64,000 nt of DNA from Thermoleophilaceae bacterium. GTDB taxonomy: Bacteria; Actinomycetota; Thermoleophilia; Solirubrobacterales; Thermoleophilaceae. The DNA is taken from the NCBI GenBank assembly GCA_030447905.1, contig JAUJNZ010000002.1, positions 8,261-72,260 of the forward strand. The letters run 5' to 3'. Numbering within the stretch: the stretch's first letter is position 1; each line of letters starts with the position of its first letter. Below the pieces are notes generated by a model. That model saw only the letters and a list, made by a program, of their open reading frames with translations. It searched no databases and was not told the origin of the DNA. This document shows, piece after piece, positions 1 to 64,000 of this stretch. The translations under genes and the position numbers were made by a program.

Positions 1-112
1 ATCCGAGCCTGAGCATAGGTCGCTCCCTCGGCGCCGGGGGGCTGATCGCCGCGAAGGTAACGTTGGTAACTCGCTCTTTGCGCGGTTTGGGTCGCTGCGC
101 CTTTAGTGGTCT

Positions 113-688
113 CTACGTGACGCGCGTCGAGAGTCCGGGATAGCCGACGAGCAACCCGTGCCGGTCGTACGCGAGCCGTGCGGAGAAGTCGAGGGCCGGA
201 GCAGAGTAGTCGTAGCCTTGGAGCCCTCCCTCGTCCGCGACTCGCTCGTAGCTCTGTTCCAGGGGCTCGACGCTCGCGTCGCGGGCACGGACCCACGCCG
301 CGCGCGCGGTCGTCACCTGGCCGACCGCCGGGTTCAGTCGGCGGATCGGCAGCGCATTGGTGAACGCCGACGCTTCGAGGTCAACGTCCATGCATCCCGC
401 GAGATCGCCCGCTGTCTCTCCGTCGACGCGCCAATGGCCGGCGCCATCGTGCTCGAGGACGAGCGAACGATTGCCCTGCGGCGAGCGGGCGGTCACCTCC
501 ACCCACTCGGTCCCCCAACCCTCGTCGACGACGATCGCATAGTTGACCGCCCAAGGCCGGGCATCCTCGACGCCGGTCGAGTAGCCCTCGAAGCTATAGC
601 CGCCGTCGACCCGGGCGAGGAAGAGCACCTCGAATCCCGTGCGAGCGCCCTCATGTCGCCATGCCGCGTGGCTCGGTAGGTCGGCCAT
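113..688 (-). CDS. putative glycolipid-binding domain protein (DUF1089 type)
   Basis: The 191-residue protein matches the putative glycolipid-binding family (PF06475) in length and in its core pattern: an N-terminal W-R-H segment, a central segment around GHWRVDGE, then a DVDLEAS-FTNALPIRRL stretch at about residues 100-118 and a final Y-D-x-x-G-L-L-V-x-Y-P segment. There is no signal peptide or membrane segment, so it is probably cytosolic. The family's molecular role is poorly defined; glycolipid binding is a family-level label, not something shown here. The ATG at 688 lies 15 bp downstream of the stop of the next gene on the same strand, so the two may be co-transcribed. Confidence 0.75.
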   Translation of the reverse strand: MADLPSHAAWRHEGARTGFEVLFLARVDGGYSFEGYSTGVEDARPWAVNYAIVVDEGWGTEWVEVTARSPQGNRSLVLEHDGAGHWRVDGETAGDLAGCMDVDLEASAFTNALPIRRLNPAVGQVTTARAAWVRARDASVEPLEQSYERVADEGGLQGYDYSAPALDFSARLAYDRHGLLVGYPGLSTRVT

Positions 689-703
689 GCCTCCTTCGAC
701 GTA

Positions 704-1720
704 CTACGCCGCGCGGTGACCGTTCTCGCGGGACGCGAAGTAGGCGGCCGCCGAGATCCCCCGGTCGAAGCTCGACCACTGCTCGCCATCCCCGAGGGTC
801 TTCTCGATCCGATCGAAGCTCCCGAGCCGCCCACCGAGGTTGTCCATCATGTGGACCAGCGTCGCCTCGCGGGTGCAGGGCACGACCGGGCTTCCGTGCT
901 CGAGGGCCCCGTGGTGGGAGAGGATGATGTGGAGGACGGCCTGCGCGGTGTCCGGGGGGAAGCCGGGCATGCTCTCGATCTGCCGCCGAACCATGTAGAA
1001 GCCGAGCGGGATCTCCCCCTGGAGGCGACCCGCGTCGGTCATCTCGATCGCCTCGCCTGCCGCCGCGTAGGCCTCGATCTTGCCGATGTCGTGCAGGAGG
1101 GCGCCCGTAACCGCGACGTCGCGGTCCAGGCCGGGAAAGGTCGTCGCCACCGCTCCGACCGCCTGGGCGACCGTGAGGCAGTGCTCGAGCAGGCCATGGC
1201 GATAGGCCTGGTGGTAGTGCTTGGCGGCGGGCGCCTCGCTCCACAGCGACCAGGTCTTCGAGCCGTCGGCGAAGAAGCGGCGGAGCAGCTCGCGTAGCGC
1301 CGGGGTATGGATGGTCTCGATCAGCGCGCGCAGGTCGCCGACCATCTGATCGACCGGCATCGCCGGCGCGTCGTGCAGGTCGGCCGGGTCGTACTCCTCC
1401 GGCTCGGCGGCCCGCAGCGTACGGACGGTGAGCGTCGCCCCGTAACGCGCGTCCACCGAGAAGCCGCCCGACACCCGGACGACGGCCCCGACCGCGCAGG
1501 CGGCGAAGGAGTCGTCCACCCCGTCCCACATGACCGCCTCGCACGAGCCCGTGGCGTCGCCGAGCTGAAGCTTCAGGAAGGGATCGCCGTTCTTCTTCAG
1601 CCGCCGCGCTCGGTCGCGCACGAGGAAGATCGAGTCGACGGCCTGGCCGTCGGCGAGGTCGCGCACATATGCCTTCGCCGGGACGTCGAGGGTGGGATGG
1701 CTGAGGGTCGGCTGCGTCAT
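704..1720 (-). CDS. YhaM-like 3'-5' exoribonuclease (OB fold + HD domain)
   Basis: This 338-residue protein has an N-terminal OB-fold nucleic-acid-binding domain (around FLKLQLGDATG, residues 48-58) and a C-terminal HD metal-dependent phosphohydrolase domain with an HGLLEH segment near residue 178, LLHDIGKIE near residue 209 and a later SHHG. This order and length are those of YhaM/Cbf1, which trims RNA and single-stranded DNA from the 3' end. The frame stays open far upstream, but similarity begins at MTQPTLSHPTLDV, so the ATG at 1720 is chosen. The gene ends 15 bp before the glycolipid-binding gene. Confidence 0.85.
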   Translation of the reverse strand: MTQPTLSHPTLDVPAKAYVRDLADGQAVDSIFLVRDRARRLKKNGDPFLKLQLGDATGSCEAVMWDGVDDSFAACAVGAVVRVSGGFSVDARYGATLTVRTLRAAEPEEYDPADLHDAPAMPVDQMVGDLRALIETIHTPALRELLRRFFADGSKTWSLWSEAPAAKHYHQAYRHGLLEHCLTVAQAVGAVATTFPGLDRDVAVTGALLHDIGKIEAYAAAGEAIEMTDAGRLQGEIPLGFYMVRRQIESMPGFPPDTAQAVLHIILSHHGALEHGSPVVPCTREATLVHMMDNLGGRLGSFDRIEKTLGDGEQWSSFDRGISAAAYFASRENGHRAA

Positions 1721-1758
1721 CCGGAGCGAACGTACCGGCCGCCTCGGACGCCTTGATC

Positions 1759-2403
1759 TCAGCCGCCGTAGTACCGCAGGGCCCGCGCTCCGAGGTCGGC
1801 GGTCAACCGGCCGTTCTGGACCGCCGACACCCCCGACGAGAGAAGCGGCACGACCCGCGCGCCCACTCGCAGCGCCATCCTGCGGCTCACGAAGCGAACG
1901 AGGCGCCTCCGCAGCGTTCGCTCCCCCGCGGGGTCGAGGCGCGAGCTCACGTAGGCGAGCGCGATCGGCTGGCCGGTCCGGTCCAGAGCGGCGCGCGCGT
2001 CCGCCGGGGTCTCGTAGAGGTCTTGCAGGGCGAGTAGCTCGGCGGGGCGCATCGGGTGTGCCGGATCGAACCCGTGGGCCGCGGCCACGAAGAAGACCAT
2101 CCGGCTCTGCAGCCAGGCGAGGGCGACCAGGTCCGGAACGACGGTGATGGCGCCTCCCGCCCCGACCACCGCGCCCTCCGCCCGCGCCAGCCGAGCGTGC
2201 CGGCGCACGGCCTGGCGAGCTATCTCCTCGGGGGGATGCCCTTGAGCTCGCAGGCGCTCGGCGAAGCGCCGGGCCGGCTCGGCGAAGCGCGCCGCGGCGG
2301 CGAGGGCAATGGTCTCGGGCGCGCGATCGGGCTCGGCCCGCAGCCGCTCGAGCAGGGAGGCGGGAGGGTCCTCCACGCCCTCCTGAGAGGGAGGTGCGGT
2401 CAC
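1759..2403 (-). CDS. EcsC family protein
   Basis: The 214-residue product resembles the EcsC family (PF12787): a helical N-terminus, a glycine-rich hydrophobic stretch (GAVVGAGGAITVVPDLVAL) followed by R-M-x-F-F-V-A-A-x-H-G-F-D, and a C-terminal helical region with paired glycines. Family function is unknown; a membrane-associated role is usually proposed. The GTG at 2403 is preferred to an ATG at 2463, because the latter would overlap the divergent ferritin gene and because a TATCCT hexamer lies 8 nt before the GTG, as for other apparently leaderless genes here. Confidence 0.7.
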   Translation of the reverse strand: MTAPPSQEGVEDPPASLLERLRAEPDRAPETIALAAAARFAEPARRFAERLRAQGHPPEEIARQAVRRHARLARAEGAVVGAGGAITVVPDLVALAWLQSRMVFFVAAAHGFDPAHPMRPAELLALQDLYETPADARAALDRTGQPIALAYVSSRLDPAGERTLRRRLVRFVSRRMALRVGARVVPLLSSGVSAVQNGRLTADLGARALRYYGG

Positions 2404-2461
2404 GGCGCGCGAGGATAGGGCCGGTGGTTTGCCTTCGCAAGGGCCCGGGCAATCCGAAGCC

Positions 2462-2983
2462 ATGACGACTTCGGAAATTCCCAGCACCCCAACCGCCGGA
2501 ATTCTCAGCGAGGACCATCGCCACCAGCGCGAGCAGATCATCGACATGCTCCAGCAGGCCTACTTCATGGAGCTCGAGACCGTGATGAGCTACGTCACGA
2601 ACTCGATCAACCCCGACGGAGTGCGCGCCCAGGAGATCAAGGAGTCCCTCGACGAGGACATCCAGGAGGAGCTCGGGCATGCGCAGCAGTTCGCCAACCG
2701 CATCAAGGAGCTTTACGGAGTAGTGCCCGGCTCGCTCGAGTTCAAGGCCGAGCAGAGCTTCCTCCAGCCGCCGACCGAGCAGACCGACGTCGTGCACGTG
2801 ATCAAGGGCGTCATCCAGGCCGAGACCGGCGCCATCGAGCACTACGCGAGGATCATCGAGGTCTGCGACGACGTCGACCTCGTCACCCAGGACATGGTGA
2901 TCGCGATCCAGCGCGACGAGGAGGGCCACCGCCGCCTGTTCGAGGGCTTCCTGCGCGAGTACCAGGTCGAGGGCCGGGCGTAG
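2462..2983 (+). CDS. ferritin-like / bacterioferritin family protein
   Basis: A 173-residue four-helix ferritin-like protein. Candidate di-iron ligands are spaced as in ferritin-like proteins: a Glu in MELETVMSY (about residue 38), E-x-x-H in EEELGHA (about residue 74), Glu/His in ETGAIEHY (about residue 122) and E-x-x-H in DEEGH (about residue 154). It probably oxidises and stores ferrous iron or protects against peroxide. The ATG at 2462 follows a short region shared with the divergent EcsC-family gene. Iron handling is the only functional statement the sequence supports; whether it assembles as a 24-mer or 12-mer cannot be told. Confidence 0.85.
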   Translation: MTTSEIPSTPTAGILSEDHRHQREQIIDMLQQAYFMELETVMSYVTNSINPDGVRAQEIKESLDEDIQEELGHAQQFANRIKELYGVVPGSLEFKAEQSFLQPPTEQTDVVHVIKGVIQAETGAIEHYARIIEVCDDVDLVTQDMVIAIQRDEEGHRRLFEGFLREYQVEGRA

Positions 2984-3078
2984 GGAGAGGTCCGCGGCGC
3001 GGGCCGGACGCAGGGGCGTCTCGCGGCGCCGGCGTCGGAACCGGCATGCCCGACTGAGCACCCGGGTACGGTGACGGG

Positions 3079-3954
3079 ATGAGCGACGTGAGCTGGAGCG
3101 ACCGTCCGCGCCTGCGCAACCCGCTGCTCGTCTGCGCCTTCAAGGGCTGGAACGACGCCGGCGAGGCGGCCTCGGCGGCGTTGCGCTTCCTGATCGAGAG
3201 CTTCGACGCCGAGCAGGTGGGAGCGATCGATCCCGAGGAGTACTTCGACTTCTCGGATACTCGCCCAACCGTGAGCCTCGAAGGTGGTCGCTCCCGGGTG
3301 ATCGAGTGGCCGGAGCTCGCCTTCCACGCCGCGAGCGTGGCCGGGGCCGATCGCGACCTTCTCCTGCTCGAGGGCCCGGAGCCCTCGTTGCGCTGGCGGA
3401 ACTTCACACGGACCGTGATCGAGGCCGGCCGAGAGCTGGACGCGCGCGAGATGGTCACCCTGGGCGCGCTGCTCGCGGACGTGCCCCACACTCGGCCCAC
3501 CCACGTCACCGGCCTCGCCTCCGACGACTCCCTGATCGAGCGCCTCGGCTTCGAGCGCTCGAGCTACGAAGGGCCGACGGGCATCGTCGGAGTCCTCCAC
3601 GATGCGTGCACCAAAGCGGAGATGCCCTCTTCCAGCCTGTGGGCCTCGGTGCCCCACTACGTGGCGGCCGCGCCGAACCCCAAGGCTGCGCTAGCCCTCG
3701 TGCGGAAGTTCGAGGGCCTCGCCCACATGGCCGTCGACGCGAGCGCGCTCGAGGAGGCCGCCGAGGACTACGAGCGCCAGGTCAGCGCCGCCGTGGCGAG
3801 CGACCCCGACGTCAAGGCCTTCGTCGAGCGCCTCGAGGAGTCGATGGACGAATCGGAGGAGAAGGCCCCGCCGCAGCGGATTCCCTCGGCCGACGCGATC
3901 GCGCGGGACTTCCAGCGGTTCCTGCAGCAGCGAGGGCCGGAGGAGGGGAGCTAG
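3079..3954 (+). CDS. PAC2 family protein
   Basis: The 291-residue protein belongs to the PAC2 (proteasome assembly chaperone 2-like) family. Typical is the N-terminal NPLLVCAFKGWNDAGEAAS segment, then a central beta-alpha-beta region containing VTLGALLADVPHTRP, and a charged helical C-terminus. In actinobacteria these proteins are widespread but not functionally settled. The ATG at 3079 is preceded by TACGGT at 3067-3072, six nt away, consistent with a leaderless transcript. It ends 12 bp from the convergent helicase-nuclease gene. Confidence 0.85.
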   Translation: MSDVSWSDRPRLRNPLLVCAFKGWNDAGEAASAALRFLIESFDAEQVGAIDPEEYFDFSDTRPTVSLEGGRSRVIEWPELAFHAASVAGADRDLLLLEGPEPSLRWRNFTRTVIEAGRELDAREMVTLGALLADVPHTRPTHVTGLASDDSLIERLGFERSSYEGPTGIVGVLHDACTKAEMPSSSLWASVPHYVAAAPNPKAALALVRKFEGLAHMAVDASALEEAAEDYERQVSAAVASDPDVKAFVERLEESMDESEEKAPPQRIPSADAIARDFQRFLQQRGPEEGS

Positions 3955-3966
3955 CCGCTCCCACCC

Positions 3967-6900
3967 CTACCGCTCCGCCGCCGGACAGGCGATCCGGTAG
4001 TCGCAGAACGAGCACAGCTCGTACGAGGGCCGGGGCTCGAACCGCTGCTCGAGGATGCCGTCGGCGACCGCGCCGACCGTGTCGCGAACCCGTTCGAGCT
4101 CCTCCTCTGAGTGGGACACCGGTACCTTCTCGCCTTCGAGCACGTAGTGGTAGCTCTGCGCCGCCGCGGGGAGCTGCCACGACTCTCGCGCCCCCATCTG
4201 ATAGAGGGACAGCTGCACGTCGTCGCGCAGCTCCTCTGCGGTCTTCGCCTTGCCGGTCTTGTAGTCGATCAGCTCGTGGGAGCCGTCGGGAAGGCGGTCG
4301 ACGCGATCGACGCGCCCGCGCACGAGGTGCGGCCCGAGGCGGAACGAGAAGGACCGCTCGAACCACACCGGCTCACCCGGGCGTTCACGCTCGTCCGCCC
4401 AGTAGCGCTCGAGGGCGTCGACGGCGCGGGCGCGAAACTGCCGGTCGTCGCTGCGGTCGCCGAAGCCGGCTCGACGCCAGGCGGCCTCGAACAGGCTCAT
4501 GAGCTCGTCGAGCGAGCCGTCGCCCTCGCCGCCGTGGAAGCGCTCGAGGACCTGGTGGACGACGATCCCGAACCGCTGGTTGATCGTCGGTTCCTGGGGC
4601 ACGCGAAAGACCCGCGCGAACTTGTACTTGAGCGGGCAGAGCCGGTAGGTCTCGACGTCCGAGGCCGAAAGCATGAGTCCCTCGCCGCGGCGCGGCAGGA
4701 AGCTCTCGAGCGACGGCTCGGCGCGGGCGCCGAGGGCCTCGGCGCGGCGTCGCTCGTCGCGCTCGCCCTCGCGGAGGAGGTCGTCGAGGGGCGAGGTCTC
4801 AAAGAGCTCGCGCTGCTCCGAAGTTGCTCCCTGCAGGAGGACGTCGTTGACCTCGGGGAGCGCATCGGATACCCGCTGGCCCTGCTTCTGGCGCTCGATC
4901 AGCGCCGCGACCTTCAGCAGCTCGAGGTAGCGTGCGCCGGCCTGGGCGACGTCGAGGTAGGTGTCGAGTCGCATCTCGGCGAGGTGGCCGCCCACGCGCG
5001 CGACCCCGTCGAGCAGCTCGTCCCGCATGACGCGAAACGTCGAGTGCAGGCCCTCGGTGGGGCCGAACAGCGCGTCCTCGATCGGCTCCCAGGAGCCACC
5101 GACGGCCGCGTGCGCCGCGTCGAGCAGAGGCGAGGGCCGGGCGGCCGCTTCGGCCCCGCCGGCGGTGGATTCGGCCCAGGAGAGGACGACGCCGCGCCGG
5201 GCGCGGGTGATGGCCCGGTAGAGGAGCCGGCCGGCCTCCGCGCCGGACCCGTCGGCGGAGTCGCCGTTGCGCCCGGCCGGGCTGGCAAGCCGATCGGCGT
5301 CGAGGCCCAGCACGAAGAGGTGGTCGAATTCGAGCCCCTCCACGCCGTGCATGGTGGTGACCCTCACCGCCCCCCGGGCGCCCGTGGGAGACCCCTCGTC
5401 GTCGCGCAGCCCGGCCTCGGCCACGGCCACCAGGTACCGCACGAAGTCACGCGTGCTCGCCTCGGGCTCGCGGCGCATGTAGGCGATGGCGAGCTCGCCG
5501 ATGCGGGCGATGTTGACGAGCCGCTCGGCGGTGTCGGCCTGCGTGGCGTAGAGCTGCTGGCGGCGCAGGCCGATCCGCTCGACCAGGCGGTGGACGAAGG
5601 CGTCGGGGCGCATCGACTCGAAGGCCATCGCCGCCGCGCGCTGGAGACGCAAGAAGGCAAGTCCGCGGTCGCGGCCCTCGGGCGAGAGCTGCGGCCCCTC
5701 GCAGGCGGCCTGGACCGCCGCCACCATGTCGAGCTTCCGGCGGCGGGCGAGCTGGGTGAGCCGCGCGACGTCGACCGAGCGCAGCTCGATCGGCGGTCGG
5801 GTCAGCGCGCGTACCGCCGCGCTCGAGTCGGCGGGGTCGGCGAGCAGGCGCAGCCAGGCCAGCACGTCGCGGACCTCGGTGCGCTCGAACAGCGCCGCCG
5901 GCCCTCGAGCCGGAAGGGCACCGCGCGCTCCTCGAGCGCCGAGGCGAGCGCGCCGCCCTCGCCGCGCACCGAGGGCACCAGCACTCCGATCTCCTCAGGC
6001 GGCACGCCCTCGACCGCGATCAGCCGCTCGGCCTCCCCGGCGACCATTTGGGCCTGTGCGCGCTCGGATGCGCAGCGCCAGAAGCGCACCTCCCCGGCCG
6101 CGACGCCCTCGCGCCCCCGCGCGGGCTTACCGCCGGGTCCCCCGCCCGCCGCGGCCACGGCGCCGGCGGCTTCGAGGATGCGCTGCCCGCAGCGGCGGCT
6201 GCGTCCCAGGTCCACCCGCGTGGCGTGGGGGTGCTCCTCGAGAAAGGCGAGCAGCTTCGAGTCGTCGCCGCCGGCCAGAAGCGCACCGACATCGTCGCCG
6301 GTCACCGTGACGTCGCCATGGCCGCGCAGGTGTCCGAGCACAGCGGACTGGGCTCGGCTTGCATCCTGAAGGTCGTCGACGAGGAGGTGGCCAAAGCGGT
6401 GCGCCACCCGCTGGCGCACGCCGGTGCGCTCGCGCAGGAGGCGCTCGGTCCGCAGGACCAGGTCGCCGGAGTCGAGCGCGCCGCGCTCCGCCAGCAGATC
6501 GTCGTGGCGGTCGTAGACCGCCGCGACCTCGAGCTCGCGCTCGGCCCGGGCCCGCGCCGCAGGGTCGTCGCCCGCCCGCCCGAGCAGGCCCTCGGCCCGG
6601 CGGCGCACGTCGCCGGGTCCCACCAGGGACTCCTTCAGCTGATCGATCCGGGCGACGAGGCTCGCCACGAGCGGCGCCGGGTTGCCGCGAATCTCGTGGT
6701 GGCTCAAGCGAAGGTCGTCGATCCGCTCGAGCAGGAGCGCGACGCGGTCGGCGCGGGTGACGGAGACGAAGAAGGGGTCGAGGCCCGCCTCGAGCGCCTC
6801 CTCGCGAAGCAGGCGCCGGCAGAGGTCACCGAAGCCGACGATCCAGAGCTCGTCGTAGGGGCGCTCGACGAGCGCCTCGACCTGGCAGCGCATCCGCTCG

Positions 6901-7091
6901 GCCGCCGCGCTCGAGAAGGCCAGGCCGAGGATGGCGGTCGCGGGCACGCCGTGCTCCACCAGCCACGCGATCCGCCGCGTCACGACCCGTGTCTTTCCGC
7001 TTCCGGGGCCTCCGGCGACGAGCAGGGGCCCCCCGGGATGGGTGACGGCCGCGCGCTGGGCCGCGGAGAGGCCGTCGAGCGGGTCTGGCAT
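3967..7091 (-). CDS. UvrD/PcrA-type helicase with C-terminal PD-(D/E)XK Fe-S nuclease domain (one frameshift)
   Basis: The N-terminal part (start ATG 7091) has a Walker A loop GGPGSGKTR at about residues 32-40 and UvrD-type helicase blocks. The C-terminal part carries helicase motifs around TTMHGVEGLEFDHLFV and then a RecB/AddB-type nuclease with ELIDYKTGK. Cysteines in YRLCPLKYKF and in C-x2-C-x5-C at the extreme C-terminus match the Fe-S cluster of AddB/AdnB-type nucleases. The two halves lie in different frames: near 5898-5903 one base seems missing, since restoring it gives continuous LEG-x-AALFERTEVRDVLAWL. With the repair the protein is about 1,041 residues. It would act in double-strand-break processing. 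The break may be an error or a real mutation. Confidence 0.8.
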
Positions 7092-7111
7092 CGGCCTAGG
7101 ATAGGACGCCG

Positions 7112-7987
7112 ATGGCTCTCTCCGAGCGATCCGATCCCGCCCTCGCCGCCGACTGGCTCTCACTCTGCCGGCGCGCCTCGAAGGGCGTCCGGGCGGCTCT
7201 GGAGGACTATCCGCGTCCCGACGACCGGGCCCGCACCACCGGCCGCGGCGAGGGCGGCGACCTCGCGCTCGCCATGGACCGGGCCGCCGAGGACGCGATC
7301 TTCGCCGAGATCGAGGCCCTGGGGGCGCCGCTGACCGCCGTCTCTGAGGAGCGCGGTCACGTCGCGATCGCGGGCGGCGGACCGGCCCACGTCGTCGTCG
7401 ACCCGATCGACGGCTCGCTGAACGCCAAGCGCCGCCTCCCCTCCCATTGCCTCTCGATCGCCGTCGCCGCGGGGGCGACGATGGAGGAGGTCGAGTTCGG
7501 CTACATCGCCGACCTCGGGAGCGGCGCGGCCGACGGCGGCGAGTGGTGGGCCGAGCGCGGCGCGGGCGCCCGCCTCGACGGTGGGCGCATCGCCGTCTCC
7601 GAGCGCCCCGACGACTCGACGGGGCTCGAGGTGCTCGCGATCGAGTCGACCCACCCCCGGATCGTCGCCGCCACGGCCGAGTCGCTCACCGCCACGGGCG
7701 CGCACCGGCTGCGCGCCTTAGGGGCGATAGCGCTCTCGCTGTGCCTGGTGGCGGGCGGCCGCGCCGACGCCATGGCCAGCCTCGCGCCGTGCCGATCGGT
7801 CGACGCGGCGGCGGGTCAGCTCATCGTGCGCGAGGCAGGCGGTGTCGTGGCCTTCCCGGACGCCCGCGACGCCGACGGTCGCACGTCGCTCGATCTCTCG
7901 ATGCGCTCGCGGGTGATGGCCGCATGGCGCCAAGAGGAGCTCGACCTACTCGCAAAGGCGCTTGGGGGCCCTCCCGATCGGGAATAG
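7112..7987 (+). CDS. inositol monophosphatase family protein
   Basis: The 291-residue protein shows the IMPase/FBPase fold signature: a metal-binding VSEERG (Glu) segment near residue 75, DPIDGSLNAKR near residue 96 (the DPxDGTxN motif, here with Ser) and a C-terminal CRSVDAAAGQLIVREAGG (the WDxAAG motif, with SVDAAAG replacing it). It should hydrolyse a phosphomonoester such as inositol phosphate, a sugar bisphosphate or a nucleotide bisphosphate; the substrate cannot be assigned. It is divergent from the helicase gene with only 20 bp between starts, and a TAGGAT hexamer sits 9 nt before the ATG. Confidence 0.85.
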   Translation: MALSERSDPALAADWLSLCRRASKGVRAALEDYPRPDDRARTTGRGEGGDLALAMDRAAEDAIFAEIEALGAPLTAVSEERGHVAIAGGGPAHVVVDPIDGSLNAKRRLPSHCLSIAVAAGATMEEVEFGYIADLGSGAADGGEWWAERGAGARLDGGRIAVSERPDDSTGLEVLAIESTHPRIVAATAESLTATGAHRLRALGAIALSLCLVAGGRADAMASLAPCRSVDAAAGQLIVREAGGVVAFPDARDADGRTSLDLSMRSRVMAAWRQEELDLLAKALGGPPDRE

Positions 7988-7994
7988 CCGGTCC

Positions 7995-9047
7995 GTGGCC
8001 ACGAGGCTCCGCCGCTCAGACTGCTCCGGTCCCGGCATAACCCGCCGCGGGCGGGGTCGCGGCTTCGAGTACCGCGACGAGACCGGCGAGCGGATCGAGG
8101 ACGAGGACACGATCGCCCGGATCCGGGACCTGGTCATCCCGCCCGCGTGGCAGGAGGTGTGGATCTGCCCGCACCCGGGCGGCCACATCCAGGCCACGGG
8201 GGTCGACGCGCGCGGGCGCAAGCAGTACCTCTACCACGAGAAGTGGCGCGAGCGCCGAGACCGCGAGAAGTTCGACGAGATGCTCGGCTTCGCACGCGCC
8301 CTGCCGCGCATGCGCGAGCGGGTGAACGCCGACCTGGCCGGCGACGAGCTCTCGCGCGAGCAAGTGCTGGCCTGCGCCGTGCGCCTGCTCGACCGCGGCT
8401 TCTTTCGCGTCGGCGGCGAGGAGTACGCGGCCGAGAACGAGAGCTTCGGCCTCGCGACCATGCGCCAGGAGCACGTCCGCATCGACGGCCGCACGATCAC
8501 CTTCGACTACCCGGCCAAGAGCGGCCGGCGCCTCCTGCGCTCGTTCGTCGACCAGGAGATCTGCGACGTCATGCTCAAGCTCAAGCGCCGCCGGGGCGGC
8601 AGCCCCGAGCTGCTCGCCTACAAGCGCGGGCGCGAGTGGATCGACCTGCGCTCCGAGGACATCAACGAGTACGTCAAGGAGGTCACCGGCGGCGAGTTCT
8701 CGGCCAAGGACTTCCGTACCTGGAACGCGACCGTGCTGGCGGCGACGGCGCTGGCGGTCGGGGGGCCGATGGCCGGCGCCTCTCACACCGCGCGCAAGCG
8801 CGTCAAGACCCGCGCGGTCAAGGAGGTCGCCCACTACCTCGGCAACACCCCGGCGGTCGCGCGCTCCTCCTACATCGACCCGCGCGTGTTCGACCGCTTC
8901 GACTCGGGACTCACCATCGGCGGAGCGCTCGCCGACCTCGTGGCCGGCGACGACGTCGGCGCGCCGGGGGTCCAGTCCGAGCTCGAGGGCGCCGTGCTCG
9001 ACCTCATCGCCGACACGGAGTCGGAGGCGATCGAGCGGGTAGCGTGA
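7995..9047 (+). CDS. type IB DNA topoisomerase (poxvirus-like)
   Basis: The protein is about 350 residues and collinear with bacterial topoisomerase IB. It has the N-terminal segment GITRRGRGRGFEYRD, an IPPAW-x-x-VWICP motif, a catalytic-domain KDFRTWNATVLAA and the C-terminal SSYIDPRVFDRF segment holding the nucleophilic tyrosine. It relaxes supercoils through a 3'-phosphotyrosyl intermediate. The GTG at 7995, just after the phosphatase stop, starts where family similarity starts; an in-frame ATG at 7962 would overlap the upstream gene by 26 bp and is the alternative. Confidence 0.9.
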   Translation: MATRLRRSDCSGPGITRRGRGRGFEYRDETGERIEDEDTIARIRDLVIPPAWQEVWICPHPGGHIQATGVDARGRKQYLYHEKWRERRDREKFDEMLGFARALPRMRERVNADLAGDELSREQVLACAVRLLDRGFFRVGGEEYAAENESFGLATMRQEHVRIDGRTITFDYPAKSGRRLLRSFVDQEICDVMLKLKRRRGGSPELLAYKRGREWIDLRSEDINEYVKEVTGGEFSAKDFRTWNATVLAATALAVGGPMAGASHTARKRVKTRAVKEVAHYLGNTPAVARSSYIDPRVFDRFDSGLTIGGALADLVAGDDVGAPGVQSELEGAVLDLIADTESEAIERVA

Positions 9048-9055
9048 GGCTCCCT

Positions 9056-10225
9056 TCAGGGCTCCGCTGGAGCCGGCTCGGCGGCGCTTTCCTTCGACGC
9101 CTCCCGCTCGCGCTCCGCGCGGCGGGCCTCGGCCTCCTCCCGCGCACGCTCGCTTGCGCTGGCGAGGCGGGGTGACGCGAAGCGCAGCACCCGCCTGGTC
9201 ACCGCGGCCACGGGGACGGCCAGGAAGGCGCCGGCGATGCCGGCTATCGCCCCGCCCGCGGTCACCGACAGCAAGGTGATCGCCGGATGGAGGTCGACCT
9301 GCCGGCCCATCACGACCGGCTGCAGCAGGTTGCCCTCGACCTGCTGGACGACGAGGGCGGCTACCACGACCAGCAGCGCGTCGCCGAGCCCGCCGGAGAC
9401 GAGGGCCACGAGCGCCGCAACCGCTCCGGCCACGGCCGCGCCCACCAGCGGGAAGAACGCGGCGAAGAAGGTGAGGACGGCGAGCGGGACCACGAGCGGC
9501 ACGCCGATCAGGATGAGGGCCAGACCGATGAACAGCGCATCGAAGATGCCGATGATCACCACACCGACGAGGTAGGCCTGGAGCGTCTCCCAGATCTGGG
9601 GAACGAGCTCCTCGACGTTGGGGCGGCGGCTCTCGGGCACGGCCGCGCGCAGCCAGCGGTAGAACCGCGGGCCGTCCTTGAGAAAGAAGAAGAGCAGGAA
9701 AAGGGTGACGAGCACACCGATCACGAGCTCGACGGCGAGTCCGGCGGCGCCGAGCACCTGACCCGCGAGGCTGGCGATCCCGGACTGGACCGCGCCGAAG
9801 GCCTCACCCAGTCTTCGCTCGAGTTGGTTCTCGGAGACCGGGAAGACGCTCAGCACGAAGCGCTCGATCTCCCGCAGACCCTGCGCCACGTTGAGGTTGA
9901 CCGCCCGGATCTGCCCGACGACCTCGGGGACGACGAGGAGGTTGAGTCCAACGATGAGGGCGAGCAGACCGAGCAGCGTCACCAAGGCGACGATCCAGTC
10001 GGGCAGCTTGGTGCTCCGCAGGCGCCGCGCGACCGGCTCCACGAGCGCGGCCAGCAGCACGGCGGCGATCACCGGCAGGACGACCACCCGCAGTCGCGCG
10101 ATGACCCAGAGCACGAGCACGGCTGCCCCCACGAGCAGCAGGACGCGCCACGCGTAGGCGCTCGCGCGGCGAAGCCCGCCGGGAACGAGATCCGCCGCGG
10201 GCGTGGGGGGTGTTGACTCGGGCAT
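9056..10225 (-). CDS. AI-2E family transporter (PerM/YtfL-type membrane protein)
   Basis: This 389-residue integral membrane protein has the AI-2E transporter (PF01594) arrangement: two N-terminal hydrophobic helices, a periplasmic-type helical segment around residues 100-190, then the FLLFFFLKDGPRF motif and five or six further membrane helices including GIFDALFIGLAL and QQVEGNLLQPVVMG. The C-terminal 45 residues are highly charged (E/A/R-rich) and probably cytosolic and disordered. Members export or exchange varied solutes; AI-2 export is a family name only. ATG 10225 is chosen because upstream residues are low-complexity and unlike the family. Confidence 0.85.
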   Translation of the reverse strand: MPESTPPTPAADLVPGGLRRASAYAWRVLLLVGAAVLVLWVIARLRVVVLPVIAAVLLAALVEPVARRLRSTKLPDWIVALVTLLGLLALIVGLNLLVVPEVVGQIRAVNLNVAQGLREIERFVLSVFPVSENQLERRLGEAFGAVQSGIASLAGQVLGAAGLAVELVIGVLVTLFLLFFFLKDGPRFYRWLRAAVPESRRPNVEELVPQIWETLQAYLVGVVIIGIFDALFIGLALILIGVPLVVPLAVLTFFAAFFPLVGAAVAGAVAALVALVSGGLGDALLVVVAALVVQQVEGNLLQPVVMGRQVDLHPAITLLSVTAGGAIAGIAGAFLAVPVAAVTRRVLRFASPRLASASERAREEAEARRAEREREASKESAAEPAPAEP

Positions 10226-10360
10226 GCTGGTGGGGCGCGAGAAGCCGGCCGGAGCCCAAGCTAGCGCGCCCGTCGATCTCCCGCCCCGGACCGATCCGTC
10301 GCCTGCCCGCCGTAGCCGGGTAGTAAGGCCAAACCCGCAGCCTGTGCGCCGCAATAACCG

Positions 10361-10367
10361 AAGGAGG
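10361..10367 (+). promoter_or_regulatory. strong Shine-Dalgarno site
   Basis: AAGGAGG lies 11 nt upstream of the ATG at 10379. It stands out because many genes in this window have no Shine-Dalgarno sequence and look leaderless. Confidence 0.7.
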
Positions 10368-10378
10368 ACGCAACCCCC

Positions 10379-11023
10379 ATGCAAGCCGCCATCGCCGGAG
10401 GACACGGCCAGATCGCCCTCCGCCTCACCCGCCTCCTCCGCGACCGCGGCGACTCGGTCCGGTCCCTCATCCGCAACCCCGATCACTCAGACGAAGTTCG
10501 CGACGCGGGCGGGGAGCCCGTCGTGTGCGACCTCGAGCAGGCGAGCGAGGAGGAGGTCGCCGAGGCGGTCGGCTCGGTCGACGCAGTGGTCTTCGCCGCG
10601 GGCGCGGGACCCGGCAGCGGCTCCGAGCGCAAGGAGACGATGGACTACGGCGGCGCGGTCAAGCTGATCGCCGCCGCCAAGGCCAACCGGATAGCCCGCT
10701 ACGTGATCGTCAGCGCCATCAGCGCCGATCCGGAGATCGAGGGTGACGAGACCTTCGCCGTCTACATGCGCGCCAAGGGACGCGCCGACACGGAGCTCGC
10801 CGCGAGCGGGCTCGAGTACACGATCGTCCGCCCGGGCTCTCTGACCGACGACCCGGGCACCGGACGGGTCGAGGTCGGCGAGCGCCTCGGCGGCGGCTCG
10901 GTAAGTCGCGACGACGTCGCCGCAGCGGTGGCGGAAGCTCTTCACGATCCGGCCGCGGTCGGCCGGACCTTCGACCTCGTCGCCGGCGAGACCCCCGTCG
11001 ACCAGGCGATCGCCTCGCTGTAG
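10379..11023 (+). CDS. NAD(P)-binding SDR-type protein (atypical, NmrA/YtfG-like)
   Basis: A 214-residue Rossmann protein. It begins with a dinucleotide-binding loop AIAGGHGQIALRL (GxxGxxx-type), followed by a charged residue at the end of the second strand, VVFAAGAG in the fourth strand and a YMRAKGRAD segment with the Y-x3-K pair typical of atypical SDRs. Such proteins are oxidoreductases or redox-sensing NAD(P) binders; the substrate is not evident. The start is fixed by the consensus ribosome-binding site 11 nt upstream. Confidence 0.85.
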   Translation: MQAAIAGGHGQIALRLTRLLRDRGDSVRSLIRNPDHSDEVRDAGGEPVVCDLEQASEEEVAEAVGSVDAVVFAAGAGPGSGSERKETMDYGGAVKLIAAAKANRIARYVIVSAISADPEIEGDETFAVYMRAKGRADTELAASGLEYTIVRPGSLTDDPGTGRVEVGERLGGGSVSRDDVAAAVAEALHDPAAVGRTFDLVAGETPVDQAIASL

Positions 11024-11163
11024 GCCAGCGTCGTCCATAGCCAGGCCCTGGCCGGTGCCCCCGCGGTCAGCGGCGCCGCCAACGTCGCTGAGGGGTTTAG
11101 GCGGACGCTAGCGGGTGAGGAGGCTGACCCAGCCGACCAGCCGACCAGCCGAGGAGCCTCCCC

Positions 11164-12162
11164 GTGCCCGACATCCGCTACTGGACCCAGCTCGCCACCG
11201 AGCAGTTTCCCCCGACCAGCATCGTGGAGCAGGCGGTGGCGACCGAGGAGGCGGGCTTCGATGGTCTCAGCCTGAGCGACCACTACCAGCCGTGGTGGGA
11301 GCCGGGAGAGTCGGGGCAGGCGTGGACCATGCTCGGCGCGGTCGGTCAGGCCACCGAGCGCGTGGCCATCGGCACGGGCGTGACCACTCCCGTCCACCGC
11401 TATCACCCCGCGGTCGCCGCCCAGGCCTTCATGACCCTCGAGGCGCTCAACCCCGGGCGTGCCTACCTCGGCATCGGCTCCGGCGAGTCGCTCAACGAGA
11501 CACCGTGCGGGATGGACTGGCCGCCCGTGCGCGAGCAGGTCGACCGCATGGAGGAGTCGCTCGAGATCATCGGCCGCCTGTTCGACGGCGAGCGGCTCGA
11601 CTACGACGGCCGCTTCTTTCGTACCAAGCGTGCCCTCCTGCACACCCTCGCCGGGCGCCGCCCGCCGCTCTATGTCTCCGCCTTCGGTCCGCGCGCCGCT
11701 CGGGTCGCCGCTCGCCTCGGCGACGGGCTGTGGACGCTCGGTGATCCCGAGACGGCCCCCGAGGTGATCGACGCCTACACGGGCGCCCGCGCCGAGGCCG
11801 GCAAGGACACCGGCGAGATCATCCTCCAGGTGGGCTTTTCGTGGGCCGAGGACGACGACGCCGCTCTAGAGGGATCGCGCGTCTGGAAGTCTGTGCTGCA
11901 GCCCGAGTTCTTCACCGACGACTGGAGCGACCCCCAGTCCATGTACCGCCACGCCGAGGATCAGACGAGCGACGAGGAGTTCAAGCAGGGATTCATCGTT
12001 GCCGCGGACCCCGATCATCACGTGGAGCGCGTCCGCGAGATCGAGCAGCTGGGCGCGACGATCGTATGCCTGCAGAACGTTTCGGGGGCGGATCCGCTCG
12101 GGGCCCTGCGGGTCTATGGCGAGCAGGTGCTGCCGGCCCTGCGCGGAGCACGGGTGGACTAG
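11164..12162 (+). CDS. LLM-class F420-dependent oxidoreductase (glucose-6-phosphate dehydrogenase-like)
   Basis: The 332-residue protein is a luciferase-like TIM barrel of the F420 group: DGLSLSDHYQPW near residue 40, VAIGTGVTTPVHRYHPA near residue 75, then GRAYLGIGSGESLNE near residue 97. This block matches F420-dependent glucose-6-phosphate dehydrogenases and related hydride-transfer enzymes. It would transfer hydride between cofactor F420 and an organic substrate in the cytosol. Substrate specificity is uncertain. The start is the GTG at 11164. No F420 biosynthesis gene is in the window. Confidence 0.85.
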   Translation: MPDIRYWTQLATEQFPPTSIVEQAVATEEAGFDGLSLSDHYQPWWEPGESGQAWTMLGAVGQATERVAIGTGVTTPVHRYHPAVAAQAFMTLEALNPGRAYLGIGSGESLNETPCGMDWPPVREQVDRMEESLEIIGRLFDGERLDYDGRFFRTKRALLHTLAGRRPPLYVSAFGPRAARVAARLGDGLWTLGDPETAPEVIDAYTGARAEAGKDTGEIILQVGFSWAEDDDAALEGSRVWKSVLQPEFFTDDWSDPQSMYRHAEDQTSDEEFKQGFIVAADPDHHVERVREIEQLGATIVCLQNVSGADPLGALRVYGEQVLPALRGARVD

Positions 12163-12239
12163 CTCGTCGTCCCTACCCGCGCGTGGTCAGGCGCTGCTCT
12201 CAACGACGAGGCCTCGGGCCAGAGAAGAGGCGGGGGAGG

Positions 12240-12312
12240 TGGCGAGGCCCGGAATCGAACCGGGGACACCACGATTTTCAGTCGTGTGCTCTACCAACTG
12301 AGCTACCTCGCC
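12240..12312 (-). tRNA. tRNA-Phe (GAA)
   Basis: The minus strand folds into a complete cloverleaf: acceptor stem GGCGAGG/CCTCGCC, D arm with AGCTCAGTTGGTAGAGC, anticodon stem CACGA/TCGTG with loop CTGAAAA (anticodon GAA at 12279-12277) and T arm with GGTTCGATTCC. The discriminator base is A at 12240, and the 3' CCA is not encoded. Confidence 0.95.
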
Positions 12313-12454
12313 GCGGGAGCGCATGGTAGCGGGGCGCGGTGCCAAGCTGACGCTCGTGGCCCCGCGTGCGCCGCCATCGCGCGGCACGTTGCAGGCATAG
12401 GTGATCACGCTTGCCCGCTTGCCTGGTCGGGCAAGGCGAAGGTAGACTAGCGAG

Positions 12455-12877
12455 GTGCCGAGAGTCCCACCACCGAGCCCGTGGCGAACGTTCGGCGATC
12501 AGCGAGCGGACCGCGAGTACCTGGTGATCCTCACGCACCTCCCGGTCCGACGCATCTCCGCCCTTCCGAAGTTCCTGGGTTACGTGGGCAAGATCCGGAG
12601 ACAGCTCGAGGCGGCACCGGCTGGTCTCGTGGGTTACTCGCTCCTGGCGCAGCCGTTCAGCTCGAACTACTGGACGCTGTCGGCCTGGGACGGCCCGGGC
12701 GCCCTCGGTGGGTTCATCCGTCAGAGCCCGCATAGCGACGCCATGGAAGAACTGCCCAAGATTCTCAGCGACTTCCGTACCTGGCGTTGGAAGGCCGCCG
12801 GCAACGCCCTGCCGCCGGCCTGGGACGACGCCCTCGCGCGCGCTTCCGACTCACCCAGCCACCTGGCTCAGCCGTGA
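12455..12877 (+). CDS. antibiotic-biosynthesis-monooxygenase-like (dimeric alpha/beta barrel) protein
   Basis: The 140-residue protein has a YLVILTHLPVRR strand, a helix rich in Lys/Arg, then GLVGYSLLAQPFSSNYWTLS and a GFIRQSPHSDAM helix. This is the pattern of the DUF3291/ABM ferredoxin-like superfamily, whose members form dimers and include haem-degrading and quinone monooxygenases. No function can be assigned. The start is GTG 12455, with TAGACT six nt upstream. Its stop overlaps the convergent AlkZ-like gene by 10 bp. Confidence 0.6.
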   Translation: MPRVPPPSPWRTFGDQRADREYLVILTHLPVRRISALPKFLGYVGKIRRQLEAAPAGLVGYSLLAQPFSSNYWTLSAWDGPGALGGFIRQSPHSDAMEELPKILSDFRTWRWKAAGNALPPAWDDALARASDSPSHLAQP

Positions 12878-13911
12878 AACTCGGCTAGGCGCTCGCCCTC
12901 CTCGGCGAGCTCGCGTCGCGTTGCCGCGTCGAGCCAGTCGAAGGCCTCCGTCCGTACGCTTCCCTTCTCGTAGCGCCAGGTTCCCGCCACGGCCCCGTCG
13001 ACGAGGAACGTCCCCACGGAGTGCGGCGTCCTGGTGGTGAAGATCTTCGGCCGATGCTCCTCGGGGAGTATGCCCGTCCGCCGCGCGTGGACGAGCAGCG
13101 TGGCGTCCCAGGTGGGCAGGAAGCGCACCGGCGCAGGGACGTCGGGGTCGGGGAGAGGGGCGAGCGGCACGTCGACCAGCTCTCGCCCCTGCTCGTCGCG
13201 GAAGCGGCGCAGGCTGAGCCGCCCGAGGGCCCCCTGGATGCTTGCGACCGGCAGCCCCGCCCAGTTGGCGATGTCTGCTGGCGGAGCGGGGCCGAAGCCG
13301 CCGAGGTATCGGCGTACGAGAAGCTCGAGACCCTCCTCTACCGTCACCTCGGTGCGTCCCAGCCAGTCGTCGGCCGCCGCGTAGAGGTCCGCTCGCCGGC
13401 GCTCCCAGGTGCCCGAGGGAGGTACGCGCACGAGGTCGAGCCACATGCCCACGGCGCCGGCGAGCGGCTTGCCGAGCAGAGCGGCGATCTCCTTGCGGCG
13501 TAGGGGGCCATCCGCCAGCCGCTCGCGGAGGGTCGCCGCCCCGACGGCGATCTCCTCGGCGGTGAGCCCGCTGCGCGCGACCCGCAGCCACCACTCCCGC
13601 CGGTTCTGCCTGATGGCGACGGCCAGCGGCCAGTAATCGCGCGCCGAGACCAGGTGGATCGTCGCCCGCAGGAGTGTTCCCTGGACGACCGTGCGTCGCT
13701 CGAGGGCTCGGGTCAGGTGATCGCGCTCGAAGGCCTCGACCCGCGACCACAGGCCGATGTACATCGACGGCGCGTACTGGGCCTGGAGCCCGCCCATGCT
13801 CTCGAGGGCGCCGGGCAGGGTCGTGCGCGCGCGCTCGAGCAGGAGCTGACGAGCGAGCAGGGCGCGGTTGAGGTCGCGCCGGGTGAGGATGCGCTCGGCG
13901 CTCGCGGCCAC
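12868..13911 (-). CDS. AlkZ/YcaQ-like winged-helix DNA glycosylase (HTH_42 family)
   Basis: The 347-residue protein has the tandem winged-helix architecture of the HTH_42 (PF06224) family. At about residue 42 it carries GLQAQYAP, matching the QxQ motif that holds the catalytic glutamines of AlkZ. Downstream are the family's HLVSARDYW segment (about residue 86), YLGGFGPAPPADIANWAGL (about residue 205) and a C-terminal FLVDGAVAGTWRYE segment. Family members excise alkylated bases and unhook interstrand crosslinks. The GTG at 13911 lies 9 bp after the stop of the MrfA-like helicase gene, so the two form an operon whose joint job is probably lesion or crosslink repair. Confidence 0.85.
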   Translation of the reverse strand: MAASAERILTRRDLNRALLARQLLLERARTTLPGALESMGGLQAQYAPSMYIGLWSRVEAFERDHLTRALERRTVVQGTLLRATIHLVSARDYWPLAVAIRQNRREWWLRVARSGLTAEEIAVGAATLRERLADGPLRRKEIAALLGKPLAGAVGMWLDLVRVPPSGTWERRRADLYAAADDWLGRTEVTVEEGLELLVRRYLGGFGPAPPADIANWAGLPVASIQGALGRLSLRRFRDEQGRELVDVPLAPLPDPDVPAPVRFLPTWDATLLVHARRTGILPEEHRPKIFTTRTPHSVGTFLVDGAVAGTWRYEKGSVRTEAFDWLDAATRRELAEEGERLAEFHG

Positions 13912-13920
13912 CGACCGAAG

Positions 13921-16227
13921 CTATCCGGGCGGCATGGCGGCCATGCGCCCGAGCAGCTCGAGCGCCCCGTGCTTGGACAGCGGCTCGTTGAGGTTGCCGC
14001 ACTTCGGCGACTGCACGCACGAGGGACATCCCCGCCGGCAGGGGCACTCGCCGATCAGCCGCCGCGCATCGTCCACGAGCCGCTCGAAGGACGCGAAGCC
14101 GGCGCGCGTCAGCCCGACCCCGCCGGGATGGCCGTCGTAGATGAAGATCGTCGGGCGGCCGGTCTGCTGATGGGAGGCGGTCGACAAGCCGCCGATGTCC
14201 CAGCGGTCGCACATGGCGATCAGCGGAAGCACGGCGATCTGGGCGTGCTCGGCGGCGTGCAGCGCCCCCTGCAGGACCTCGAGCGGAAAGGCCTCGCCGT
14301 CGCCCGCCGCCCGCAGCAGGTCGTCCGGGAGCACGAACCACAGCGCCTGGGTGATGAAGTCCTGCTCGGGGAGGTCGACGGGCAGGAGGTCGAGCACCTC
14401 GTGGTCGGACACCCGCTTGCGCTGGAAGGCGACGACCTGCTCGGTCACCGAGACGGTGCCGAAAGACAGCTCGACCCCCAAGACCGTGCGCCGGTCGAGC
14501 AGGCGCTCGATCCAGGTGTCGGTCTCCTTCTTGGGCTGGGTGTACCAGTCGCCGTGGAACGGGCGGGCGGCGGCGCGCCGCCCGCGCAGATCGAGCTCCT
14601 CGATCTCGTAGCTCTGGCCCAGGTGGAGGTAGGCGGCGCCCGGGTGCAGGGTGTCGAAAGCCCTGCCCCACTCGACCGAGCCGAGCAGCTCGCCCGAGTC
14701 CGCATCGGCGACCGCGAACGAGTCGGGCGACGCCGAGCGCAGCGCGATCCGTCCGGCCGGGAACTCCCCGTCGCGTCCGGCGGGCAGGTAGCGACCGCCG
14801 CGCTCGCGCAGCTCGCCAGCGGCCACGAGCCGTTCGGCGTAGGCCTCCCACCGGGGCCCGAGGACCTCGGCGTCGTGGGCGTCGAGCGGGAGCTCGTAGG
14901 CCGCGGCCACCAGGTGCTGGCGGTGGATCTCCTCGGACTCGTGGTCGAGGATCGCCGCCTCCACCGGGCGGTCGAGGAACTCGTCGGGATGGCGGCAGAA
15001 GAACTGGTCGAGCGCGTCGTCGCCGGCGACGTACATGGCGAGGCCGGTCGAGCGCCGCCCCGCACGGCCCCACATCTGGCGGAGGCTCGCCACCGTCCCC
15101 GGGAAGGTCACGCAGATTGCCGCGTCGAGCTCGCCGACGTCGATGCCGAGCTCGAGCGCGCTCGTGGCCGCGACACCGAGCAGCTCGCCCTCCATCAGCC
15201 GCCGCTCGATCTCGCGGCGCTGGGAGGCCGTGTAGCCGGCGCGGTAGGGCGCGATCCGCTCCGCCAGGTCGCCGCGCCCACGATCCTCGAGGCGCAGCCG
15301 CGTGAAGCGATGGATCAGCTCGACCCCGCGGCGCGACCGCAGGAAGCAGATCGTGCGGGCGCCGCGCTCCACGAGTTCGGCCAGGAGGTCGGCCGCCTCG
15401 CTCAGCGCCGACGCCCGCGTGCCCTTGGCCTCGTCGAGCAGCGGCGGGTTCCACATGGCGATCTGTCGCTTCGCCCGCGGGGCTCCGTCGCGGTCGACGA
15501 GCTCGAAGTCGAGCCCGGTCAGCCGCTCGGCGAGCTCGACGGGATTGGCGATCGTCGCGCTCGCGAGCACAAAGCGCGGCTCGGTGCCGTAGGCGTTGGC
15601 GAGGCGGCGCAGCCGCCGCAGCACATTGGCGACGTGGGAGCCGAAGACGCCCCGGTAGGCGTGGGCCTCATCGACGACCACGAAGGCGAGGTTGGAGAGG
15701 ACGTCGCCCCAGTGGCGGTGGTGAGGCAGCACGCTCACGTTGAGCATGTCGGGGTTGGTGAGGACGAGGTTCGTTCTGGCCCGGATGGCGCGCCGCTCCT
15801 CGCGGGGGGTGTCCCCGTCGTAGATCGCGGGGCGCAGGAACGGGGCTCGGAGGGCGGCGAGCGCGCGGGCCTGGTCCTGGGCGAGCGCCTTGGTCGGGTA
15901 CAGGTAGAGCGCCCGGGCGCGGCGGTCACGGGCGAGGACTTCGAGCACCGGCAGGTTGAAGGCCAGCGACTTGCCGCTGGCGGTGCCCGTGGTGACGATG
16001 GTGTGGCCGCGTTCGAGCGCGGACTCGAGGGCCTCGGCCTGGTGAGACCAGAGGTGCTCGACGCCGACCCCGCGCAGGGCCGAGGCCACCGCGGGGTGGA
16101 GCCGGTCGTCCGGCAGGGCCACCCCCTCGCCCGGCCGAGCGCCCTCACGGCTCTCGGCCACGAGCTGCTCACCGCGGCCGGACTCGAGCAGCTCCTTCCA
16201 CGGCGGCGTGGTGATCGACGTGGCCAT
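13921..16227 (-). CDS. DEAD/DEAH-box helicase with DUF1998/MZB domain (MrfA-like)
   Basis: The 768-residue helicase has motif I TGTASGKS (about residue 82), motif II DEAH (about residue 187) with LASATIANP as motif III, and motif VI QMWGRAGRR (about residue 420). The C-terminal third is the DUF1998 domain with a four-cysteine zinc site CxCRRGCPSC...C near residue 735. This is the organisation of Bacillus MrfA, a 3'-5' helicase of mitomycin/crosslink repair, and of eukaryotic Hrq1. It precedes the AlkZ-like glycosylase gene by 9 bp on the same strand. No indel is seen along 2.3 kb. Confidence 0.88.
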   Translation of the reverse strand: MATSITTPPWKELLESGRGEQLVAESREGARPGEGVALPDDRLHPAVASALRGVGVEHLWSHQAEALESALERGHTIVTTGTASGKSLAFNLPVLEVLARDRRARALYLYPTKALAQDQARALAALRAPFLRPAIYDGDTPREERRAIRARTNLVLTNPDMLNVSVLPHHRHWGDVLSNLAFVVVDEAHAYRGVFGSHVANVLRRLRRLANAYGTEPRFVLASATIANPVELAERLTGLDFELVDRDGAPRAKRQIAMWNPPLLDEAKGTRASALSEAADLLAELVERGARTICFLRSRRGVELIHRFTRLRLEDRGRGDLAERIAPYRAGYTASQRREIERRLMEGELLGVAATSALELGIDVGELDAAICVTFPGTVASLRQMWGRAGRRSTGLAMYVAGDDALDQFFCRHPDEFLDRPVEAAILDHESEEIHRQHLVAAAYELPLDAHDAEVLGPRWEAYAERLVAAGELRERGGRYLPAGRDGEFPAGRIALRSASPDSFAVADADSGELLGSVEWGRAFDTLHPGAAYLHLGQSYEIEELDLRGRRAAARPFHGDWYTQPKKETDTWIERLLDRRTVLGVELSFGTVSVTEQVVAFQRKRVSDHEVLDLLPVDLPEQDFITQALWFVLPDDLLRAAGDGEAFPLEVLQGALHAAEHAQIAVLPLIAMCDRWDIGGLSTASHQQTGRPTIFIYDGHPGGVGLTRAGFASFERLVDDARRLIGECPCRRGCPSCVQSPKCGNLNEPLSKHGALELLGRMAAMPPG

Positions 16228-16283
16228 GAGGATCGATGGTAGGCCGCTGGGGAGGGAGGCCGGCGACCGCTGGCCGCCGATCG

Positions 16284-16634
16284 TCAGCCCAGGTCGGCGA
16301 AGCGGAGCCCGCGGACCGGCTCGAAGTCTCGACGGTTGCGCGTCACGAGTCCCAACCGGTGGACGAGAGCCGTCGCGGCGATCAGGGCGTCCGGGGTCAG
16401 GAGCCCCGAGCTCCGACGAAGACGTCCCGCCCGCTCGGCGACCGCGCCGTCGACGTCCATCTCGGTAAAGGGGGAGAGGATCTGAACGACCATCTCCTCC
16501 TGATCGGCGGGGCCGGCGAATAACTCGCAGCGCGTGACTGCGGAGTAGTGGATCCGGTGCCGGCGGGGGCGAAGCGCCCGCGCACCCCGGAGGTGGTCGA
16601 TGAAGACGTCGCTGTCGACGAGCAGGTCAGCCAC
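16284..16634 (-). CDS. VapC-type PIN-domain toxin
   Basis: A 116-residue PIN ribonuclease. The acidic active-site residues are visible: Asp in LLVDSDVFIDHL, Glu in RCELF, Asp in TPDALIAATAL and Asp/Arg in TRNRRDF. VapC toxins cleave tRNA or rRNA at specific sites. The GTG start at 16634 overlaps the 3' end of the upstream antitoxin gene by 8 bp, the usual coupled arrangement. Confidence 0.85.
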   Translation of the reverse strand: MADLLVDSDVFIDHLRGARALRPRRHRIHYSAVTRCELFAGPADQEEMVVQILSPFTEMDVDGAVAERAGRLRRSSGLLTPDALIAATALVHRLGLVTRNRRDFEPVRGLRFADLG

Positions 16635-16866
16635 GGCTGATCCGGGCTTCTCGCTCGCGCCACTCGTCTCGCGAAGGCGCCGCGAAGTCTGGTGACACCC
16701 CGAAGGTGCGCTCGAGAGCCACCGTGGCACCGGGTCCGGCGCCGGCGAGGTAGGCGTCCACCGCCTCGCGGATGAGCTCGGCGAGCGATCCTCCTCGGCG
16801 GCGCACCAGCTCGTCGAGGCGGGCACGCTGCTCCCGGGTCAGGTAGATCTGGGTGCGTGTTGCCAT
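16627..16866 (-). CDS. ribbon-helix-helix antitoxin (VapB-type)
   Basis: The 79-residue protein starts MATRTQIYLTREQ, a typical ribbon strand, followed by two helices (RARLDELVRRRGGSLAELIREAV). The C-terminal half, with FGVSPDFAAPSRDEWR, should wrap the partner toxin. It overlaps the PIN toxin gene by 8 bp. The start codon lies next to an inverted repeat that probably serves as its own operator. Confidence 0.85.
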   Translation of the reverse strand: MATRTQIYLTREQRARLDELVRRRGGSLAELIREAVDAYLAGAGPGATVALERTFGVSPDFAAPSRDEWREREARISRG

Positions 16867-16882
16867 ATACAGCGCCGTATAC
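16865..16882. promoter_or_regulatory. inverted repeat at the vapBC start, probable operator
   Basis: ATATAC and GTATAC half-sites are separated by six bases immediately upstream of, and touching, the antitoxin start. This is the spacing expected for a ribbon-helix-helix repressor dimer pair. Autoregulation is inferred, not shown. Confidence 0.45.
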
Positions 16883-16980
16883 ATCATACCGCCCATGGGA
16901 AGGGACTCAGGAACTGGCTGGCGCACCGCCCGCCGCGCGCGACATTGGGGGCGCAGCCCGCGTCTGGCATCCTCCGAGGC

Positions 16981-17736
16981 GTGCGTGAGCGTCAGGCTGC
17001 GCGATCCCTTTCGGCGCACGCGATCGCGGGCACCCACGTCGTCCTCCTCGGCCTCGACGTCGAGGAGCGCGCGCGGCCCGGACTCCTGGGCTTCGCCATC
17101 CACCGGACCGATGTCGAGACGGGCGAAGCGGGGTACCTGCCCAACTTCCTGCGGCTTCCCGTCAACGACCGGGACGGGGGCCCGACCTCGAGCCGCGCCA
17201 ACCCGATCCAAGCCTTCGTATGGGGCGACTACTCCCTGCACCCGGGCCGGCGCCTGCGCTATCGCATCGAGGCGCTGTACGGCGAGCAGGCGAACCTCGA
17301 GGTCGGCGAGGCGGTCGAGCTCGAGGTCGGGACGCACGACCCGTGGCTCGGTCGTCACGGGGTCTGGTTCAACCGCGGGGCGGCCGGCTCCCAGCGCTTC
17401 GTCGACCTGTTCGGGGACATCGATCCGCGCTCGAGTCCCAAGGCTCTCGCCTGGCTCTCGCGGGGGCTCGCCGAAGCGCTCGTCCGCTTCGTCGAGCGGG
17501 CAATGCTCCTGATCAGCGGCGACATGCGAGTCGCGGACGTCTACCTCACCGAGTTCATGCGGACGTTCACCCATCTCCGCTTCCGAGCGAGCCTCGACCT
17601 CGATGAGGACCAGCGGGGGCCGGACCCGCGCGCCGGGAGGGCCACCGCCAAGCTGCTGCTCCGTCCCGACGACTCGTGGTCCGAGGAGTACTTCGCGGAC
17701 GGGCCCAAGCGCCGCGAGCGGCTCCTCTTCAGGTAG
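16981..17736 (+). CDS. PLD-like family protein lacking its catalytic middle region
   Basis: The first 170 or so residues match the N-terminal beta-rich domain of actinobacterial phospholipase-D-like proteins (GFAIHRTDVETGE, NPIQAFVWGDYS, GVWFNRGAAGSQRF, AYAWLSRGL-type helix). The last 75 residues match the very end of the same family (MLLISGDMRVADVYLTEFMR, then DDSWSEEYF-x-RRERL). The part that normally lies between, with both HxKxxxxD motifs, is missing, with the join near 17496-17506. The frame is intact, so a 251-residue non-catalytic protein may still be made. The start is uncertain: GTG 16981 is chosen, TTG 16945 is the alternative. Confidence 0.6.
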   Translation: MRERQAARSLSAHAIAGTHVVLLGLDVEERARPGLLGFAIHRTDVETGEAGYLPNFLRLPVNDRDGGPTSSRANPIQAFVWGDYSLHPGRRLRYRIEALYGEQANLEVGEAVELEVGTHDPWLGRHGVWFNRGAAGSQRFVDLFGDIDPRSSPKALAWLSRGLAEALVRFVERAMLLISGDMRVADVYLTEFMRTFTHLRFRASLDLDEDQRGPDPRAGRATAKLLLRPDDSWSEEYFADGPKRRERLLFR

Positions 17737-17746
17737 GCCCACCGCC

Positions 17747-18568
17747 ATGCCCCTCCGCTCCGTCTACACCGACCTCGACGGAAGCCTCCTCGGTCGCGGC
17801 GGGTCGCTCTTCCACGACGCCGAGGGCGAGTTCACCCTGCTCGGGGCCCGCGGGCTCGAGGCGTGCCACCGCGCCGGCGTCGAGATCGTCCTCTACTCCG
17901 GGCGCCGGCGGGCGCAGGTCATGGAGGACGCTCGGCTGATGGGCCAGACCGCCTACATCTTCGAGGTTGGGTGCGGGCTCACGCTCGAGGGCGAGACCCG
18001 CTACCTGACCGGCGACGTGCAGCCGACGCCCCAGCAGACAGTGCACGAGCAGGTCGAGGCGGCGGGCGCCCCGGGTCTCCTGCTCGAGGCGTACGCGGAC
18101 CGGCTCGAGCGCCACACGCCCTGGCACGGCAACCGCGAGTTCTCGCACCTCTTCCGAGGCCTGGTCGACGAGGCCGCCGCCGACGCGCTGCTCTCCGACC
18201 ACGGCCACCAAGAGCTGCGCCTGGTCGACAACGGCACCGTCTTTCGCAGCGAGACGACGCTCCAGCTCGAGGGTCTCCCTCACGCCTATCACCTGATCCC
18301 GCGCCCCGCGTCAAAGGGGCGGGCGGTGGCCGAGCACATGCGTGCCCGCAGGTACCGGCGCGAGGAGTGCATCGCCGTCGGCGACTCGCGCGAGGACCTC
18401 GGCGTCGCCGAGTTCGTCTCACGGTTCTTCCTCGTGGCGAACGCCGTCGAACGAGACCCCGAGATCCTCGCCCACGCTCCCCCCGGAGCTCGCGTCGAGG
18501 TCACCGAGGCGCGCAACGGCGAGGGGTTCTACGAGGCGGTGGTGCGCTCGCTCGCCGAGGGCCGGTAG
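17747..18568 (+). CDS. HAD-family phosphatase, mannosyl-3-phosphoglycerate phosphatase-like
   Basis: The 273-residue HAD enzyme has motif I VYTDLDGSLLG with the nucleophile Asp at about residue 8, a Ser/Thr-type motif II in IVLYSGRR, a C2-type cap, KGRAVAEHM as the motif III lysine and VGDSREDLGVAEF as motif IV. The cap and GCGLTLEG segment resemble mannosyl-3-phosphoglycerate or sucrose phosphate phosphatases. The substrate is inferred only as a phosphosugar. It starts 10 bp after the PLD-like gene. Confidence 0.75.
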   Translation: MPLRSVYTDLDGSLLGRGGSLFHDAEGEFTLLGARGLEACHRAGVEIVLYSGRRRAQVMEDARLMGQTAYIFEVGCGLTLEGETRYLTGDVQPTPQQTVHEQVEAAGAPGLLLEAYADRLERHTPWHGNREFSHLFRGLVDEAAADALLSDHGHQELRLVDNGTVFRSETTLQLEGLPHAYHLIPRPASKGRAVAEHMRARRYRREECIAVGDSREDLGVAEFVSRFFLVANAVERDPEILAHAPPGARVEVTEARNGEGFYEAVVRSLAEGR

Positions 18569-18576
18569 GTCGACGG

Positions 18577-19593
18577 TCACGACGTCTCCGGCTGCATGGC
18601 CCCCGCCAGCGCCCGTCCCGCGTCTTCGAGCTCGGCCAGAGTGGTCGCCTCGGTCACGCTCGCGAGGTCGATCAGGCGCGTCTCGAAGGCGCTCAGATCG
18701 TTGTGCCCGACGACCGCATGGCAGCCGACGCCCGCGCCGCGGCAGCGCGTCGCGACCTCGCCCACCGCCTTGCCGGCCAGCGTCTGCGCGTCGAGCCTTC
18801 CCTCGCCCGTGACGACGAAGCGCGCGGCCCGCATCCGGTCATCGAAGCCGACGGCGCCGAGCACGTAGCCCGCGCCCGGGTGCAGACGGGCGCGGCGGTG
18901 GGCCCACAGCCCGCCGGACAGGCCGCCGGCCGCCCCCGTCATCGGCACCCCCCGCGGGTCCTGCGGTGCCGCGTCGGCAAGCTCGTCCAGGCGTTGCTCG
19001 AGGCGTGCGACGGTGTCCGGATCGGCTCCCTTCTGCGGTCCGAAGGTCCGCGGCGCGCCCTCCCATCCGGTGCGGACATCGCAAACCACATCGAGCTCGA
19101 GCGTGGGAGCGATTCCCGCCTCGGTCATGGCCTCGAGCGCACCGGCTCCTCCATCCGTCGTCGCCGAGCCCCCGACCGCGACGATCACCCGGCGAGCTCC
19201 CGCCTCGGCCGCGGCGACGATCAGCTCGCCGGTTCCCCGGGTTGTCGCCGCCCAGGCGTCGCGCTCGCCCTCGGCCACCCGCCACAGACCGCTGGCCTGG
19301 GCGGTCTCGACCACGGCGGTGCGCTCGTCGGCGAGCAGTGCCCACGCCGCCTCGACCGGACGGCCGAGCGGATCGGCGACGACCGCGTTGCGCAGCTCTC
19401 CGCCCCGAGCCTGAACGAGCGCCTCGAGCGTGCCGTCGCCTCCATCGGCCACCGGGAGCTCGTCGGCCTCGAGTCCACCGGCGCGGAGCCCGCGTGCGAG
19501 CGCGCTCGCCACCGCGCGCGCCGAGAAGGTGCCCTTGAAGTCGTCGGGCGCGACGAGGACGGCCGCGGTGGCGAGCCTCCCGGCGCCACTCAC
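18577..19593 (-). CDS. glycerate kinase (GlxK/GarK family)
   Basis: The 338-residue protein has the family N-terminus VLVAPDDFKGTFSA, the PVADGGDGTLEAL motif near residue 50, GGSATTDGGAGAL near residue 145, and C-terminal FVVTGEGRLDAQTLAGKA near residue 265. It phosphorylates D-glycerate with ATP, feeding glycolysis. It starts at GTG 19593, overlapping the macro-domain gene stop by four bases (GTGA), so translation is coupled. The pairing with a macro-domain protein has no obvious metabolic reason. Confidence 0.88.
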   Translation of the reverse strand: MSGAGRLATAAVLVAPDDFKGTFSARAVASALARGLRAGGLEADELPVADGGDGTLEALVQARGGELRNAVVADPLGRPVEAAWALLADERTAVVETAQASGLWRVAEGERDAWAATTRGTGELIVAAAEAGARRVIVAVGGSATTDGGAGALEAMTEAGIAPTLELDVVCDVRTGWEGAPRTFGPQKGADPDTVARLEQRLDELADAAPQDPRGVPMTGAAGGLSGGLWAHRRARLHPGAGYVLGAVGFDDRMRAARFVVTGEGRLDAQTLAGKAVGEVATRCRGAGVGCHAVVGHNDLSAFETRLIDLASVTEATTLAELEDAGRALAGAMQPETS

Positions 19594-20087
19594 CCTTCGG
19601 CGATCGCAGCGGCAAAGGCACGCTCAGCGTCCTCGCCGTGGACGCAGAAGACGACGCGCTCGAGCTTCTCGCCCCGGTGTTCGCGCGACGCGCCCACCAT
19701 CACCTCCGCTGCCTCCTCGTTCGGGAAGCCGCCGACCCCCGTGCCAAAGGCGACGAGCCCCAGTGAGCGACAGCCGAGCTCCTCGGCGCGGCGGAGCGTC
19801 GACCGGGTCGCGCGCTCGATGATGGCGCGCGAGGTCGGGCCACCGAGATTCATCGTCGCGGCGTGGATCACGTAGCGCGCGGGCATGTCGCCGGCCGTGG
19901 TCTCGACCGCATCGCCGAGCCCGATCGGGGCCTTCTCGTGCGACTGCTCCTGCACGGCGGGTCCGCCCGCACGGCTTATCGCGGCCGCCACTCCCCCGCC
20001 GTGCTCGAGCTCGGTGTTGGCGGCGTTGGCGATCGCGTCGACCTCGAGCTTCGTGACGTCGGCGCGCTGGACCTCGAGCTCCGGCAT
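19590..20087 (-). CDS. macro-domain protein (ADP-ribose-binding / deacetylase)
   Basis: The 165-residue protein is a single macro domain. It has DAIANAANTELEHGGGVAAAI near residue 17, with the Asn and Gly-rich loop that contact ADP-ribose, and LVAFGTGVGGFPNEEAAEV near residue 115. Members bind ADP-ribose, remove ADP-ribose marks or hydrolyse O-acetyl-ADP-ribose. ATG 20087 is chosen because similarity starts at ELEVQRADVTKL. The stop overlaps the glycerate kinase start. Confidence 0.88.
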   Translation of the reverse strand: MPELEVQRADVTKLEVDAIANAANTELEHGGGVAAAISRAGGPAVQEQSHEKAPIGLGDAVETTAGDMPARYVIHAATMNLGGPTSRAIIERATRSTLRRAEELGCRSLGLVAFGTGVGGFPNEEAAEVMVGASREHRGEKLERVVFCVHGEDAERAFAAAIAEG

Positions 20088-20155
20088 GACCCATGTTCTT
20101 CCCACCTGGCGAGGAGCGAGCACATCACCCCTCGAGCTCGACGGCCGCGTCGTTA

Positions 20156-21124
20156 CTACCCTCGCAGCTGCTCCAGGCGGCACTCCCGCGGATCCTTGTC
20201 CTCCCGCCAGCGCAGGAAGCGGGCGCCGTGGCGGATCCGATGCCCCGTGATGTGGTCGAACGCCACCTCGACGACAAGCTCGGGACGCAGCCCCTCCCAG
20301 ACGAGCTCCTCGTCCGACTTCCAGCGGCTCGGCTCGCCCGAGCCGCGCTCGTAGGTCCGGTAGGGCTCGAGCCGCTCGATCAACTCCCGCTTCTCGCGGG
20401 CCTTGAAGCCAGAGACGTGGCCGACCTCGTGCAACTCGCCCTCCTCGTCGTAGAGTCCGAGGATGAGCGACCCGACGGTGCCCTCGTGCTTGCCGAAGCG
20501 AAACGCTCGCACCACGCAGTCGGCGGTGCGCACGCGCTTGACCTTGACCATGCCGGTCCGCTCCCCCGGGCGGTAGGGAGCGGCCGACTCCTTGGCGATC
20601 ACGCCCTCGGAGACGCCCGTCAGCCACTGCCCGGCGGCCTCGAGGTCGGCGGTCACGGGGGTCAGCTCGACCGGCCGGTCGGCGTCACTGACCGCGGCCA
20701 CGAGCCGCTCGCGGCGATCGCGATACGGGAGGTCGAGGAGCGTTTCCTCCCCCTCGGCGAGCAGGTCGAATGCGACATAGGCCGCCGGGGTCTCGCGGGC
20801 GAGGCGCTCGACGCGCGAGGCGGCGGGATGGATGCGCTGGCCGAGCAGGTCGAACTCCTGGACTCCGTCGACCACGACGATCACCTCTCCGTCGAGCGCG
20901 AGCCGCTCGGCGCTCAGGGCTCGGACCTGCTCCACGACCTCCGGGAAGTAGCGGTTCATCGGCTTCCCGCCGCGGCTCTGGAGGCGCACCTCGTCGCCAT
21001 CGCGAAAGACGATCGTGCGAAAGCCGTCCCACTTGGGCTCGTAGCACCATCCCTCTCCGGCGGGAAGCTCGCGCGCGGAGCGGGCGAGCTGCGGCGCGAG
21101 GGGCTCGGCGAGCGGAAGGCTCAC
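20156..21124 (-). CDS. ATP-dependent DNA ligase, LigC type
   Basis: The 322-residue protein has the ligase adenylation site EPKWDGFRTIVF with Lys near residue 30, then SRGGKPMNRYFPE, ALDGEVIVV (motif III), YVAFDLLA, EGVIAKE (motif IV) and MVKVKRV (motif V). An OB-fold C-terminus follows. It has no nuclease or polymerase domain, as in actinobacterial LigC, which works in nucleotide-excision or base-excision repair. The GTG at 21124 overlaps the stop of a 28-codon SDR-like remnant by four bases. Confidence 0.88.
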   Translation of the reverse strand: MSLPLAEPLAPQLARSARELPAGEGWCYEPKWDGFRTIVFRDGDEVRLQSRGGKPMNRYFPEVVEQVRALSAERLALDGEVIVVVDGVQEFDLLGQRIHPAASRVERLARETPAAYVAFDLLAEGEETLLDLPYRDRRERLVAAVSDADRPVELTPVTADLEAAGQWLTGVSEGVIAKESAAPYRPGERTGMVKVKRVRTADCVVRAFRFGKHEGTVGSLILGLYDEEGELHEVGHVSGFKAREKRELIERLEPYRTYERGSGEPSRWKSDEELVWEGLRPELVVEVAFDHITGHRIRHGARFLRWREDKDPRECRLEQLRG

Positions 21125-21207
21125 GCAGCGAACGCCTCGGCCACGGCGCGGCCGATTGCGCGCGAGGCGCCGGTGATGAGGACGCGCGATCCGGGCCACG
21201 GCTCCAT
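21121..21207 (-). pseudogene. truncated SDR N-terminal fragment (28 codons)
   Basis: The short frame encodes MEPWPGSRVLITGASRAIG and then RAVAEAFAA before TGA. That is exactly the first beta-alpha unit of a short-chain dehydrogenase, with the TGASRxIG nucleotide-binding motif. The remaining 220 or so residues are absent. Its stop overlaps the LigC start (GTGA), so it may now act as a translational leader. Confidence 0.6.
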
Positions 21208-21279
21208 AGTCGCGGCATCGTAGAGCCCCAGGGTCGACTCGTTACGTATCCTCGTCCCGAGGCCACCGAGGAGGATCCA

Positions 21280-21993
21280 GTGTCGACCGAGCAGGTCACC
21301 GTCGCCGAGGAGGAGTACCTCCAGACCATGTACTGGCTGCGAGAGGCCCGCCTTCCGATCACCGCCGCCAACATCGCCCGGGCGATGCAGCTCTCGGCCC
21401 CCACCGTTCACGAGATGGTCGGCCGGCTCGAGGCCGACGGCTACGTGCGGCGCGGCGAGGACAAGTCGCTCGACTTCACCGAGTCCGGGCACGAGCACGC
21501 GGCCGGGGTGGTCAAGCGCCACCGACTGATCGAGCGCTTCCTCACCGACGTGCTCGGCATTCCCTGGGACGAGGTCCACGAGGAGGCCGAGCGGCTCGAG
21601 CACGCGATGTCGCCCGTGCTCGAGGAGCGGATGCTCGTGGCCATCGGCGAGGCCGCGACCTGCCCCCACGGCCATCCGATCGGCGAGGCCGCACGCGAGC
21701 AGGGCGTGCCGCTGGCCGATGTCGAGGAGGGCGCCCAGGTGCGGGTGCTTCGGTTCGAGAACGAGGCCGAGGAGCTGCTGCACTACCTCAAGGACGTCGG
21801 ACTCCACCCCGGCCTCGAGGGACGGCTCGCCGAGTCGGGCGCCGACGAGGTGGCGATCGAAGCCGGCGGGAGACGCCACGCCGTGACCCGCAGCGTCGCC
21901 GAGACCGTCTCGGTGATCGCCGATCCCTCGCCGCCGGCGCGCACGGCGCTGCCCGAGCAGCTCGTGCTGTCGCGCGACCGATACGGCCGGTAG
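21280..21993 (+). CDS. DtxR/IdeR/MntR-family metal-dependent repressor
   Basis: The 237-residue protein has a winged helix (about residues 5-65, with ITAANIARAMQLSAPTVHEM), a dimerisation/metal domain including HRLIERFLTDVLG and CPHGHPIGE (metal-ligand Cys/His region near residue 127), and a C-terminal SH3/FeoA-like domain. It binds DNA when Fe(II) or Mn(II) is present. A GAGGAGG Shine-Dalgarno at 21269-21275 fixes the GTG start at 21280. Which metal it senses cannot be decided here; the mau-like redox cluster begins at its 3' end on the other strand. Confidence 0.9.
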   Translation: MSTEQVTVAEEEYLQTMYWLREARLPITAANIARAMQLSAPTVHEMVGRLEADGYVRRGEDKSLDFTESGHEHAAGVVKRHRLIERFLTDVLGIPWDEVHEEAERLEHAMSPVLEERMLVAIGEAATCPHGHPIGEAAREQGVPLADVEEGAQVRVLRFENEAEELLHYLKDVGLHPGLEGRLAESGADEVAIEAGGRRHAVTRSVAETVSVIADPSPPARTALPEQLVLSRDRYGR

Positions 21994-21995
21994 GG

Positions 21996-22676
21996 CTAGG
22001 AGACCAGGCCGAGCACGGCGATCGCGGCCAGCCCGGCGAGGGCGGTCGCATTGACCACCCGCGGAAAGCTGGTCTGGCCGACCGACTGCAGCCGATCGAC
22101 GACCGCGGCCGCACCCTCAGAGGTCGAGGTCCGCGCCGCCAGGAGCACCGAGACCCCGCGGGCGAGCCCGAACGGCGCGAGCAGAAGCGCACCCAGGCCC
22201 GGATCGCCGACCGCGAGCGCCGCCCCGCTCACCGCCACGTAGGTGCCGTAGGTGAGGAAGGTCAGAAAGCCGACGCCGAGGCCGATGCCGTAGAGGAACG
22301 CGGCCACGGGGGGCGAGAAGAAGGTCCGCCACCACTGCGGGACCTGACGGCGCCGGCACGGAAGCGGCACCCGGAGTCCGACGCCCTCGCGCGCCGCGTA
22401 GACCAGGCTCAGCACCGCGACGAGCGCCGCGCCCGCGAGGCCCCACGGGGCGCCGAGCAGCAGCCCGATCCCACCGAGCAGAGCGCCGAAGGCGGCGGCG
22501 GCGAGGGTCGCGCCGAGCGCGTGCAGGGCGACCGAGGCGAGATATCGGCGGCGGCTACCCCCGTGGACCACGGGGACGATGGTCTCGACCATCGACAGCC
22601 CTCACGGGCTGAAGAGCGCCGAGAAGCCGGCGACCAGCGAGGCCGCCATCCCGGCGACGAGCACCGCCTCTCCCAT
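21996..22676 (-). CDS. CcdA/DsbD (MauF)-like membrane protein with in-frame TGA at the conserved Cys: candidate selenoprotein
   Basis: Read straight through the TGA at 22604-22602, the frame gives a 226-residue polytopic membrane protein. Its first helix reads GFSALFSP-[TGA]-GLSMVETIVP. CcdA/DsbD/MauF relatives have SPCGLSM-type motifs here, where the Cys moves electrons across the membrane; the TGA sits exactly at that Cys (residue 25). The frame before and after the TGA is the same, so no indel is needed. Later segments FFSPPVAAFLYGIGLGVGF and LLLAPFGLARGV also fit the family. The only other Cys is at residue 107. The start ATG 22676 overlaps the upstream stop (TGATG). The alternatives are a nonsense mutation, or a 24-residue peptide plus a separate ATG start at 22592. 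Confidence 0.6.
22559..22604 (-). promoter_or_regulatory. candidate bacterial SECIS-like hairpin after the in-frame TGA
   Basis: Downstream of the TGA (22604-22602) the minus strand holds CCCCGTG-GTC-CACGGGG at 22575-22559, a 7-bp perfect stem whose apical loop carries G-U about 34 nt from the TGA. The apex GUGGUCCAC shares GGUC with the E. coli fdhF SECIS apex. A first hairpin, GATGGT-CGAG-ACCATC (22593-22578), lies between. Bacterial SECIS elements normally sit 16-37 nt after the UGA with a GU apex, which this satisfies. No bulged U is obvious in the stem. Confidence 0.45.
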
Positions 22677-23203
22677 CAGCAGCGGGTGCTGGTGCGCCGG
22701 TAGACGATGCAGAAGACCTTGCGGCCGCTCGAGCAGTAGCCGGTCACCGCGCGATCCCCGTTGATGCGGTAGCGCACCCGCGCACAGCAGTCGTAGATGC
22801 GGCGCACGCGTCCGTAGCAGCAGCGGCTCCAGCCGCCGCCGTAGCGGGGGTAGGACACCCCGTAGCGCCGCCTGACCATGTACTCGCACACCTTGTGGCG
22901 CGGCTGGCTCTGCGAGACGTAGCGGCGCCCGTTGTCGTCGACCTTGTAGCCGTATCTGGGATGGAGCGGGTAGCCGTCGGAGTCGATCCGCGAGCGAGGC
23001 GAGAACGGGTGCGGGCAGGACCCGGTGCTACCGGTGTGTCCGCATATGTGGTGGGCCTCGGCGAGATCGGGGTCGATCGCCGCCGCCACGAAGGATCCGC
23101 CGGCCAGGGCGACGACGCCTGTGCCAAGCCTTCCCAGGAACGAGCGCCGCGGGGTGCGCTCGGCCAGGTCCACGGAGAGACGCTCCGCCGCGGTCTCGAG
23201 CAT
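22676..23203 (-). CDS. Tat-exported ten-cysteine protein, methylamine dehydrogenase light-chain-like
   Basis: The 175-residue protein has a twin-arginine signal (R19-R20-S-F-L-G, then a hydrophobic VVALAGG stretch) and a mature part with ten cysteines at residues 54, 63, 106, 128, 129, 139, 140, 157, 165 and 175. It contains RINGDRAVTGYC near residue 146. Dense cysteines, Tat export and MauD/MauE/CcdA-like neighbours resemble methylamine dehydrogenase light chains. However, only one Trp (125, just before CC) is in the mature part, so a two-Trp TTQ cofactor cannot form. It is probably a disulfide-rich exported protein that needs the neighbouring redox proteins for folding. It overlaps both neighbours by 1 bp. 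Confidence 0.7.
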   Translation of the reverse strand: MLETAAERLSVDLAERTPRRSFLGRLGTGVVALAGGSFVAAAIDPDLAEAHHICGHTGSTGSCPHPFSPRSRIDSDGYPLHPRYGYKVDDNGRRYVSQSQPRHKVCEYMVRRRYGVSYPRYGGGWSRCCYGRVRRIYDCCARVRYRINGDRAVTGYCSSGRKVFCIVYRRTSTRC

Positions 23204-23793
23204 CAGCTCATCACCTCTTCCCTTTCAGGTCGGTCGGAGCGCCCTTCGAGCCGTCTCCGAGCCGTGTCGACAAGGCCTTCCATCTGCTCCAGGTTGTTGA
23301 CCGTCCCCTTGGCCTGGACGACGCCGTAGTCGTCGAGGATCAGCACGTAGGGAGTCCCGGGGATCTCGAGCGCCTCGCACGCCTCGAGCGAGGCGACGAG
23401 GGGAGCCGACCCGCGCTTGCGCCCGTAGGCGGCGCTCGTCTGCTCCTCGCCGGTGTCGGTGATCACTACGGGAGCGAGCTCGCCTCCGCGGGCGACCGCC
23501 TCGATCGACGGAAGCACTTGGCGGCAGACGTCGCAGCCGGGCGAGACGAAGAGCAGGAGCTGCGCCCGATCTTCGCCTCCGAGCACGAGGTCGTCGCCGT
23601 CGACGCCCGTGACCGCGATCGGCTCGATCGCCTCGCCGAGCGGCGGTCCCTCGTCGTCGATCTCGAGCGCCCCGCGGGGTCCAAGGCGCAGGTGCAGCGT
23701 CCCGATCTGGCGCGCGAGCGCGACGACGACCACGGCCAGGACGGCCACGACGCCCCACAGCACCACGTACGAGATCATCCACCAGCCGGACAT
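23203..23793 (-). CDS. MauD-like membrane-anchored thioredoxin-fold protein
   Basis: The 196-residue protein has one N-terminal membrane helix (residues 8-28), the MauD-like LHLRLGPRGALEIDDEGPPLG segment split over residues 33-53, and a thioredoxin fold with C87-D-V-C90 in LFVSPGCDVCRQ. A cis-Pro region GTPYVLIL follows near residue 157. It should sit outside the membrane and shuffle or reduce disulfides in the exported Cys-rich protein encoded next. It is the first gene of the minus-strand operon and has a good promoter 36 bp upstream. Confidence 0.8.
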   Translation of the reverse strand: MSGWWMISYVVLWGVVAVLAVVVVALARQIGTLHLRLGPRGALEIDDEGPPLGEAIEPIAVTGVDGDDLVLGGEDRAQLLLFVSPGCDVCRQVLPSIEAVARGGELAPVVITDTGEEQTSAAYGRKRGSAPLVASLEACEALEIPGTPYVLILDDYGVVQAKGTVNNLEQMEGLVDTARRRLEGRSDRPEREEVMS

Positions 23794-23828
23794 GACAGCA
23801 ATAGCACCCCTGCCTGTGAGTTCGGTGA

Positions 23829-23857
23829 TGTATACCGGCGCGGGCGTCTAGAGTCAA
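23829..23857 (-). promoter_or_regulatory. sigma70-type promoter of the mau-like operon
   Basis: On the minus strand, TTGACT (23857-23852) and TATACA (23834-23829) are separated by exactly 17 bp. This predicts a start site near 23822 and a leader of about 29 nt before the MauD-like ATG. It is the clearest consensus promoter I found in the window. Confidence 0.65.
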
Positions 23858-23889
23858 CCTCCGCCTCGGATCGAACGGCCCCCCGCCCC

Positions 23890-24393
23890 TTGTCGTCGCT
23901 GCTTGCCTCCCTCCTCGCGCTCGTGTTCGCCTGGGCGGCCGTGGCGAAGCTCGTTCGCTTCGCGGCGTGGCGCACCGCGGTCGAGGGGGGCTACGGGCTG
24001 CCCCGACCGCTCGCGGCCGGCGCGCGCTACGGCGCCCCGGCGGCCGAGGCCGCCGTAGCGACTCTGCTCCTGGGCGGGGCGGTGCAGGCGGGCGCGAGCC
24101 TGGCGCTCGCGCTGACCGTCGTCTTCGGCGTGGCGATCCTCCGCGCCCGCTCCATCGTCGGGCGGCGGCTGCCGTGCGGATGCTTCGGAGGCCGGTCAGC
24201 GCACGATTACCGCGCGATGCTTGCGCTCGATCTAGCCCTCGCCGCCGCAGCGGTGGTCGTGCTCGCGAGCGGAAGCGCCGCCGCGCCGGCGCGCCTCGAC
24301 CCGAGCGCCGCCGTACCGGGCCTGCTCGCCGCCGCGGGGGTCGGGCTCGCCGCCTGGGTGGTCCGCCAGGCGGCCGCGGGCATGCGGCGCTAG
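23890..24393 (+). CDS. MauE/DoxX-like redox-associated membrane protein
   Basis: From the TTG at 23890 the 167-residue protein has four membrane helices and LPCGCFGG (C96, C98) in the segment after the third helix, the hallmark of the MauE family. The first helix, LVFAWAAVAKL, matches MauE/DoxX proteins. MauE with MauD is needed for disulfide formation in methylamine dehydrogenase light chain. Here it is divergent from the MauD-like gene with a 96-bp gap that holds the operon promoter. Other starts are possible because the frame is open upstream. Confidence 0.75.
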   Translation: MSSLLASLLALVFAWAAVAKLVRFAAWRTAVEGGYGLPRPLAAGARYGAPAAEAAVATLLLGGAVQAGASLALALTVVFGVAILRARSIVGRRLPCGCFGGRSAHDYRAMLALDLALAAAAVVVLASGSAAAPARLDPSAAVPGLLAAAGVGLAAWVVRQAAAGMRR

Positions 24394-25517
24394 CCCGTCG
24401 CTCCCATCGCGCTCTGGGCCCGGTCGCCGACGAGCCCCTTGTAGGCTGCGGCCAGCCGCCTGACCCCTTCCTCGATCTCATCCGTCGTCACGCCTGAGTA
24501 AGCGATCCGCAAGGAGCTGTCTCCCCCCTCGAGCAGGAAGTCGGTCCCCTTCACGAAGATCAGGCCGCCCTCCTTCGCCTCCGCCTCCAGGGCGTCCACG
24601 TCGGTGCCGTCGGGCAAGTCGAGCCAGAGGAAGTAGCCCCCCTCGGGGAGGACGAACCGGGCGTCGGGCAACTGACGTCGAAGGGCCTCGGCGAGGGTGT
24701 CGCGGCGAGCGCGGAGCGCCGTCTTGACCGTCTCGATCGAGCGCTCGATGGCGCCCGACCGGCAGAACTCGGCGACGATGGCCTGCGAGACCATGCTCGG
24801 CGAGATGTAGGTGTTCGTCGCCATCCGCCGGACGGCCGCGACCGTCTCTTCGGGACCGGCCAGGTAGCCGACCCGGATCCCCGGGCAAACCGTCTTCGAG
24901 AACGACGACGCGTAGACGACGTGCTCGTCCGAGGCGAGCGAGAGCATCGTCGGGAGGCTCTCGCCGTCGAAGCGCAGCTCGACGTAGGGATCGTCCTCGA
25001 AGACCGTGAAGTCGTACTCGCCGGCGAGCTCGAGCAGCCGCCGGCGCTTGGCGCCCGACAGCGTGCAGCCCGCCGGGTTGTGGAAGTTCGGGATGACGTG
25101 GGCGAGCTTCGGCCGTGCTCCATCGCGCAGCGCGCGCTCGAGGGCATCGACGTCGAGGCCGTCGTCGTCGAGCTCGATCGGGACGAGCTCGGCTCCCATC
25201 TCCCGCAGGCCGAGCAGCGTGCGATCGTAGGTCGGCGCCTCGACCACCACCTGATCGCCGGGCTCGACGAGCAGGCGAAAGAGGAACGCGTCGGCCTGAA
25301 GCGACCCGTTGGTGGCGATCACGTTCTCGGGCCCGAGCCCCTGGCGGTCGGCGATCCACTCGACGAGCGGCCGGTACCCCTCGGAGGTCCCGTAGGCGAA
25401 AGCGCCCGCCGGGTCCTGTTCGAGAGCGCGCGCGGCCGCCGCACGCAGGTCGTCGCCGGCGACTATGTCGGGCGAGGGAGCGCCGCGGGCGAAGGAGATC
25501 GTGCCGGCGGGGGTCAC
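24390..25517 (-). CDS. PLP-dependent aminotransferase, class I/II (2-aminoadipate transaminase/LysN-like)
   Basis: The 375-residue enzyme has fold-type I features: GSLQADAFLFRLL near residue 70, APTYDRTL near residue 93, NFHNPAGCTLS near residue 142, DDPYVELRF near residue 175, and the PLP-lysine motif SSFSKTVCPGIRVGY near residue 205. The set is closest to the MocR-domain-type and 2-aminoadipate/aromatic aminotransferases, without the GntR regulator. GTG 25517 is preceded by TAGGGT seven nt upstream. Its 3' end overlaps the convergent MauE-like gene by 4 bp. The amino-acid substrate is not assignable. Confidence 0.85.
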   Translation of the reverse strand: MTPAGTISFARGAPSPDIVAGDDLRAAAARALEQDPAGAFAYGTSEGYRPLVEWIADRQGLGPENVIATNGSLQADAFLFRLLVEPGDQVVVEAPTYDRTLLGLREMGAELVPIELDDDGLDVDALERALRDGARPKLAHVIPNFHNPAGCTLSGAKRRRLLELAGEYDFTVFEDDPYVELRFDGESLPTMLSLASDEHVVYASSFSKTVCPGIRVGYLAGPEETVAAVRRMATNTYISPSMVSQAIVAEFCRSGAIERSIETVKTALRARRDTLAEALRRQLPDARFVLPEGGYFLWLDLPDGTDVDALEAEAKEGGLIFVKGTDFLLEGGDSSLRIAYSGVTTDEIEEGVRRLAAAYKGLVGDRAQSAMGATG

Positions 25518-25565
25518 CGCAAGTACCCTACCGAGGGACCGAATCGGCCGACGCGAACGCTCGGC

Positions 25566-26444
25566 TCAGGCCGCCGCCCCCGACAGCTCGGCCGCCACCT
25601 CGGCCACCTCGCTGGGCGTGCGTCCCACGCGCACGCCCTGGGCCTCGAGCGCCTCGGCCTTGGCCTGCGCGGTCCCGCTCGAGCCCGAGACGATCGCGCC
25701 CGCGTGTCCCATGGTCTTGCCCGGCGGCGCGGTGAAGCCCGCGATGTAGGCGACGACCGGCTTCGAGACGTGCTCGGCGACGTAGTCGGCGGTGCGCTCC
25801 TCCTCGTCGCCTCCGATCTCGCCGCACATGACGATCAGCTTGGTGTCGGGGTCGTCCTCGAACAGGGCGATCACGTCGATGAACGAGGACCCGACGATCG
25901 GGTCGCCGCCGATGCCGACGATCGTCGAGTTGCCGAAGCCGCGCCCGGCGAGCTCATTGCCGATCTGGTAGGTGAGCGTGCCCGAGCGCGAGACGAGGCC
26001 GACGCCGCCTTGCGAGAAGAAGTGGGCGGGGATGATGCCCACGTTGGCCTGTCCGGGCGACAGCACGCCGGGGCAGTTGGGTCCGACCAGGCGCGTCCGG
26101 CCGCGGCGCAGGTGGGTGTAGACGCGCATCATGTCGTGCGCGGGGATCCCCTCGGTGATGCAGACCACGAGCTCCACGCCCGCGTCGGCGACCTCGAGGA
26201 TCGAGTCGGCGGCAAAGCGCGCGGGCACGAAGACCATGCTCGTGTTCGCGCCGGTCTCGGCGACCGCCTCGTGCACGGTGTCGAAGATCGGGACGCCGTC
26301 GACGTCCCCCCCGCCCTTGCCGGGCGTCACCCCGGCCACGAGATCGGTGCCGTAGCGACGGTTGCTCAGTCCGTGAAAGCTCCCCTCCCGGCCCGTGAGG
26401 CCGCAGACCACGAGCTTCGTCTCCGAGCCGATGAGGATGCTCAT
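25566..26444 (-). CDS. sucD: succinate-CoA ligase subunit alpha
   Basis: The 292-residue subunit has the CoA-binding N-terminal Rossmann domain (CGLTGREGSFHGL, near residue 14), LVGPNCPGVLSPG near residue 117 and the phosphohistidine loop MGHAGAIVSGSSGTAQAK near residue 240. It forms succinyl-phosphate and then succinyl-CoA (or the reverse) in the TCA cycle, together with SucC. The ATG overlaps the sucC stop by four bases. Confidence 0.95.
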   Translation of the reverse strand: MSILIGSETKLVVCGLTGREGSFHGLSNRRYGTDLVAGVTPGKGGGDVDGVPIFDTVHEAVAETGANTSMVFVPARFAADSILEVADAGVELVVCITEGIPAHDMMRVYTHLRRGRTRLVGPNCPGVLSPGQANVGIIPAHFFSQGGVGLVSRSGTLTYQIGNELAGRGFGNSTIVGIGGDPIVGSSFIDVIALFEDDPDTKLIVMCGEIGGDEEERTADYVAEHVSKPVVAYIAGFTAPPGKTMGHAGAIVSGSSGTAQAKAEALEAQGVRVGRTPSEVAEVAAELSGAAA

Positions 26445-27622
26445 CGCGCCGGCTCCCCCCCTTGGGCCGACGGACCGCCGCCCTCGCCTGCGAGCTCGAC
26501 GACCCTCGCCGCCGCCTCGAGCATGGTCTTCTCGACTTGGACGTTCGGAAGCTCGGCCTCGCCGAGGACCCGGCGCCCCTCCTCGTCGTTGGTCCCGTCG
26601 AGGCGGACCACGAACGGGACCGTCACGTCGATCTGCCCAAACGCGGTCACGAGCCCGTTCGCGACCTCGTCGCAGCGCGTGATCCCGCCGAAGATGTTGA
26701 ACAGGACGGCGTCGACCCTGTCGTCGGAGACGATGACCTCGACCGCGTCGACGATCGCCTCGGCGCGCGACCCACCGCCGGCGTCCAGGAAGTTGGCCGG
26801 GCGGCCGCCCGCCTGAGCGACGACGTCGAGGGTCGACATGACCAGTCCCGCCCCGTTGCCGAGGATGCCGATGTTGCCGTCGAGCTTGACGTAGGTCAGA
26901 TCGCGCTCGCGGGCCATCTGCTCCTGCTCGTCGTCTGCGCCCGGGTTGCGCAGCGCCGCCGTCCGGGGGTGGCGATAGAGGGCGTTGCCGTCGACGGTGA
27001 CCTTGGCGTCGAGGGCGACGACCTCGCGGGCCTCGGTCACGAGCAGGGGATTGACCTCTACGAGCATCGCGTCCTCGGCGACGAAGGCCTCGTACAGGCG
27101 GGCGAGCAGGGCGCCGGTCGGGCGGATCACGTCGGCGGCGATACCGGCTTCGAAGGCCAGACGACGCCCGTGGAAGTCCTGAAAGCCCACAAGTGGGTCG
27201 ATGTGGATGCGAGCGATCGCGGCCGGATCGCGCTCGGCGATCTCCTCGACGTCCATCCCCCCCATGCGCGAGAGCATGGCCATCGGCGCCTTGGCGCCGC
27301 GGTCGATGAGGATGGCCGCGTAGTACTCCTCGGCGATCCGGGAGCCTTTCTCGACGTAGAGCTCGTGCACGGTGAAGCCCCGGATGTCCATGCCGAGGAT
27401 GGCCTCGGCGTGCCGGCGGGCCTCGTCGCGATCGTTGGCCACCTTGATGCCGCCGGCCTTGCCGCGCCCCCCGATGAGCACCTGAGCCTTGGTCACGACG
27501 GGGTAACCGAGCTCCTCGGCGGCCTCGACGGCCTCGACGACGGTCTGCGCCGGGCGACCAGCGGGCGTCGGCACGCCGTGGTCGCGAAAAAGCTGCTTGC
27601 CCTGGTATTCGAGGAGGTCCAT
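26441..27622 (-). CDS. sucC: succinate-CoA ligase subunit beta
   Basis: The 393-residue subunit begins MDLLEYQGKQLFRDHGVP, followed by an ATP-grasp domain (VLIGGRGKAGGIKVA near residue 50, LVEVNPLL near residue 192). The C-terminal domain has DGNIGILGNGAGL, FLDAGGGS and FNIFGGITRCDEVA. It binds nucleotide and joins SucD. sucC and sucD overlap (ATGA), a coupled TCA-cycle operon. Confidence 0.95.
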   Translation of the reverse strand: MDLLEYQGKQLFRDHGVPTPAGRPAQTVVEAVEAAEELGYPVVTKAQVLIGGRGKAGGIKVANDRDEARRHAEAILGMDIRGFTVHELYVEKGSRIAEEYYAAILIDRGAKAPMAMLSRMGGMDVEEIAERDPAAIARIHIDPLVGFQDFHGRRLAFEAGIAADVIRPTGALLARLYEAFVAEDAMLVEVNPLLVTEAREVVALDAKVTVDGNALYRHPRTAALRNPGADDEQEQMARERDLTYVKLDGNIGILGNGAGLVMSTLDVVAQAGGRPANFLDAGGGSRAEAIVDAVEVIVSDDRVDAVLFNIFGGITRCDEVANGLVTAFGQIDVTVPFVVRLDGTNDEEGRRVLGEAELPNVQVEKTMLEAAARVVELAGEGGGPSAQGGEPAR

Positions 27623-27713
27623 CGAAGACTTAGAATGGCGGGGCGCGGTGCCCGCAGGCGAGCCGGGCGGCGGCGCACCCTATCGAACCCTCGCAGCAAG
27701 CCCCAGGAGACCC

Positions 27714-28394
27714 GTGCCCCTCCCCAAGAACGTCAAATTCGTGACCCTCGACGTCTACGGGACCTTGATCGACTGGGAGGCCGGCGCCTACGACGCTTTC
27801 CAGAAGGAAGCCGACCGCGAGGGTCTGACGGTCGACCGTCCGGCGCTCTTGCCGTTGTTCGTCGGCATCCAGCACGAAATCGAGCGCGGCTCGTACGAGC
27901 TCTACGCCGAGGTCATGCGGCGCACCGCGGTTCGGACGGCCAACGACCTCGGCTGGGACATCGAGCCGTCGCGCGCGCGCTTCCTGCCCGAGAGCATCCC
28001 GCGCTGGCCGCCCTTCCGAGAGGCCAACGCCCAGCTCGAGCGCCTGCAGAAGCATTTCTCGATCGGCCTGCTCTCGAACATCGACGACAAGCTGCTCGGG
28101 GTCACCCGCCGCCACCTGCGGGTCGACTTCGACCTCGTGGTCACCGCCCAGCAGGTCCGCGGCTACAAGCCCGACCCTGCCCACTTCAAGGAGTGCGCCC
28201 GACGGATCGACGGCAAGCGCGGGTGGGTCCACATCGCGAGCGGCTACGACACCGATGTCGAGCCCTGCCTCAAGGAGAGGATCCCGGTGATCTGGGTCAA
28301 CCGCGCGGGTCAGAAGCTCGATCCGGGTCAGAAGAAGCCGACCGCGGAGGTCAAGAACCTGCGCGAGGCGGTCAAGCTGCTCGGCGCGGGGTGA
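27714..28394 (+). CDS. HAD-family hydrolase, haloacid-dehalogenase type II-like
   Basis: The 226-residue protein has DVYGTLIDW with the nucleophile Asp near residue 12, SNIDD (motif II) near residue 120, GYKPDP with the motif III Lys near residue 146, and ASGYDTDVEPCL (motif IV) near residue 173. The helical cap and motif forms match L-2-haloacid dehalogenases and related phosphatases. The reaction is uncertain. The GTG at 27714 follows an AGGAGA ribosome site. Confidence 0.8.
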   Translation: MPLPKNVKFVTLDVYGTLIDWEAGAYDAFQKEADREGLTVDRPALLPLFVGIQHEIERGSYELYAEVMRRTAVRTANDLGWDIEPSRARFLPESIPRWPPFREANAQLERLQKHFSIGLLSNIDDKLLGVTRRHLRVDFDLVVTAQQVRGYKPDPAHFKECARRIDGKRGWVHIASGYDTDVEPCLKERIPVIWVNRAGQKLDPGQKKPTAEVKNLREAVKLLGAG

Positions 28395-28439
28395 GGCCGC
28401 GCAGGGGCCGGCGCGGGCCGAGGGGCGAGTGAGGGCGCG

Positions 28440-29231
28440 ATGCGCGTGGTCGCGGTGCACCCGGACGCGCTCGTGGTCACGAGCCGGATGTGGCAGACGA
28501 ACGCCGTCCTCCTGCGGGGCGGGCGCGGAGAGGGCGCCGCCGAGGCCATGCTCGTCGACTCGCCGTACTTCCCGGACGAGCTCGACGCCCTGCCCGCGCT
28601 CGGGCGCGAGACCGGCTTCGAGGTCGAGGCCCTGGTCGCGACCCACGCGGACTTCGACCACCTGCTGGGGCGGCTCGCGTTCCCGGGTCTAGCGCTCGGG
28701 GTCGGCGCGGCGACGGCGCAGCGGCTGCAGGCCGAGCCGGGCGCGGCGCAGCGCGAGCTGCGCGAAGCCGACGGCGACCACTACGTTCACCGCGAACGGC
28801 CACTCCAGCTCGGAGCCGTGCAGGAGCTTCCGGTCCCCGGGCGGCTGGAGCTCGGCGAGGAGGAGCTAGAGCTTCACCCCGCGGGCGGCCACACCGCCGA
28901 CGGAATAGCCATCCTTGCTCGCCACGCCGGCGTGCTCCTGAGCGGCGACTACCTCTCGGACGTCGAGCTCCCCGTCATCTCTCCCGGCGGCTCGCTCGAG
29001 GACTACCGCGCTACCCTGGCGCGGCTAGCGCCGCTGGTCGAGGCGGCGGAGCGGACCGTGCCCGGGCACGGGTCCCCGCACGATCGCGACCGCGCGCTGC
29101 GCGTGCTCGACGAGGACGTCGACTACCTCGATGCCCTGGAGCGGGGAGAGCGACGCCCGCAGATGCCGGCGGGTCGCGACTCCCCCCGCCAGCGACGGAT
29201 ACACGGCGAGAACCTCGCCGCCCGCGGGTAG
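28440..29231 (+). CDS. metallo-beta-lactamase-fold hydrolase
   Basis: The 263-residue protein carries the zinc motif THADFDH (THxxxDH form) near residue 68, HPAGGHTADG near residue 144, SGDYLSD near residue 165 and a late PGHGSPHD near residue 213. These are the MBL-fold metal ligands in order. Substrates in this superfamily are thioesters, lactones, phosphodiesters and sulfur compounds; none can be selected. It begins 45 bp after the HAD gene and is probably co-transcribed. Confidence 0.85.
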   Translation: MRVVAVHPDALVVTSRMWQTNAVLLRGGRGEGAAEAMLVDSPYFPDELDALPALGRETGFEVEALVATHADFDHLLGRLAFPGLALGVGAATAQRLQAEPGAAQRELREADGDHYVHRERPLQLGAVQELPVPGRLELGEEELELHPAGGHTADGIAILARHAGVLLSGDYLSDVELPVISPGGSLEDYRATLARLAPLVEAAERTVPGHGSPHDRDRALRVLDEDVDYLDALERGERRPQMPAGRDSPRQRRIHGENLAARG

Positions 29232-29237
29232 GTGCGG

Positions 29238-29672
29238 CTACCGCCTCCGCCTCAGCCAGCGGATCACGAGTCCCGCCGCGAGAGCACCGACCACGGCCGC
29301 GGGCACAGGGTTGTCCCTGGCCTGCTGCTGAACCTGGCCGAGAGCATCCCGAGCCTGCTCTGGCGTTGCTTGGCGGACCCTCTCGCGAGCCTCTTCCGCC
29401 TTGGCCTTCGCCTCTTCTTGTCCCTGCCGAAGCTGTTGCTTGCGTTCGTCGACCTCTCGCTGGGCCTGCGCCTTGACGTCTGCCTTCTCGGCTACCGCCT
29501 CGACGGTGTCGCCAAGCTCCTCGCGCGTCTCACGTATCTCCTGGCGCAGCTGCTCCGATTCGGTCGGGGGCCCTCCGCCTGGCGTCGTGTCCCCCGGGGC
29601 AGGGACTGCGTTCACATCGGATTGCTCGAAGGCCCGTCCTGGTTGGTCATCCCCACGCTCCTGCTGACTCAT
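29238..29672 (-). CDS. DUF3618-type membrane-anchored coiled-coil protein
   Basis: The 144-residue protein has a disordered N-terminus, the DUF3618 core LRQEIRETREELGDTVEAV near residue 43, a long K/E/Q/A-rich amphipathic coiled coil, and one C-terminal membrane helix (PAAVVGALAAGLVIRWLRRR). Such proteins pair with holin-like partners in actinobacteria, with unknown role. The ATG at 29672 overlaps the stop of the upstream membrane-protein gene (ATGA). Confidence 0.8.
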   Translation of the reverse strand: MSQQERGDDQPGRAFEQSDVNAVPAPGDTTPGGGPPTESEQLRQEIRETREELGDTVEAVAEKADVKAQAQREVDERKQQLRQGQEEAKAKAEEARERVRQATPEQARDALGQVQQQARDNPVPAAVVGALAAGLVIRWLRRRR

Positions 29673-30070
29673 CTGCGGCCTCGCTGCTTGACTTCGTCGA
29701 TGTCGCGTTGCGTGCTTTCCATCGCCTGCTCGGGCACCGGCGGCGTCGCCTGGTCGATCTGCTTCTTGCCCGACAGGGCCAAGACCCCGGCCACCGCGAA
29801 CAGCAGCGCCGCCACGATCAGTGCGGCCGCCCACCCGGGAACCGCCAGCGCCAGCGCCAGGATCGCCGCGATGACGAGCGCTCCCAGCCCGTACAGCGCC
29901 AGCAGGCCGCCGCCGCCGAAGAGGCCGGCGCTGATGCCGGCGTGCTTTCCCTTCTCCCGCAGCTCGACCTGGGCGAGGCGGATCTCCTGGCGCACGAGAG
30001 TCGCCGTCTGCTCGGAAGCCTGACGGACGAGGTCGGCCATCGACTGGTCGGTTGGCTGGTTCTGGGCCAC
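29669..30070 (-). CDS. phage-holin-family (DUF1469) membrane protein
   Basis: The 133-residue protein has the family N-terminus LVRQASEQTATLVRQEIRLAQVE followed by two membrane helices (LLALYGLGALVIAAILALAL and WAAALIVAALLFAVAGVLAL). This is the Actinobacteria holin superfamily III pattern, not a lysis protein as far as known. GTG 30070 is chosen; ATG 30115 would add 15 residues. It is coupled to the DUF3618 gene. Confidence 0.8.
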   Translation of the reverse strand: MAQNQPTDQSMADLVRQASEQTATLVRQEIRLAQVELREKGKHAGISAGLFGGGGLLALYGLGALVIAAILALALAVPGWAAALIVAALLFAVAGVLALSGKKQIDQATPPVPEQAMESTQRDIDEVKQRGRR

Positions 30071-30159
30071 GATCGCGGTTCCCCTGTTGCAGGCTGTCCG
30101 CCCGCTCGAGGTCATAAACCTACGGAGGGTCCGCCCGTTCCAGCGCGCTCTGGATGACC

Positions 30160-31941
30160 CTACTTGATGACCGCGATCCTCTCGCCCGTCGACACCGACC
30201 CGCCCTCGCTCACCGCGAGCTCCTCGACCGTCCCAGCTCGGTGCGCGGTGATCTCGTTCTCCATCTTCATGGCCTCGATCACGCAGACCAGCGCGCCCTC
30301 CTCGACCTCGGCGCCCTGCTCGACGTCCACGCGCAGGATGGTGCCCTGCAGCGGCGAGGTCAGGTCCTCGGCCGATCCTCCGCCTCCCTCGTCGTTGCCG
30401 CGATCGCGCCGGCGCGGCGGCTTGCGCGTCGCGCCCGCCCCGCTCGCCGAATCCGCCCCGTTGGGCAGCGGCGGGGGGCCGATCACCTTGACGTCGAAGC
30501 GGCGTCCGGAGACCTCGACCGCGTAGGAGCGCTCGAGCTTCTCCTCTTCCTCCTCGCCCTCGTCGGCGGCGGGCTCGGCCGGCGGCTCCGCCAGGCCGGC
30601 GAGCCATTCCGGGTCCTCGACGAGGTCGCGGCAGGTCTCGGCTCGGCGCCACTGGTCGGTGCCGAGCAGCGCGGCGTGGAAGGGGATCAGCGTGGTCAGG
30701 TCGCCGACCTCGAACTCTCGTAGCGCGCGGCGCATGCGGTTGGTCGATGCCTCCCGGTCGACGTCCCAGACGACCAGCTTGGCCACCATCGCGTCGTACA
30801 GCGGCGAGACCTCGCCGCCGGCCTCGACGCCCGAGTCGACCCGCACGAACGGCCCGGAGGGCTCGCGGTAGGAGCCGATCGTCCCCGGCCCGGGCTCGAA
30901 CCGCTTCGAGGCGTCCTCGGCGTTGATCCGGCACTCGATCGAGTGCCCGCGCAGCTCGACCTCCTCCTGGCCGAAGCCGAGCTCCTCGCCGGCGGCGATC
31001 TTGATCTGCTCGCGGACGATGTCGATGCCGGTGACCATCTCGGTCACGGGGTGCTCGACCTGCACGCGCGTGTTCATCTCGAGGAAGAAGTACTCGTCGT
31101 CCTGGAGCAGCCCCTCGACGGTGCCGGCCGACCGGTACCCGACGGCGCGCGCGGCGTTGACGCCGATCTCGCCGAGCCGGTCGCGCAGCTCGGGCGAGAC
31201 GGCGGGCGCGGGCGACTCCTCGATCAGCTTCTGGTGGCGGCGCTGCACCGAGCAGTCGCGCTCGTAGAGGTGAATGACGTTCCCGTGGGAGTCGGCGAGG
31301 ACCTGGACCTCGACGTGGCGGGGGTCGGGCAGGTAGCGCTCGAGGTAGACGGTCGCGTTCCCGAAGAACTTCTCCCCCTCGCGCGCGGCCCCTTCGAAAG
31401 CCTCCTCGAGCTCGTCCTCGGACTCGGCGACGCGAAAGCCCTTGCCGCCGCCGCCGCCCACGGCCTTGATCGCCACCGGATAGCCGGTCTCCTCGTCGAC
31501 GATCTTGCGCGCGTCCTCGACCGAATCGACCGGGTCGGTGGTGCCGGGCACGATCGGGACGCCGGCGTCGCGCATGAGCTCGCGCGAGCTGGTCTTCGAG
31601 CCCATGGAGTCGATGGCATCCGGTGGTGGGCCGATGAAGACGATCCCCGCCTCGTCGCAGGCGCGAGCGAAGGCGGAGTCCTCGGCGAGGAAGCCATAGC
31701 CGGGGTGGATCGCCTCGGCGCCGGCTCGCTGGGCAACGTCGAGGATCTTATCCACGGCCAGATAGCTCTCCGAGGCCTCTCCCGGACCGAGCAGGTAGGA
31801 CTCGTCGCCGCGGCGGGCATGCGGGGTGTCGCGGTCGGGCTCCGAGTAGACGGCGACCGTTCCCACGCCGAGCTCTTCGAGTGAGCGCATGACGCGGACG
31901 GCGATCTCGCCGCGGTTGGCTACCAGCACCTTGGAGAACAT
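30160..31941 (-). CDS. acyl-CoA carboxylase alpha subunit (biotin carboxylase + BCCP)
   Basis: The 593-residue protein has an N-terminal biotin carboxylase: KVLVANRGEIAVRVMRS, IHPGYGFLAED near residue 78, ATP-grasp AIKAVGGGGGKGFRV near residue 157, EMNTRVQVEHPVTE near residue 294. A variable linker and a C-terminal biotinyl domain with VIEAMKMENEI (biotinylated Lys) follow. It carboxylates biotin for acetyl-, propionyl- or longer acyl-CoA carboxylation. TAAGCT lies nine nt before the ATG. No beta (carboxyltransferase) gene is adjacent, so the partner is elsewhere. Confidence 0.93.
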   Translation of the reverse strand: MFSKVLVANRGEIAVRVMRSLEELGVGTVAVYSEPDRDTPHARRGDESYLLGPGEASESYLAVDKILDVAQRAGAEAIHPGYGFLAEDSAFARACDEAGIVFIGPPPDAIDSMGSKTSSRELMRDAGVPIVPGTTDPVDSVEDARKIVDEETGYPVAIKAVGGGGGKGFRVAESEDELEEAFEGAAREGEKFFGNATVYLERYLPDPRHVEVQVLADSHGNVIHLYERDCSVQRRHQKLIEESPAPAVSPELRDRLGEIGVNAARAVGYRSAGTVEGLLQDDEYFFLEMNTRVQVEHPVTEMVTGIDIVREQIKIAAGEELGFGQEEVELRGHSIECRINAEDASKRFEPGPGTIGSYREPSGPFVRVDSGVEAGGEVSPLYDAMVAKLVVWDVDREASTNRMRRALREFEVGDLTTLIPFHAALLGTDQWRRAETCRDLVEDPEWLAGLAEPPAEPAADEGEEEEEKLERSYAVEVSGRRFDVKVIGPPPLPNGADSASGAGATRKPPRRRDRGNDEGGGGSAEDLTSPLQGTILRVDVEQGAEVEEGALVCVIEAMKMENEITAHRAGTVEELAVSEGGSVSTGERIAVIK

Positions 31942-32015
31942 CGGCGGCGCAGCTTAGTGGGTTACCCCGCGACAGGTCACGATGCCGACCCGACGGAGGA
32001 GCGATCTCTGAGCGG

Positions 32016-32927
32016 TCACAAGCTCGGGCTCGCTGGAGGCCGTCGCCTGAGAAGTCGCGGTGCGAGCGTCGCGAGCACGACCAGGATGGGAACGGCGGCA
32101 AGCACGGGCGTGGGCACGTCCAAGCCGGCCTTGGTCGCGAGTCCCAGCCCGGCCCCGACGAGGACCACCCCGAGCACCGTCCGCAGCGTGCCCGGGGGGA
32201 TCCGCACCGACCAGTGGCTTCCGAGCCACACGCCGGGCACCGAGCCGACGAGCAGCGTCCCCGCCAGGGCGAAGTCGACGTTGCCCGCGACGATGTGGGC
32301 CAGGCCCGCGGCCCACAGCAGAAGCGCGGCGTGGAAGACGTCGGTGCCGACGACGCGGCGGGGCACGAGCCGAAAGGCCAGGATCAGGGCCAGGGCGATC
32401 AGGGCCCCGCTGCCCGCCGAGGTCACGCCGAGCATGAAGCCCACGAACACGCCGATCGCGACCGCCGCGGCCTTGTGGCGGCGCTCGAGCGGCAACTCGT
32501 CGCGCTCGCTCTCGGCGAGCCCCTTGAAGAACAGGGCGCGAGCCAGGGTGACGACGCCCGTGAACAGGATCGCCCCGGCGAGCACCGCCAGCAGCGTCGC
32601 GTCGAACGACGCGCCGGCGGCTCGCTCGAGCGCTGCCAGGACGTAGACGCCGCCGACCGCGGCCGGCACCGACCCGAGCGCCATCCAGGTCGAGAGCGAT
32701 ACGTCGACGGTGCCCTGGCGGAGGTGCTTGATGCCGCCGACCGTCTTGGTCACGGCGGCGTAGGCCAGATCGGTGCCGATCGCGGTGACCGGCTTGACCC
32801 CGAGCGCGAGGATCAAGAGCGGGGTCATCAGAGAGCCGCCACCGATGCCGGTTAGCCCGACGAGTACCCCGACCGCGAGCCCGAAGATGACGATGTAGGG
32901 ATCCACGATCTCTCCCGGGTAAGCCAC
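32016..32927 (-). CDS. TauE/SafE-family sulfite/anion exporter
   Basis: The 303-residue protein has about eight membrane helices in two repeats. Each repeat starts with the family pattern: VGVLVGLTGIGGGSLMTPLL near residue 20 and VGFMLGVTSAGSGALIALAL near residue 160. The family exports sulfite, sulfoacetate or other organosulfur anions. It lies directly upstream of, and divergent from, the Rrf2-cysDNC locus, which supports a sulfur role. GTG 32927 or the in-frame GTG 32906 may be the start. Confidence 0.85.
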   Translation of the reverse strand: MAYPGEIVDPYIVIFGLAVGVLVGLTGIGGGSLMTPLLILALGVKPVTAIGTDLAYAAVTKTVGGIKHLRQGTVDVSLSTWMALGSVPAAVGGVYVLAALERAAGASFDATLLAVLAGAILFTGVVTLARALFFKGLAESERDELPLERRHKAAAVAIGVFVGFMLGVTSAGSGALIALALILAFRLVPRRVVGTDVFHAALLLWAAGLAHIVAGNVDFALAGTLLVGSVPGVWLGSHWSVRIPPGTLRTVLGVVLVGAGLGLATKAGLDVPTPVLAAVPILVVLATLAPRLLRRRPPASPSL

Positions 32928-33028
32928 ATTGCGCAGTGACTTGATGAGGAAGGGAGCGCACGGTAGCAGCGTTCCCCATCAAAGACCTTGACGGCGGCTC
33001 CAAGCCGGGCCTGAGCGACAATCCGTCC

Positions 33029-33483
33029 ATGCGGCTGACGGCCAAGGCGGACTACGCGGTGCGGGCGGCGGTCGAGCTCGCCGCCGCCGGCGGGGGTCCG
33101 CTCAAGCGCGACGCGCTCGCCGGCGCCCAGGACATCCCCGCCGGCTTCCTCGAGAACATCCTGCTCGACCTGCGCCAGGCCGACATCGTCCGCAGCCAGC
33201 GCGGGCCCGAGGGGGCTACTGGCTCGCCCGGCCGGCCGCGGAGATCACGGTGGCCGCCATCGTGCGCGCGGTCGAGGGACCGCTCGCCAGCGTTCGCGGG
33301 GAGCGGCCGGGGGCGCTCGCCTTCCGGGGGAGCGCCCAGCCCCTCGAGGAGCTGTGGGTGGCGGTCCGGGCGAGCCTGCGGTCGGTGCTCGAGTCGGTGA
33401 CGCTGGCCGATCTCGCCGACGGCGAGCTGCCCGAGGCGGTCGCGGCGCTCACGCGCGACCCGGACGCCTGGGCGGCCCACTGA
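33029..33483 (+). CDS. Rrf2-family transcriptional regulator (one-base gap in a G run)
   Basis: The N-terminal winged helix MRLTAKADYAVRAAVELAA and the recognition region IPAGFLENILLDLRQADIVRSQRGPEG are typical of Rrf2/CymR/IscR regulators. The frame is then lost and resumes as GYWLARPAAEITVAAIVRAV in the next frame. Adding one G to the run at 33211-33215 joins them into a normal protein of about 151 residues. No Fe-S cysteine cluster is present, so it is more CymR-like than IscR-like. It lies 47 bp upstream of cysD and is a likely regulator of the sulfate genes. Confidence 0.75.
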
Positions 33484-33530
33484 GAAGCGCCACTTCCGAA
33501 GCGCTCGCGGGCACCTATGCTTGCGGCCCC

Positions 33531-34436
33531 ATGGCCTACGAGCTGAGCCACCTGCGCACGCTCGAGTCCGAGGCGATCCACATCTTCCGCGAGGTCGCCG
33601 CGGAGCTCGAGCGCCCGGTACTGCTCTTCTCGGGCGGCAAGGACTCGATCGTCCTCCTGCGTCTGGCCGAGAAGGCCTTCTGGCCGGCGCGCTTCCCGTT
33701 TCCGGTCATGCACGTCGACACCGGCCACAACTTCCCCGAGGTGATCGAGTTTCGCGACCGCCGCGTCGAGGAGCTCGGCGCGCGGCTGGTCGTCGCCTCG
33801 GTGCAGGAGTCGATCGACTCCGGCCGGGTGCGGGAGGAGACCGGCCCGCGGGCCTCGCGCAACCGCCTTCAGACGACGACCCTGCTCGACGCCATCGCCG
33901 AGCACGGGTTCGACGCCTGCTTCGGGGGCGCGCGCCGCGACGAGGAGCGCGCCCGGGCCAAGGAGCGCATCTTCTCGTTCCGCGACGACTTCGGCCAGTG
34001 GGACCCGAAGGCCCAGCGTCCCGAGCTGTGGAACCTCTACAACGGGCGCGTCCGCAAGGGCGAGCACGTGCGCGTGTTCCCGCTCTCGAACTGGACCGAG
34101 CTCGACGTGTGGCAGTACATCGCCGAGGAGGGGCTCGCCATCCCGCCGATCTACTTCGCCCACGAGCGCGAGGTGTTCGCGCGCGACGGGATGCTCTACG
34201 CGACGAGCGACTTCGTCGAGCTGCTCCCCGAGGAGGAGCCGTTCGCCGCGTCGGTGCGCTATCGAACGGTGGGCGACATGAGCTGCACCGGCGCCGTCCG
34301 CTCGGATGCCGCGACCCTCGAGGACGTCGTCGCCGAGATCGCCGCCACGCGGATCACCGAGCGCGGCGAGACCCGCGCCGACGACCGCGTGACCGAGGCG
34401 GCGATGGAGGACCGCAAGCGCGAGGGGTACTTCTGA
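33531..34436 (+). CDS. cysD: sulfate adenylyltransferase subunit 2
   Basis: The 301-residue subunit has the PP-loop LLFSGGKDSIVLLRLAEKAF near residue 31, HVDTGHNFPEVIEFRD near residue 61, GGARRDEERARAKERIFSFRD near residue 132, and the C-terminal TGAVRSDAATLEDVV plus REGYF tail. With CysN it makes adenylyl sulfate (APS) from sulfate and ATP. TATGCT precedes the ATG by nine nt. The stop overlaps the cysN start (TGATG). Confidence 0.95.
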   Translation: MAYELSHLRTLESEAIHIFREVAAELERPVLLFSGGKDSIVLLRLAEKAFWPARFPFPVMHVDTGHNFPEVIEFRDRRVEELGARLVVASVQESIDSGRVREETGPRASRNRLQTTTLLDAIAEHGFDACFGGARRDEERARAKERIFSFRDDFGQWDPKAQRPELWNLYNGRVRKGEHVRVFPLSNWTELDVWQYIAEEGLAIPPIYFAHEREVFARDGMLYATSDFVELLPEEEPFAASVRYRTVGDMSCTGAVRSDAATLEDVVAEIAATRITERGETRADDRVTEAAMEDRKREGYF

Positions 34437-35740
34437 TGGCGCCGCCGGGTGCGGCCGGCAACGGGCTGCTTACCTCGGAGCGCCAGACCGAGATGCTGCG
34501 CTTCGCCACCGCGGGATCGGTCGACGACGGGAAGTCGACGTTGATCGGGCGACTGCTCTACGACACCAAGGAGCTGTTCGAGGATCAGCTCGAGGCCGTG
34601 GAGCGCACCAGCGCGCAGCGCGGTGACAGCTACGTGGACCTCGCGCTGCTCACCGACGGCCTGCGCGCCGAGCGCGAGCAGGGGATCACCATCGACGTCG
34701 CCTACCGCTACTTCGCGACCCCTCGGCGCAAGTTCGTGATCGCCGACACCCCGGGGCACATCCAGTACACGCGCAACATGGTCACCGGGGCGTCGACCGC
34801 CGACCTCTCGATCGTGCTGATCGACGCGCGCAAGGGAGTCGTCGAGCAGTCGCGCCGCCACGCGTTCCTCTCGTCGCTGCTGCGGATCCCCCACCTCGTG
34901 GTGGCCGTCAACAAGATGGACCTCGTCGACTACGACGAGGCGGTCTACGAGCGCATCGCCGAGGACTTCTCGAGCTGGGCCTCGAAGCTCGAGGCGACCG
35001 ACATCACCTTCACCCCGATCTCCGCCCTGCACGGCGACAACCTCGTCGAGCGCTCGGCCAACATGCCCTGGTACCAGGGGCCGTCGCTGCTCTATCACCT
35101 CGAGCACGTCCACATCGCCTCGGACCGAAACCTGATCGACAACCGCTTCCCCCGTGCAGTGGGTGGTGCGCCCGATGGACGACGAGCACCACGACTACCG
35201 CGGCTACGCGGGCCAGGTCGCGAGCGGGGTGTTCAAGCCGGGGGACGAGGTGGTCGTGCTGCCGTCGGGGAAGGTGACGCGGGTCAAGCGCATCGACACC
35301 TACGACGGCCCGGTCGAGGAGGCCTTCTCCCCGCTGTCGGTGACCATGCTGCTCGAGGACGATGTCGACATCTCGCGCGGCGACTTCATCTGCCGCCCTC
35401 ACAACCAGCCGGGGAGGCGCGCGAGTTCGAGGCGATGGTGTGCTGGATGACCGACCACCCGCTGCGCGAGGGCGCGCGCTATGCGATCAAGCACACGAGC
35501 CGGACCGCGCGGGCGGTGGTCGATGAGGTGCGCTACCGGTTGGACGTGAACACGCTGCACCGCGACGAGGAGGCCGGCGGCCTGGACCTCAACGAGATCG
35601 GGCGGCTGCGGTTGCGGACAAGCGCGCCGCTGCACCTCGATGAGTACCGGCGCAACCGGGCTACGGGCGGGTTCATCCTCATCGACGAGGGGACCAACGA
35701 CACGGTGGGCGCGGGGATGGTGCTGGGGACGGAGGGGTGA
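34436..35740 (+). CDS. cysN: sulfate adenylyltransferase subunit 1 (two compensating one-base indels)
   Basis: The GTPase part has TAGSVDDGKSTLIGRLL (G1) near residue 26, the DTPGH G3 box, NKMD (G4) and a switch II region, as in elongation-factor-like CysN. The frame shifts at the C run 35149-35153, where one C seems extra: RFP is followed in frame +1 by VQWVVRPMDDEHHDYRGYAG. It shifts back near 35408-35414 before EFEAMVCWM. With both corrected the protein is about 434 residues, normal for CysN. It hydrolyses GTP to drive APS formation. The paired shifts suggest sequence error or paired mutation, since the middle region keeps family similarity. Confidence 0.88.
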   Translation: MAPPGAAGNGLLTSERQTEMLRFATAGSVDDGKSTLIGRLLYDTKELFEDQLEAVERTSAQRGDSYVDLALLTDGLRAEREQGITIDVAYRYFATPRRKFVIADTPGHIQYTRNMVTGASTADLSIVLIDARKGVVEQSRRHAFLSSLLRIPHLVVAVNKMDLVDYDEAVYERIAEDFSSWASKLEATDITFTPISALHGDNLVERSANMPWYQGPSLLYHLEHVHIASDRNLIDNRFPRAVGGAPDGRRAPRLPRLRGPGRERGVQAGGRGGRAAVGEGDAGQAHRHLRRPGRGGLLPAVGDHAARGRCRHLARRLHLPPSQPAGEAREFEAMVCWMTDHPLREGARYAIKHTSRTARAVVDEVRYRLDVNTLHRDEEAGGLDLNEIGRLRLRTSAPLHLDEYRRNRATGGFILIDEGTNDTVGAGMVLGTEG

Positions 35741-36401
35741 GGTCGGAGGCGGCGGGTGCCTCGGGCGCCGCGGGCGCGGAGCGCGCACGCAGCCCGGACG
35801 TCACCTGGCACCGCGGCGAGCTGACGCGCGAGCGGCGCTGGGCCGCGCTTGGCGACGGTGCCAGCGGTGCGACCGTCTGGTTCACCGGCCTGTCGGCTCG
35901 GGCAAGTCGACGATCGCGGCTGCGCTCGAGGCACGGCTCGTGGCCTCCGGCCGCCCCGCCTACCTGCTCGACGGCGACAACCTGCGCCACGGTCTGAACG
36001 GCGACCTCGGCTTCGATCCGGCGGCGCGCGACGAGAACGTGCGGCGCACGGGCGAGGTCGCGCGGCTGTTCGCGGACGCGGGGCTGGTGGCGGTGGTGAG
36101 CCTGGTATCGCCATACCGCGCCGCGAGGGACGCGGTGCGGGCGCTGCACGAGGCGGACGGGCTGGCGTTCGTCGAGGTGTGGGTGTCGACCTCGCCAGAG
36201 GAGTGCGCGCGGAGGGACCCGAAGGGGCTGTGGGCGCGGGCGGCGCGGGGGGAGCTGAGCGGGTTGACCGGGGTCGATGCGCCGTACGAGGCGCCGGCGC
36301 GGGCGGATGTCGAGCTGCCGGGCGACGTGGGTGTGGAGGGGGCGGTCGAGGAGGTGCGCGCGGTCCTTCACGCCTCCGCGACCGACTCGGCACGTATATG
36401 A
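35737..36401 (+). CDS. cysC: adenylyl-sulfate kinase (one-base gap in the P-loop)
   Basis: From GTG 35737 (overlapping the cysN stop) the protein runs VTWHRGELTRERRWAALG, then TVWFTGL; after a missing G near 35895-35897 it continues GSGKSTIAAALEARL in the next frame. It then has YLLDGDNLRHGLNGDLGF, ENVRRTGEVA, SLVSPYRAARD and RDPKGLWARA, all APS kinase motifs. The missing base falls inside the Walker A loop (expected SGSGKST). The repaired length is about 221 residues. It phosphorylates APS to PAPS for sulfation or reduction. Confidence 0.85.
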
Positions 36402-36412
36402 TACTTTCATAT
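36396..36412. promoter_or_regulatory. perfect inverted repeat before the RHH antitoxin gene
   Basis: ATATGA and TCATAT are separated by five bases (TACTT), ending 5 bp before the antitoxin ATG. It is AT-rich against a GC-rich background and overlaps the cysC stop codon. This fits an operator for the ribbon-helix-helix protein encoded downstream. Confidence 0.5.
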
Positions 36413-36417
36413 CCCCT

Positions 36418-36651
36418 ATGAGCAAGCTCCTCTCCGTATCGTTGCCCGACGAGCTCAGCGAGCGCACCGACGAACTGGCCGCAGCCCAGGGTCGAAACCG
36501 CAGCGAGATAGTGCGCGATGCGCTGCGCGGCTACCTGTGGCGCGAACGGTGGGCCATGGCCACGCGCGAGGCCAGGGCATCGGCGGAGCACGAGGGGATC
36601 GGGCCCGAGGACACCGAGCAGCTCGTCGACGAGACCAGGCAGGCCGGCTGA
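36418..36651 (+). CDS. ribbon-helix-helix (CopG-type) antitoxin
   Basis: The 77-residue protein begins MSKLLSVSLPDELSERTDEL and has GRNRSEIVRDALRGYL, a clear ribbon-helix-helix fold. The C-terminal, acidic half should bind the toxin. It starts 16 bp after cysC and is followed with a 4-bp overlap by a PIN-domain gene. An inverted repeat upstream is the likely autoregulatory site. Confidence 0.85.
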   Translation: MSKLLSVSLPDELSERTDELAAAQGRNRSEIVRDALRGYLWRERWAMATREARASAEHEGIGPEDTEQLVDETRQAG

Positions 36652-37055
36652 GGGTCGCGGTCGATACGAACGTCGTGGTCTCGGCCGTGATCGCCGACGG
36701 GCCACCGCGCCGAGCGCTCGAAGTCATCGCCAGCGGAGCCTCCGACCTCGTACTACCTGAGCCGGTCGCGGTCGAGCTGCGGCGCGTTCTCGGCCGCAAG
36801 CTTGCACTCGACGACTCGTCGATCGACGCCATCCTGGCGCTCCTGAAGGAGCTCGCGGTCGAGGTCGCGAGGGTGCCCGATCAGGTCGAGGCAATCAGCG
36901 GCGATCCCGATGACGACCGCATCCTCGCCGCGGCGATCTCGGGGGGCGCGGAGATCCTGATCAGTGGCGACACAAGGCATCTGCTCCCGCTGGGCCAGCA
37001 TCGGTCCACGCGAGTGGTCAAGCCGCAGGCGTTCGTAGCGGAGATCGCTCGTTGA
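36648..37055 (+). CDS. PIN-domain toxin (PIN_3 type), probable CTG start
   Basis: The 135-residue protein matches the PIN toxin family: VAVDTNVVVSAV at the N-terminus (first Asp), LVLPEPVAVELRRVL (Glu), DPDDDRILAAA and ISGDTRHLL (further acids). Similarity starts at R-V-A-V-D-T-N, so translation should start at the codon just before it. That codon is CTG, arranged as CTGA over the antitoxin stop, where ATGA or GTGA would be usual. It would cleave RNA unless bound by the antitoxin. Confidence 0.8.
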   Translation: MRVAVDTNVVVSAVIADGPPRRALEVIASGASDLVLPEPVAVELRRVLGRKLALDDSSIDAILALLKELAVEVARVPDQVEAISGDPDDDRILAAAISGGAEILISGDTRHLLPLGQHRSTRVVKPQAFVAEIAR

Positions 37056-37071
37056 TCGTGCGGGCGTCGGG

Positions 37072-37690
37072 ATGACCGCGAGCGAGGTCGACGCGGCGAC
37101 CGAGCCTGCGCGCTGGTTGCTCGAGGCGGGCACGGGCGGGATCGACCTGACCCAGACGCACGCGCTGGCCAGGGCGGTGGTGCGCGAAGCGGCCGAGCGC
37201 TGGCCTCACTGGTGGCACGCCGAGCTGTTCGGTCCGCCACATCGCGAGGCCGATCTAGCGCTCCTCGAGGCGCTCACGAGGGCCTGAGGCGCCTGAGGCT
37301 GCTCCGAAGACGAGGCCGGAAGCTGCATGCGACCGAACGGGGCCGCAAGCTCTGCGGGGACCTGGGAACGCTTCTCGCGGTGCTCGCCGAGGAGGATCTC
37401 GGCGCGGGCGATGCCTTCCTCGAGGAGGTCGCCAGGGCGGTGACCGACGCACTCGCCGACGACTCTCGCAGCCACGACGAGCTGACCGCCGCAGGGACCG
37501 CTCGGGTCGGCCGCGGCGCCTGGCGTGACCCACACGGACGGCCGCCGGCCGAGAGGGACATCTCCTGGGTCGTCGCCGATGTGCTCCGCCGGGGCGAGGC
37601 CTATGGCCTCATCGAGCGACTCCCCGCTCCGGATAGGCGCGGGCTTCTTAGTCGGGAGATCGTCCTGAGCGAAGCCGGGCGTCCTCGGCG
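37072..37690 (+). pseudogene. winged-helix-like gene with frameshift, associated with pRiA4b ORF-3 type genes
   Basis: The first 71 codons read LTQTHALARAVVREAAERW, HWWHAELFGPPHREADLALLEAL and then stop. In the next frame the sequence continues GLRRLRLLRRRGRKLHATERG and on to DISWVVADVLRRGEAYGLIE. One missing G near 37279-37282 explains the break. This segment resembles the winged-helix-like part found with IS1096-passenger/pRiA4b ORF-3 family proteins. It may be a decayed gene or a sequence error. The 3' boundary is approximate. Confidence 0.5.
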
Positions 37691-37719
37691 CCCGTCGGCG
37701 AGAATCGCCCCGCATGGCC

Positions 37720-38133
37720 ATGCTCGTCTTCGACGCCGAGCTGCTCAACGGGCGCGGCGTGCGCGCGGCCTTGGCCGTCGGCGCAACCAGCCGCTGACCG
37801 CGCCGCACGATGCGATCCAGCCGGCCTTCGGCTGGTACGACGACCATCTCTACTCCTTCTGGCTCGACGGGGTCTTCTGGGGCGACCGAGAGCTCGAGCT
37901 GACCACGCCCGACGCTCCAGACGAGGCCGCGCGAACCGCGGACGCACCCCTCGCCCCAGCTCGGCCTCGCGGTCGGCGACAGGCTCGCCTACGTGTTCGA
38001 CTTCGGCGACGAGTGGCGCGTCTTGCTCGCGCTCCGCGAGTCGACCGAGCCCGACGGCGGCGACTACCCGCGCGTGCTCGAACGGGAAGGGAACGCTCCC
38101 TCGGGACACCGTCCCGGTCGGCACGCTCTCTAG
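37720..38133 (+). pseudogene. plasmid pRiA4b ORF-3-like gene, frameshifted
   Basis: Three pieces in alternating frames reconstruct a family member: MLVFDAELLNGRGVRAALAV, then QPLTAPHDAIQPAFGWYDD and FWLDGVFWGDRELEL, then LGLAVGDRLAYVFDFGDEW. The FDFGDEWRV motif is diagnostic for the IS1096-passenger/pRiA4b ORF-3 family of unknown function. Frame changes lie near 37788 and 37950. The last ten residues before TAG do not look like the family. Confidence 0.5.
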
Positions 38134-38166
38134 CATTCGAAGGGCAAGCGGCTTGGAGCGGCTTCG

Positions 38167-38418
38167 GTGAACGAGTATGTAGTGGTGTTCGAGCGCGCCG
38201 AAGACGGTGGCTGGGGCGCGTACCTTCCTGATCTGCCGGGCGTCGTGGCGCTCGGAGCTACCCGCGAGGAGGTCGCTGTGCGCATCCAGGAGGCGGTCGA
38301 CGCCTACTCTCGTGAGGTCTCCGCGCTCGGTCAGGCGCCTCCCGTCGCCGGTTGCGGCAACGGGGACGATCGAAGCGGCTTGACGGCGAGACGCCTGCCG
38401 TCTCGGGTGCAACTGTAG
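38167..38418 (+). CDS. HicB-like antitoxin, C-terminus probably frameshifted
   Basis: The protein starts MNEYVVVFERAEDGGWGAYLPDLPGVVALGATREEV, a standard HicB partial RNase H fold. After QAPPVA the reading does not fit the family. A different frame from about 38340 would end PSPVAATGTIEAA, the usual HicB tail, so one base is probably extra there. No hicA gene is adjacent, so this is an orphan or the partner is lost. Confidence 0.65.
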   Translation: MNEYVVVFERAEDGGWGAYLPDLPGVVALGATREEVAVRIQEAVDAYSREVSALGQAPPVAGCGNGDDRSGLTARRLPSRVQL

Positions 38419-38450
38419 GGCGACGCTCGCGCTCCTCGCGGAGGCTGTCG

Positions 38451-38666
38451 CAACGCGATCCAAAGAGATTGTGGGCGAGGCAGCGGAGCGGCGAGCTGAG
38501 CGGGCTGACGGGGGTTGACGCGCCCTACGAGGGGCCCGCGCGGGCGGAGCTCGAGCTACCCGGCGACCTCGGCGTCGCCGACGCGGTCGAGACCATCGTA
38601 CGTGCGCTTGCGGACCGTCGCCGCGAGCATGCGCCGACGGCCACCGAGAGGGTCGATCAGACTTGA
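38451..38666 (+). pseudogene. cysC 3' fragment (second copy of the APS kinase C-terminus)
   Basis: The frame encodes QRDPKRLWARQRSGELSGLTG, then VDAPYEGPARAELELPGDLG and VADAVETIVRALADRR. It matches residues near the C-terminus of the complete cysC at 36.2 kb almost position by position (RDPKGLWAR, GELSGLTGVDAPYEAPARAD). Everything before RDPK, including the P-loop, is missing. It marks the far side of the TA-rich insert that follows the intact cysC. Confidence 0.8.
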
Positions 38667-38787
38667 CTCACCCGCACGGACTCCATCGCTGAGGAAGCCA
38701 AGTGGACGGTGTTGCCCTCCGTCCCGGCTCTGACCGGAAGTGGGAGCCCGGTTCGCACCCGGTCGACGGTACGCGGCGGGGTTGCGG

Positions 38788-39208
38788 TCATAGTGCGGGC
38801 GCGACGGAGCATCCCACGTCGGCCCCGGCACGGGCAAGGTCCGCGTCCCAAGTAACGAGCGTCGTATCCCCACCGAGGGCGAGCGCGCTGGCGAGGTGGA
38901 CCGCGTCGTAGCCGCGCAGCCCGAGCTTCTCCGCGAGCTCTCCGGCTTGCCGCGCGAGAGCTGCATCGACGCCGACCATCACGAGCTCGCCATGCGTGGC
39001 CTCGAAGTACTCGAGAGAGCTGCTGTGTGCGCCGGCCGTGAGACGGCCGGCGCGTCGCGCCGCGGCGAGCGCAGCCCCTGCCTTCGGGGTAGGACAGGAC
39101 GCTGGACGCTGCCGGGTGTCGCGTCTCCCGGAGCTCGGCCGCAAGCACCGAGCCGCGTTCGGTCACCACGAGCTTCACGAGTGCCGAGGTGTCGAAGTAG
39201 AGGGTCAG
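38788..39208 (-). pseudogene. PIN-domain toxin gene with one-base insertion
   Basis: The N-terminal part reads LTLYFDTSALVKLVVTERG and on to SVLSYPE. The rest, in the next frame, reads ALAAARRAGRLTAGAHSS and ends GYDAVHLASALALGGD with VTWDADLARA, a normal PIN C-terminus. One extra base near 39082-39088 separates them. As with the 36.6-kb PIN gene, the first codon is CTG, overlapping the antitoxin stop as CTGA. It may be inactive or the indel may be an error. Confidence 0.65.
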
Positions 39209-39480
39209 CGGCGCTGCTCGGAGACCAGGTCGGAGACCGAGCCCCGCGGTTCGACGCGTGGCCGGCGGGCAGTTCGCGGCCTAGCCGGCCGTGTGACGAG
39301 ACCTCGCCGGACGAGCTCGTCCAGCGGATCGTCGCGGTCGATCGACGAGAGCCTGGCGATCGGCCTCCCGCGCCGGGTAACGACGATCTCGGCGCCCTCC
39401 TCGACGCGATCCAGGTGCTCGCTGAGCCGGTCGTGGAGCTCTCGAACCCCCACCTCGATATCTGAGCTAGGTAGCGTCAT
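39205..39480 (-). CDS. Phd/YefM-type antitoxin
   Basis: The 91-residue protein has VGVRELHDRLSEHLDRVEEG and EIVVTRRGRPIARL, the Phd/YefM DNA-binding fold. A basic, proline-rich C-terminal half (RPARPRTARRPRVEPRGSV) is longer than usual. It starts at ATG 39480 and overlaps the PIN gene by 4 bp, forming a VapBC-like pair. Confidence 0.8.
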   Translation of the reverse strand: MTLPSSDIEVGVRELHDRLSEHLDRVEEGAEIVVTRRGRPIARLSSIDRDDPLDELVRRGLVTRPARPRTARRPRVEPRGSVSDLVSEQRR

Positions 39481-39963
39481 GACGGCGACCCTAGCGGCTA
39501 CATCCGCCGTCTGGCTCGTCGCGCGGAGTGAGAGCGCGGGCCGAGCAGTCCTCCGAACCCGGAGGGTCGGGGTCGGGGCTTGGTGAGCTGCTCAACTGGC
39601 TAAGCGCCTCGTTGCGAGCGGCGCTCTACAAGCGTGTTGCCGCTGGATCGTGGGGCACCGATCGTCGGCGGGCAGTTGTGCGGTAAGTCGCCGCATCCAC
39701 CGCCCAAGCGAAGGGGGCGCCGAGGTCGAGGGTCGCCTCAGCCCGCAAGGCGCTGACAAGCGAGCGCTCAACCTGTCGATCGCCGGCGACCGCGCTCGCC
39801 GTCGAGCTCCCCCTCTACCCGCAACCCTCGGACTTCGACGGTCTCCACGCGCTGATCGACGTCGCCACGTTAGCGCCGCGAGATCGATCGACTGACCCGC
39901 GGTCTGGCCGCGACGGTCGCCGCCGGCCTTGTCGCAATTCACGCGAGGCGGGAGCGCGCTGGC
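39481..39963. other. intergenic region with no recognisable gene
   Basis: I see no frame here with a family-like protein, no RNA gene and no clear repeat. Short open frames on both strands look like chance in GC-rich DNA. A stretch at about 39803-39870 translates to a plausible but unidentified fragment (PQPSDFDGLHALIDVA), possibly gene debris. Confidence 0.5.
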
Positions 39964-40350
39964 TCAGCGCGCTACAGGGGCGTGTCGATTAGAGAGGTCA
40001 GTCCGTTGCGGCCTACGCCCACTCGCCTGGGTGCGAGCTGACCTCCTCCACGCCCCGTAACGCAACCGCAGGCGAAGGGTTTCGAAGTCGATCACTCCCT
40101 CGCCGACTGCGATCACGTCATTGAGCCAGCGATAGCGGTCGTCGTCGGTCTCGAACGTCGCGGGGGAGACAATGGCGCGGAGGTTCGGCGAGCCCTCAAT
40201 GGGACGGCTGTATCCGGTCAGGTAAAAGAGAACGCGGGCCCCATCGTCGGTCTCGATCACTCCATGGGCATCCGGCACGAGCACGCCATCCTCGCGCCTA
40301 TGAGGATGGTTCGACCATCGCACGGAGCCATCGATGCGGTCGCCGGCCAC
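39964..40350 (-). CDS. DUF3237-like protein, N-terminus short
   Basis: The 128-residue frame contains GSVRWSNHPHRREDGVLVPD, VIETDDGARVLFYLTGYS and DDDRYRWLNDVIAVGEGVID, the conserved core of DUF3237-type beta-barrel proteins. The N-terminal strand normally found before GDRIDGSVRW is missing or very short, so the gene may be truncated at its 5' end. The GTG at 40350 is the best visible start. Function is unknown. Confidence 0.6.
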   Translation of the reverse strand: MAGDRIDGSVRWSNHPHRREDGVLVPDAHGVIETDDGARVLFYLTGYSRPIEGSPNLRAIVSPATFETDDDRYRWLNDVIAVGEGVIDFETLRLRLRYGAWRRSARTQASGRRPQRTDLSNRHAPVAR

Positions 40351-40701
40351 TCGCCCGCCGCCGTCCCCGTAGCCCTTCCCTCTCGCTCGCCATATGGCGC
40401 CATCACGAAGAAGCCGCCCGCTTAGTCGAGCTCCATCTCATACAGTGGCTCGAGCTGCATGGCATCGGTCAGGTTGGCAGGCGCGCGACCATGACGCCGT
40501 CAGGGCCGGCCGAGCACAGCGCGCCGGATGGCGAAGCAGCCTTACGCCCGAGGAAGAGAGGTCCGGGGACGAAAAGGGGCTCGATTGCCGTCGACTGACC
40601 TCCCGGGTGGACCCCGCCGAGTCCCGGAACGACGAGGACTCCGCCGTAGCGGGGCCCTTTGACCGTCCTCGTGCACCAACCGCGCTTGTCTCTTACGCCG
40701 T
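40351..40701. other. intergenic region with nothing identified
   Basis: This 351-bp stretch lies between the 5' end of the DUF3237-like gene and the 3' end of the secreted Cys-repeat gene. Open frames on either strand lack family resemblance, and I see no structured RNA or terminator. Confidence 0.45.
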
Positions 40702-41205
40702 CTAGGCCCGAGCGTTCTGCGAGACACAGCGCCCGAAGGCGTTGCGGCCCTGTCCGGAGCGCGGCGGGTACTTGGCCCTGAAGGCCTCAGCACCGACGGT
40801 CTCGCGCTCGCCGTCGCACTTCGCGGCGGCGTTGTGACGGCGCTCGCGCGCCTCGGCGTCACGCTGATCGAAGCGCGCCTTGTTCTCGCTGGCTCGCGTA
40901 GCGACACACCGGCCAAAGGCGCCGTCCCTCTTGGGGACGCCACTGCACTGCTCAACGGCGAGGCTGCGGGCGCGGTGGCGCTCGTTGTGCTCGTCGCGGG
41001 CCGCGGCGCTCACGCACTTCCCGTAGGCATTGGCTCCGAACTGGGCGCGGAAGGCCTCGCGCTCGGGCGGCGTGTCGCCGCGGAGCGCGCTGCACTGCGC
41101 CTTGGCATTGCGGAAGTCGGCGTTGTTGGGCTGAGGGTCAGCCTGCGCAGCGGTCGGTATGGCGAGGGCCATGATGAGGCCGACCGGGATGAGCAGTCGC
41201 TTCAT
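40702..41205 (-). CDS. secreted protein with three imperfect Cys-containing repeats
   Basis: The 167-residue protein has a signal peptide (MKRLLIPVGLIMALAIPTAAQA, cleavage likely after AQA). Three repeats each have an A-x-x-x-C helix and end in a short G-[KR]-C-V motif: KAQCSAL...GANAYGKCVS, VEQCSG...GAFGRCVA and AAKCDGE...GRNAFGRCVS. Arg, Ala and Glu are abundant between. Each repeat offers one Cys pair. I do not recognise a characterised family. It is exported and monocistronic. Confidence 0.75.
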   Translation of the reverse strand: MKRLLIPVGLIMALAIPTAAQADPQPNNADFRNAKAQCSALRGDTPPEREAFRAQFGANAYGKCVSAAARDEHNERHRARSLAVEQCSGVPKRDGAFGRCVATRASENKARFDQRDAEARERRHNAAAKCDGERETVGAEAFRAKYPPRSGQGRNAFGRCVSQNARA

Positions 41206-41464
41206 AAGAAAAACTCCCTTGAGGGGTTGAGTGTCGCGGTTCGAGCGGTAAGAACCGTTCGAGGCCTGAGAGTTGCGGTGAGCCTCTTGTCGGCGACATC
41301 GGGTGCGACCTTTATCGAAGCCGCTAGAAGTTGCCCGACTGACGCCCCTGTAGGCCCTGGGCCGCTCTCATCAGCTCCGAGCGCGCGCGAGGGGCCTCGT
41401 ACAGACGTCCAGCGACCGACGACCCACGCTGGCACCGCGGCTACGCTGGGAGAGGTAAAGAGGC

Positions 41465-43552
41465 TTGGCATACCGCTCGGTCCTTGACCTAAGCGTGTTG
41501 ACACTCCTCGCCATCCCCCTGACGGTCCTGGCCGCCGTCATTCCGACCCTTACGGCGCCTGAGCCGGCCTTCGGACCTCCGGAGCAGGTCCGCGTCGCGG
41601 CGCAGGCCAAAGACGACGACCGCCACATCCTGGTGCGCTTTCGACCGGGTACCGCCGGCTCTGAGCGAGCGGCCGCCCACCGGCGAAACGGGGCGAGGAC
41701 CGAGAACGCGCTTCGCCCCGAACGGGTGGAGGTCGTCCGCCTGGCCCGCGACGACACGGTCGAGGCGGCCCTCGCCCGCTACCGGCGCAACCCGAACGTC
41801 GAGTTCGCCGAGCCGAACAGGGCCGTCACGGTCGCGGCGGCGCCGAACGACCCCTACTTCCCCGGCAACGGCTCGCTCTCCGGCCACGACCTGTGGGGCC
41901 TCCACAACACCGGACAGAACAGCGGCCGAGACGACGCCGACATCGACGCCCCCGAGGGCTGGCACGGCGCATTTATCACGAGCGGTTCCCCTTGGCCGAC
42001 CGACGACTACGCAGTCGGCGTCGTCGACACGGGCATCAACGCGGCCCACGAGGACCTCGCGGGCAAGTCGATCGACCCCTGCTACTCCGCGCTCACCGGT
42101 ACCGGCACCCTGTCGAGCGGCTGTGCCGACACCGACGTCCTCCGCAGCCACGGCACCCACGTCTCGGGAACGATCGCCGCCACCGCCAACAACGGCAGGG
42201 GGATCTCCGGCGCCGCCCCGAACGCCCGGCTCTATATGTGCAAGGCGCTCGCAGCCGACGGATCCGGATACGTCGCCGACGTGGTGGCGTGCATGAACGA
42301 GATCGTGGCCAAGCGCGACACCCACAAGATTCGCGTGCTCTCCATGAGCCTCGGAAGCCCGACCGCCTCGAAGACCGAGGAGGCGGCGGTCGACAACGCG
42401 TGGAACAACGGCGTCCTCGTGATCGCCGCCGCCGGCAACGACGGCAACACGACCGTCAACTACCCGGCCGGCTATGCGAACGCCGTCTCCGTGGCCGCCA
42501 GCGACCGAAACGACGCCCGCGCCTCCTTCTCGAACGCCAACCCCGACGTCGAGCTGAGCGCTCCGGGGGTGGCCGTGCTCTCCACCGTCATGAGTGGAGG
42601 CTACGGAGCGTTGAGTGGTACCTCGATGGCGACCCCTCACGCCGCGGCGGTGGCCGCCCTTCTCTCACGCAAGTCGGGCAAGACCGGGCAGGCGCTGCGC
42701 GACGCCCTCGACGCTGGCGTCGATGACCTGGGTCCCGCCGGGCGCGATCCTGCGTTCGGCTTCGGCCGCGTGAACCTTTGCCTGGCGCTCGGGGGCTGTG
42801 CGGCCGCGACCGCCGACACGACGCCGCCCGCCGCTCCTACCTCGGCTACTGCCACTGCGGGCAATGGGCGAGTGAACGTCGACTGGCCGGCCGTGAGCGA
42901 TCCGGACTTCGGCGGCCACCGCGTCTACCGCAAGGCGGGCACCGGAAGCTGGTCGCAGGTCGCCACGACTACCTCGAGCGCCTTCACCGACAGCAAGGTG
43001 ACGATCGGTACCACATACACCTATCGCGTCACCGCCTATGACCGCTCCGAGAACGAGAGCGCCCCCTCCCCCGAGGCCGCCGCCAAGCCGACCTTAAAGA
43101 CCTACAGCCCTGCCGCCTACAAGCGCCTCTTTGGCTCGATCTACTCAGACCGAGGAGCGCTCTGGCGCCTCCTCTCCAACGACGGCTACCGGCTCGAGAT
43201 CTCGGCGGCCAAGAACTCGTCGGGAACCTACGTCTCTGACTTCTACGCCCACGCGACCATGACCTCGGCGGAGCGCGCCGCTGTGCGCAAGCTGAGCACC
43301 GCCTACAACGGCAACGCGAGCTCGAGCCACGCCGCCCTCAGCCTCTACGTCTACAAGTATTCGAGCTCTCGGTGGGTGCGGGTCGACGGGCCGAGGACGG
43401 GCGTCACCTCGGATCGGAGCTTCGGCTGGTCGACGCTCTCCCCGCGCCACTACCTCTCCTCGTCGGGCACGATCCGCTTCCGCGTGCGAGGGACGCGGAA
43501 GGCCGGCTTTCGCACGCGAACCGATCTCGTGCGGTTCAGGCTCGACGGGTAG
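41465..43552 (+). CDS. secreted subtilisin-like serine protease (S8) with Fn3 domain
   Basis: The 695-residue protein has a hydrophobic N-terminal signal, an inhibitor I9-like propeptide (HILVRFRPGT, residues 55-125), and a peptidase S8 domain with catalytic Asp in VGVVDTGINAAHEDL (about 180), His in SHGTHVSGTIAA (about 228) and Ser in GTSMATPHAAAVAAL (about 383). A fibronectin type III-like domain (TTPPAAPTSATATAG, residues 455-545) and a beta-rich C-terminal domain follow. It is an exported protease. The start is uncertain: TTG 41465, or GTG/TTG near 41496-41499 just before the signal helix. Confidence 0.88.
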   Translation: MAYRSVLDLSVLTLLAIPLTVLAAVIPTLTAPEPAFGPPEQVRVAAQAKDDDRHILVRFRPGTAGSERAAAHRRNGARTENALRPERVEVVRLARDDTVEAALARYRRNPNVEFAEPNRAVTVAAAPNDPYFPGNGSLSGHDLWGLHNTGQNSGRDDADIDAPEGWHGAFITSGSPWPTDDYAVGVVDTGINAAHEDLAGKSIDPCYSALTGTGTLSSGCADTDVLRSHGTHVSGTIAATANNGRGISGAAPNARLYMCKALAADGSGYVADVVACMNEIVAKRDTHKIRVLSMSLGSPTASKTEEAAVDNAWNNGVLVIAAAGNDGNTTVNYPAGYANAVSVAASDRNDARASFSNANPDVELSAPGVAVLSTVMSGGYGALSGTSMATPHAAAVAALLSRKSGKTGQALRDALDAGVDDLGPAGRDPAFGFGRVNLCLALGGCAAATADTTPPAAPTSATATAGNGRVNVDWPAVSDPDFGGHRVYRKAGTGSWSQVATTTSSAFTDSKVTIGTTYTYRVTAYDRSENESAPSPEAAAKPTLKTYSPAAYKRLFGSIYSDRGALWRLLSNDGYRLEISAAKNSSGTYVSDFYAHATMTSAERAAVRKLSTAYNGNASSSHAALSLYVYKYSSSRWVRVDGPRTGVTSDRSFGWSTLSPRHYLSSSGTIRFRVRGTRKAGFRTRTDLVRFRLDG

Positions 43553-43892
43553 CGAGGCGAGGTCGCGGTGCTGTGTGATCGACCGGCGCCGCCAGGTCCG
43601 TCGGTGCGGATCCAAGCACCCGATCGACGCGCGCGAGAAAGCCCACGGGGCACTTGACTTGGTCCCGGGGGCCGCGACGAAGCCTTCGACGCGCTCAATT
43701 CTTCACCTGCACGCGGGCGTCGAGCGCGTCCGCGCGCCGCTCGCGCCCTGGATCGCTCCGCTGAGCGCGACGCGGATGCGCTGAGCATCCTTTGCCGCGA
43801 AGAGCGCCTTCGGCGGCATCGCGGGTGCTGGGGGCACCGCGGACCTTTGTCCGTAATGAACCACAGCCTGTGCCCTGCGCTTCCCCTTCCGC
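43553..43892. other. intergenic region between the subtilase gene and the IS21 element
   Basis: No gene is recognised in these 340 bp. The last bases (43887-43892, TTCCGC) match the sequence just beyond the right end of the IS and may be one copy of the target duplication. Confidence 0.45.
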
Positions 43893-43922
43893 GTGACGCC
43901 GGGCGCCCAATACTGCACCGGA

Positions 43923-43946
43923 ATCGGGCAGCGAAAAGTGCACCAC
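43923..43946 (+). repeat. left inner inverted repeat of the IS21 element
   Basis: The sequence starts ATCGGGCAGCGAAAAG and continues TGCACCAC. It pairs with the right-end copy, which lacks one A. Confidence 0.75.
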
Positions 43947-43991
43947 CTGTCCGGCCGGTGACGACCGCCTGAGCTCTCACGCTCGATCGGT

Positions 43992-45219
43992 TTGACCGGT
44001 CGAGACAGGAGGGCGCGGGAGGTGCGAAGCGCGTTGGAGTGGGCGCAGGTGAGGACGATCGCGGCCGACGGCGTCTCGCAGCGCGAGATCGCCCGTCGCC
44101 TGGGGATCAACCGTCGCACCGTCCGGCGGATGCTCGAGTCGGACGAGCCGCCGAGCTACCGCCGCACGCGCCAGGGCTCGAAGATCGACCCGTTCGAGCC
44201 GGTCATCCGCCGTGTGCTCACCGACTGGCCGCAGATCAAGGCGCCGCGGATGACCGAGCTCTTGCGCGAGCACGGCTACGAGGGCTCGGTCGACGTCGTC
44301 AAGCGCCGCCTGGCAGAGCTGCGCCCCTCGCGCGAGCGCCCGGCCCAGCGCACCGGCTACCGCCCCGGCCAGGTTCTGCAGCTCGACTGGGCCGAGCTTC
44401 CGACGAGACCGAGGATCGCCGGCCGGGAGCGGCGGGTCTACGCGCTCGTGGGCTCGCTGCCCTTCTCGGGTGCCCAGTCGGCGCACTTTTCCTTCGACAT
44501 GACGCTCGAGTCGTTCCTCGAGGGCCATAGCCGGCTGTTCGACTGGCTCGGTGGGGTGACGCGCGAATGCGTCTACGACAACCTGCGCTCGGTGGTCGCA
44601 AAGCGCGAGCGCGACGTCGTTCGCTGGAACCCACGCTTTCTGCACCTGCGCGGCCACTACGCCTTCCACGCCACCGCCTGCACGCCCGAAACCCCGCGCG
44701 AGAAGGGCTCGGTCGAGGGAGCGGTGCGCCACCTGAAGACCGGCTTCTGGCCGGCCCGGCGGATCGGCTCGCTCGCCGACCTCGACGAGCAATACGCCGA
44801 CTGGCGCGACCGCGTCTGCAACCGCCGCCGCCACGCCAGCGGTCGCTTCCCCGTTCACGAGCGCCTCGCCGAGGAACGCCGAGCGCTGCGGGCGCTGCCG
44901 CCGGCTCGTTTCGACCACGCCTATGCGCGCGAGTCGCGCGTCCCGCTCGACGGCTACCTGCGCTACCGCGGTGCTTTCTACCGGGCGCCGGAGGCGCTCG
45001 TCCACCAGCGCGTTCACCCTGCGCGCCGACCGCGACTCGGTCTGGAGCACGCGCGGCGGACTCGAACTCGTTTGCTACCCGCGTAGTTATGAGCCCGGCG
45101 GCTGGCACCCGGCCCCGAGGCTTCGCCCGGAGCCGCCACGTGCGCCTCGGCCCCCCGCGCTCATAGCCTCAGAGATCGCGCCGCCCGAGCTCGCCGACTA
45201 CGCGGTGCTCTGCTCGTGA
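43992..45219 (+). CDS. istA: IS21 transposase IstA (one-base insertion near the 3' end)
   Basis: The protein has an N-terminal helix-turn-helix (GVSQREIARRLGINRRTVRRML), then a DDE integrase core: LQLDWAE near residue 130 (first Asp), ECVYDNLRSVV near residue 190 (second Asp), PETPREKGSVEGAVRHLK near residue 230 (Glu). After EALVHQRV the frame changes. One extra base at 45011-45017 separates it from TLRADRDSVWSTRGGLELV, which runs to TGA 45217-45219. The repaired length is about 409 residues. The TGA overlaps the istB start region. Confidence 0.85.
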
Positions 45220-46018
45220 GCGCGAAGGCGAAGAGCAAGGCCGGCGAGCGCCTGCCCTACCTGCTGCAAAAGCTCAAGGCGCCGCGCGTGCTCGAGCGCC
45301 TCGATGAGACCGCCGAGCGGGCCCGCGCCGAGGAGTGGCCCTACGAGCAGTTCCTCGAGAGCCTGCTCGAGGCCGAGGTCTTCGCCCGCGACGCCTCGGG
45401 AGCGCGCCAGCGCGTCCGGGCCGCCCAGTTCCCGCAGCGAAAGACGCTCGAGGACTTCGACTGGCAGGCCCAGCCCGCCGCCGAGCGCCCGCTCGTCATG
45501 CACCTCGCCCAGCTCGCCTGGATCGACGAGCGCGCGAACGTCTGCTTCCTCGGCCCGCCGGGCACCGGCAAGACCCACTTGGCGATCGCGCTCGCCATGA
45601 AGGCCTGCGAGCACGGCTATCGGGTGGCCTTTGCCACCGCACAGGAGTGGGTCTCGCGCCTCGAGGCCGCTCAGGACCGCAACGGACTCGAGGCCGAGCT
45701 GCGCCGGCTCGAGCGTTACCACGTGCTCGTGGTCGACGAGGTCGGCTACCTGCCGCTCGAGCGCCAGGCGGCGAACCTGCTGTTTGCGCTCATATCGCGC
45801 CGCTACGAGCGCGGCTCGATCGTCGTGACCTCGAACCGGTCCTTCGAGCAGTGGGGCGAGATCCTCGGCGACGCGATGGTGGCCGCGGCGCTGATCGACC
45901 GCCTCGTCCACCACGCCACCATGGTCACGCCTCAAGGGAAAGAGCTACCGGCTCAAGGAGCGCGGCGCCGGCATCGTGCCCGCCGCTCAGGTTCCGTCGC
46001 TACGCGACTCCGCCTGAG
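45216..46018 (+). CDS. istB: IS21 helper ATPase IstB (one-base insertion near the 3' end)
   Basis: From GTG 45216 the protein has the IstB/DnaC-type ATPase: FLGPPGTGKTHLAIALAM (Walker A, near residue 112), LVVDEVGYLPLE (Walker B, near residue 172) and TSNRSFEQWGEILGD (sensor region). After MVT the reading shifts. Removing one C in the run at 45929-45933 restores LKGKSYRLKERGAG and a short tail ending in TGA at about 46016-46018. IstB assists IstA in strand transfer and target choice. Confidence 0.85.
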
Positions 46019-46037
46019 CGGCGGAATCGGCGGTCGA

Positions 46038-46083
46038 GTGGTGCACTTTCGCTGCCCGATAGTGGCGCACTATTCGCTGCCCC
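46038..46083 (-). repeat. right-end tandem inverted repeats of the IS21 element
   Basis: On the minus strand two related 23-bp units lie end to end: GGGGCAGCGAATAGTGCGCC-ACT and ATCGGGCAGCGAAAGTGCAC-CAC. Multiple end repeats are usual transposase-binding sites in IS21 elements. Confidence 0.7.
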
Positions 46084-46333
46084 TTGACTTTCCGCGTGAA
46101 AAAGGCGACAGCCTCCCTTAGCGCTCAGGCGTTGACTCGGGAGCGGGGAGACGCCTGACTTCGAGCGGCGTTTCCCCGGTCGCGTCCCAGCGTCCGGGTG
46201 AAATCGGGCAGGCGTAGCTCCGCGGTCGGGATGCTAGGCGGCGATCACCTCCCTCGCTTCGGTCGCGGTTCGCTGGTGTGGCGAAGCCGCTCGATCTCGG
46301 CGACGGTCTTGGGACCACGGTTGGTCCGCACTT

Positions 46334-46352
46334 GTGGCACAGATCGTGCTAC
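46334..46352. promoter_or_regulatory. inverted repeat over the promoter of the RHH-MazF pair
   Basis: GTGGCAC and GTGCTAC (one mismatch as inverted half-sites) are separated by five bases. The right half overlaps TACAGT (46350-46355), which lies seven nt before the ATG and looks like a -10 of a leaderless transcript. Repression by the antitoxin is inferred. Confidence 0.45.
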
Positions 46353-46362
46353 AGTACCGACC

Positions 46363-46611
46363 ATGCCCTCTCGAGTTGTCCGAGCTCGCCTGGATGAGGA
46401 CTCCGAGCGTGCACTCGGCCTCCTCATGCGCGACGGAAGCAACGAATCCGAGGCCGTCCGCGCCGCGCTCGTCGAGGCGGGCCGCAGGCGCCTGCAGCGC
46501 TCGCAACTCGCCGAAGAGGCCCGCCGCCTAGCCGCCGATCCAGAGGACCGCGCCGCACTCCGCGCCGTCATGGCCGACATGGAGGCCGTGACGAGCGACT
46601 GGCCTGAGTGA
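46363..46611 (+). CDS. ribbon-helix-helix antitoxin of a MazF/PemK pair
   Basis: The 82-residue protein begins MPSRVVRARLDEDSERALGL and continues with SNESEAVRAALVEAGRRRL, a ribbon-helix-helix DNA-binding domain. A charged C-terminal helix and an acidic DMEAVTSDWPE tail should block the toxin. The stop overlaps the toxin start by GTGA. Both genes are intact, unlike several TA genes at 37-39 kb. Confidence 0.85.
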   Translation: MPSRVVRARLDEDSERALGLLMRDGSNESEAVRAALVEAGRRRLQRSQLAEEARRLAADPEDRAALRAVMADMEAVTSDWPE

Positions 46612-46925
46612 CGCGAGGGGAGATCTATCGCGTCCGCCTTCCCGCACGCCGCGGCCGCGAGCAAGCCGGCGCGCGCTATGGCGTCATCCTTCAAGCCGAC
46701 GAGCTGCTGAGCCTCTCCACTGCGATCGTCGCACCGACCTCCCGCAGCGCCGCGCCCGCCACCTTCCGCCCCGAGATCGAACTCGCCAGCCAGTCAACGC
46801 GGGTGCTCGTCGACCAGCTCCGTGCCGTCGACCTCGAGCGGCTCGGCGAGCCCGTCGGTCGCCTTTCCGGGCGAGAGCAGCGTGCGGTCGACGACGCGCT
46901 TGGTCTGATTCTCGACCTGAGCTAG
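46608..46925 (+). CDS. MazF/PemK-type endoribonuclease toxin
   Basis: The 105-residue protein starts MTRGEIYRVRLP and has the PemK barrel with ARYGVILQADELL, VAPTSRSA (Thr/Ser active region) and LVDQLRAVDLERLGEPVGRLS. This matches MazF, which cuts mRNA at short single-stranded sites. It is coupled to the antitoxin by a 4-bp overlap. Confidence 0.88.
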   Translation: MTRGEIYRVRLPARRGREQAGARYGVILQADELLSLSTAIVAPTSRSAAPATFRPEIELASQSTRVLVDQLRAVDLERLGEPVGRLSGREQRAVDDALGLILDLS

Positions 46926-47030
46926 CGCTACGGGCTCAAGCCCGCTCGCCGGCGCGAAGTCGCAGAGGAGATCCGAGCATGGCTCTAGCCCAAGCGTAAA
47001 GAGCCGAACGAACGGCGGCTAACCGTGGCC

Positions 47031-47282
47031 ATGCACGCTGATCCCCCGAGAGTCCACGTCGGAACCTCCGGCTGGAACTACGCCGACTGGCGCGGTCGCT
47101 TCTATCCCGCCGGACTGCCGCCCCGTCGCTGGCTCGAGCAGTACGCCCGCAGCTTCGACACGGTCGACGTCAACACCACCTTCTACCGCCTCACGCAGCG
47201 CCGTGCCGTTTGGGTCGAGCAGCGGTCGACCTGGCCTTCGACGAGGGCGTCGACGAGCTCTAGGGGCAGATCCCTCGACTGA
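47031..47282 (+). pseudogene. DUF72 gene, truncated after about 60 codons
   Basis: The start reads VHVGTSGWNYADWRGRFYP, PRRWLEQYARSFDTVDVNTT and FYRL, the classical N-terminus of the DUF72 (YecE) TIM-barrel family of about 240-280 residues. After about residue 62 the frame runs into unrelated sequence and a stop at 47280-47282. The remaining three quarters are absent, so this is a remnant. Confidence 0.75.
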
Positions 47283-47379
47283 ACGACGATCCCGTAGCGT
47301 CGGCCCCGCTGCTCGTGGCCGCGCGCTACCTGGGCGACCGGGGAAACCAACGCGTGCTCGTGTCGCGGCGGCTGACGCG

Positions 47380-47730
47380 TCAGCTCGGCGGCCAGGCCAT
47401 GATCTCGACGAGGTTGCCGGCCGGATCCTTCACGAGCGCCCGCGCCGCACCCCAGTGGCGACTCCGCTCCTCGGGCTGGTGGCCTGCCTGCTCGAGCGCC
47501 GAAATCGTCGCCTCGTAATCCTCGGCGACCACGGCCAGGTGGCCGCTCGGAAGGACCGTCGGCTCGTCGGTCTTCAACAGGTGTACCTGCGTGCCCTCGC
47601 GCTCCACCCAGACGGTCCGATCGGCGAGCGTCTCCGGCGGCGCCACCTCCTGGAAGCCGAGCAGGCCGTAGAAGTCAGCGCAATCCTGGATCTGGTCGGG
47701 CCGGATCTCTAGCGCGACGTGTTGCAGCAT
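47380..47730 (-). CDS. VOC (glyoxalase/bleomycin-resistance) family protein
   Basis: The 116-residue protein has the paired beta-alpha-beta-beta-beta units of the VOC fold: HVALEIRPDQIQDCADFYGLLGF, VHLLKTDEP, HLAVVAEDYE, and ALVKDPAGNLVEIM at the C-terminus, with His and Glu in metal-ligand positions. Substrate is unknown. ATG 47730 is chosen because the upstream part of the frame lacks similarity. Confidence 0.8.
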   Translation of the reverse strand: MLQHVALEIRPDQIQDCADFYGLLGFQEVAPPETLADRTVWVEREGTQVHLLKTDEPTVLPSGHLAVVAEDYEATISALEQAGHQPEERSRHWGAARALVKDPAGNLVEIMAWPPS

Positions 47731-47903
47731 CGCGGGACAACCTACCCGCTGGGCGCCCGCGCCGCAGGCTGAGGACATCGGCAACGGTCCCGAGTCCGCC
47801 GGACCGCAGGAGTCGCTGGACTACTGCATGAGCACTGCACGCTGCTCGTGCTGCCTACGCCGCCCGCACCGAGTCCCGCCGCGCGGCTTGGGCTTGCAAC
47901 GCC

Positions 47904-48407
47904 TTACGCTGCTCCTGCTGCCTTACGCCACCCGTACCGCGTCATGCCCCGCGGCTTGTACACCGACAGTGTCGCGGCCACGAGCAGCAACAGCAGGCCG
48001 GCAACGGCGTGGATCATGGCGGATGGGCTCCTCAGCACGCCGAGATCGCCACTCCCTGACGCTACGCCGGCGAAGAAGCCAAGGGTCTGCATGTACATCA
48101 GCAGAATGATGCTCGCAAAGACGTTGATCAGGAGCTTGGCCAGGACCCAATAGTGCCGGAACAAGCCCCACTTCGTGCCCAGCGACTGGAGAAGCCCGGT
48201 CAGCAACGAGGCGACGCTCAACGGGACGAGGACGAACCAGCCGATCGACTCCATCCCGAGATAGGCGGCACGCACCATATGCGCCTCCTGACTGGTCAGA
48301 CCGGCGACGGCGAGAGCCAGGACGCCAGCGATCGCGCCGAGCCAGCCGACCGAGGAAACGACATGCGCGGTGAGCGCGAACTTGCGCAGGCGGGGGCCCA
48401 TGGTCAC
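47904..48407 (-). CDS. four-helix membrane protein (DUF2269-like)
   Basis: The roughly 165-residue protein has four membrane helices with LRKFALTAHVVSSVGWLGA near the N-terminus, GMESIGWFVLVPLSVASLL, LAKLLINVFASIILLMYM and MIHAVAGLLLLLVAATL. A conserved His (residue about 13) and the HYWVLAKL segment recall DUF2269 and related cytochrome-b-like membrane proteins. GTG 48407 overlaps the upstream stop (GTGA); ATG 48401 is an alternative. It probably belongs to the TetR-controlled unit. Confidence 0.7.
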   Translation of the reverse strand: MTMGPRLRKFALTAHVVSSVGWLGAIAGVLALAVAGLTSQEAHMVRAAYLGMESIGWFVLVPLSVASLLTGLLQSLGTKWGLFRHYWVLAKLLINVFASIILLMYMQTLGFFAGVASGSGDLGVLRSPSAMIHAVAGLLLLLVAATLSVYKPRGMTRYGWRKAAGAA

Positions 48408-48724
48408 GGCTGTTGCCCCCTGTGTGGTGCGGCGCCGGCGGGCGGTACGTGGCCACCAAGGTCCCAGCCGGACCGTGTGCGCTCTTCTGCGACGCCGGCG
48501 GGCGGTGTGCGCGCACCAGCGTCATCGGACCCGGTGTGGCGACCCGGGCCGTGCTGACCACCGCCGGCGAGGAGTAAGACGGCGACGAGCAGGACCACGG
48601 CGAGGGCGACGATCCCGAACACCTTCACCCAGCGTGGTGTGCTGGGGGGCGCCTCGCCGTCGAGCCCCACTCCGGCGTCGTCGGTGTCCCCTTCGGAGTC
48701 GGGATAGGGGGGCGAGTCGGCGAT
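48404..48724 (-). CDS. small single-pass membrane protein
   Basis: The roughly 106-residue protein has an acidic N-terminus (SPPYPDSEGDTDDAGVG), RWVKVFGIVALAVVLLVAVL as its one membrane helix, and a Gly/Pro/His-rich tail (GGGQHGPGRHTG). It resembles small actinobacterial proteins encoded beside DUF2269-like genes; function unknown. No standard start codon lies at the likely beginning. An ATC at 48724 sits six nt after AGAGAGGAC, while farther upstream codons overlap the divergent tetR promoter. The start is therefore unresolved. Confidence 0.55.
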   Translation of the reverse strand: MADSPPYPDSEGDTDDAGVGLDGEAPPSTPRWVKVFGIVALAVVLLVAVLLLAGGGQHGPGRHTGSDDAGARTPPAGVAEERTRSGWDLGGHVPPAGAAPHRGQQP

Positions 48725-48846
48725 GTGCGTGTCCTCTCTGTCGCGAGCAGTTGTCCGAGTCCTCCTGACGGCGCCGAGTTTACGAGACGGTGTGTTCAGG
48801 GTCAAGGCGTTATGCCTCGGCCCCAACGCCACGTACACTAAGGTGG

Positions 48847-49488
48847 GTGCCGAGGCTGTGGAACGAGACGATCGAGGCACACCGCCGCGCGGTGCGCGAC
48901 GCGACCCTGGACACCACCGCGGCGCTGGTGGCCAGGCACGGGCTGCGGTCGGTGACGATGTCGCAGATCGCCGAGGAGACCGGCATTGGACGCGCCACGC
49001 TGTACAAGTACTTTTCAGGCGTCGAGGCGATCCTCCTCGCCTGGCACCAGCGGCAGGTCGCCGGCCACCTCGAGCATCTCGGCGCGCTCCGGGATCAAAC
49101 CGGCGCCGCCTGTGAGCGGCTCGAAGCTGTGCTCGAGGCCTACGCGCTCATACAGCACGAGCACCACGGCACCGAGCTCGCGGCTCTCCTGCATCGAGGC
49201 GAGCACGTCGCCCGAGCGCAGCAGCACCTCAGCGACCTCATCCGAGACCTCTTGATCGAGGGCGCAAAGAGCGGCGATCTCCGGGCCGATGTCGCGCCTG
49301 ACGAGCTCGCGAGCTACTGCCTCCACGCTCTCACGGCAGCCACCAGCCTGCCGTCCAAGGCCGCCGTCCGCCGGCTAGTCGCGGTTACTCTGGCCGGGTT
49401 GCGCCCCGCGCGAGCCAAAGTCGCCGGGGCCAGTAGGGCAGGCGCGAGGTCGGTGGGTAAGGCCCAGGACGCTGACCACGCCGGGTAG
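48847..49488 (+). CDS. TetR-family transcriptional regulator
   Basis: The 213-residue protein has an N-terminal TetR helix-turn-helix (TTAALVARHGLRSVTMSQIA, EETGIGRATLYKYFSGVEAI) and a helical ligand-binding domain rich in His/Glu (QHEHHGTELAALLHRGEHV). It is divergent from the small membrane protein and DUF2269-like genes and probably represses them. GTG 48847 is preceded by TACACT at 48834-48839, seven nt upstream. Confidence 0.9.
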   Translation: MPRLWNETIEAHRRAVRDATLDTTAALVARHGLRSVTMSQIAEETGIGRATLYKYFSGVEAILLAWHQRQVAGHLEHLGALRDQTGAACERLEAVLEAYALIQHEHHGTELAALLHRGEHVARAQQHLSDLIRDLLIEGAKSGDLRADVAPDELASYCLHALTAATSLPSKAAVRRLVAVTLAGLRPARAKVAGASRAGARSVGKAQDADHAG

Positions 49489-49492
49489 TCGC

Positions 49493-49852
49493 TCAGCCGT
49501 GGGGCGCGTAGCGGTGATGCAGCATGAGGTCGTTCCCGTCGGGATCGGTGAAGAACGCCATATGACACACCCCGGTGTCCATCGTCTCGCCGGCGAAGAC
49601 GACACCCTTGGCCTCGAGGTCCGTGCGCGCCGCGGCCACGTCCTCGACGTGGAGGGCGGGGTGGGCGTTCTTCTGCGGCGCGAACTCCATCCCGAACCTC
49701 TCCGGCTCCCAGATCCCGAAACAGGTATCCCCCGCCCAGGCCTCGAAGCGCGAATGGTCGTCCGGGCGCAGCCCGAGCGTCTCGACGTAGAAGCTCCGTG
49801 AGCGTTCGGCGTCCTGCGATGGAACGCCGATGAAGTCGAGCTTGTCGATCAT
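49493..49852 (-). CDS. VOC family protein
   Basis: The 119-residue protein reads MIDKLDFIGVPSQDAERSRSF, then YVETLGLRPDD, PALHVEDVAAARTDLEAKGV and FFTDPDGNDLMLHHRY, a complete VOC domain. It may be a glyoxalase-like isomerase, dioxygenase or resistance protein. It converges on tetR with four bp between stops. Confidence 0.82.
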   Translation of the reverse strand: MIDKLDFIGVPSQDAERSRSFYVETLGLRPDDHSRFEAWAGDTCFGIWEPERFGMEFAPQKNAHPALHVEDVAAARTDLEAKGVVFAGETMDTGVCHMAFFTDPDGNDLMLHHRYAPHG

Positions 49853-49881
49853 GACTGGGCTCGCTCAGCCTCCGCCCCGCG

Positions 49882-50058
49882 CTACCCGGTCTCGCGGATG
49901 TTGGCTCTCACCTGCGCGACCACCTCGTCACCAACCTCCTCCATGCCGTGCGCCTCACGAGCATGGGTTGCGACCTTCGCCAGGATCTGCTCTTCGCTGT
50001 CGGCCAAGAACGTGGTCTGGCAACCGGGGACCACGGCGCCGCAGTAGAACTTCTTCAT
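49882..50058 (-). CDS. DUF1059 small protein
   Basis: This 58-residue frame encodes MKKFYCGAVVPGCQTTFLAD, then SEEQILAKVATHAREAHGM and a short helical tail. The C-G-x-x-x-P-G-C pair and the HAREAHGM helix are the DUF1059 signature. A GAGAGGAGAACCC ribosome site precedes the ATG, and the ATG overlaps the stop of the EAL-domain gene (ATGA). The cysteines and histidines may bind metal. Function is unknown. Confidence 0.82.
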   Translation of the reverse strand: MKKFYCGAVVPGCQTTFLADSEEQILAKVATHAREAHGMEEVGDEVVAQVRANIRETG

Positions 50059-51332
50059 CGGGTTCTCCTCTCGTCCATGTCGGATGTTTGCATGTCGAGG
50101 ACCAAGCCGGTCCCGTGGTCCCGGCCAGCTGCCGCCGGTGAGCGCCCGTCGCTAAGCGCCAGCACCAAGCGATGAACCGGCACCAGGCCGAGGTAGCGCC
50201 CCGCCTCGTCGCAGCAGACGACGGGATCGAAACGCTCGCCGGCGGAACGCGTCATCGCTCGCCGGGCGACGTCAGCGACCTCATCCGCCGCGTGGACGAG
50301 CAGCGGGCGGTGGGGTTCGCCACCACCGTCGACTCCCCCCGGGAGCAGCCCGATGGGGCGACGGCGCTCGTCCACGATCACCACGGCCTCGGTCGTGGCG
50401 CATCCCCCGTGGGTGCCCGCCGACCGCTCGCCTCGGACGATCGTCGGCGCACCCTCGAGGAGAGCGATCATGGCGGCCTCGGCCGTGCCGGCATGGAAGC
50501 GCTCTCGGCTGAGTTGCGTGAGCTCGGGGCTGAGACCGACCATCCGAGAGGAGGGCGCAGCGAACAGGTTGCCCTGCGCCAACGGGACGCCGAGCCTGGC
50601 GAGCGCCTCGAGCTCCTCCACACGCTCAACGCCCTCGGCGACGATCCAGGCGTCGGTTCGACCGGCGAAGCCGCCGAGCATCTCGATTGCCGCTCCCTTG
50701 GCCTCGTCCCCGTCGACTCCGGCCACAAGGCCCATGTCGACCTTCACGAACTCCGGACGCAGCTCGAGGATGCGGTTGAGACTCCCGTACCCGGAACCCG
50801 CGTCGTCCACGGCCAGGGCGGCGCCTGACCGGCGCAGAGTGTCCAGCGTGGCGCGAGGAAGATCGCCGCCGGCGACGTCAGTCTGCTCGGTGACTTCGAG
50901 TACCACGGCGCTGAGGTTCGGCCGCTCGCAAAGGACCTCGTACAGAACCGAGGATGCGAGTGCCGCGAGGCTGACGTTAAGCGACAGGAAGCAGTTCGCG
51001 GGCAGGTGTGGGCGGGCGTCGAGGGCCTTTCCAACGAGCAAGGCCTCGAGCCGGTCCCCGAGGCCCACGGCCCGGGCGGCCGCAATCCAGACGTCGGGCG
51101 GGCCCAGCTCCGTGGGAAAGCGCGCGAGGGCTTCGTATCCGCATACGACCCCGCGCCCCAGATCGACAATCGGCTGAAACGCCATGTCCGCGAGCTCCGG
51201 CTGGCTGAGAACTCTTCTCACCGCCGTGGTTGCTGGCGAGCCGTCGGCAGCAGGGCCAGGGCCGGACCATCGATCGCCGGCCAGCGCCTCTCGTGCGACC
51301 CCGCTCACGGTATCGGTCATCGAAGCGCTCAT
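50055..51332 (-). CDS. EAL-domain cyclic-di-GMP phosphodiesterase with C-terminal CBS-like region
   Basis: The 425-residue protein has an EAL domain at about residues 35-275. Catalytic residues are visible: Glu in YEALARF, Asn in LNVSLAAL, Glu in VLEVTEQT, DDAGSGYGSL (the DDFGTG variant), Lys in FVKVDMGL, Glu in AEGVERVEEL and Gln in LAQGNLF. The last 140 residues (AVVIVDERRRPIGLLPGG, VVCCDEAGRYLGLVPVHRL) resemble a CBS pair used by other GGDEF/EAL proteins. No membrane segment is present. It should degrade c-di-GMP and is coupled to the DUF1059 gene. Confidence 0.85.
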   Translation of the reverse strand: MSASMTDTVSGVAREALAGDRWSGPGPAADGSPATTAVRRVLSQPELADMAFQPIVDLGRGVVCGYEALARFPTELGPPDVWIAAARAVGLGDRLEALLVGKALDARPHLPANCFLSLNVSLAALASSVLYEVLCERPNLSAVVLEVTEQTDVAGGDLPRATLDTLRRSGAALAVDDAGSGYGSLNRILELRPEFVKVDMGLVAGVDGDEAKGAAIEMLGGFAGRTDAWIVAEGVERVEELEALARLGVPLAQGNLFAAPSSRMVGLSPELTQLSRERFHAGTAEAAMIALLEGAPTIVRGERSAGTHGGCATTEAVVIVDERRRPIGLLPGGVDGGGEPHRPLLVHAADEVADVARRAMTRSAGERFDPVVCCDEAGRYLGLVPVHRLVLALSDGRSPAAAGRDHGTGLVLDMQTSDMDERRTR

Positions 51333-51460
51333 CGTCCCGCGGCGACTATCGACACCATTCTCACCACCTTAAGTGCGCTCGGCCATGGATACGTTCCCCG
51401 TTTTCCGATGAGCGGACCGTCGGGGCCGGGAACCGCTCAGGCTGGGTTCGACCCTTGATC

Positions 51461-51530
51461 CGATATCGTACTCGCGCGCGAGGGACGGTGCAGGGCAGAA
51501 TCGTTGCAATACGGTATCGCATCTGCGCGC
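51461..51530. repeat. two imperfect 19-bp direct repeats upstream of the RHH-GAF gene
   Basis: CGATATCGTACTCGCGCGC (51461-51479) and CGGTATCGCATCTGCGCGC (51512-51530) agree at 14 of 19 positions and are 51 bp apart. The second ends 19 bp before the ATG. Possible binding sites for the RHH domain encoded downstream. Confidence 0.35.
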
Positions 51531-51549
51531 TAGCCTGGTCAGCGCCACC

Positions 51550-52275
51550 ATGGCCATGCATGCGACCACCGTCCGCTTCACCGACGACCTCTGGGACCTA
51601 CTCGAGGCCGAGGCGGCCCGCCAGGGCGTAAGCGTGGCGCAGTTCGTCCGTGATGCCGCGCTGGTGCGGGTCGCCAGCGTGATGGCGAGGCGCGGAGAGG
51701 AGGGCGCCGACGACACGCTCGAGCGGCTCGCCGCCGGGGCGCTCAAGCGGCGGAGCCGCCCCGCCTCCGCGACGCGCGATCCTCGCAGGCTGAAGGCCGT
51801 CCGGGAGAGCGGACTCCTCGACAGCCCGCGGGAGGCCAGCTTCGACCGGCTGACGCGGGTCGCGGCCACGGCGCTGAACGCACCCATCGCCTTGGTGTCG
51901 ATCGTCGACGAGGATCGTCAGTTCCTGAAGAGCTGCGTCGGCGTCGCGGAGCCGTGGGCCTCGAGGCGCGAGATGCCGCTCTCGCACTCCTACTGCCAGC
52001 ACGCTGTCGCGTCCACTGAGCCCCTGGTGGTCTCTGACGCCCGAGAGCATCCGCTCCTGCGCGAGAGCGCTGCCATCCGCGACATGGGCGCGATCGCCTA
52101 CGCCGGCGTTCCACTTCTGGACTCCGAGGGACAAGCGCTCGGGACCCTTTGCGTGATCGACCACGGCCGGCGTGACTGGAGCGCTGACGAGGTCGCGCTG
52201 CTCGGGGAGATCGCCGATGCAGTGGTACAGGAGATCGAGCGGGGCGGCTCCGGTCCCGCGACCGGGGGCCGCTGA
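51550..52275 (+). CDS. RHH-like N-terminus fused to a GAF domain
   Basis: The 241-residue protein starts with TTVRFTDDLWDLLEAEAARQ and GVSVAQFVRDAALVRVASVM, which look like a ribbon-helix-helix DNA-binding unit. A basic linker follows, then from residue 75 a GAF domain: RLKAVRESGLLDSPREASFD, APIALVSIVDEDRQFLKS, PLSHSYCQHAV and AYAGVPLLDSEGQALGTLCV. It could be a one-component sensor that binds DNA. The GAF half is like those in two-component and c-di-GMP proteins, and its divergent neighbour is the EAL gene. ATG 51550 or ATG 51556 may be the start. Confidence 0.75.
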   Translation: MAMHATTVRFTDDLWDLLEAEAARQGVSVAQFVRDAALVRVASVMARRGEEGADDTLERLAAGALKRRSRPASATRDPRRLKAVRESGLLDSPREASFDRLTRVAATALNAPIALVSIVDEDRQFLKSCVGVAEPWASRREMPLSHSYCQHAVASTEPLVVSDAREHPLLRESAAIRDMGAIAYAGVPLLDSEGQALGTLCVIDHGRRDWSADEVALLGEIADAVVQEIERGGSGPATGGR

Positions 52276-52365
52276 GGGACCGCGCCTGCTCCCTCCATCC
52301 AGCGGCGTCGGCTCGCCGCCCGGGCCCGGGCGAGCCCGGGCGGCGCCGCAGGCCTCCGCCTCAGC

Positions 52366-53028
52366 TCAGTGCAGCCCGCACTCGTCGCGCGCCGAGTCCG
52401 CCCAGCGTCCCTCCCGCCCGTTTCCCGGCTTCGTGCAGTGCGTGCAGCCGATCGACCCGTACCCGCGGTCGTGCAACAGGTTGTAGGGCAGGTCGTGGCG
52501 GTGGATGTAGCGCCACACGTCGCGCTCTGACCAGTCGGCGAGCGGATTGACCTTGTGGACCCCGCGGCGGTCGTCCCAGGTCAGCTTGGGCGCCCGCGAG
52601 CGGCCCGGGGACTGGTCGCGGCGCAGGCCGCTGACCCAGGCGTCGGCGCCGGCCAGCGCCTTCTCGAGCGGCGAGACCTTGCGCAGGCCGCAGCACGCCG
52701 CGGGGTCGCGTTTCCACAGTTCGTCCCCGTAGAGGGCGGCCTGGCGGGCTACGGTCGGGCCCTGGAAGACGTCGATCTCCACGCCGAAGCGCTGCTCGAG
52801 GGCCTCCCAGGTCGCGTAGGTCTCGGGGAACAGCAGCCCGGTGTCGAGCGTGAAGAAGCGCGCCTCGGGCTCGATCTCGAGCAGCATGCGCATGATCACC
52901 GAGGACTCCTTCTGGAACGAGCAGGCGACGTACAGGCCCCGGCCGAAGCGCTCGACGGCGTGCTCGAGCACCTCCTCGGCGGAGAGCTCCTCGAGGTCGG
53001 TGGGGACGCTTTCGGGGGCGAGGGTCAT
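52366..53028 (-). CDS. cysH: adenylyl-sulfate (APS) reductase
   Basis: The 220-residue enzyme has the PAPS/APS reductase fold: ACSFQKESSVIMRMLLEI (substrate loop), TLDTGLLFPETYATWEAL, RDPAACCGLRKVSPL and a C-terminal YGSIGCTHCTKPGNGREGRW. The CC...CxxC cysteines show the 4Fe-4S cluster of APS-specific reductases, and the catalytic Cys is in the final DECGLH. It reduces APS to sulfite with thioredoxin. Downstream of sir by 17 bp. Confidence 0.92.
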   Translation of the reverse strand: MTLAPESVPTDLEELSAEEVLEHAVERFGRGLYVACSFQKESSVIMRMLLEIEPEARFFTLDTGLLFPETYATWEALEQRFGVEIDVFQGPTVARQAALYGDELWKRDPAACCGLRKVSPLEKALAGADAWVSGLRRDQSPGRSRAPKLTWDDRRGVHKVNPLADWSERDVWRYIHRHDLPYNLLHDRGYGSIGCTHCTKPGNGREGRWADSARDECGLH

Positions 53029-53045
53029 GCGTGCGGCGGCGCCGT

Positions 53046-54875
53046 CTAGACGGCGCACTCTCCTTCTCCGCGGATCACCTTGAACGGCTCCTCGCGGTTC
53101 CAGTCGACGAACAGCTGGAGGTTCTCGAGGCTGAACTCGACCGGCATGGCGAGATCCTTGACCGCGCCCTCGAGCTCCGCTCCGCCGATCCGGCCGGCGA
53201 AGTCGCGGAACTCCTCGCCGTCCTCGCGTTGGTCGTGGTACATCCGCAGCCAGCGCTCGATGGCGTCGGGCACGCGCTTGGCCGCCAGGCGCACCTTGAG
53301 CCGCTGGCCCATCGCAACCTCGCCGCCCTCGTAGCGTCCGCCTACGTGGGCGACGTAGGCGGGGATCGTCTTGTCGCCGACCTTGATCGAGGCGCCGTAG
53401 AAGCCGATGTCGGCGATGTGGTGCTGGCTGCACCCGTTCGGGCAGCCGCTCATCTTGATGTGGACGCGCTTGATCAGCGGGTCCTCGATCTCCATCTGCT
53501 CGAGGCGCTCCTGGACGGCGCGGTTGAGCCCCATCGAGCTCGTGATGCCGAGCTTGCAGGAGTCGGTGCCCGGGCAGCTGACCACGTCGGTGATCTCGTG
53601 GGCGCCCGCCTCGCCAAGGCCGAGCTCCGAAAGGCCGCGCCAGAGGTCGTAGACCGACTCGTCGCGGACCCATCGCAATACCAGGTTCTGGTGCACGGTG
53701 GTGCGCGCGTAGCCGCCGCTGAACTCGCGCATGAGGTCGGCGAGCGCGCGGAACTGGTAGGGCGTCAGGTCGCCGCGGGTGACCTTGACCTCGACCGAGG
53801 AGAAGCCCTCCTGGCGCTGGGGACGGACGTTCGAGGCGAGGAAGCGGTTGAACTCACGGTTGTCTCCGTTCGGGCTTCCGGGCGCGAGCGCCGGTCCGGG
53901 CGCGTTCGCCTCCTCGTCGTGCTCGAAGAGCCGGCCGTCGAGCGAGTAGTCGCGCAGGGCGACCCAGTCGCCCTCGAGCTCCTCGTCGACCTGGCGGCGG
54001 AACTCCTCGGGCCCGATCTTGTCGATCAGGACCTTGATCCGGGCTCGGGCGCGGTTGACCCGCAGCCAGTCCTGGCGGTCGAAGATCCGCAGCACCGCCT
54101 CGGTGACCTTGAGGTACTCGCCGTCGTCGGCGCGCACGAAGTCGTAGATGGTCGGCGCCACGCGCGGCATGATCGAGGTGCCCCCGCCCACCCGCAGCTC
54201 GAACCCCCGCACGCCCTCGCGCACCCGCGGGATGAAGCCGATGTCGTGGATGCCGGTGATCGCCCGGTCCTCGTCGGTGGCCGTGAACGCCGTCTTCACC
54301 TTGCGGGGCATGAGCTGGCAGACCTCGTGACGGACGAAGTAGCGTACGTAGGCGCCGGCGTACGGCGTCGGGTCGAAGGGCTCGCCCTCGCAGATCCCCG
54401 CCCAGGGGTCACCGGTCACGTTGCGGACGGTGTTGCCGCAGCCCTCGCGCGAGGAGAGGCCGGCGTCGCCGAGCTCGCGGATCGCCTGGGCGGCGTCGCG
54501 CAGCGGGACGTGGTGAATCTGGATGTTCTGGCGAGTCGTGATGTGGCCCTTGTCGAGCGGCGCGTACTCCTCGACGACGTCGGCGAAGGCCTCCATCTGC
54601 TCGGGGGTGACCCCTCCGAAGGGGAGCTTGACGCGGATCATCTGGACGTCGGCCTGGCGCTGGCCGTAGACGCCCTGGCGCAGGCGGAACTTGATGAACT
54701 CATCCTCGGCCACGTCGTTGCCGAGGAAGCGCTCGGCCTCGACGTCGAAGTCGTCGAACTCGCGCTCGAGGATGGGGATCACGTGCCCGGGCACGTCCTC
54801 GACGACCTCCGGGTTGTCGAGCGAGCCCTTGCGGCCCTTCTTCTTCAGGTCCTGTGCCACCGCCGTGGGCTCCAT
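53046..54875 (-). CDS. sir: ferredoxin-dependent sulfite reductase
   Basis: The 609-residue protein has two ferredoxin-like half domains and two catalytic halves, with REGCGNTVRNVTGDPWAG for siroheme contact near residue 143. The cluster motif SCPGTDSCKLGI (near residue 432) and SGCPNGCSQHHIADIGFYG (near residue 475) gives the C-x5-C and C-x3-C cysteines. It reduces sulfite to sulfide by six electrons. A nitrite reductase is the related alternative, but cysH beside it makes sulfite the likely substrate. No frameshift is seen in 1.8 kb. Confidence 0.92.
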   Translation of the reverse strand: MEPTAVAQDLKKKGRKGSLDNPEVVEDVPGHVIPILEREFDDFDVEAERFLGNDVAEDEFIKFRLRQGVYGQRQADVQMIRVKLPFGGVTPEQMEAFADVVEEYAPLDKGHITTRQNIQIHHVPLRDAAQAIRELGDAGLSSREGCGNTVRNVTGDPWAGICEGEPFDPTPYAGAYVRYFVRHEVCQLMPRKVKTAFTATDEDRAITGIHDIGFIPRVREGVRGFELRVGGGTSIMPRVAPTIYDFVRADDGEYLKVTEAVLRIFDRQDWLRVNRARARIKVLIDKIGPEEFRRQVDEELEGDWVALRDYSLDGRLFEHDEEANAPGPALAPGSPNGDNREFNRFLASNVRPQRQEGFSSVEVKVTRGDLTPYQFRALADLMREFSGGYARTTVHQNLVLRWVRDESVYDLWRGLSELGLGEAGAHEITDVVSCPGTDSCKLGITSSMGLNRAVQERLEQMEIEDPLIKRVHIKMSGCPNGCSQHHIADIGFYGASIKVGDKTIPAYVAHVGGRYEGGEVAMGQRLKVRLAAKRVPDAIERWLRMYHDQREDGEEFRDFAGRIGGAELEGAVKDLAMPVEFSLENLQLFVDWNREEPFKVIRGEGECAV

Positions 54876-54971
54876 CGCGCCGTTCTCCTACAGTTGCCGA
54901 AAGCGTGTCGCGGCGCCGCAGGGGACGCCCGAAGGCGACAAAACTAGCAAAAGCCGGTCGGCTTTCGAGGG

Positions 54972-55328
54972 TTAGGCGCCGGGCAGGCCGCTCGGCGGCT
55001 TTACGTGGCCATCCTCGGGCTCGAGCGGGAGGCCGCGCTCGGCCCACTCCAGGAGACCGCCGGCCATGGTGTGGGCCTCCCAACCGGAGGCGGCGAAGGC
55101 CTGCGCGGCCGCCGCCGAGCGGTCGCCCGACCGGCAGTAGAAGACGACCGGCCGCGCGCGGTTGAACGTCTCGGACCAGGCGGGAAGCTCGTCGAAGGGC
55201 ACATGCTCAGCTCCGCCGATGCGCCCGGCCTGATACTCGGCGTCGGTGCGCACGTCGATGATCTGGGACTCGCCGCTCGACATCAGCTCGGCGACGCGCT
55301 CGGGCTCGACCTCCTGCTCCTCGCCCAT
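54972..55328 (-). CDS. rhodanese-domain protein
   Basis: The 118-residue single rhodanese domain has QIIDVRTDAEYQAGRIGGA and the active-site loop FYCRSGDRSAAAAQAFA with the persulfide-forming Cys near residue 64. It is a cytosolic sulfur carrier or transferase. It follows a small AccE-like gene and precedes sir on the same strand, suggesting a sulfur-mobilising role. Confidence 0.88.
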   Translation of the reverse strand: MGEEQEVEPERVAELMSSGESQIIDVRTDAEYQAGRIGGAEHVPFDELPAWSETFNRARPVVFYCRSGDRSAAAAQAFAASGWEAHTMAGGLLEWAERGLPLEPEDGHVKPPSGLPGA

Positions 55329-55330
55329 GC

Positions 55331-55582
55331 TCAGCGCCCCCAGGGCTCGGGGTCGCCCCACGGGCTAGGACCCGCGGGGTCGAGCCCCGCGGCCTCGAAC
55401 AGGCCGGCGCGGACCCAGGGGGATATAGAAGGGCCGGCGGCCGGGGAGAGCGGCGGCGCGGTGTCGCGCAGGAAGCCCTCGATCGCGGCGACGATGGCCG
55501 CCGCCTCCTCGGGGCTCGCGCTCGCGGTGGCGCCGAGCTCGATGCGCGGGCGGGCGGGTTGCTGGCGGCCGTTGCGGGTCAC
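55331..55582 (-). CDS. small conserved actinobacterial protein (acyl-CoA carboxylase epsilon-like)
   Basis: The 83-residue protein has ATASASPEEAAAIVAAIEGFL, close to the short helix of actinobacterial acyl-CoA carboxylase epsilon subunits, and a Pro/Trp-rich tail (SPWVRAGLFEAAGLDP, DPEPWGR). Assignment as an epsilon-like subunit is tentative, since no carboxylase gene is adjacent. GTG 55582 is the start, and it ends just before the rhodanese gene. Confidence 0.55.
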   Translation of the reverse strand: MTRNGRQQPARPRIELGATASASPEEAAAIVAAIEGFLRDTAPPLSPAAGPSISPWVRAGLFEAAGLDPAGPSPWGDPEPWGR

Positions 55583-55646
55583 GCGCGATTCAGGCGGTGG
55601 TGGCTCGTCGGGGCGTCACGGAGCGGAGGTTATCGTCGGACCACGG

Positions 55647-56594
55647 ATGGCCGAGATCCCCGTATTCGACCACGACGCGGTGCTCGCTGCGGTCGCCCCC
55701 GAGGAGGCGATCGAGCGCGTGCGCGACGCCTTCGTGCGCTTCGCCCACGGGGAGTGGCGGATGCCGCCGAAGGTCTACCTCGACGCCGCGCCCAACGGCG
55801 ACTTTCGCGCCATGCCCGCCGCCGGCGACGGGCTGGCGGTGCTGAAGTGGGTCACCTCGTTTCCCGCCAACCCCGGGCGGGGGCTTCCGGTCGTGACCGG
55901 GGTGATCTGCGTCTCGAGCGTCGAGGACGGCGAGCCGCTCGCGCTGTGCGACGCCCGCGGGGTGACCGCCCTGCGCACGGGGGCGGTGGCGGCCGTGGCC
56001 GCACAGGAGCTCGCCCGCGAGGATGCGACCAGCGCGGCCGTCGTCGGCTGCGGCCTCCACGGGGCGTGGGCGGGGCGGTGCCTGGTCGCGGCCGAATACG
56101 CGGAGGGCGTGTGCTTCGATCCCGACCCCGACGCGGCCGGCGCGCTCGCCGGCGAGCTCGGGTGGGAGGTCGGGGGCCGCGAGGACGCGCTCGCCTGCGA
56201 CGTCGTCACGTGCGTGACCCCCGGCCACGAGCGCGTCGTAGGCGCGCGCGAGCTGCGTCCCGGCCTGCACCTGTCGATGCTCGGGGCCGACGGGCCGGGT
56301 AAGGCTGAGGCCGAGGTCGAGGTTGTCGCCCGATGCGCGCTCTTTTGCGACGAGTGGGAGCAGGCGAGCCACGGCGGAGAGCTGACCGGAGCGGTCGAGG
56401 CTGGGCTCGTCGTCCGCGAGCAGGTGACCGAGCTCGGCGAGGTCCTGATCGGCCGGGCGCCCGGCCGCCCCGCCCCCGAGGCGACCACGTTGTTCGACTC
56501 GACCGGCCTGGCCATCCAGGACCTCGCGATCTGCTCGGCGCTGCTCGAGGCCCACCGGCGGGGCGAGGCGCGCGCGGGGCTGGCCCGGTTGTAG
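55647..56594 (+). CDS. ornithine cyclodeaminase/mu-crystallin family protein
   Basis: The 315-residue protein matches the OCD/mu-crystallin family: PPKVYLDAAPNGDFRAMPA, LAVLKWVTSFPANPGRGLP, GVTALRTGAVAAVAA (Arg/Thr substrate contact) and a Rossmann loop AAVVGCGLHGAWAGRCL near residue 132. Members are ornithine cyclodeaminases, alanine dehydrogenases or ketimine reductases; the substrate is unknown. The start is ATG 55647. Confidence 0.85.
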   Translation: MAEIPVFDHDAVLAAVAPEEAIERVRDAFVRFAHGEWRMPPKVYLDAAPNGDFRAMPAAGDGLAVLKWVTSFPANPGRGLPVVTGVICVSSVEDGEPLALCDARGVTALRTGAVAAVAAQELAREDATSAAVVGCGLHGAWAGRCLVAAEYAEGVCFDPDPDAAGALAGELGWEVGGREDALACDVVTCVTPGHERVVGARELRPGLHLSMLGADGPGKAEAEVEVVARCALFCDEWEQASHGGELTGAVEAGLVVREQVTELGEVLIGRAPGRPAPEATTLFDSTGLAIQDLAICSALLEAHRRGEARAGLARL

Positions 56595-56721
56595 GGGGCG
56601 CGACCACATACCAGAGCCGGAATTGGTGAACAGAGCGGGCGAATGAGCGCCTCGGGGCCAGTGTTGAACGCCAGCCCCGGAACTGCGTCGAGCGACCCCG
56701 CTCCGGCGCTAAGGTGGCCCC

Positions 56722-59187
56722 GTGAGGAGGGTTCGCTCGGTCCCTGCCGCCGTGATCGCCGCACTGGCCTTGAGCGTCGGCGTGGCCCCGCCGGCGGTTG
56801 CCAGCTCGCTCCCCCACGTCGGCTCCGGCGAGCGGCCCGGCCCGCCGCTGCTCTACAAGCGCCCGCCCGAGGCTCCCCAGCTCGCCAATCGGGCGCCCTT
56901 CCGGGCGAAGCCCCTGCTCGTATCCGGCACCGACGCCTACCGAGGCGGCGAGTACCTCTACCAGGACTACCTGTTCGACGACCGGGGCGCCGACACCGTC
57001 GCGGGCTCGGGCGCCCAGCGCGACTCGGCGGCCAACGCCTCGCCCACGTCGGGCAACGTGTTCTATCCGACCGCCGACCGCTTCGGCGGGAACGCCGCCG
57101 ACCTCGTCGAGTTGCGGATCAGGCCGACGCGTGGAGCGGTCCTCTACCGGGTCACCCTCAACACCGTCAAGGCCGCCAATGCCGCGATCGTCGGCATAGG
57201 CATCGACACCGACCGAAGCGGTCGCGCGCCGGTCGCATGGCCGGGCGAAGCCGGGGTCACCTCGCCCGGGCTCGACCGTTTCGTGACCGCGTGGGGTACC
57301 GGCGGTCGCGTCTTCCGCCGGGATCCACTGAGCGGGAAGCTCGTTCCCGACCGATCGCCCGCCGGCGTCGGCGTCTCGATCAGCCGCGCTCGCAACCAGA
57401 TGACGATCCGGGTCCCGCGCTCGATCATGGATCCCGGCCGGTCGACCTGGCGCTACGTGGCCGGGGTCGGGCTGCGCTCCCCGAGCAACCGGTTCGAGCG
57501 GGTTCGCCCTGGCGGGCCGACCTCGACCGAGCCGGGCTCGGGTGACCCGAGCGAGGGTGCGCCCGGGGTGTTCAACCTCGCCTTCCGCTTCAACGAGCCC
57601 CAGGGAAACCGACCCAGACCGGGGTACGAGCCCGAGATCGGCATCGGCAACTGGTTCGAGTCCAAGCAGGCCCGCCTCCTCAAGCGCGCGGCCCCGCTCG
57701 TCGCTCCGAGCACCGCCGACCTCCGCGCCGACGTCAGCTTCGCTCGCCTTGCCGACGGGGTGCGGCGCTATATCCACCCGCCCAAGGCGACCCAGGCGCG
57801 CATCCTCTCGTCCTCCCAGAGGCTGCCCGAGGGCTTCCGCGACGAGTTCCCGGCCTACGGCGGACGCCTCCAGCCCTACCTGCTGCGGCTCCCGAGGCCC
57901 TCCCGACCCACTCGCCCGCGTGGCCTCACCTTCTCGCTGCACTCGCTGGGCGCCACGTACACCCAGTACGCGGTCTTCTCACCCAACCAACTCACGCAGT
58001 TCGGCGACGAGCGTGGCCACGCCGTGGTCACCCCGCTCGGGCGCGGGGCCGATGGCTGGTACATGGACGCGGCCGAGGTCGACTTCTTCGAGGTGTGGCG
58101 CGACGTCGCCCGCCGCTTCGCCCTCGACCCGAAGCGCGTGGCCCTGACCGGCTACTCGATGGGCGGCTACGGCACATACCGCCTCGGCGTCCTGTATCCC
58201 GACCTCTTCGGGCGGGCATTCACCGCGGTCGGCCCGCCGGCCCGCGGCGCATGGCTTCCGCCCGCTCCGCCACGCGACGTCGGGCGTTTCACCCAGGACA
58301 CGAACTCTCACGGGCTGCTCGAGAACGCTCGCTGGCTGCCGTTTCTGAACTGGGTCGCGGCGGGTGACGACCTCGTGCTCTATCCCGGGCCGCGCAAGCA
58401 ACAGAGGCGCTTCGACCGCCTCGGCCTGCGCAGCCAGCTCTGGACCTTTCCGGGTGAGCACTCCGCCCTCGCGCTGCTCGACGACTGGCGAGCCGCAAAG
58501 AGGTTCCTCGGCGCCGCCCGTGTGAAGCGCTCGCCGAGCCGGGTGAGCTACGCCCTCATGCCCGCCACCTCTCGCGCCCGTCTGGGCCTAGTGCACGACC
58601 ACGCTTATTGGGTCAGCGACCTCCGTGCTCGCAACGCGAGCGGCAACCCGGGGACCAAGCCGGCCCGCGCCGCGATCGACGCGCGCAGCCTCGCCTTCGG
58701 TCAGGGCGATCCGCGCACCGCGCCGGTGACCTCGGCGAACGGAAGACCGCCCGCTCCGAGCACGGTAGAGGGGACGCGCTGGACCGGTGCCGAGCCCCGG
58801 GCGCCCCGTAACACCCTGGACGTCCGGCTCGAGAACCTCAACCGGGCCAAGGTCGACGGTCGGCGAGCCCGCCTGAGCGGCGGCCGGACGCTGCGGGTGC
58901 GAATCGCCGCGAACGGACCGGGACGGATGAGGATCGACCTGAGCCTCCCGCCCGAGGCCCGGGCCCGCCGGGTCGTCGGCGGCCCGGTCCCAGGCGGCGC
59001 GCGTGAGGTGTCGATCGACCGCGACGGAGCGACCTTCCGCGTCGCCGGTGGCGTGAGGACCTACCTGATCGAAGAGGCAGGCCCAAGCGACGGGGCGGGC
59101 AGGTCCGCCGACGGCAACCCGAACGGCGACGGACAGAGCGGCAAGGGCCCGGCGACGGCGGTCGGCGGTCGCCCGTCGGAGCGGTAG
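56722..59187 (+). CDS. large secreted alpha/beta-hydrolase-like protein
   Basis: The 821-residue protein has an N-terminal signal (SVPAAVIAALALSVGVAPPAVA, 22 residues split over the start) and a glucodextranase-like beta domain (GNVFYPTADRFGGNAADLVELR, residues 110-300). A serine hydrolase domain follows, with GYSMGGYGTYRLGVLYPDLF (nucleophile near residue 473) and a late GEHSALALLDDW with the probable His. The C-terminal 60 residues are Gly/Pro/Asp-rich and disordered. It is an exported esterase or peptidase-like protein. GTG 56722 has TAAGGT six nt upstream. Confidence 0.75.
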   Translation: MRRVRSVPAAVIAALALSVGVAPPAVASSLPHVGSGERPGPPLLYKRPPEAPQLANRAPFRAKPLLVSGTDAYRGGEYLYQDYLFDDRGADTVAGSGAQRDSAANASPTSGNVFYPTADRFGGNAADLVELRIRPTRGAVLYRVTLNTVKAANAAIVGIGIDTDRSGRAPVAWPGEAGVTSPGLDRFVTAWGTGGRVFRRDPLSGKLVPDRSPAGVGVSISRARNQMTIRVPRSIMDPGRSTWRYVAGVGLRSPSNRFERVRPGGPTSTEPGSGDPSEGAPGVFNLAFRFNEPQGNRPRPGYEPEIGIGNWFESKQARLLKRAAPLVAPSTADLRADVSFARLADGVRRYIHPPKATQARILSSSQRLPEGFRDEFPAYGGRLQPYLLRLPRPSRPTRPRGLTFSLHSLGATYTQYAVFSPNQLTQFGDERGHAVVTPLGRGADGWYMDAAEVDFFEVWRDVARRFALDPKRVALTGYSMGGYGTYRLGVLYPDLFGRAFTAVGPPARGAWLPPAPPRDVGRFTQDTNSHGLLENARWLPFLNWVAAGDDLVLYPGPRKQQRRFDRLGLRSQLWTFPGEHSALALLDDWRAAKRFLGAARVKRSPSRVSYALMPATSRARLGLVHDHAYWVSDLRARNASGNPGTKPARAAIDARSLAFGQGDPRTAPVTSANGRPPAPSTVEGTRWTGAEPRAPRNTLDVRLENLNRAKVDGRRARLSGGRTLRVRIAANGPGRMRIDLSLPPEARARRVVGGPVPGGAREVSIDRDGATFRVAGGVRTYLIEEAGPSDGAGRSADGNPNGDGQSGKGPATAVGGRPSER

Positions 59188-59252
59188 GGTCCCCGCGCCT
59201 AGAATGTGATCGAGGCCGCCGGCGGCAACTGCGCGCGCCGGCGCCCAGCTCC

Positions 59253-59325
<73 letters not shown>

Positions 59326-59383
59326 TGGCCGGCGCGGCGCTGCGACGCGACAAGCCCGAGCCCCTGCCCGACCCGCCGCTCCG

Positions 59384-60220
59384 ATGACCGACCAAGCTTC
59401 GCCAGCCGCCGCCGTCGCCTCCGCCGAGCTCGCCTGCCTCGACGGTAGGATCTCGCTCACGGGCGAGACCTTCATCCCGGTCACCGACGACGGCTTCATC
59501 CGCGGCGACGGCGTGTTCGAGGTCGTCCGCGTCTACCACGGCCGCCCGTTCGCCCTCGGCGACCACCTCGACCGGCTCGAGCGCTCTGCGGCCAACCTCC
59601 GCCTCGGCGAGGGCGTCCCCCGCGCCGACTTCGAGGCCGAGGCCCGAGAGCTGCTCGCAGCGCGCGGCGGCGCGGAGTTCGACGGCTGCCTGCGGCTCAT
59701 CCTGACGCGCGGAGGCCGGCGGCTGCTCCTGACCGAGCCACTCCCGCCCGGCGCCGAGCGTCCGCGGCTGGGCTTCGTCCCGTACGCGCCGACGCGGGTG
59801 CTCGACGGGATCAAGTCGCTCTCCTACGCGGGCAACATGCTCTGCAGCCGGCTCGCGCGCGAGCGCGGGTTCGACGAGGCGCTGATGGTCACCCCGCACG
59901 GACGGGTGCTCGAGGCCCCCACGGCCTCGATCTTCTGGGTGGACCCCGACGGCGCCCTGTCGACGCCCCCGCTCGAGGACCACATCCTCGCCTCGATCAC
60001 GCGCGACCGGCTGATGCGGCTCGTCGACGTGCGCGAGCGCCCGCTCGCCAGCGACGAGCTCCTTCACGCCTCGGAGGCCTTCCTGGCCTCGACCACGCGG
60101 GAGGTCCAGGCCGTGGGCGGGGTCGAGGAACACACCTTTGACGGGCCCGGGGAGATTACGCGGGGGGCGGCGGCGGCCCTGCGCGAGCACATCGAAGCCG
60201 AGCTCGCGGCGACGGTCTGA
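59384..60220 (+). CDS. class IV PLP aminotransferase (branched-chain aminotransferase / aminodeoxychorismate lyase family)
   Basis: The 278-residue enzyme has the fold-type IV N-terminus ISLTGETFIPVTDDGFIRGDGVFE, GIKSLSYAGNMLCSR with the PLP Lys near residue 146, DEALMVTPHGRVLEAPTASIF near residue 165 and the C-terminal AFLASTTREVQAV. These motifs suit BCAT, D-amino-acid aminotransferase or PabC. Which one is not decided by sequence. It begins 58 bp after tRNA-Lys. Confidence 0.85.
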   Translation: MTDQASPAAAVASAELACLDGRISLTGETFIPVTDDGFIRGDGVFEVVRVYHGRPFALGDHLDRLERSAANLRLGEGVPRADFEAEARELLAARGGAEFDGCLRLILTRGGRRLLLTEPLPPGAERPRLGFVPYAPTRVLDGIKSLSYAGNMLCSRLARERGFDEALMVTPHGRVLEAPTASIFWVDPDGALSTPPLEDHILASITRDRLMRLVDVRERPLASDELLHASEAFLASTTREVQAVGGVEEHTFDGPGEITRGAAAALREHIEAELAATV

Positions 60221-60241
60221 GGCAAGCGCCGAGGAGGGCGC

Positions 60242-60415
60242 TCAGGAGGTGCGGCCCGCGGCCGCGCGTGGCTCGGCTCGCTCTACCGACGGCGGCTCGC
60301 AGCTCCGCGTCGCCGAGGCATCGACGCAGTAGTTCATGTACCAGGCCAGGTGGCGGACCGCGCGGGAGAGGTTCCAAGCAGTCCCACGAGCGCTCTCGAG
60401 AACCCAGGCGACCAT
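60242..60415 (-). CDS. small hypothetical protein
   Basis: The 57-codon frame encodes MVAWVLESARGTAWNLSRAV and then RHLAWYMNYCVDASATRSC. The N-terminal half is an amphipathic Trp-rich helix. There is no family match I recognise. It is convergent with the aminotransferase gene. Codon use is ordinary, and it may be a real small protein or chance. Confidence 0.4.
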   Translation of the reverse strand: MVAWVLESARGTAWNLSRAVRHLAWYMNYCVDASATRSCEPPSVERAEPRAAAGRTS

Positions 60416-60485
60416 GGGACGGGATGATACCCCTCCGGCCCGGCGGAAACCTCCCCCACGGCCGGGCCCTCCGCTTTGAGCGCAG

Positions 60486-61568
60486 ATGCGAATCACCACC
60501 GTCATCGGCAATCGACCCCAGTTCGTCAAGGCCGCGGCCGTCTCGAGTCGCCTGCGTGAGATCGGCGAGGAGACGACGATCCACACCGGCCAGCACTACG
60601 ACGACGAGCTCTCGGGGATCTTCTTCGCCGAGCTGGGAATCCCGTTGCCCGACCGCGAGCTGGCCGTCGGATCGGGCACGAGCAGCGACCAGACGGCTCG
60701 CATGCTCGCGGCGCTCGAGCCGGAGCTGGCGGCCGCGCGCCCCGACCTCGTCCTCGTCTACGGTGATACGAACTCGACCCTCGCGGGCGCGCTCGCGGGC
60801 GCGCAGGGGAGCCTGCCCGTCGCTCACGTCGAGGCGGGCATGCGCTCCTTCGACCGCTCAATGCCCGAGGAGCTCAACCGGGTCCTCGCCGATCACGCAA
60901 GCGCCCTCCTGCTGTGCTCCACCCCGACGGCCGTGGACAACCTCGGGCGCGAGTCGGTCGCCGGCGAGGTCCACCTGGTCGGCGACGTGATGGCCGACGT
61001 CGCCCTCACCTTCGCCCCGCTCGCCGAGCGCCGCTCGCGGGCGCTCGCCGAGCACGGCCTCGAGGAGGGCGAGTACCTGCTCGTGACCGCTCATCGAGCG
61101 GGGAACGTCGACGACCCGCAGCGCCTCGAGCGGCTCGTCACGCTACTCGAGGCCCTTCCCCTGCCGGCCGTCTTCGCGGTCCATCCCCGCACCCGCGCGC
61201 GCCTCGAGGCCCTGCCCGAGCTCGCCGATCGGCTGGCGGGCGCGCCGGGCGTCCGGCTCGTCCGCCCGCTCGGCTATCTCGACTTCCTCAAGCTGCTCGC
61301 AGGCTCCCGCGCGCTGCTCACCGACTCCGGCGGGGCGCAGAAGGAGGCCTACCTGCTCGGCGTGCCGTGCCTTACCCTCCGCGACCGCACGGAGTGGATC
61401 GAGACCGTCGAGGCCGGGTGGAACCAGCTCGTCGACCTCGACCCCGAAGCGGCCCTCGCCGCCCTCGACCGGCCGCCTCGGGCCGGCGAGCGACCCGAGC
61501 TCTACGGGGGCGGCCGCGCCGGCGAGCGCGTTTGCGACCTGCTCGCCTCCTACACTGCCCGACGATGA
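60486..61568 (+). CDS. wecB: UDP-N-acetylglucosamine 2-epimerase (non-hydrolysing)
   Basis: The 360-residue protein begins MRITTVIGNRPQFVKAAAVS and has IHTGQHYDDELS, LVYGDTNSTLAGALAG, VAHVEAGMRSFDRSMPEELNR and TDSGGAQKEAYLLGVPCLTL. These are the GT-B-like epimerase motifs. It converts UDP-GlcNAc to UDP-ManNAc for surface polysaccharide. Its stop overlaps the next start (ATGA), opening a sugar-nucleotide operon. Confidence 0.93.
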   Translation: MRITTVIGNRPQFVKAAAVSSRLREIGEETTIHTGQHYDDELSGIFFAELGIPLPDRELAVGSGTSSDQTARMLAALEPELAAARPDLVLVYGDTNSTLAGALAGAQGSLPVAHVEAGMRSFDRSMPEELNRVLADHASALLLCSTPTAVDNLGRESVAGEVHLVGDVMADVALTFAPLAERRSRALAEHGLEEGEYLLVTAHRAGNVDDPQRLERLVTLLEALPLPAVFAVHPRTRARLEALPELADRLAGAPGVRLVRPLGYLDFLKLLAGSRALLTDSGGAQKEAYLLGVPCLTLRDRTEWIETVEAGWNQLVDLDPEAALAALDRPPRAGERPELYGGGRAGERVCDLLASYTARR

Positions 61569-62629
61569 CGAGCGGCGTGCCCGCCGAGTCCCCGATCCGC
61601 GTGGGGGTCGTGGGCCTCGGCTACTGGGGCCCGAACCTGGCCCGAAACCTGGACCGTCTGCCGGGGGCCGAGCTGCGCTGGCTCTGCGACGGCTCGGAGG
61701 CCGCTCGCGAGCGGGTCGTAGCGCAGTTCCCGCGCGTCTCGGTCAGCGCGGAGCTCGACGAGCTGCTCGCCGACCCCGAGCTCGACGCCGTGGTCTGCGC
61801 GACCCCCGTGCCCACCCACGCCGAGGTCGCCCTGCGGGTGCTGGCCGCCGGCAAGCACTGCTTCGTCGAGAAGCCGCTCGCTCAGTCGGTCGCCGCGGCC
61901 GAGGAGGTCGCCGCGGCGGCACGGGCGGCCGGCCGGGTGCTCATGGTCGGCCACCTGCTCGAGTACCACCCGGGCGTCGAGAAGCTCAAGCAGATCGCCG
62001 ACTCCGGCAAGCTCGGCGACCTCTTCTACCTCTACTCGAACCGGCTCAACCTGGGCAAGCTGCGCGCCGACGAGAACGCGCTGTGGTCGCTCGGAGCGCA
62101 TGACGTCTCGGTGGTGCTGGCGCTTGCGGGCGAGGAACCGGCCGAGCTCGAGGCCTTCGGAGAGAGCTACATGCGCCATGGCGTCGAGGACGTGGTCTTC
62201 TGCCATCTGCGCTTTCCCTCCGGGCTGTCGGCGCACCTCCACCTCTCCTGGCTCGACCCGCACAAGGAGCGGCGCTTCACCGTCGTCGGATCGAAGCGGA
62301 TGGCGACCTTCGACGACATGGCGCTCGAGCAGAAGGTCACGGTCTACGACAAGGGCTTCGACCAGGACTTCGCCTCCTACGGGGAGTACATCGCGCGCTC
62401 GGGTGACGTCTGGAGCCCACGGATATCGAACGAGGAGCCGCTGCGCATCGAGTGCCGCCACTTCCTCGACTGCGTGCGCGAGGGGCGCGAACCGCGCTCG
62501 GGGGCTCGCACCGGGGTGGCGGTGGTGGGGGTGCTCGAGGCGCTCGACCGCTCGCTGCGGGGTCGCGCGGGCGTGCAAGCCCGCGCGGTGGCCGATCCGG
62601 AGGTGCCCGCGCGTGCCGCTGCGGTCTGA
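61565..62629 (+). CDS. Gfo/Idh/MocA-family sugar dehydrogenase
   Basis: The 354-residue protein has the NAD-binding loop VGVVGLGYWGPNLARNL near residue 13, ATPVPTHAEVALRVLAAGKH, CFVEKPLAQS (EKP motif) and GHLLEYHPGVEKLKQIADS. The set is like WlbA/WbpB-type UDP-sugar 3-dehydrogenases of surface glycan pathways. It starts at ATG 61565, overlapping the epimerase stop, and its 3' end overlaps the acyltransferase start by 17 bp. Confidence 0.9.
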   Translation: MTSGVPAESPIRVGVVGLGYWGPNLARNLDRLPGAELRWLCDGSEAARERVVAQFPRVSVSAELDELLADPELDAVVCATPVPTHAEVALRVLAAGKHCFVEKPLAQSVAAAEEVAAAARAAGRVLMVGHLLEYHPGVEKLKQIADSGKLGDLFYLYSNRLNLGKLRADENALWSLGAHDVSVVLALAGEEPAELEAFGESYMRHGVEDVVFCHLRFPSGLSAHLHLSWLDPHKERRFTVVGSKRMATFDDMALEQKVTVYDKGFDQDFASYGEYIARSGDVWSPRISNEEPLRIECRHFLDCVREGREPRSGARTGVAVVGVLEALDRSLRGRAGVQARAVADPEVPARAAAV

Positions 62630-63371
62630 GGGGGCCGTCGGGTCGGAGCCCGGAGGCCTGCGCGCGGCGGACGAGCGCGCGCCGGGCCTACTCCTCGGAG
62701 AGGGCGTCGAGTTGCCCGAGAGCGTCGCGGTCGGCGGGCACGTCGTCATCCACGCCGGCACGGTGGTCGGGGAAGGGTGCCGCCTCGGGGACGGCGCCGT
62801 CCTCGGCCGCCCGCCCGCGCTCGGGCCACGGTCGACGGCCCCGCGGGCGGCGCCCCCACCGCTCGCCGTCGAGCCGGGCGCGGCGGTCGGCGCGGGTGCG
62901 GTCGTGCTCGCGGGCGCGCGGATCGGCGAGCGCGCGGTAGTGGGCGATCAGGCGCACGTGCGCGAGCGCGGCCGCGTAGGCGAGGAGTCGGTGGTCGGGC
63001 GCGGCTCGGCGGTCGACAACGACGTGACGATCGGGGCGCGGGTGAAGGTCCAGACCCACTGCTACCTGACCGCCTGGAGCGAGGTCGAGGACGACGTCTT
63101 CGTCGGACCGGGCACGGTGACCATGAACGACCACGCGATGGGCCGCCATGCGCGCGACGAGCCGCTGCGCGGCGTCGTGCTGCGGCGGGCGTGCCGCATC
63201 GGCGGCGCGGCCGCGCTGCTGCCGGGCATAGAGGTCGGCGAGGAGGCCTACGTGGCCGCGGGAGCGCTCGTGACCCGGTCCGTGGCCCCCCGAGCGGTGG
63301 TCATGGGGGCGCCGGCCCGCCCGATCCGCGAGGTGTCGAACGAGGACCTACTCGAGCGGTGGTCGGTGTGA
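62613..63371 (+). CDS. left-handed beta-helix acyltransferase of surface sugar synthesis
   Basis: The 252-residue protein is built of hexapeptide repeats (VVGEGCRLGDGAVLG, VVLAGARIGERAVVGD and later RVGEESVVGRGSAVDND). The C-terminal coil has TMNDHAMGRH and VAAGALVTRSVAPRAVVMGAPARPIRE, typical of WbpD/WlbB-like N-acetyltransferases. It likely acetylates an amino-sugar nucleotide after the dehydrogenase step. The GTG at 62613 is inside the previous gene's end. No aminotransferase gene is seen in the cluster here. Confidence 0.82.
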   Translation: MPLRSEGAVGSEPGGLRAADERAPGLLLGEGVELPESVAVGGHVVIHAGTVVGEGCRLGDGAVLGRPPALGPRSTAPRAAPPPLAVEPGAAVGAGAVVLAGARIGERAVVGDQAHVRERGRVGEESVVGRGSAVDNDVTIGARVKVQTHCYLTAWSEVEDDVFVGPGTVTMNDHAMGRHARDEPLRGVVLRRACRIGGAAALLPGIEVGEEAYVAAGALVTRSVAPRAVVMGAPARPIREVSNEDLLERWSV

Positions 63372-63429
63372 GGCGGGCAGGGGCAGGACGGCGGGCGAAC
63401 CGTCTTCGCCTACAGCGGGCGGCGCGGCG

Positions 63430-64000
63430 ATGAGCCGGCTGTCCCTGCGCCGGCGCCCCGACCGGGGGATCATTCGCGGTTGGGGTCCGGCCGAGCGCCG
63501 GACGCTCGGCATCGGCCTCGTGGCCGGGATCGCGACCTCGGCCGCCCTCGCGCTCGAGTACGGCCGCGTGTGGCGGCGGGGCTCGGCTCCCCTTCCGCGT
63601 GACTCCGACGACATCCTGCTCGCCGCCGAGGAGGCGGCGGCCGAGACCGCACGAGTGGCCGCAGCCGGCTACGCCGACGTCTCGCCGAGCGAGAAGATCC
63701 TCTTCAACCTGCTCGCCTCCTTCGTCGCCACCTTCGCCCTCGCGCGCGGGATTACATACGCGCTGCGTACGCGCGCCACCTTCGGTCCCTTCCGCGACTT
63801 TCGCGTCGGGCGCCGCCACATCCACCACTTCGTCCCCGGCATCGCGCTCGCCTTCACGAGCGGGGCCGCGGCGATCGTGACCCGCCAGGAGGAGCTCGAG
63901 CGGCCGCTCGCCCTCGCCTTTGGCGCGGGAATGGGGCTCACCCTCGACGAGTCGGCCCTGCTGCTCGAGCTCGAGGACGTCTACTGGACGCCCGAGGGAC
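63430..64000 (+). CDS. integral membrane protein, cut by the window end
   Basis: From ATG 63430 at least 190 residues are encoded and the frame is open at 64000. The protein has a basic N-terminus, ERRTLGIGLVAGIATSAALA as one helix, SPSEKILFNLLASFVATFAL and HHFVPGIALAFTSGAAAIV as others, and ends TLDESALLLELEDVYWTPEG. It resembles a conserved uncharacterised actinobacterial membrane family with a VGRRHIHHF motif. Function is unknown. Confidence 0.7.
   Translation, partial: MSRLSLRRRPDRGIIRGWGPAERRTLGIGLVAGIATSAALALEYGRVWRRGSAPLPRDSDDILLAAEEAAAETARVAAAGYADVSPSEKILFNLLASFVATFALARGITYALRTRATFGPFRDFRVGRRHIHHFVPGIALAFTSGAAAIVTRQEELERPLALAFGAGMGLTLDESALLLELEDVYWTPEG

What the first reader, a model, noticed from the sequence alone, without database searches (positions are those of the whole stretch)
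22559..22676. Candidate selenocysteine at the redox Cys of a CcdA/MauF-like membrane protein
Seen: in the frame 22676-21996 (minus) a TGA (22604-22602) lies between FSP and GLSMVETIVP, and the frame is the same on both sides. Known: CcdA/DsbD/MauF-type proteins have SPCGLSM-type motifs at this point, with the Cys as redox residue. Seen: a 7-bp hairpin with a G-U apex (GGUC) begins 27 nt after the TGA, within the usual range for bacterial SECIS elements. Inference: the TGA is decoded as Sec, giving a 226-residue transmembrane selenoprotein in a mau-like cluster. I know of no Sec form of this family described, but could not search.
Basis: partly seen in the sequence, partly recalled or inferred. 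Interest (0 to 1): 0.88.

Follow-up and report, generated by a model that had tools for sequence, protein, structure and literature searches.

The report
Selenocysteine in a membrane protein, MauF
A stop codon in the middle of this bacterial membrane-protein gene is almost certainly read as the rare selenium amino acid selenocysteine, and the same substitution recurs in dozens of relatives across the Actinomycetota, giving what appears to be an undescribed, widespread selenoprotein family tied to the folding of a cysteine-rich exported protein.

Summary
The in-frame TGA (22604-22602, minus) is real and is very probably decoded as selenocysteine (Sec). The genome has tRNA-Sec, SelA, SelB and SelD. 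The protein is a MauF homologue (profile comparison with three proteobacterial MauF: 99.6%, E 6e-25), and the TGA falls on the MauF WSPCG cysteine. Of 70 homologues read from the window's class, 42 have TGA and 28 TGC/TGT at exactly that column; no other codon occurs. Across the phylum, UGA forms dominate (24 of 24 further loci inspected).

A hairpin whose loop is centred 35 nt after the UGA is present in 29/42 UGA genes and 0/28 Cys genes, and its stem covaries. Among phylum genomes at least 95% complete, 24/25 with the UGA form have tRNA-Sec (the other has SelA), against 0/3 Cys-form and 11/26 gene-less genomes. In four genomes the cluster lies beside selA-selB.

The gene sits in mauE-mauD-(Tat-exported Cys-rich protein)-mauF, so the best reading is a Sec-dependent membrane thiol relay for disulfide formation in that protein. 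That role is inferred. No Sec-MauF appears in a 2026 catalogue of 119 prokaryotic selenoprotein families, in NCBIfam or in the papers searchable here. Not tested: selenium in the protein.

The parts
21996..22676 (-). mauF-like gene, 226 aa read through the UGA, predicted polytopic membrane protein
   Evidence: translation; hhalign to proteobacterial MauF 99.6%, E 6e-25; AlphaFold2 model pLDDT 93.9, almost all helix
22602..22604 (-). UGA codon, predicted selenocysteine (residue 25, motif FSPUGLSM)
   Evidence: 42 TGA / 28 Cys / 0 other at this column in 70 class homologues; 24 of 24 further phylum loci inspected have TGA, motif read in all
22558..22576 (-). SECIS-like hairpin, 8 bp plus 3-nt loop GUC (22568-22566), loop centre 35 nt after the UGA
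22676..23203 (-). Tat-exported cysteine-rich protein with a MADH-light-chain-type leader (candidate substrate); stop overlaps the mauF start
   Evidence: homologues near mauF in 41 of 70 class loci by HMM
23203..23793 (-). mauD-like membrane-anchored thioredoxin-fold protein, CxxC motif (CDVC)
   Evidence: NCBIfam MauD E 1e-28, below its equivalog cut-off; found in 61 of 70 loci
23890..24267 (+). mauE domain (divergent gene; ORF runs to 24393, start codon not settled)
   Evidence: Pfam MauE 68.6 bits, cut-off 27; found in 57 of 70 loci

Best explanation
This is a selenocysteine form of MauF. UGA 22604-22602 is decoded as Sec by the organism's own SelA/SelB/SelC/SelD system, directed by the hairpin at 22576-22558 (supported by sequence; not shown biochemically). 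The Sec takes the place of the only invariant cysteine of MauF, at the end of the first predicted transmembrane helix. Inferred mechanism: because no second conserved Cys exists in the domain, the selenolate probably works as a one-residue relay. It would form a mixed selenenyl-sulfide with the CxxC of the membrane-anchored thioredoxin MauD (and/or the CGCFG cysteines of MauE) and so pass oxidising or reducing equivalents across the membrane. This would let disulfides form, or be corrected, in the Tat-exported cysteine-rich protein encoded just upstream, as the mauE-mauD-mauF genes are thought to do for the methylamine dehydrogenase light chain.
For: Genome has tRNA-Sec (68.7 bits; ARAGORN SeC, anticodon tca), SelA (505 bits) next to SelB (304 bits; see also 8) and SelD (343 bits). 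TGA aligns with the MauF Cys. 70 class homologues after removal of one duplicate: 42 TGA, 28 TGC or TGT, no other codon. Hairpin in fixed register in 29/42 UGA vs 0/28 Cys forms; contiguous stem of 6 bp or more in 49/59 vs 2/28; covariation 0.537 vs shuffled 0.206, slides at most 0.225. Sequence after the UGA is under purifying selection, dN/dS 0.13-0.30. tRNA-Sec in 24/25 UGA-form genomes of at least 95% completeness vs 0/3 Cys and 11/26 gene-less (p = 3e-5 vs gene-less); the remaining UGA genome has SelA. selA-selB-mauE-mauD-Cys-rich-mauF(UGA) contiguous in two genomes, and sel genes within about 7 kb in two more. Conserved neighbourhood. Only residue 25 is invariantly Cys/Sec.
Against: No protein, ribosome-profiling or selenium evidence. 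Within the class, 10 of 42 UGA-form genomes had no strict hit to tRNA-Sec or SelB. Two of these have SelA, two have partial SelB of 210-231 bits, and the other six are fragmented MAGs at 78-91% completeness; congeners of three of them have the machinery. About 10 of 59 UGA genes lack a simple stem of 6 bp or more at the usual place. Some Cys-form genomes keep tRNA-Sec, so co-occurrence inside the class alone is weak (p about 0.03-0.09). The relay mechanism and the substrate are inferred; no MADH heavy chain was seen in the window near the gene.
Confidence: 0.88

Rival explanations
1. The TGA is an ordinary stop, and the locus is either a pseudogene or a truncated 24-residue ORF plus a separate 198-aa ORF restarting at ATG 22592.
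For: A downstream ATG ORF of 198 aa exists.
Against: The TGA sits at the same codon in dozens of divergent homologues, with purifying selection downstream and no other disruptions. The restart would cut off the conserved WSP motif and first helix. The UGA-specific covarying hairpin would have no role.
Confidence: 0.02
2. Sequencing or assembly error turning TGC/TGT into TGA.
For: The window genome is a draft in 25 contigs.
Against: 42 of 70 class homologues and 24 further loci from independent assemblies carry TGA at the same codon, together with a hairpin that Cys forms lack.
Confidence: 0.005
3. UGA is read here as cysteine (or another residue) by a variant tRNA rather than as Sec.
For: The alternative in the family is always Cys. 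Unusual Cys-coding tRNAs reading UGA have been proposed in other bacteria (own knowledge).
Against: A complete SelA/B/C/D set is present. UGA-form genomes carry tRNA-Sec far more often than gene-less ones. sel genes adjoin the gene in four genomes. The hairpin matches the bacterial SECIS model.
Confidence: 0.04
4. Sec-MauF is real, but the module serves electron transfer or maturation of a quinone-cofactor (TTQ-like) enzyme, not disulfide formation.
For: Canonical mauF, E and D lie in the methylamine dehydrogenase cluster. The Cys-rich protein has a MADH-light-chain-type Tat leader.
Against: No mauB or mauG was recognised among the ORFs around the window gene (inspection). In the alignment A5 the mature Cys-rich protein has only one invariant Trp (W125), whereas TTQ needs two (TTQ chemistry from own knowledge). 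MauD and MauE are thiol-redox type proteins.
Confidence: 0.2

Closest known systems
MauF (methylamine utilisation protein F, e.g. Paracoccus denitrificans PDEN_RS23540)
   Same: Homologous over about 205 columns (hhalign 99.6%, E 6e-25), including WSPCG, the PQRRxQVP loop and the YGxxLGLxxxT region; accompanied by mauE and mauD
   Different: All three reference MauF have Cys; here Sec. No mauB, mauG or amicyanin recognised; different order; many relatives carry an extra C-terminal domain of about 240 aa
CcdA / DsbD transmembrane domain (Pfam DsbD_2, PF13386)
   Same: 6 of 68 members match DsbD_2, best E 2e-5; TM1 motif SPC; thiol chemistry across the membrane
   Different: hhalign to E. coli DsbD not significant (1.8%). 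No second conserved Cys, whereas CcdA/DsbD use a Cys pair (own knowledge)
Known selenoprotein families with DsbD-like or membrane parts (TsoB rhodanese/DsbD fusion-like, YeeE/YedE, SO_0444)
   Same: Sec in proteins with membrane or DsbD-like parts (PMC13188914 Table 1)
   Different: Different families and motifs (UxxxxU, GUxSG, UxC); none of 68 members matches any NCBIfam selenoprotein model

Membership tests
Bacterial selenoprotein | Sec-decoding machinery selA, selB, selC, selD in the genome | tested here: met
Bacterial selenoprotein | In-frame UGA aligned with Cys in homologues (Cys/Sec pairs) | tested here: met
   42 UGA / 28 Cys, same column; 24 more UGA in the phylum
Bacterial selenoprotein | bSECIS hairpin: apical loop 16-37 nt after the UGA, G in the first two loop positions, MFE at most -7.5 kcal/mol | tested here: met
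   window: loop GUC starting 33 nt after the UGA, -12.8 kcal/mol; UGA-specific and covarying
Bacterial selenoprotein | Selenium in the protein | not testable with these tools
   needs 75Se labelling or mass spectrometry
MauF | Sequence homology over the membrane domain with WSPCG and RRxQVP motifs | tested here: met
MauF | Genetic association with mauE and mauD | tested here: met
   MauD in 61 and MauE in 57 of 70 loci
MauF | Association with methylamine dehydrogenase structural genes (mauB, mauA) | tested here: inconclusive
   no mauB recognised among the window ORFs (inspection); Cys-rich partner shares the MauA Tat leader, mature part not shown homologous; no Pfam hit
CcdA/DsbD | Two conserved transmembrane cysteines | tested here: not met
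   only residue 25 is conserved as Cys/Sec

The most novel reading that the evidence does not exclude
A phylum-wide, old and undescribed selenoprotein family: Sec-MauF, a single-selenolate transmembrane oxidoreductase that drives disulfide formation in a Tat-exported cysteine-rich protein. In some Actinomycetota it may be a main reason for keeping the Sec-decoding system, as suggested by the contiguous selA-selB-mauE-mauD-substrate-mauF clusters.
Probability: 0.5. Interest if true: 0.85.

Novelty: new variant of a known kind. Interest (0 to 1): 0.78.

Why it matters
It adds what looks like a new selenoprotein family with unusually strong comparative support, in actinobacteria whose selenoproteomes are little described. 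It places Sec inside the membrane, in a thiol relay that works toward the cell exterior, where one invariant residue replaces the usual Cys pair. Annotation that treats TGA as a stop would cut these genes at the UGA, so they are likely missed or truncated in public genomes. The natural set of Sec and Cys versions, with about four switches on the tree, makes it testable why selenium is used there.

Tried and rejected
Energy-based SECIS scan without fixing the register: strong hairpins also in Cys forms (GC-rich DNA), p = 0.43, not informative; replaced by the fixed-register test. Co-occurrence with strict tRNA-Sec/SelB cut-offs inside the class: weak because of incomplete MAGs and Cys-form genomes that keep the machinery. 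Foldseek against PDB: no match below E 0.1; profile against PDB sequences: none. DsbD comparison by hhalign: not significant. Pfam on the Cys-rich protein and on the C-terminal extra domain: nothing. Plasmid search with the MauF-like protein: no match. Genome-contig scan used the Cys form of the motif, so it recovered only Cys forms. Candidate formate dehydrogenase in the genome: its matched piece reads SRLCMSSA with no TGA, so it is no selenoprotein example.

Full report
Observation. The frame 22676-21996 on the minus strand is open except for one TGA at 22604-22602 and ends in TAG; read through, it is a 226-aa hydrophobic protein. Its ATG overlaps the stop codon of the upstream gene (TGATG, 22678-22674), so the piece before the TGA is not a stray ORF.

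Machinery. The genome (G000, 2.58 Mb, 25 contigs, 95% complete) has a tRNA-Sec at C24:158581-158672 (68.7 bits, gathering 47; ARAGORN SeC, anticodon tca), selA directly before selB on C1 (NCBIfam selA 505 bits, cut-off 268; selB 304 bits, cut-off 242) and selD on C4 (343 bits, cut-off 125).

What the protein is. No Pfam or NCBIfam model matches it above cut-off. An alignment of 68 relatives (A1) matches three annotated MauF proteins from Paracoccus, Methylobacterium and Indioceanicola mau clusters with hhalign probability 99.6% and E 6e-25, with SPCG on SPCG and RRxQVP on RRxQVP. Six of 68 members match Pfam DsbD_2 weakly; a direct match to E. coli DsbD is not significant. The AlphaFold2 model is confident (pLDDT 93.9) and nearly all helical, without a solved homologue.

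Cys/Sec pairs. Searching 399 genomes of the class found 74 with a homologue. Reading the site in 70 distinct homologues gives 42 TGA and 28 TGC/TGT, at one column, and no other codon. In a search of 396 genomes of the phylum, 69 have a homologue and outside the class nearly all full-length ones contain exactly one TGA; 24 loci inspected all have it in the motif. The tree needs four changes between U and Cys (shuffled mean 26.5), with Cys clades nested among Sec forms inside Actinomycetota. Codons after the UGA evolve under purifying selection (dN/dS 0.13-0.30).

SECIS. Free energy alone does not separate Sec from Cys forms. Position does: pairing around a loop centred 35 nt after the UGA reaches 7 or more of 8 pairs in 29/42 UGA genes and 0/28 Cys genes, and no other register comes near this. 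On a gap-free alignment of 34 UGA genes, 88.6% of cells pair, six of eight pairs show changes on both sides, and the covariation score is 0.537 against 0.206 for shuffles and at most 0.225 for slid partners. The paired stretch encodes different peptides in different members (for example PVVHG, PAVCG, PLGER), so protein constraint alone does not explain the pairing. Allowing neighbouring loop positions, a contiguous stem of 6 bp or more exists in 49/59 UGA and 2/28 Cys genes. The single window sequence on its own is not exceptional (z -1.8).

Co-occurrence and linkage. In phylum genomes at least 95% complete, tRNA-Sec is found in 24/25 with the UGA form, 0/3 with the Cys form and 11/26 without the gene; the one exception has SelA. 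Inside the class the contrast is weaker (32/42 vs 14/27, p = 0.034), since many MAGs are fragmentary and several Cys-form genomes keep the machinery. In G158 and G181 the order is selA-selB-mauE-mauD-Cys-rich-mauF(UGA); in G323 and G671 tRNA-Sec, selA and selB lie within about 7 kb of mauF(UGA).

Setting and mechanism. The neighbours MauE, MauD and a Tat-exported Cys-rich protein recur (57, 61 and 41 of 70 loci by HMM); a second type of Cys-rich Tat protein (TSRR leader, WWKC and VDCN motifs) takes its place in the WSPUGES branch. MauD members keep a CxxC and MauE members a C(G/A)C(F/L)G motif. The Tat leader resembles that of the MADH light chain, but homology of the mature part is not shown. 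From established knowledge (not tested here) mauE, mauD and mauF are needed for methylamine dehydrogenase biogenesis, MauD/MauE being held to act in light-chain disulfide formation. The simplest reading is that this module does the same for another disulfide-rich exported protein, with Sec as the single redox residue of MauF (no second conserved Cys). The direction of electron flow is not known.

Origin in the window. The window gene groups (97 SH-aLRT) with loci of other actinomycete families (61% identity to L204 from G433), not with its own class, and G433 has the same divergent mauE / mauD-Cys-rich-mauF layout. Same-genus genomes held here lack a full copy. This suggests lateral transfer of the module.

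Known or new. The 2026 review PMC13188914 lists 119 prokaryotic selenoprotein families; none is MauF/CcdA-like (nearest TsoB, a rhodanese/DsbD fusion). NCBIfam 20.0 has no model for the family. Paper searches for MauF or CcdA with selenoprotein terms found nothing relevant; two key papers by Haft and colleagues are not held, though their families are in the review table. So it appears undescribed, within the limits of this library.

Noticed in passing
L235 (G158:C9) 7207-11908; L236 (G181:C86) 70-4777; L237 (G323:C35); L238 (G671:C12): selA-selB (and in three of them tRNA-Sec) lie next to the mauE-mauD-mauF(UGA) cluster, so the Sec machinery and this selenoprotein may travel as one unit.
   Followed up: partly
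window 22000-24400 and L239: The window's module resembles that of other actinomycete families more than that of its own class, with the same divergent layout in G433; likely lateral transfer.
   Followed up: partly
L105, L098, L058, L050 (C-terminal parts of MauF homologues): 40 of 71 class homologue entries (one genome counted twice) carry an extra C-terminal domain of about 240 aa with repeats that look propeller-like by eye; no Pfam match.
   Followed up: partly
L059 and L053 (G400); G041 C37 and C81: Some genomes hold two paralogues, one Cys form and one UGA form, a natural side-by-side comparison of S and Se versions.
   Followed up: no
L021, L023, L022 (neighbours of WSPUGES-type MauF): A second kind of Tat-exported Cys-rich protein (TSRR leader, WWKC, VDCN, CNxFRYGQCN motifs) replaces the window's type; no Pfam match.
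   Followed up: partly
G000:C19:11961-14107 (L230-L233): A molybdopterin oxidoreductase gene is split between two frames near C19:13550, either a frameshift or an assembly error.
   Followed up: no
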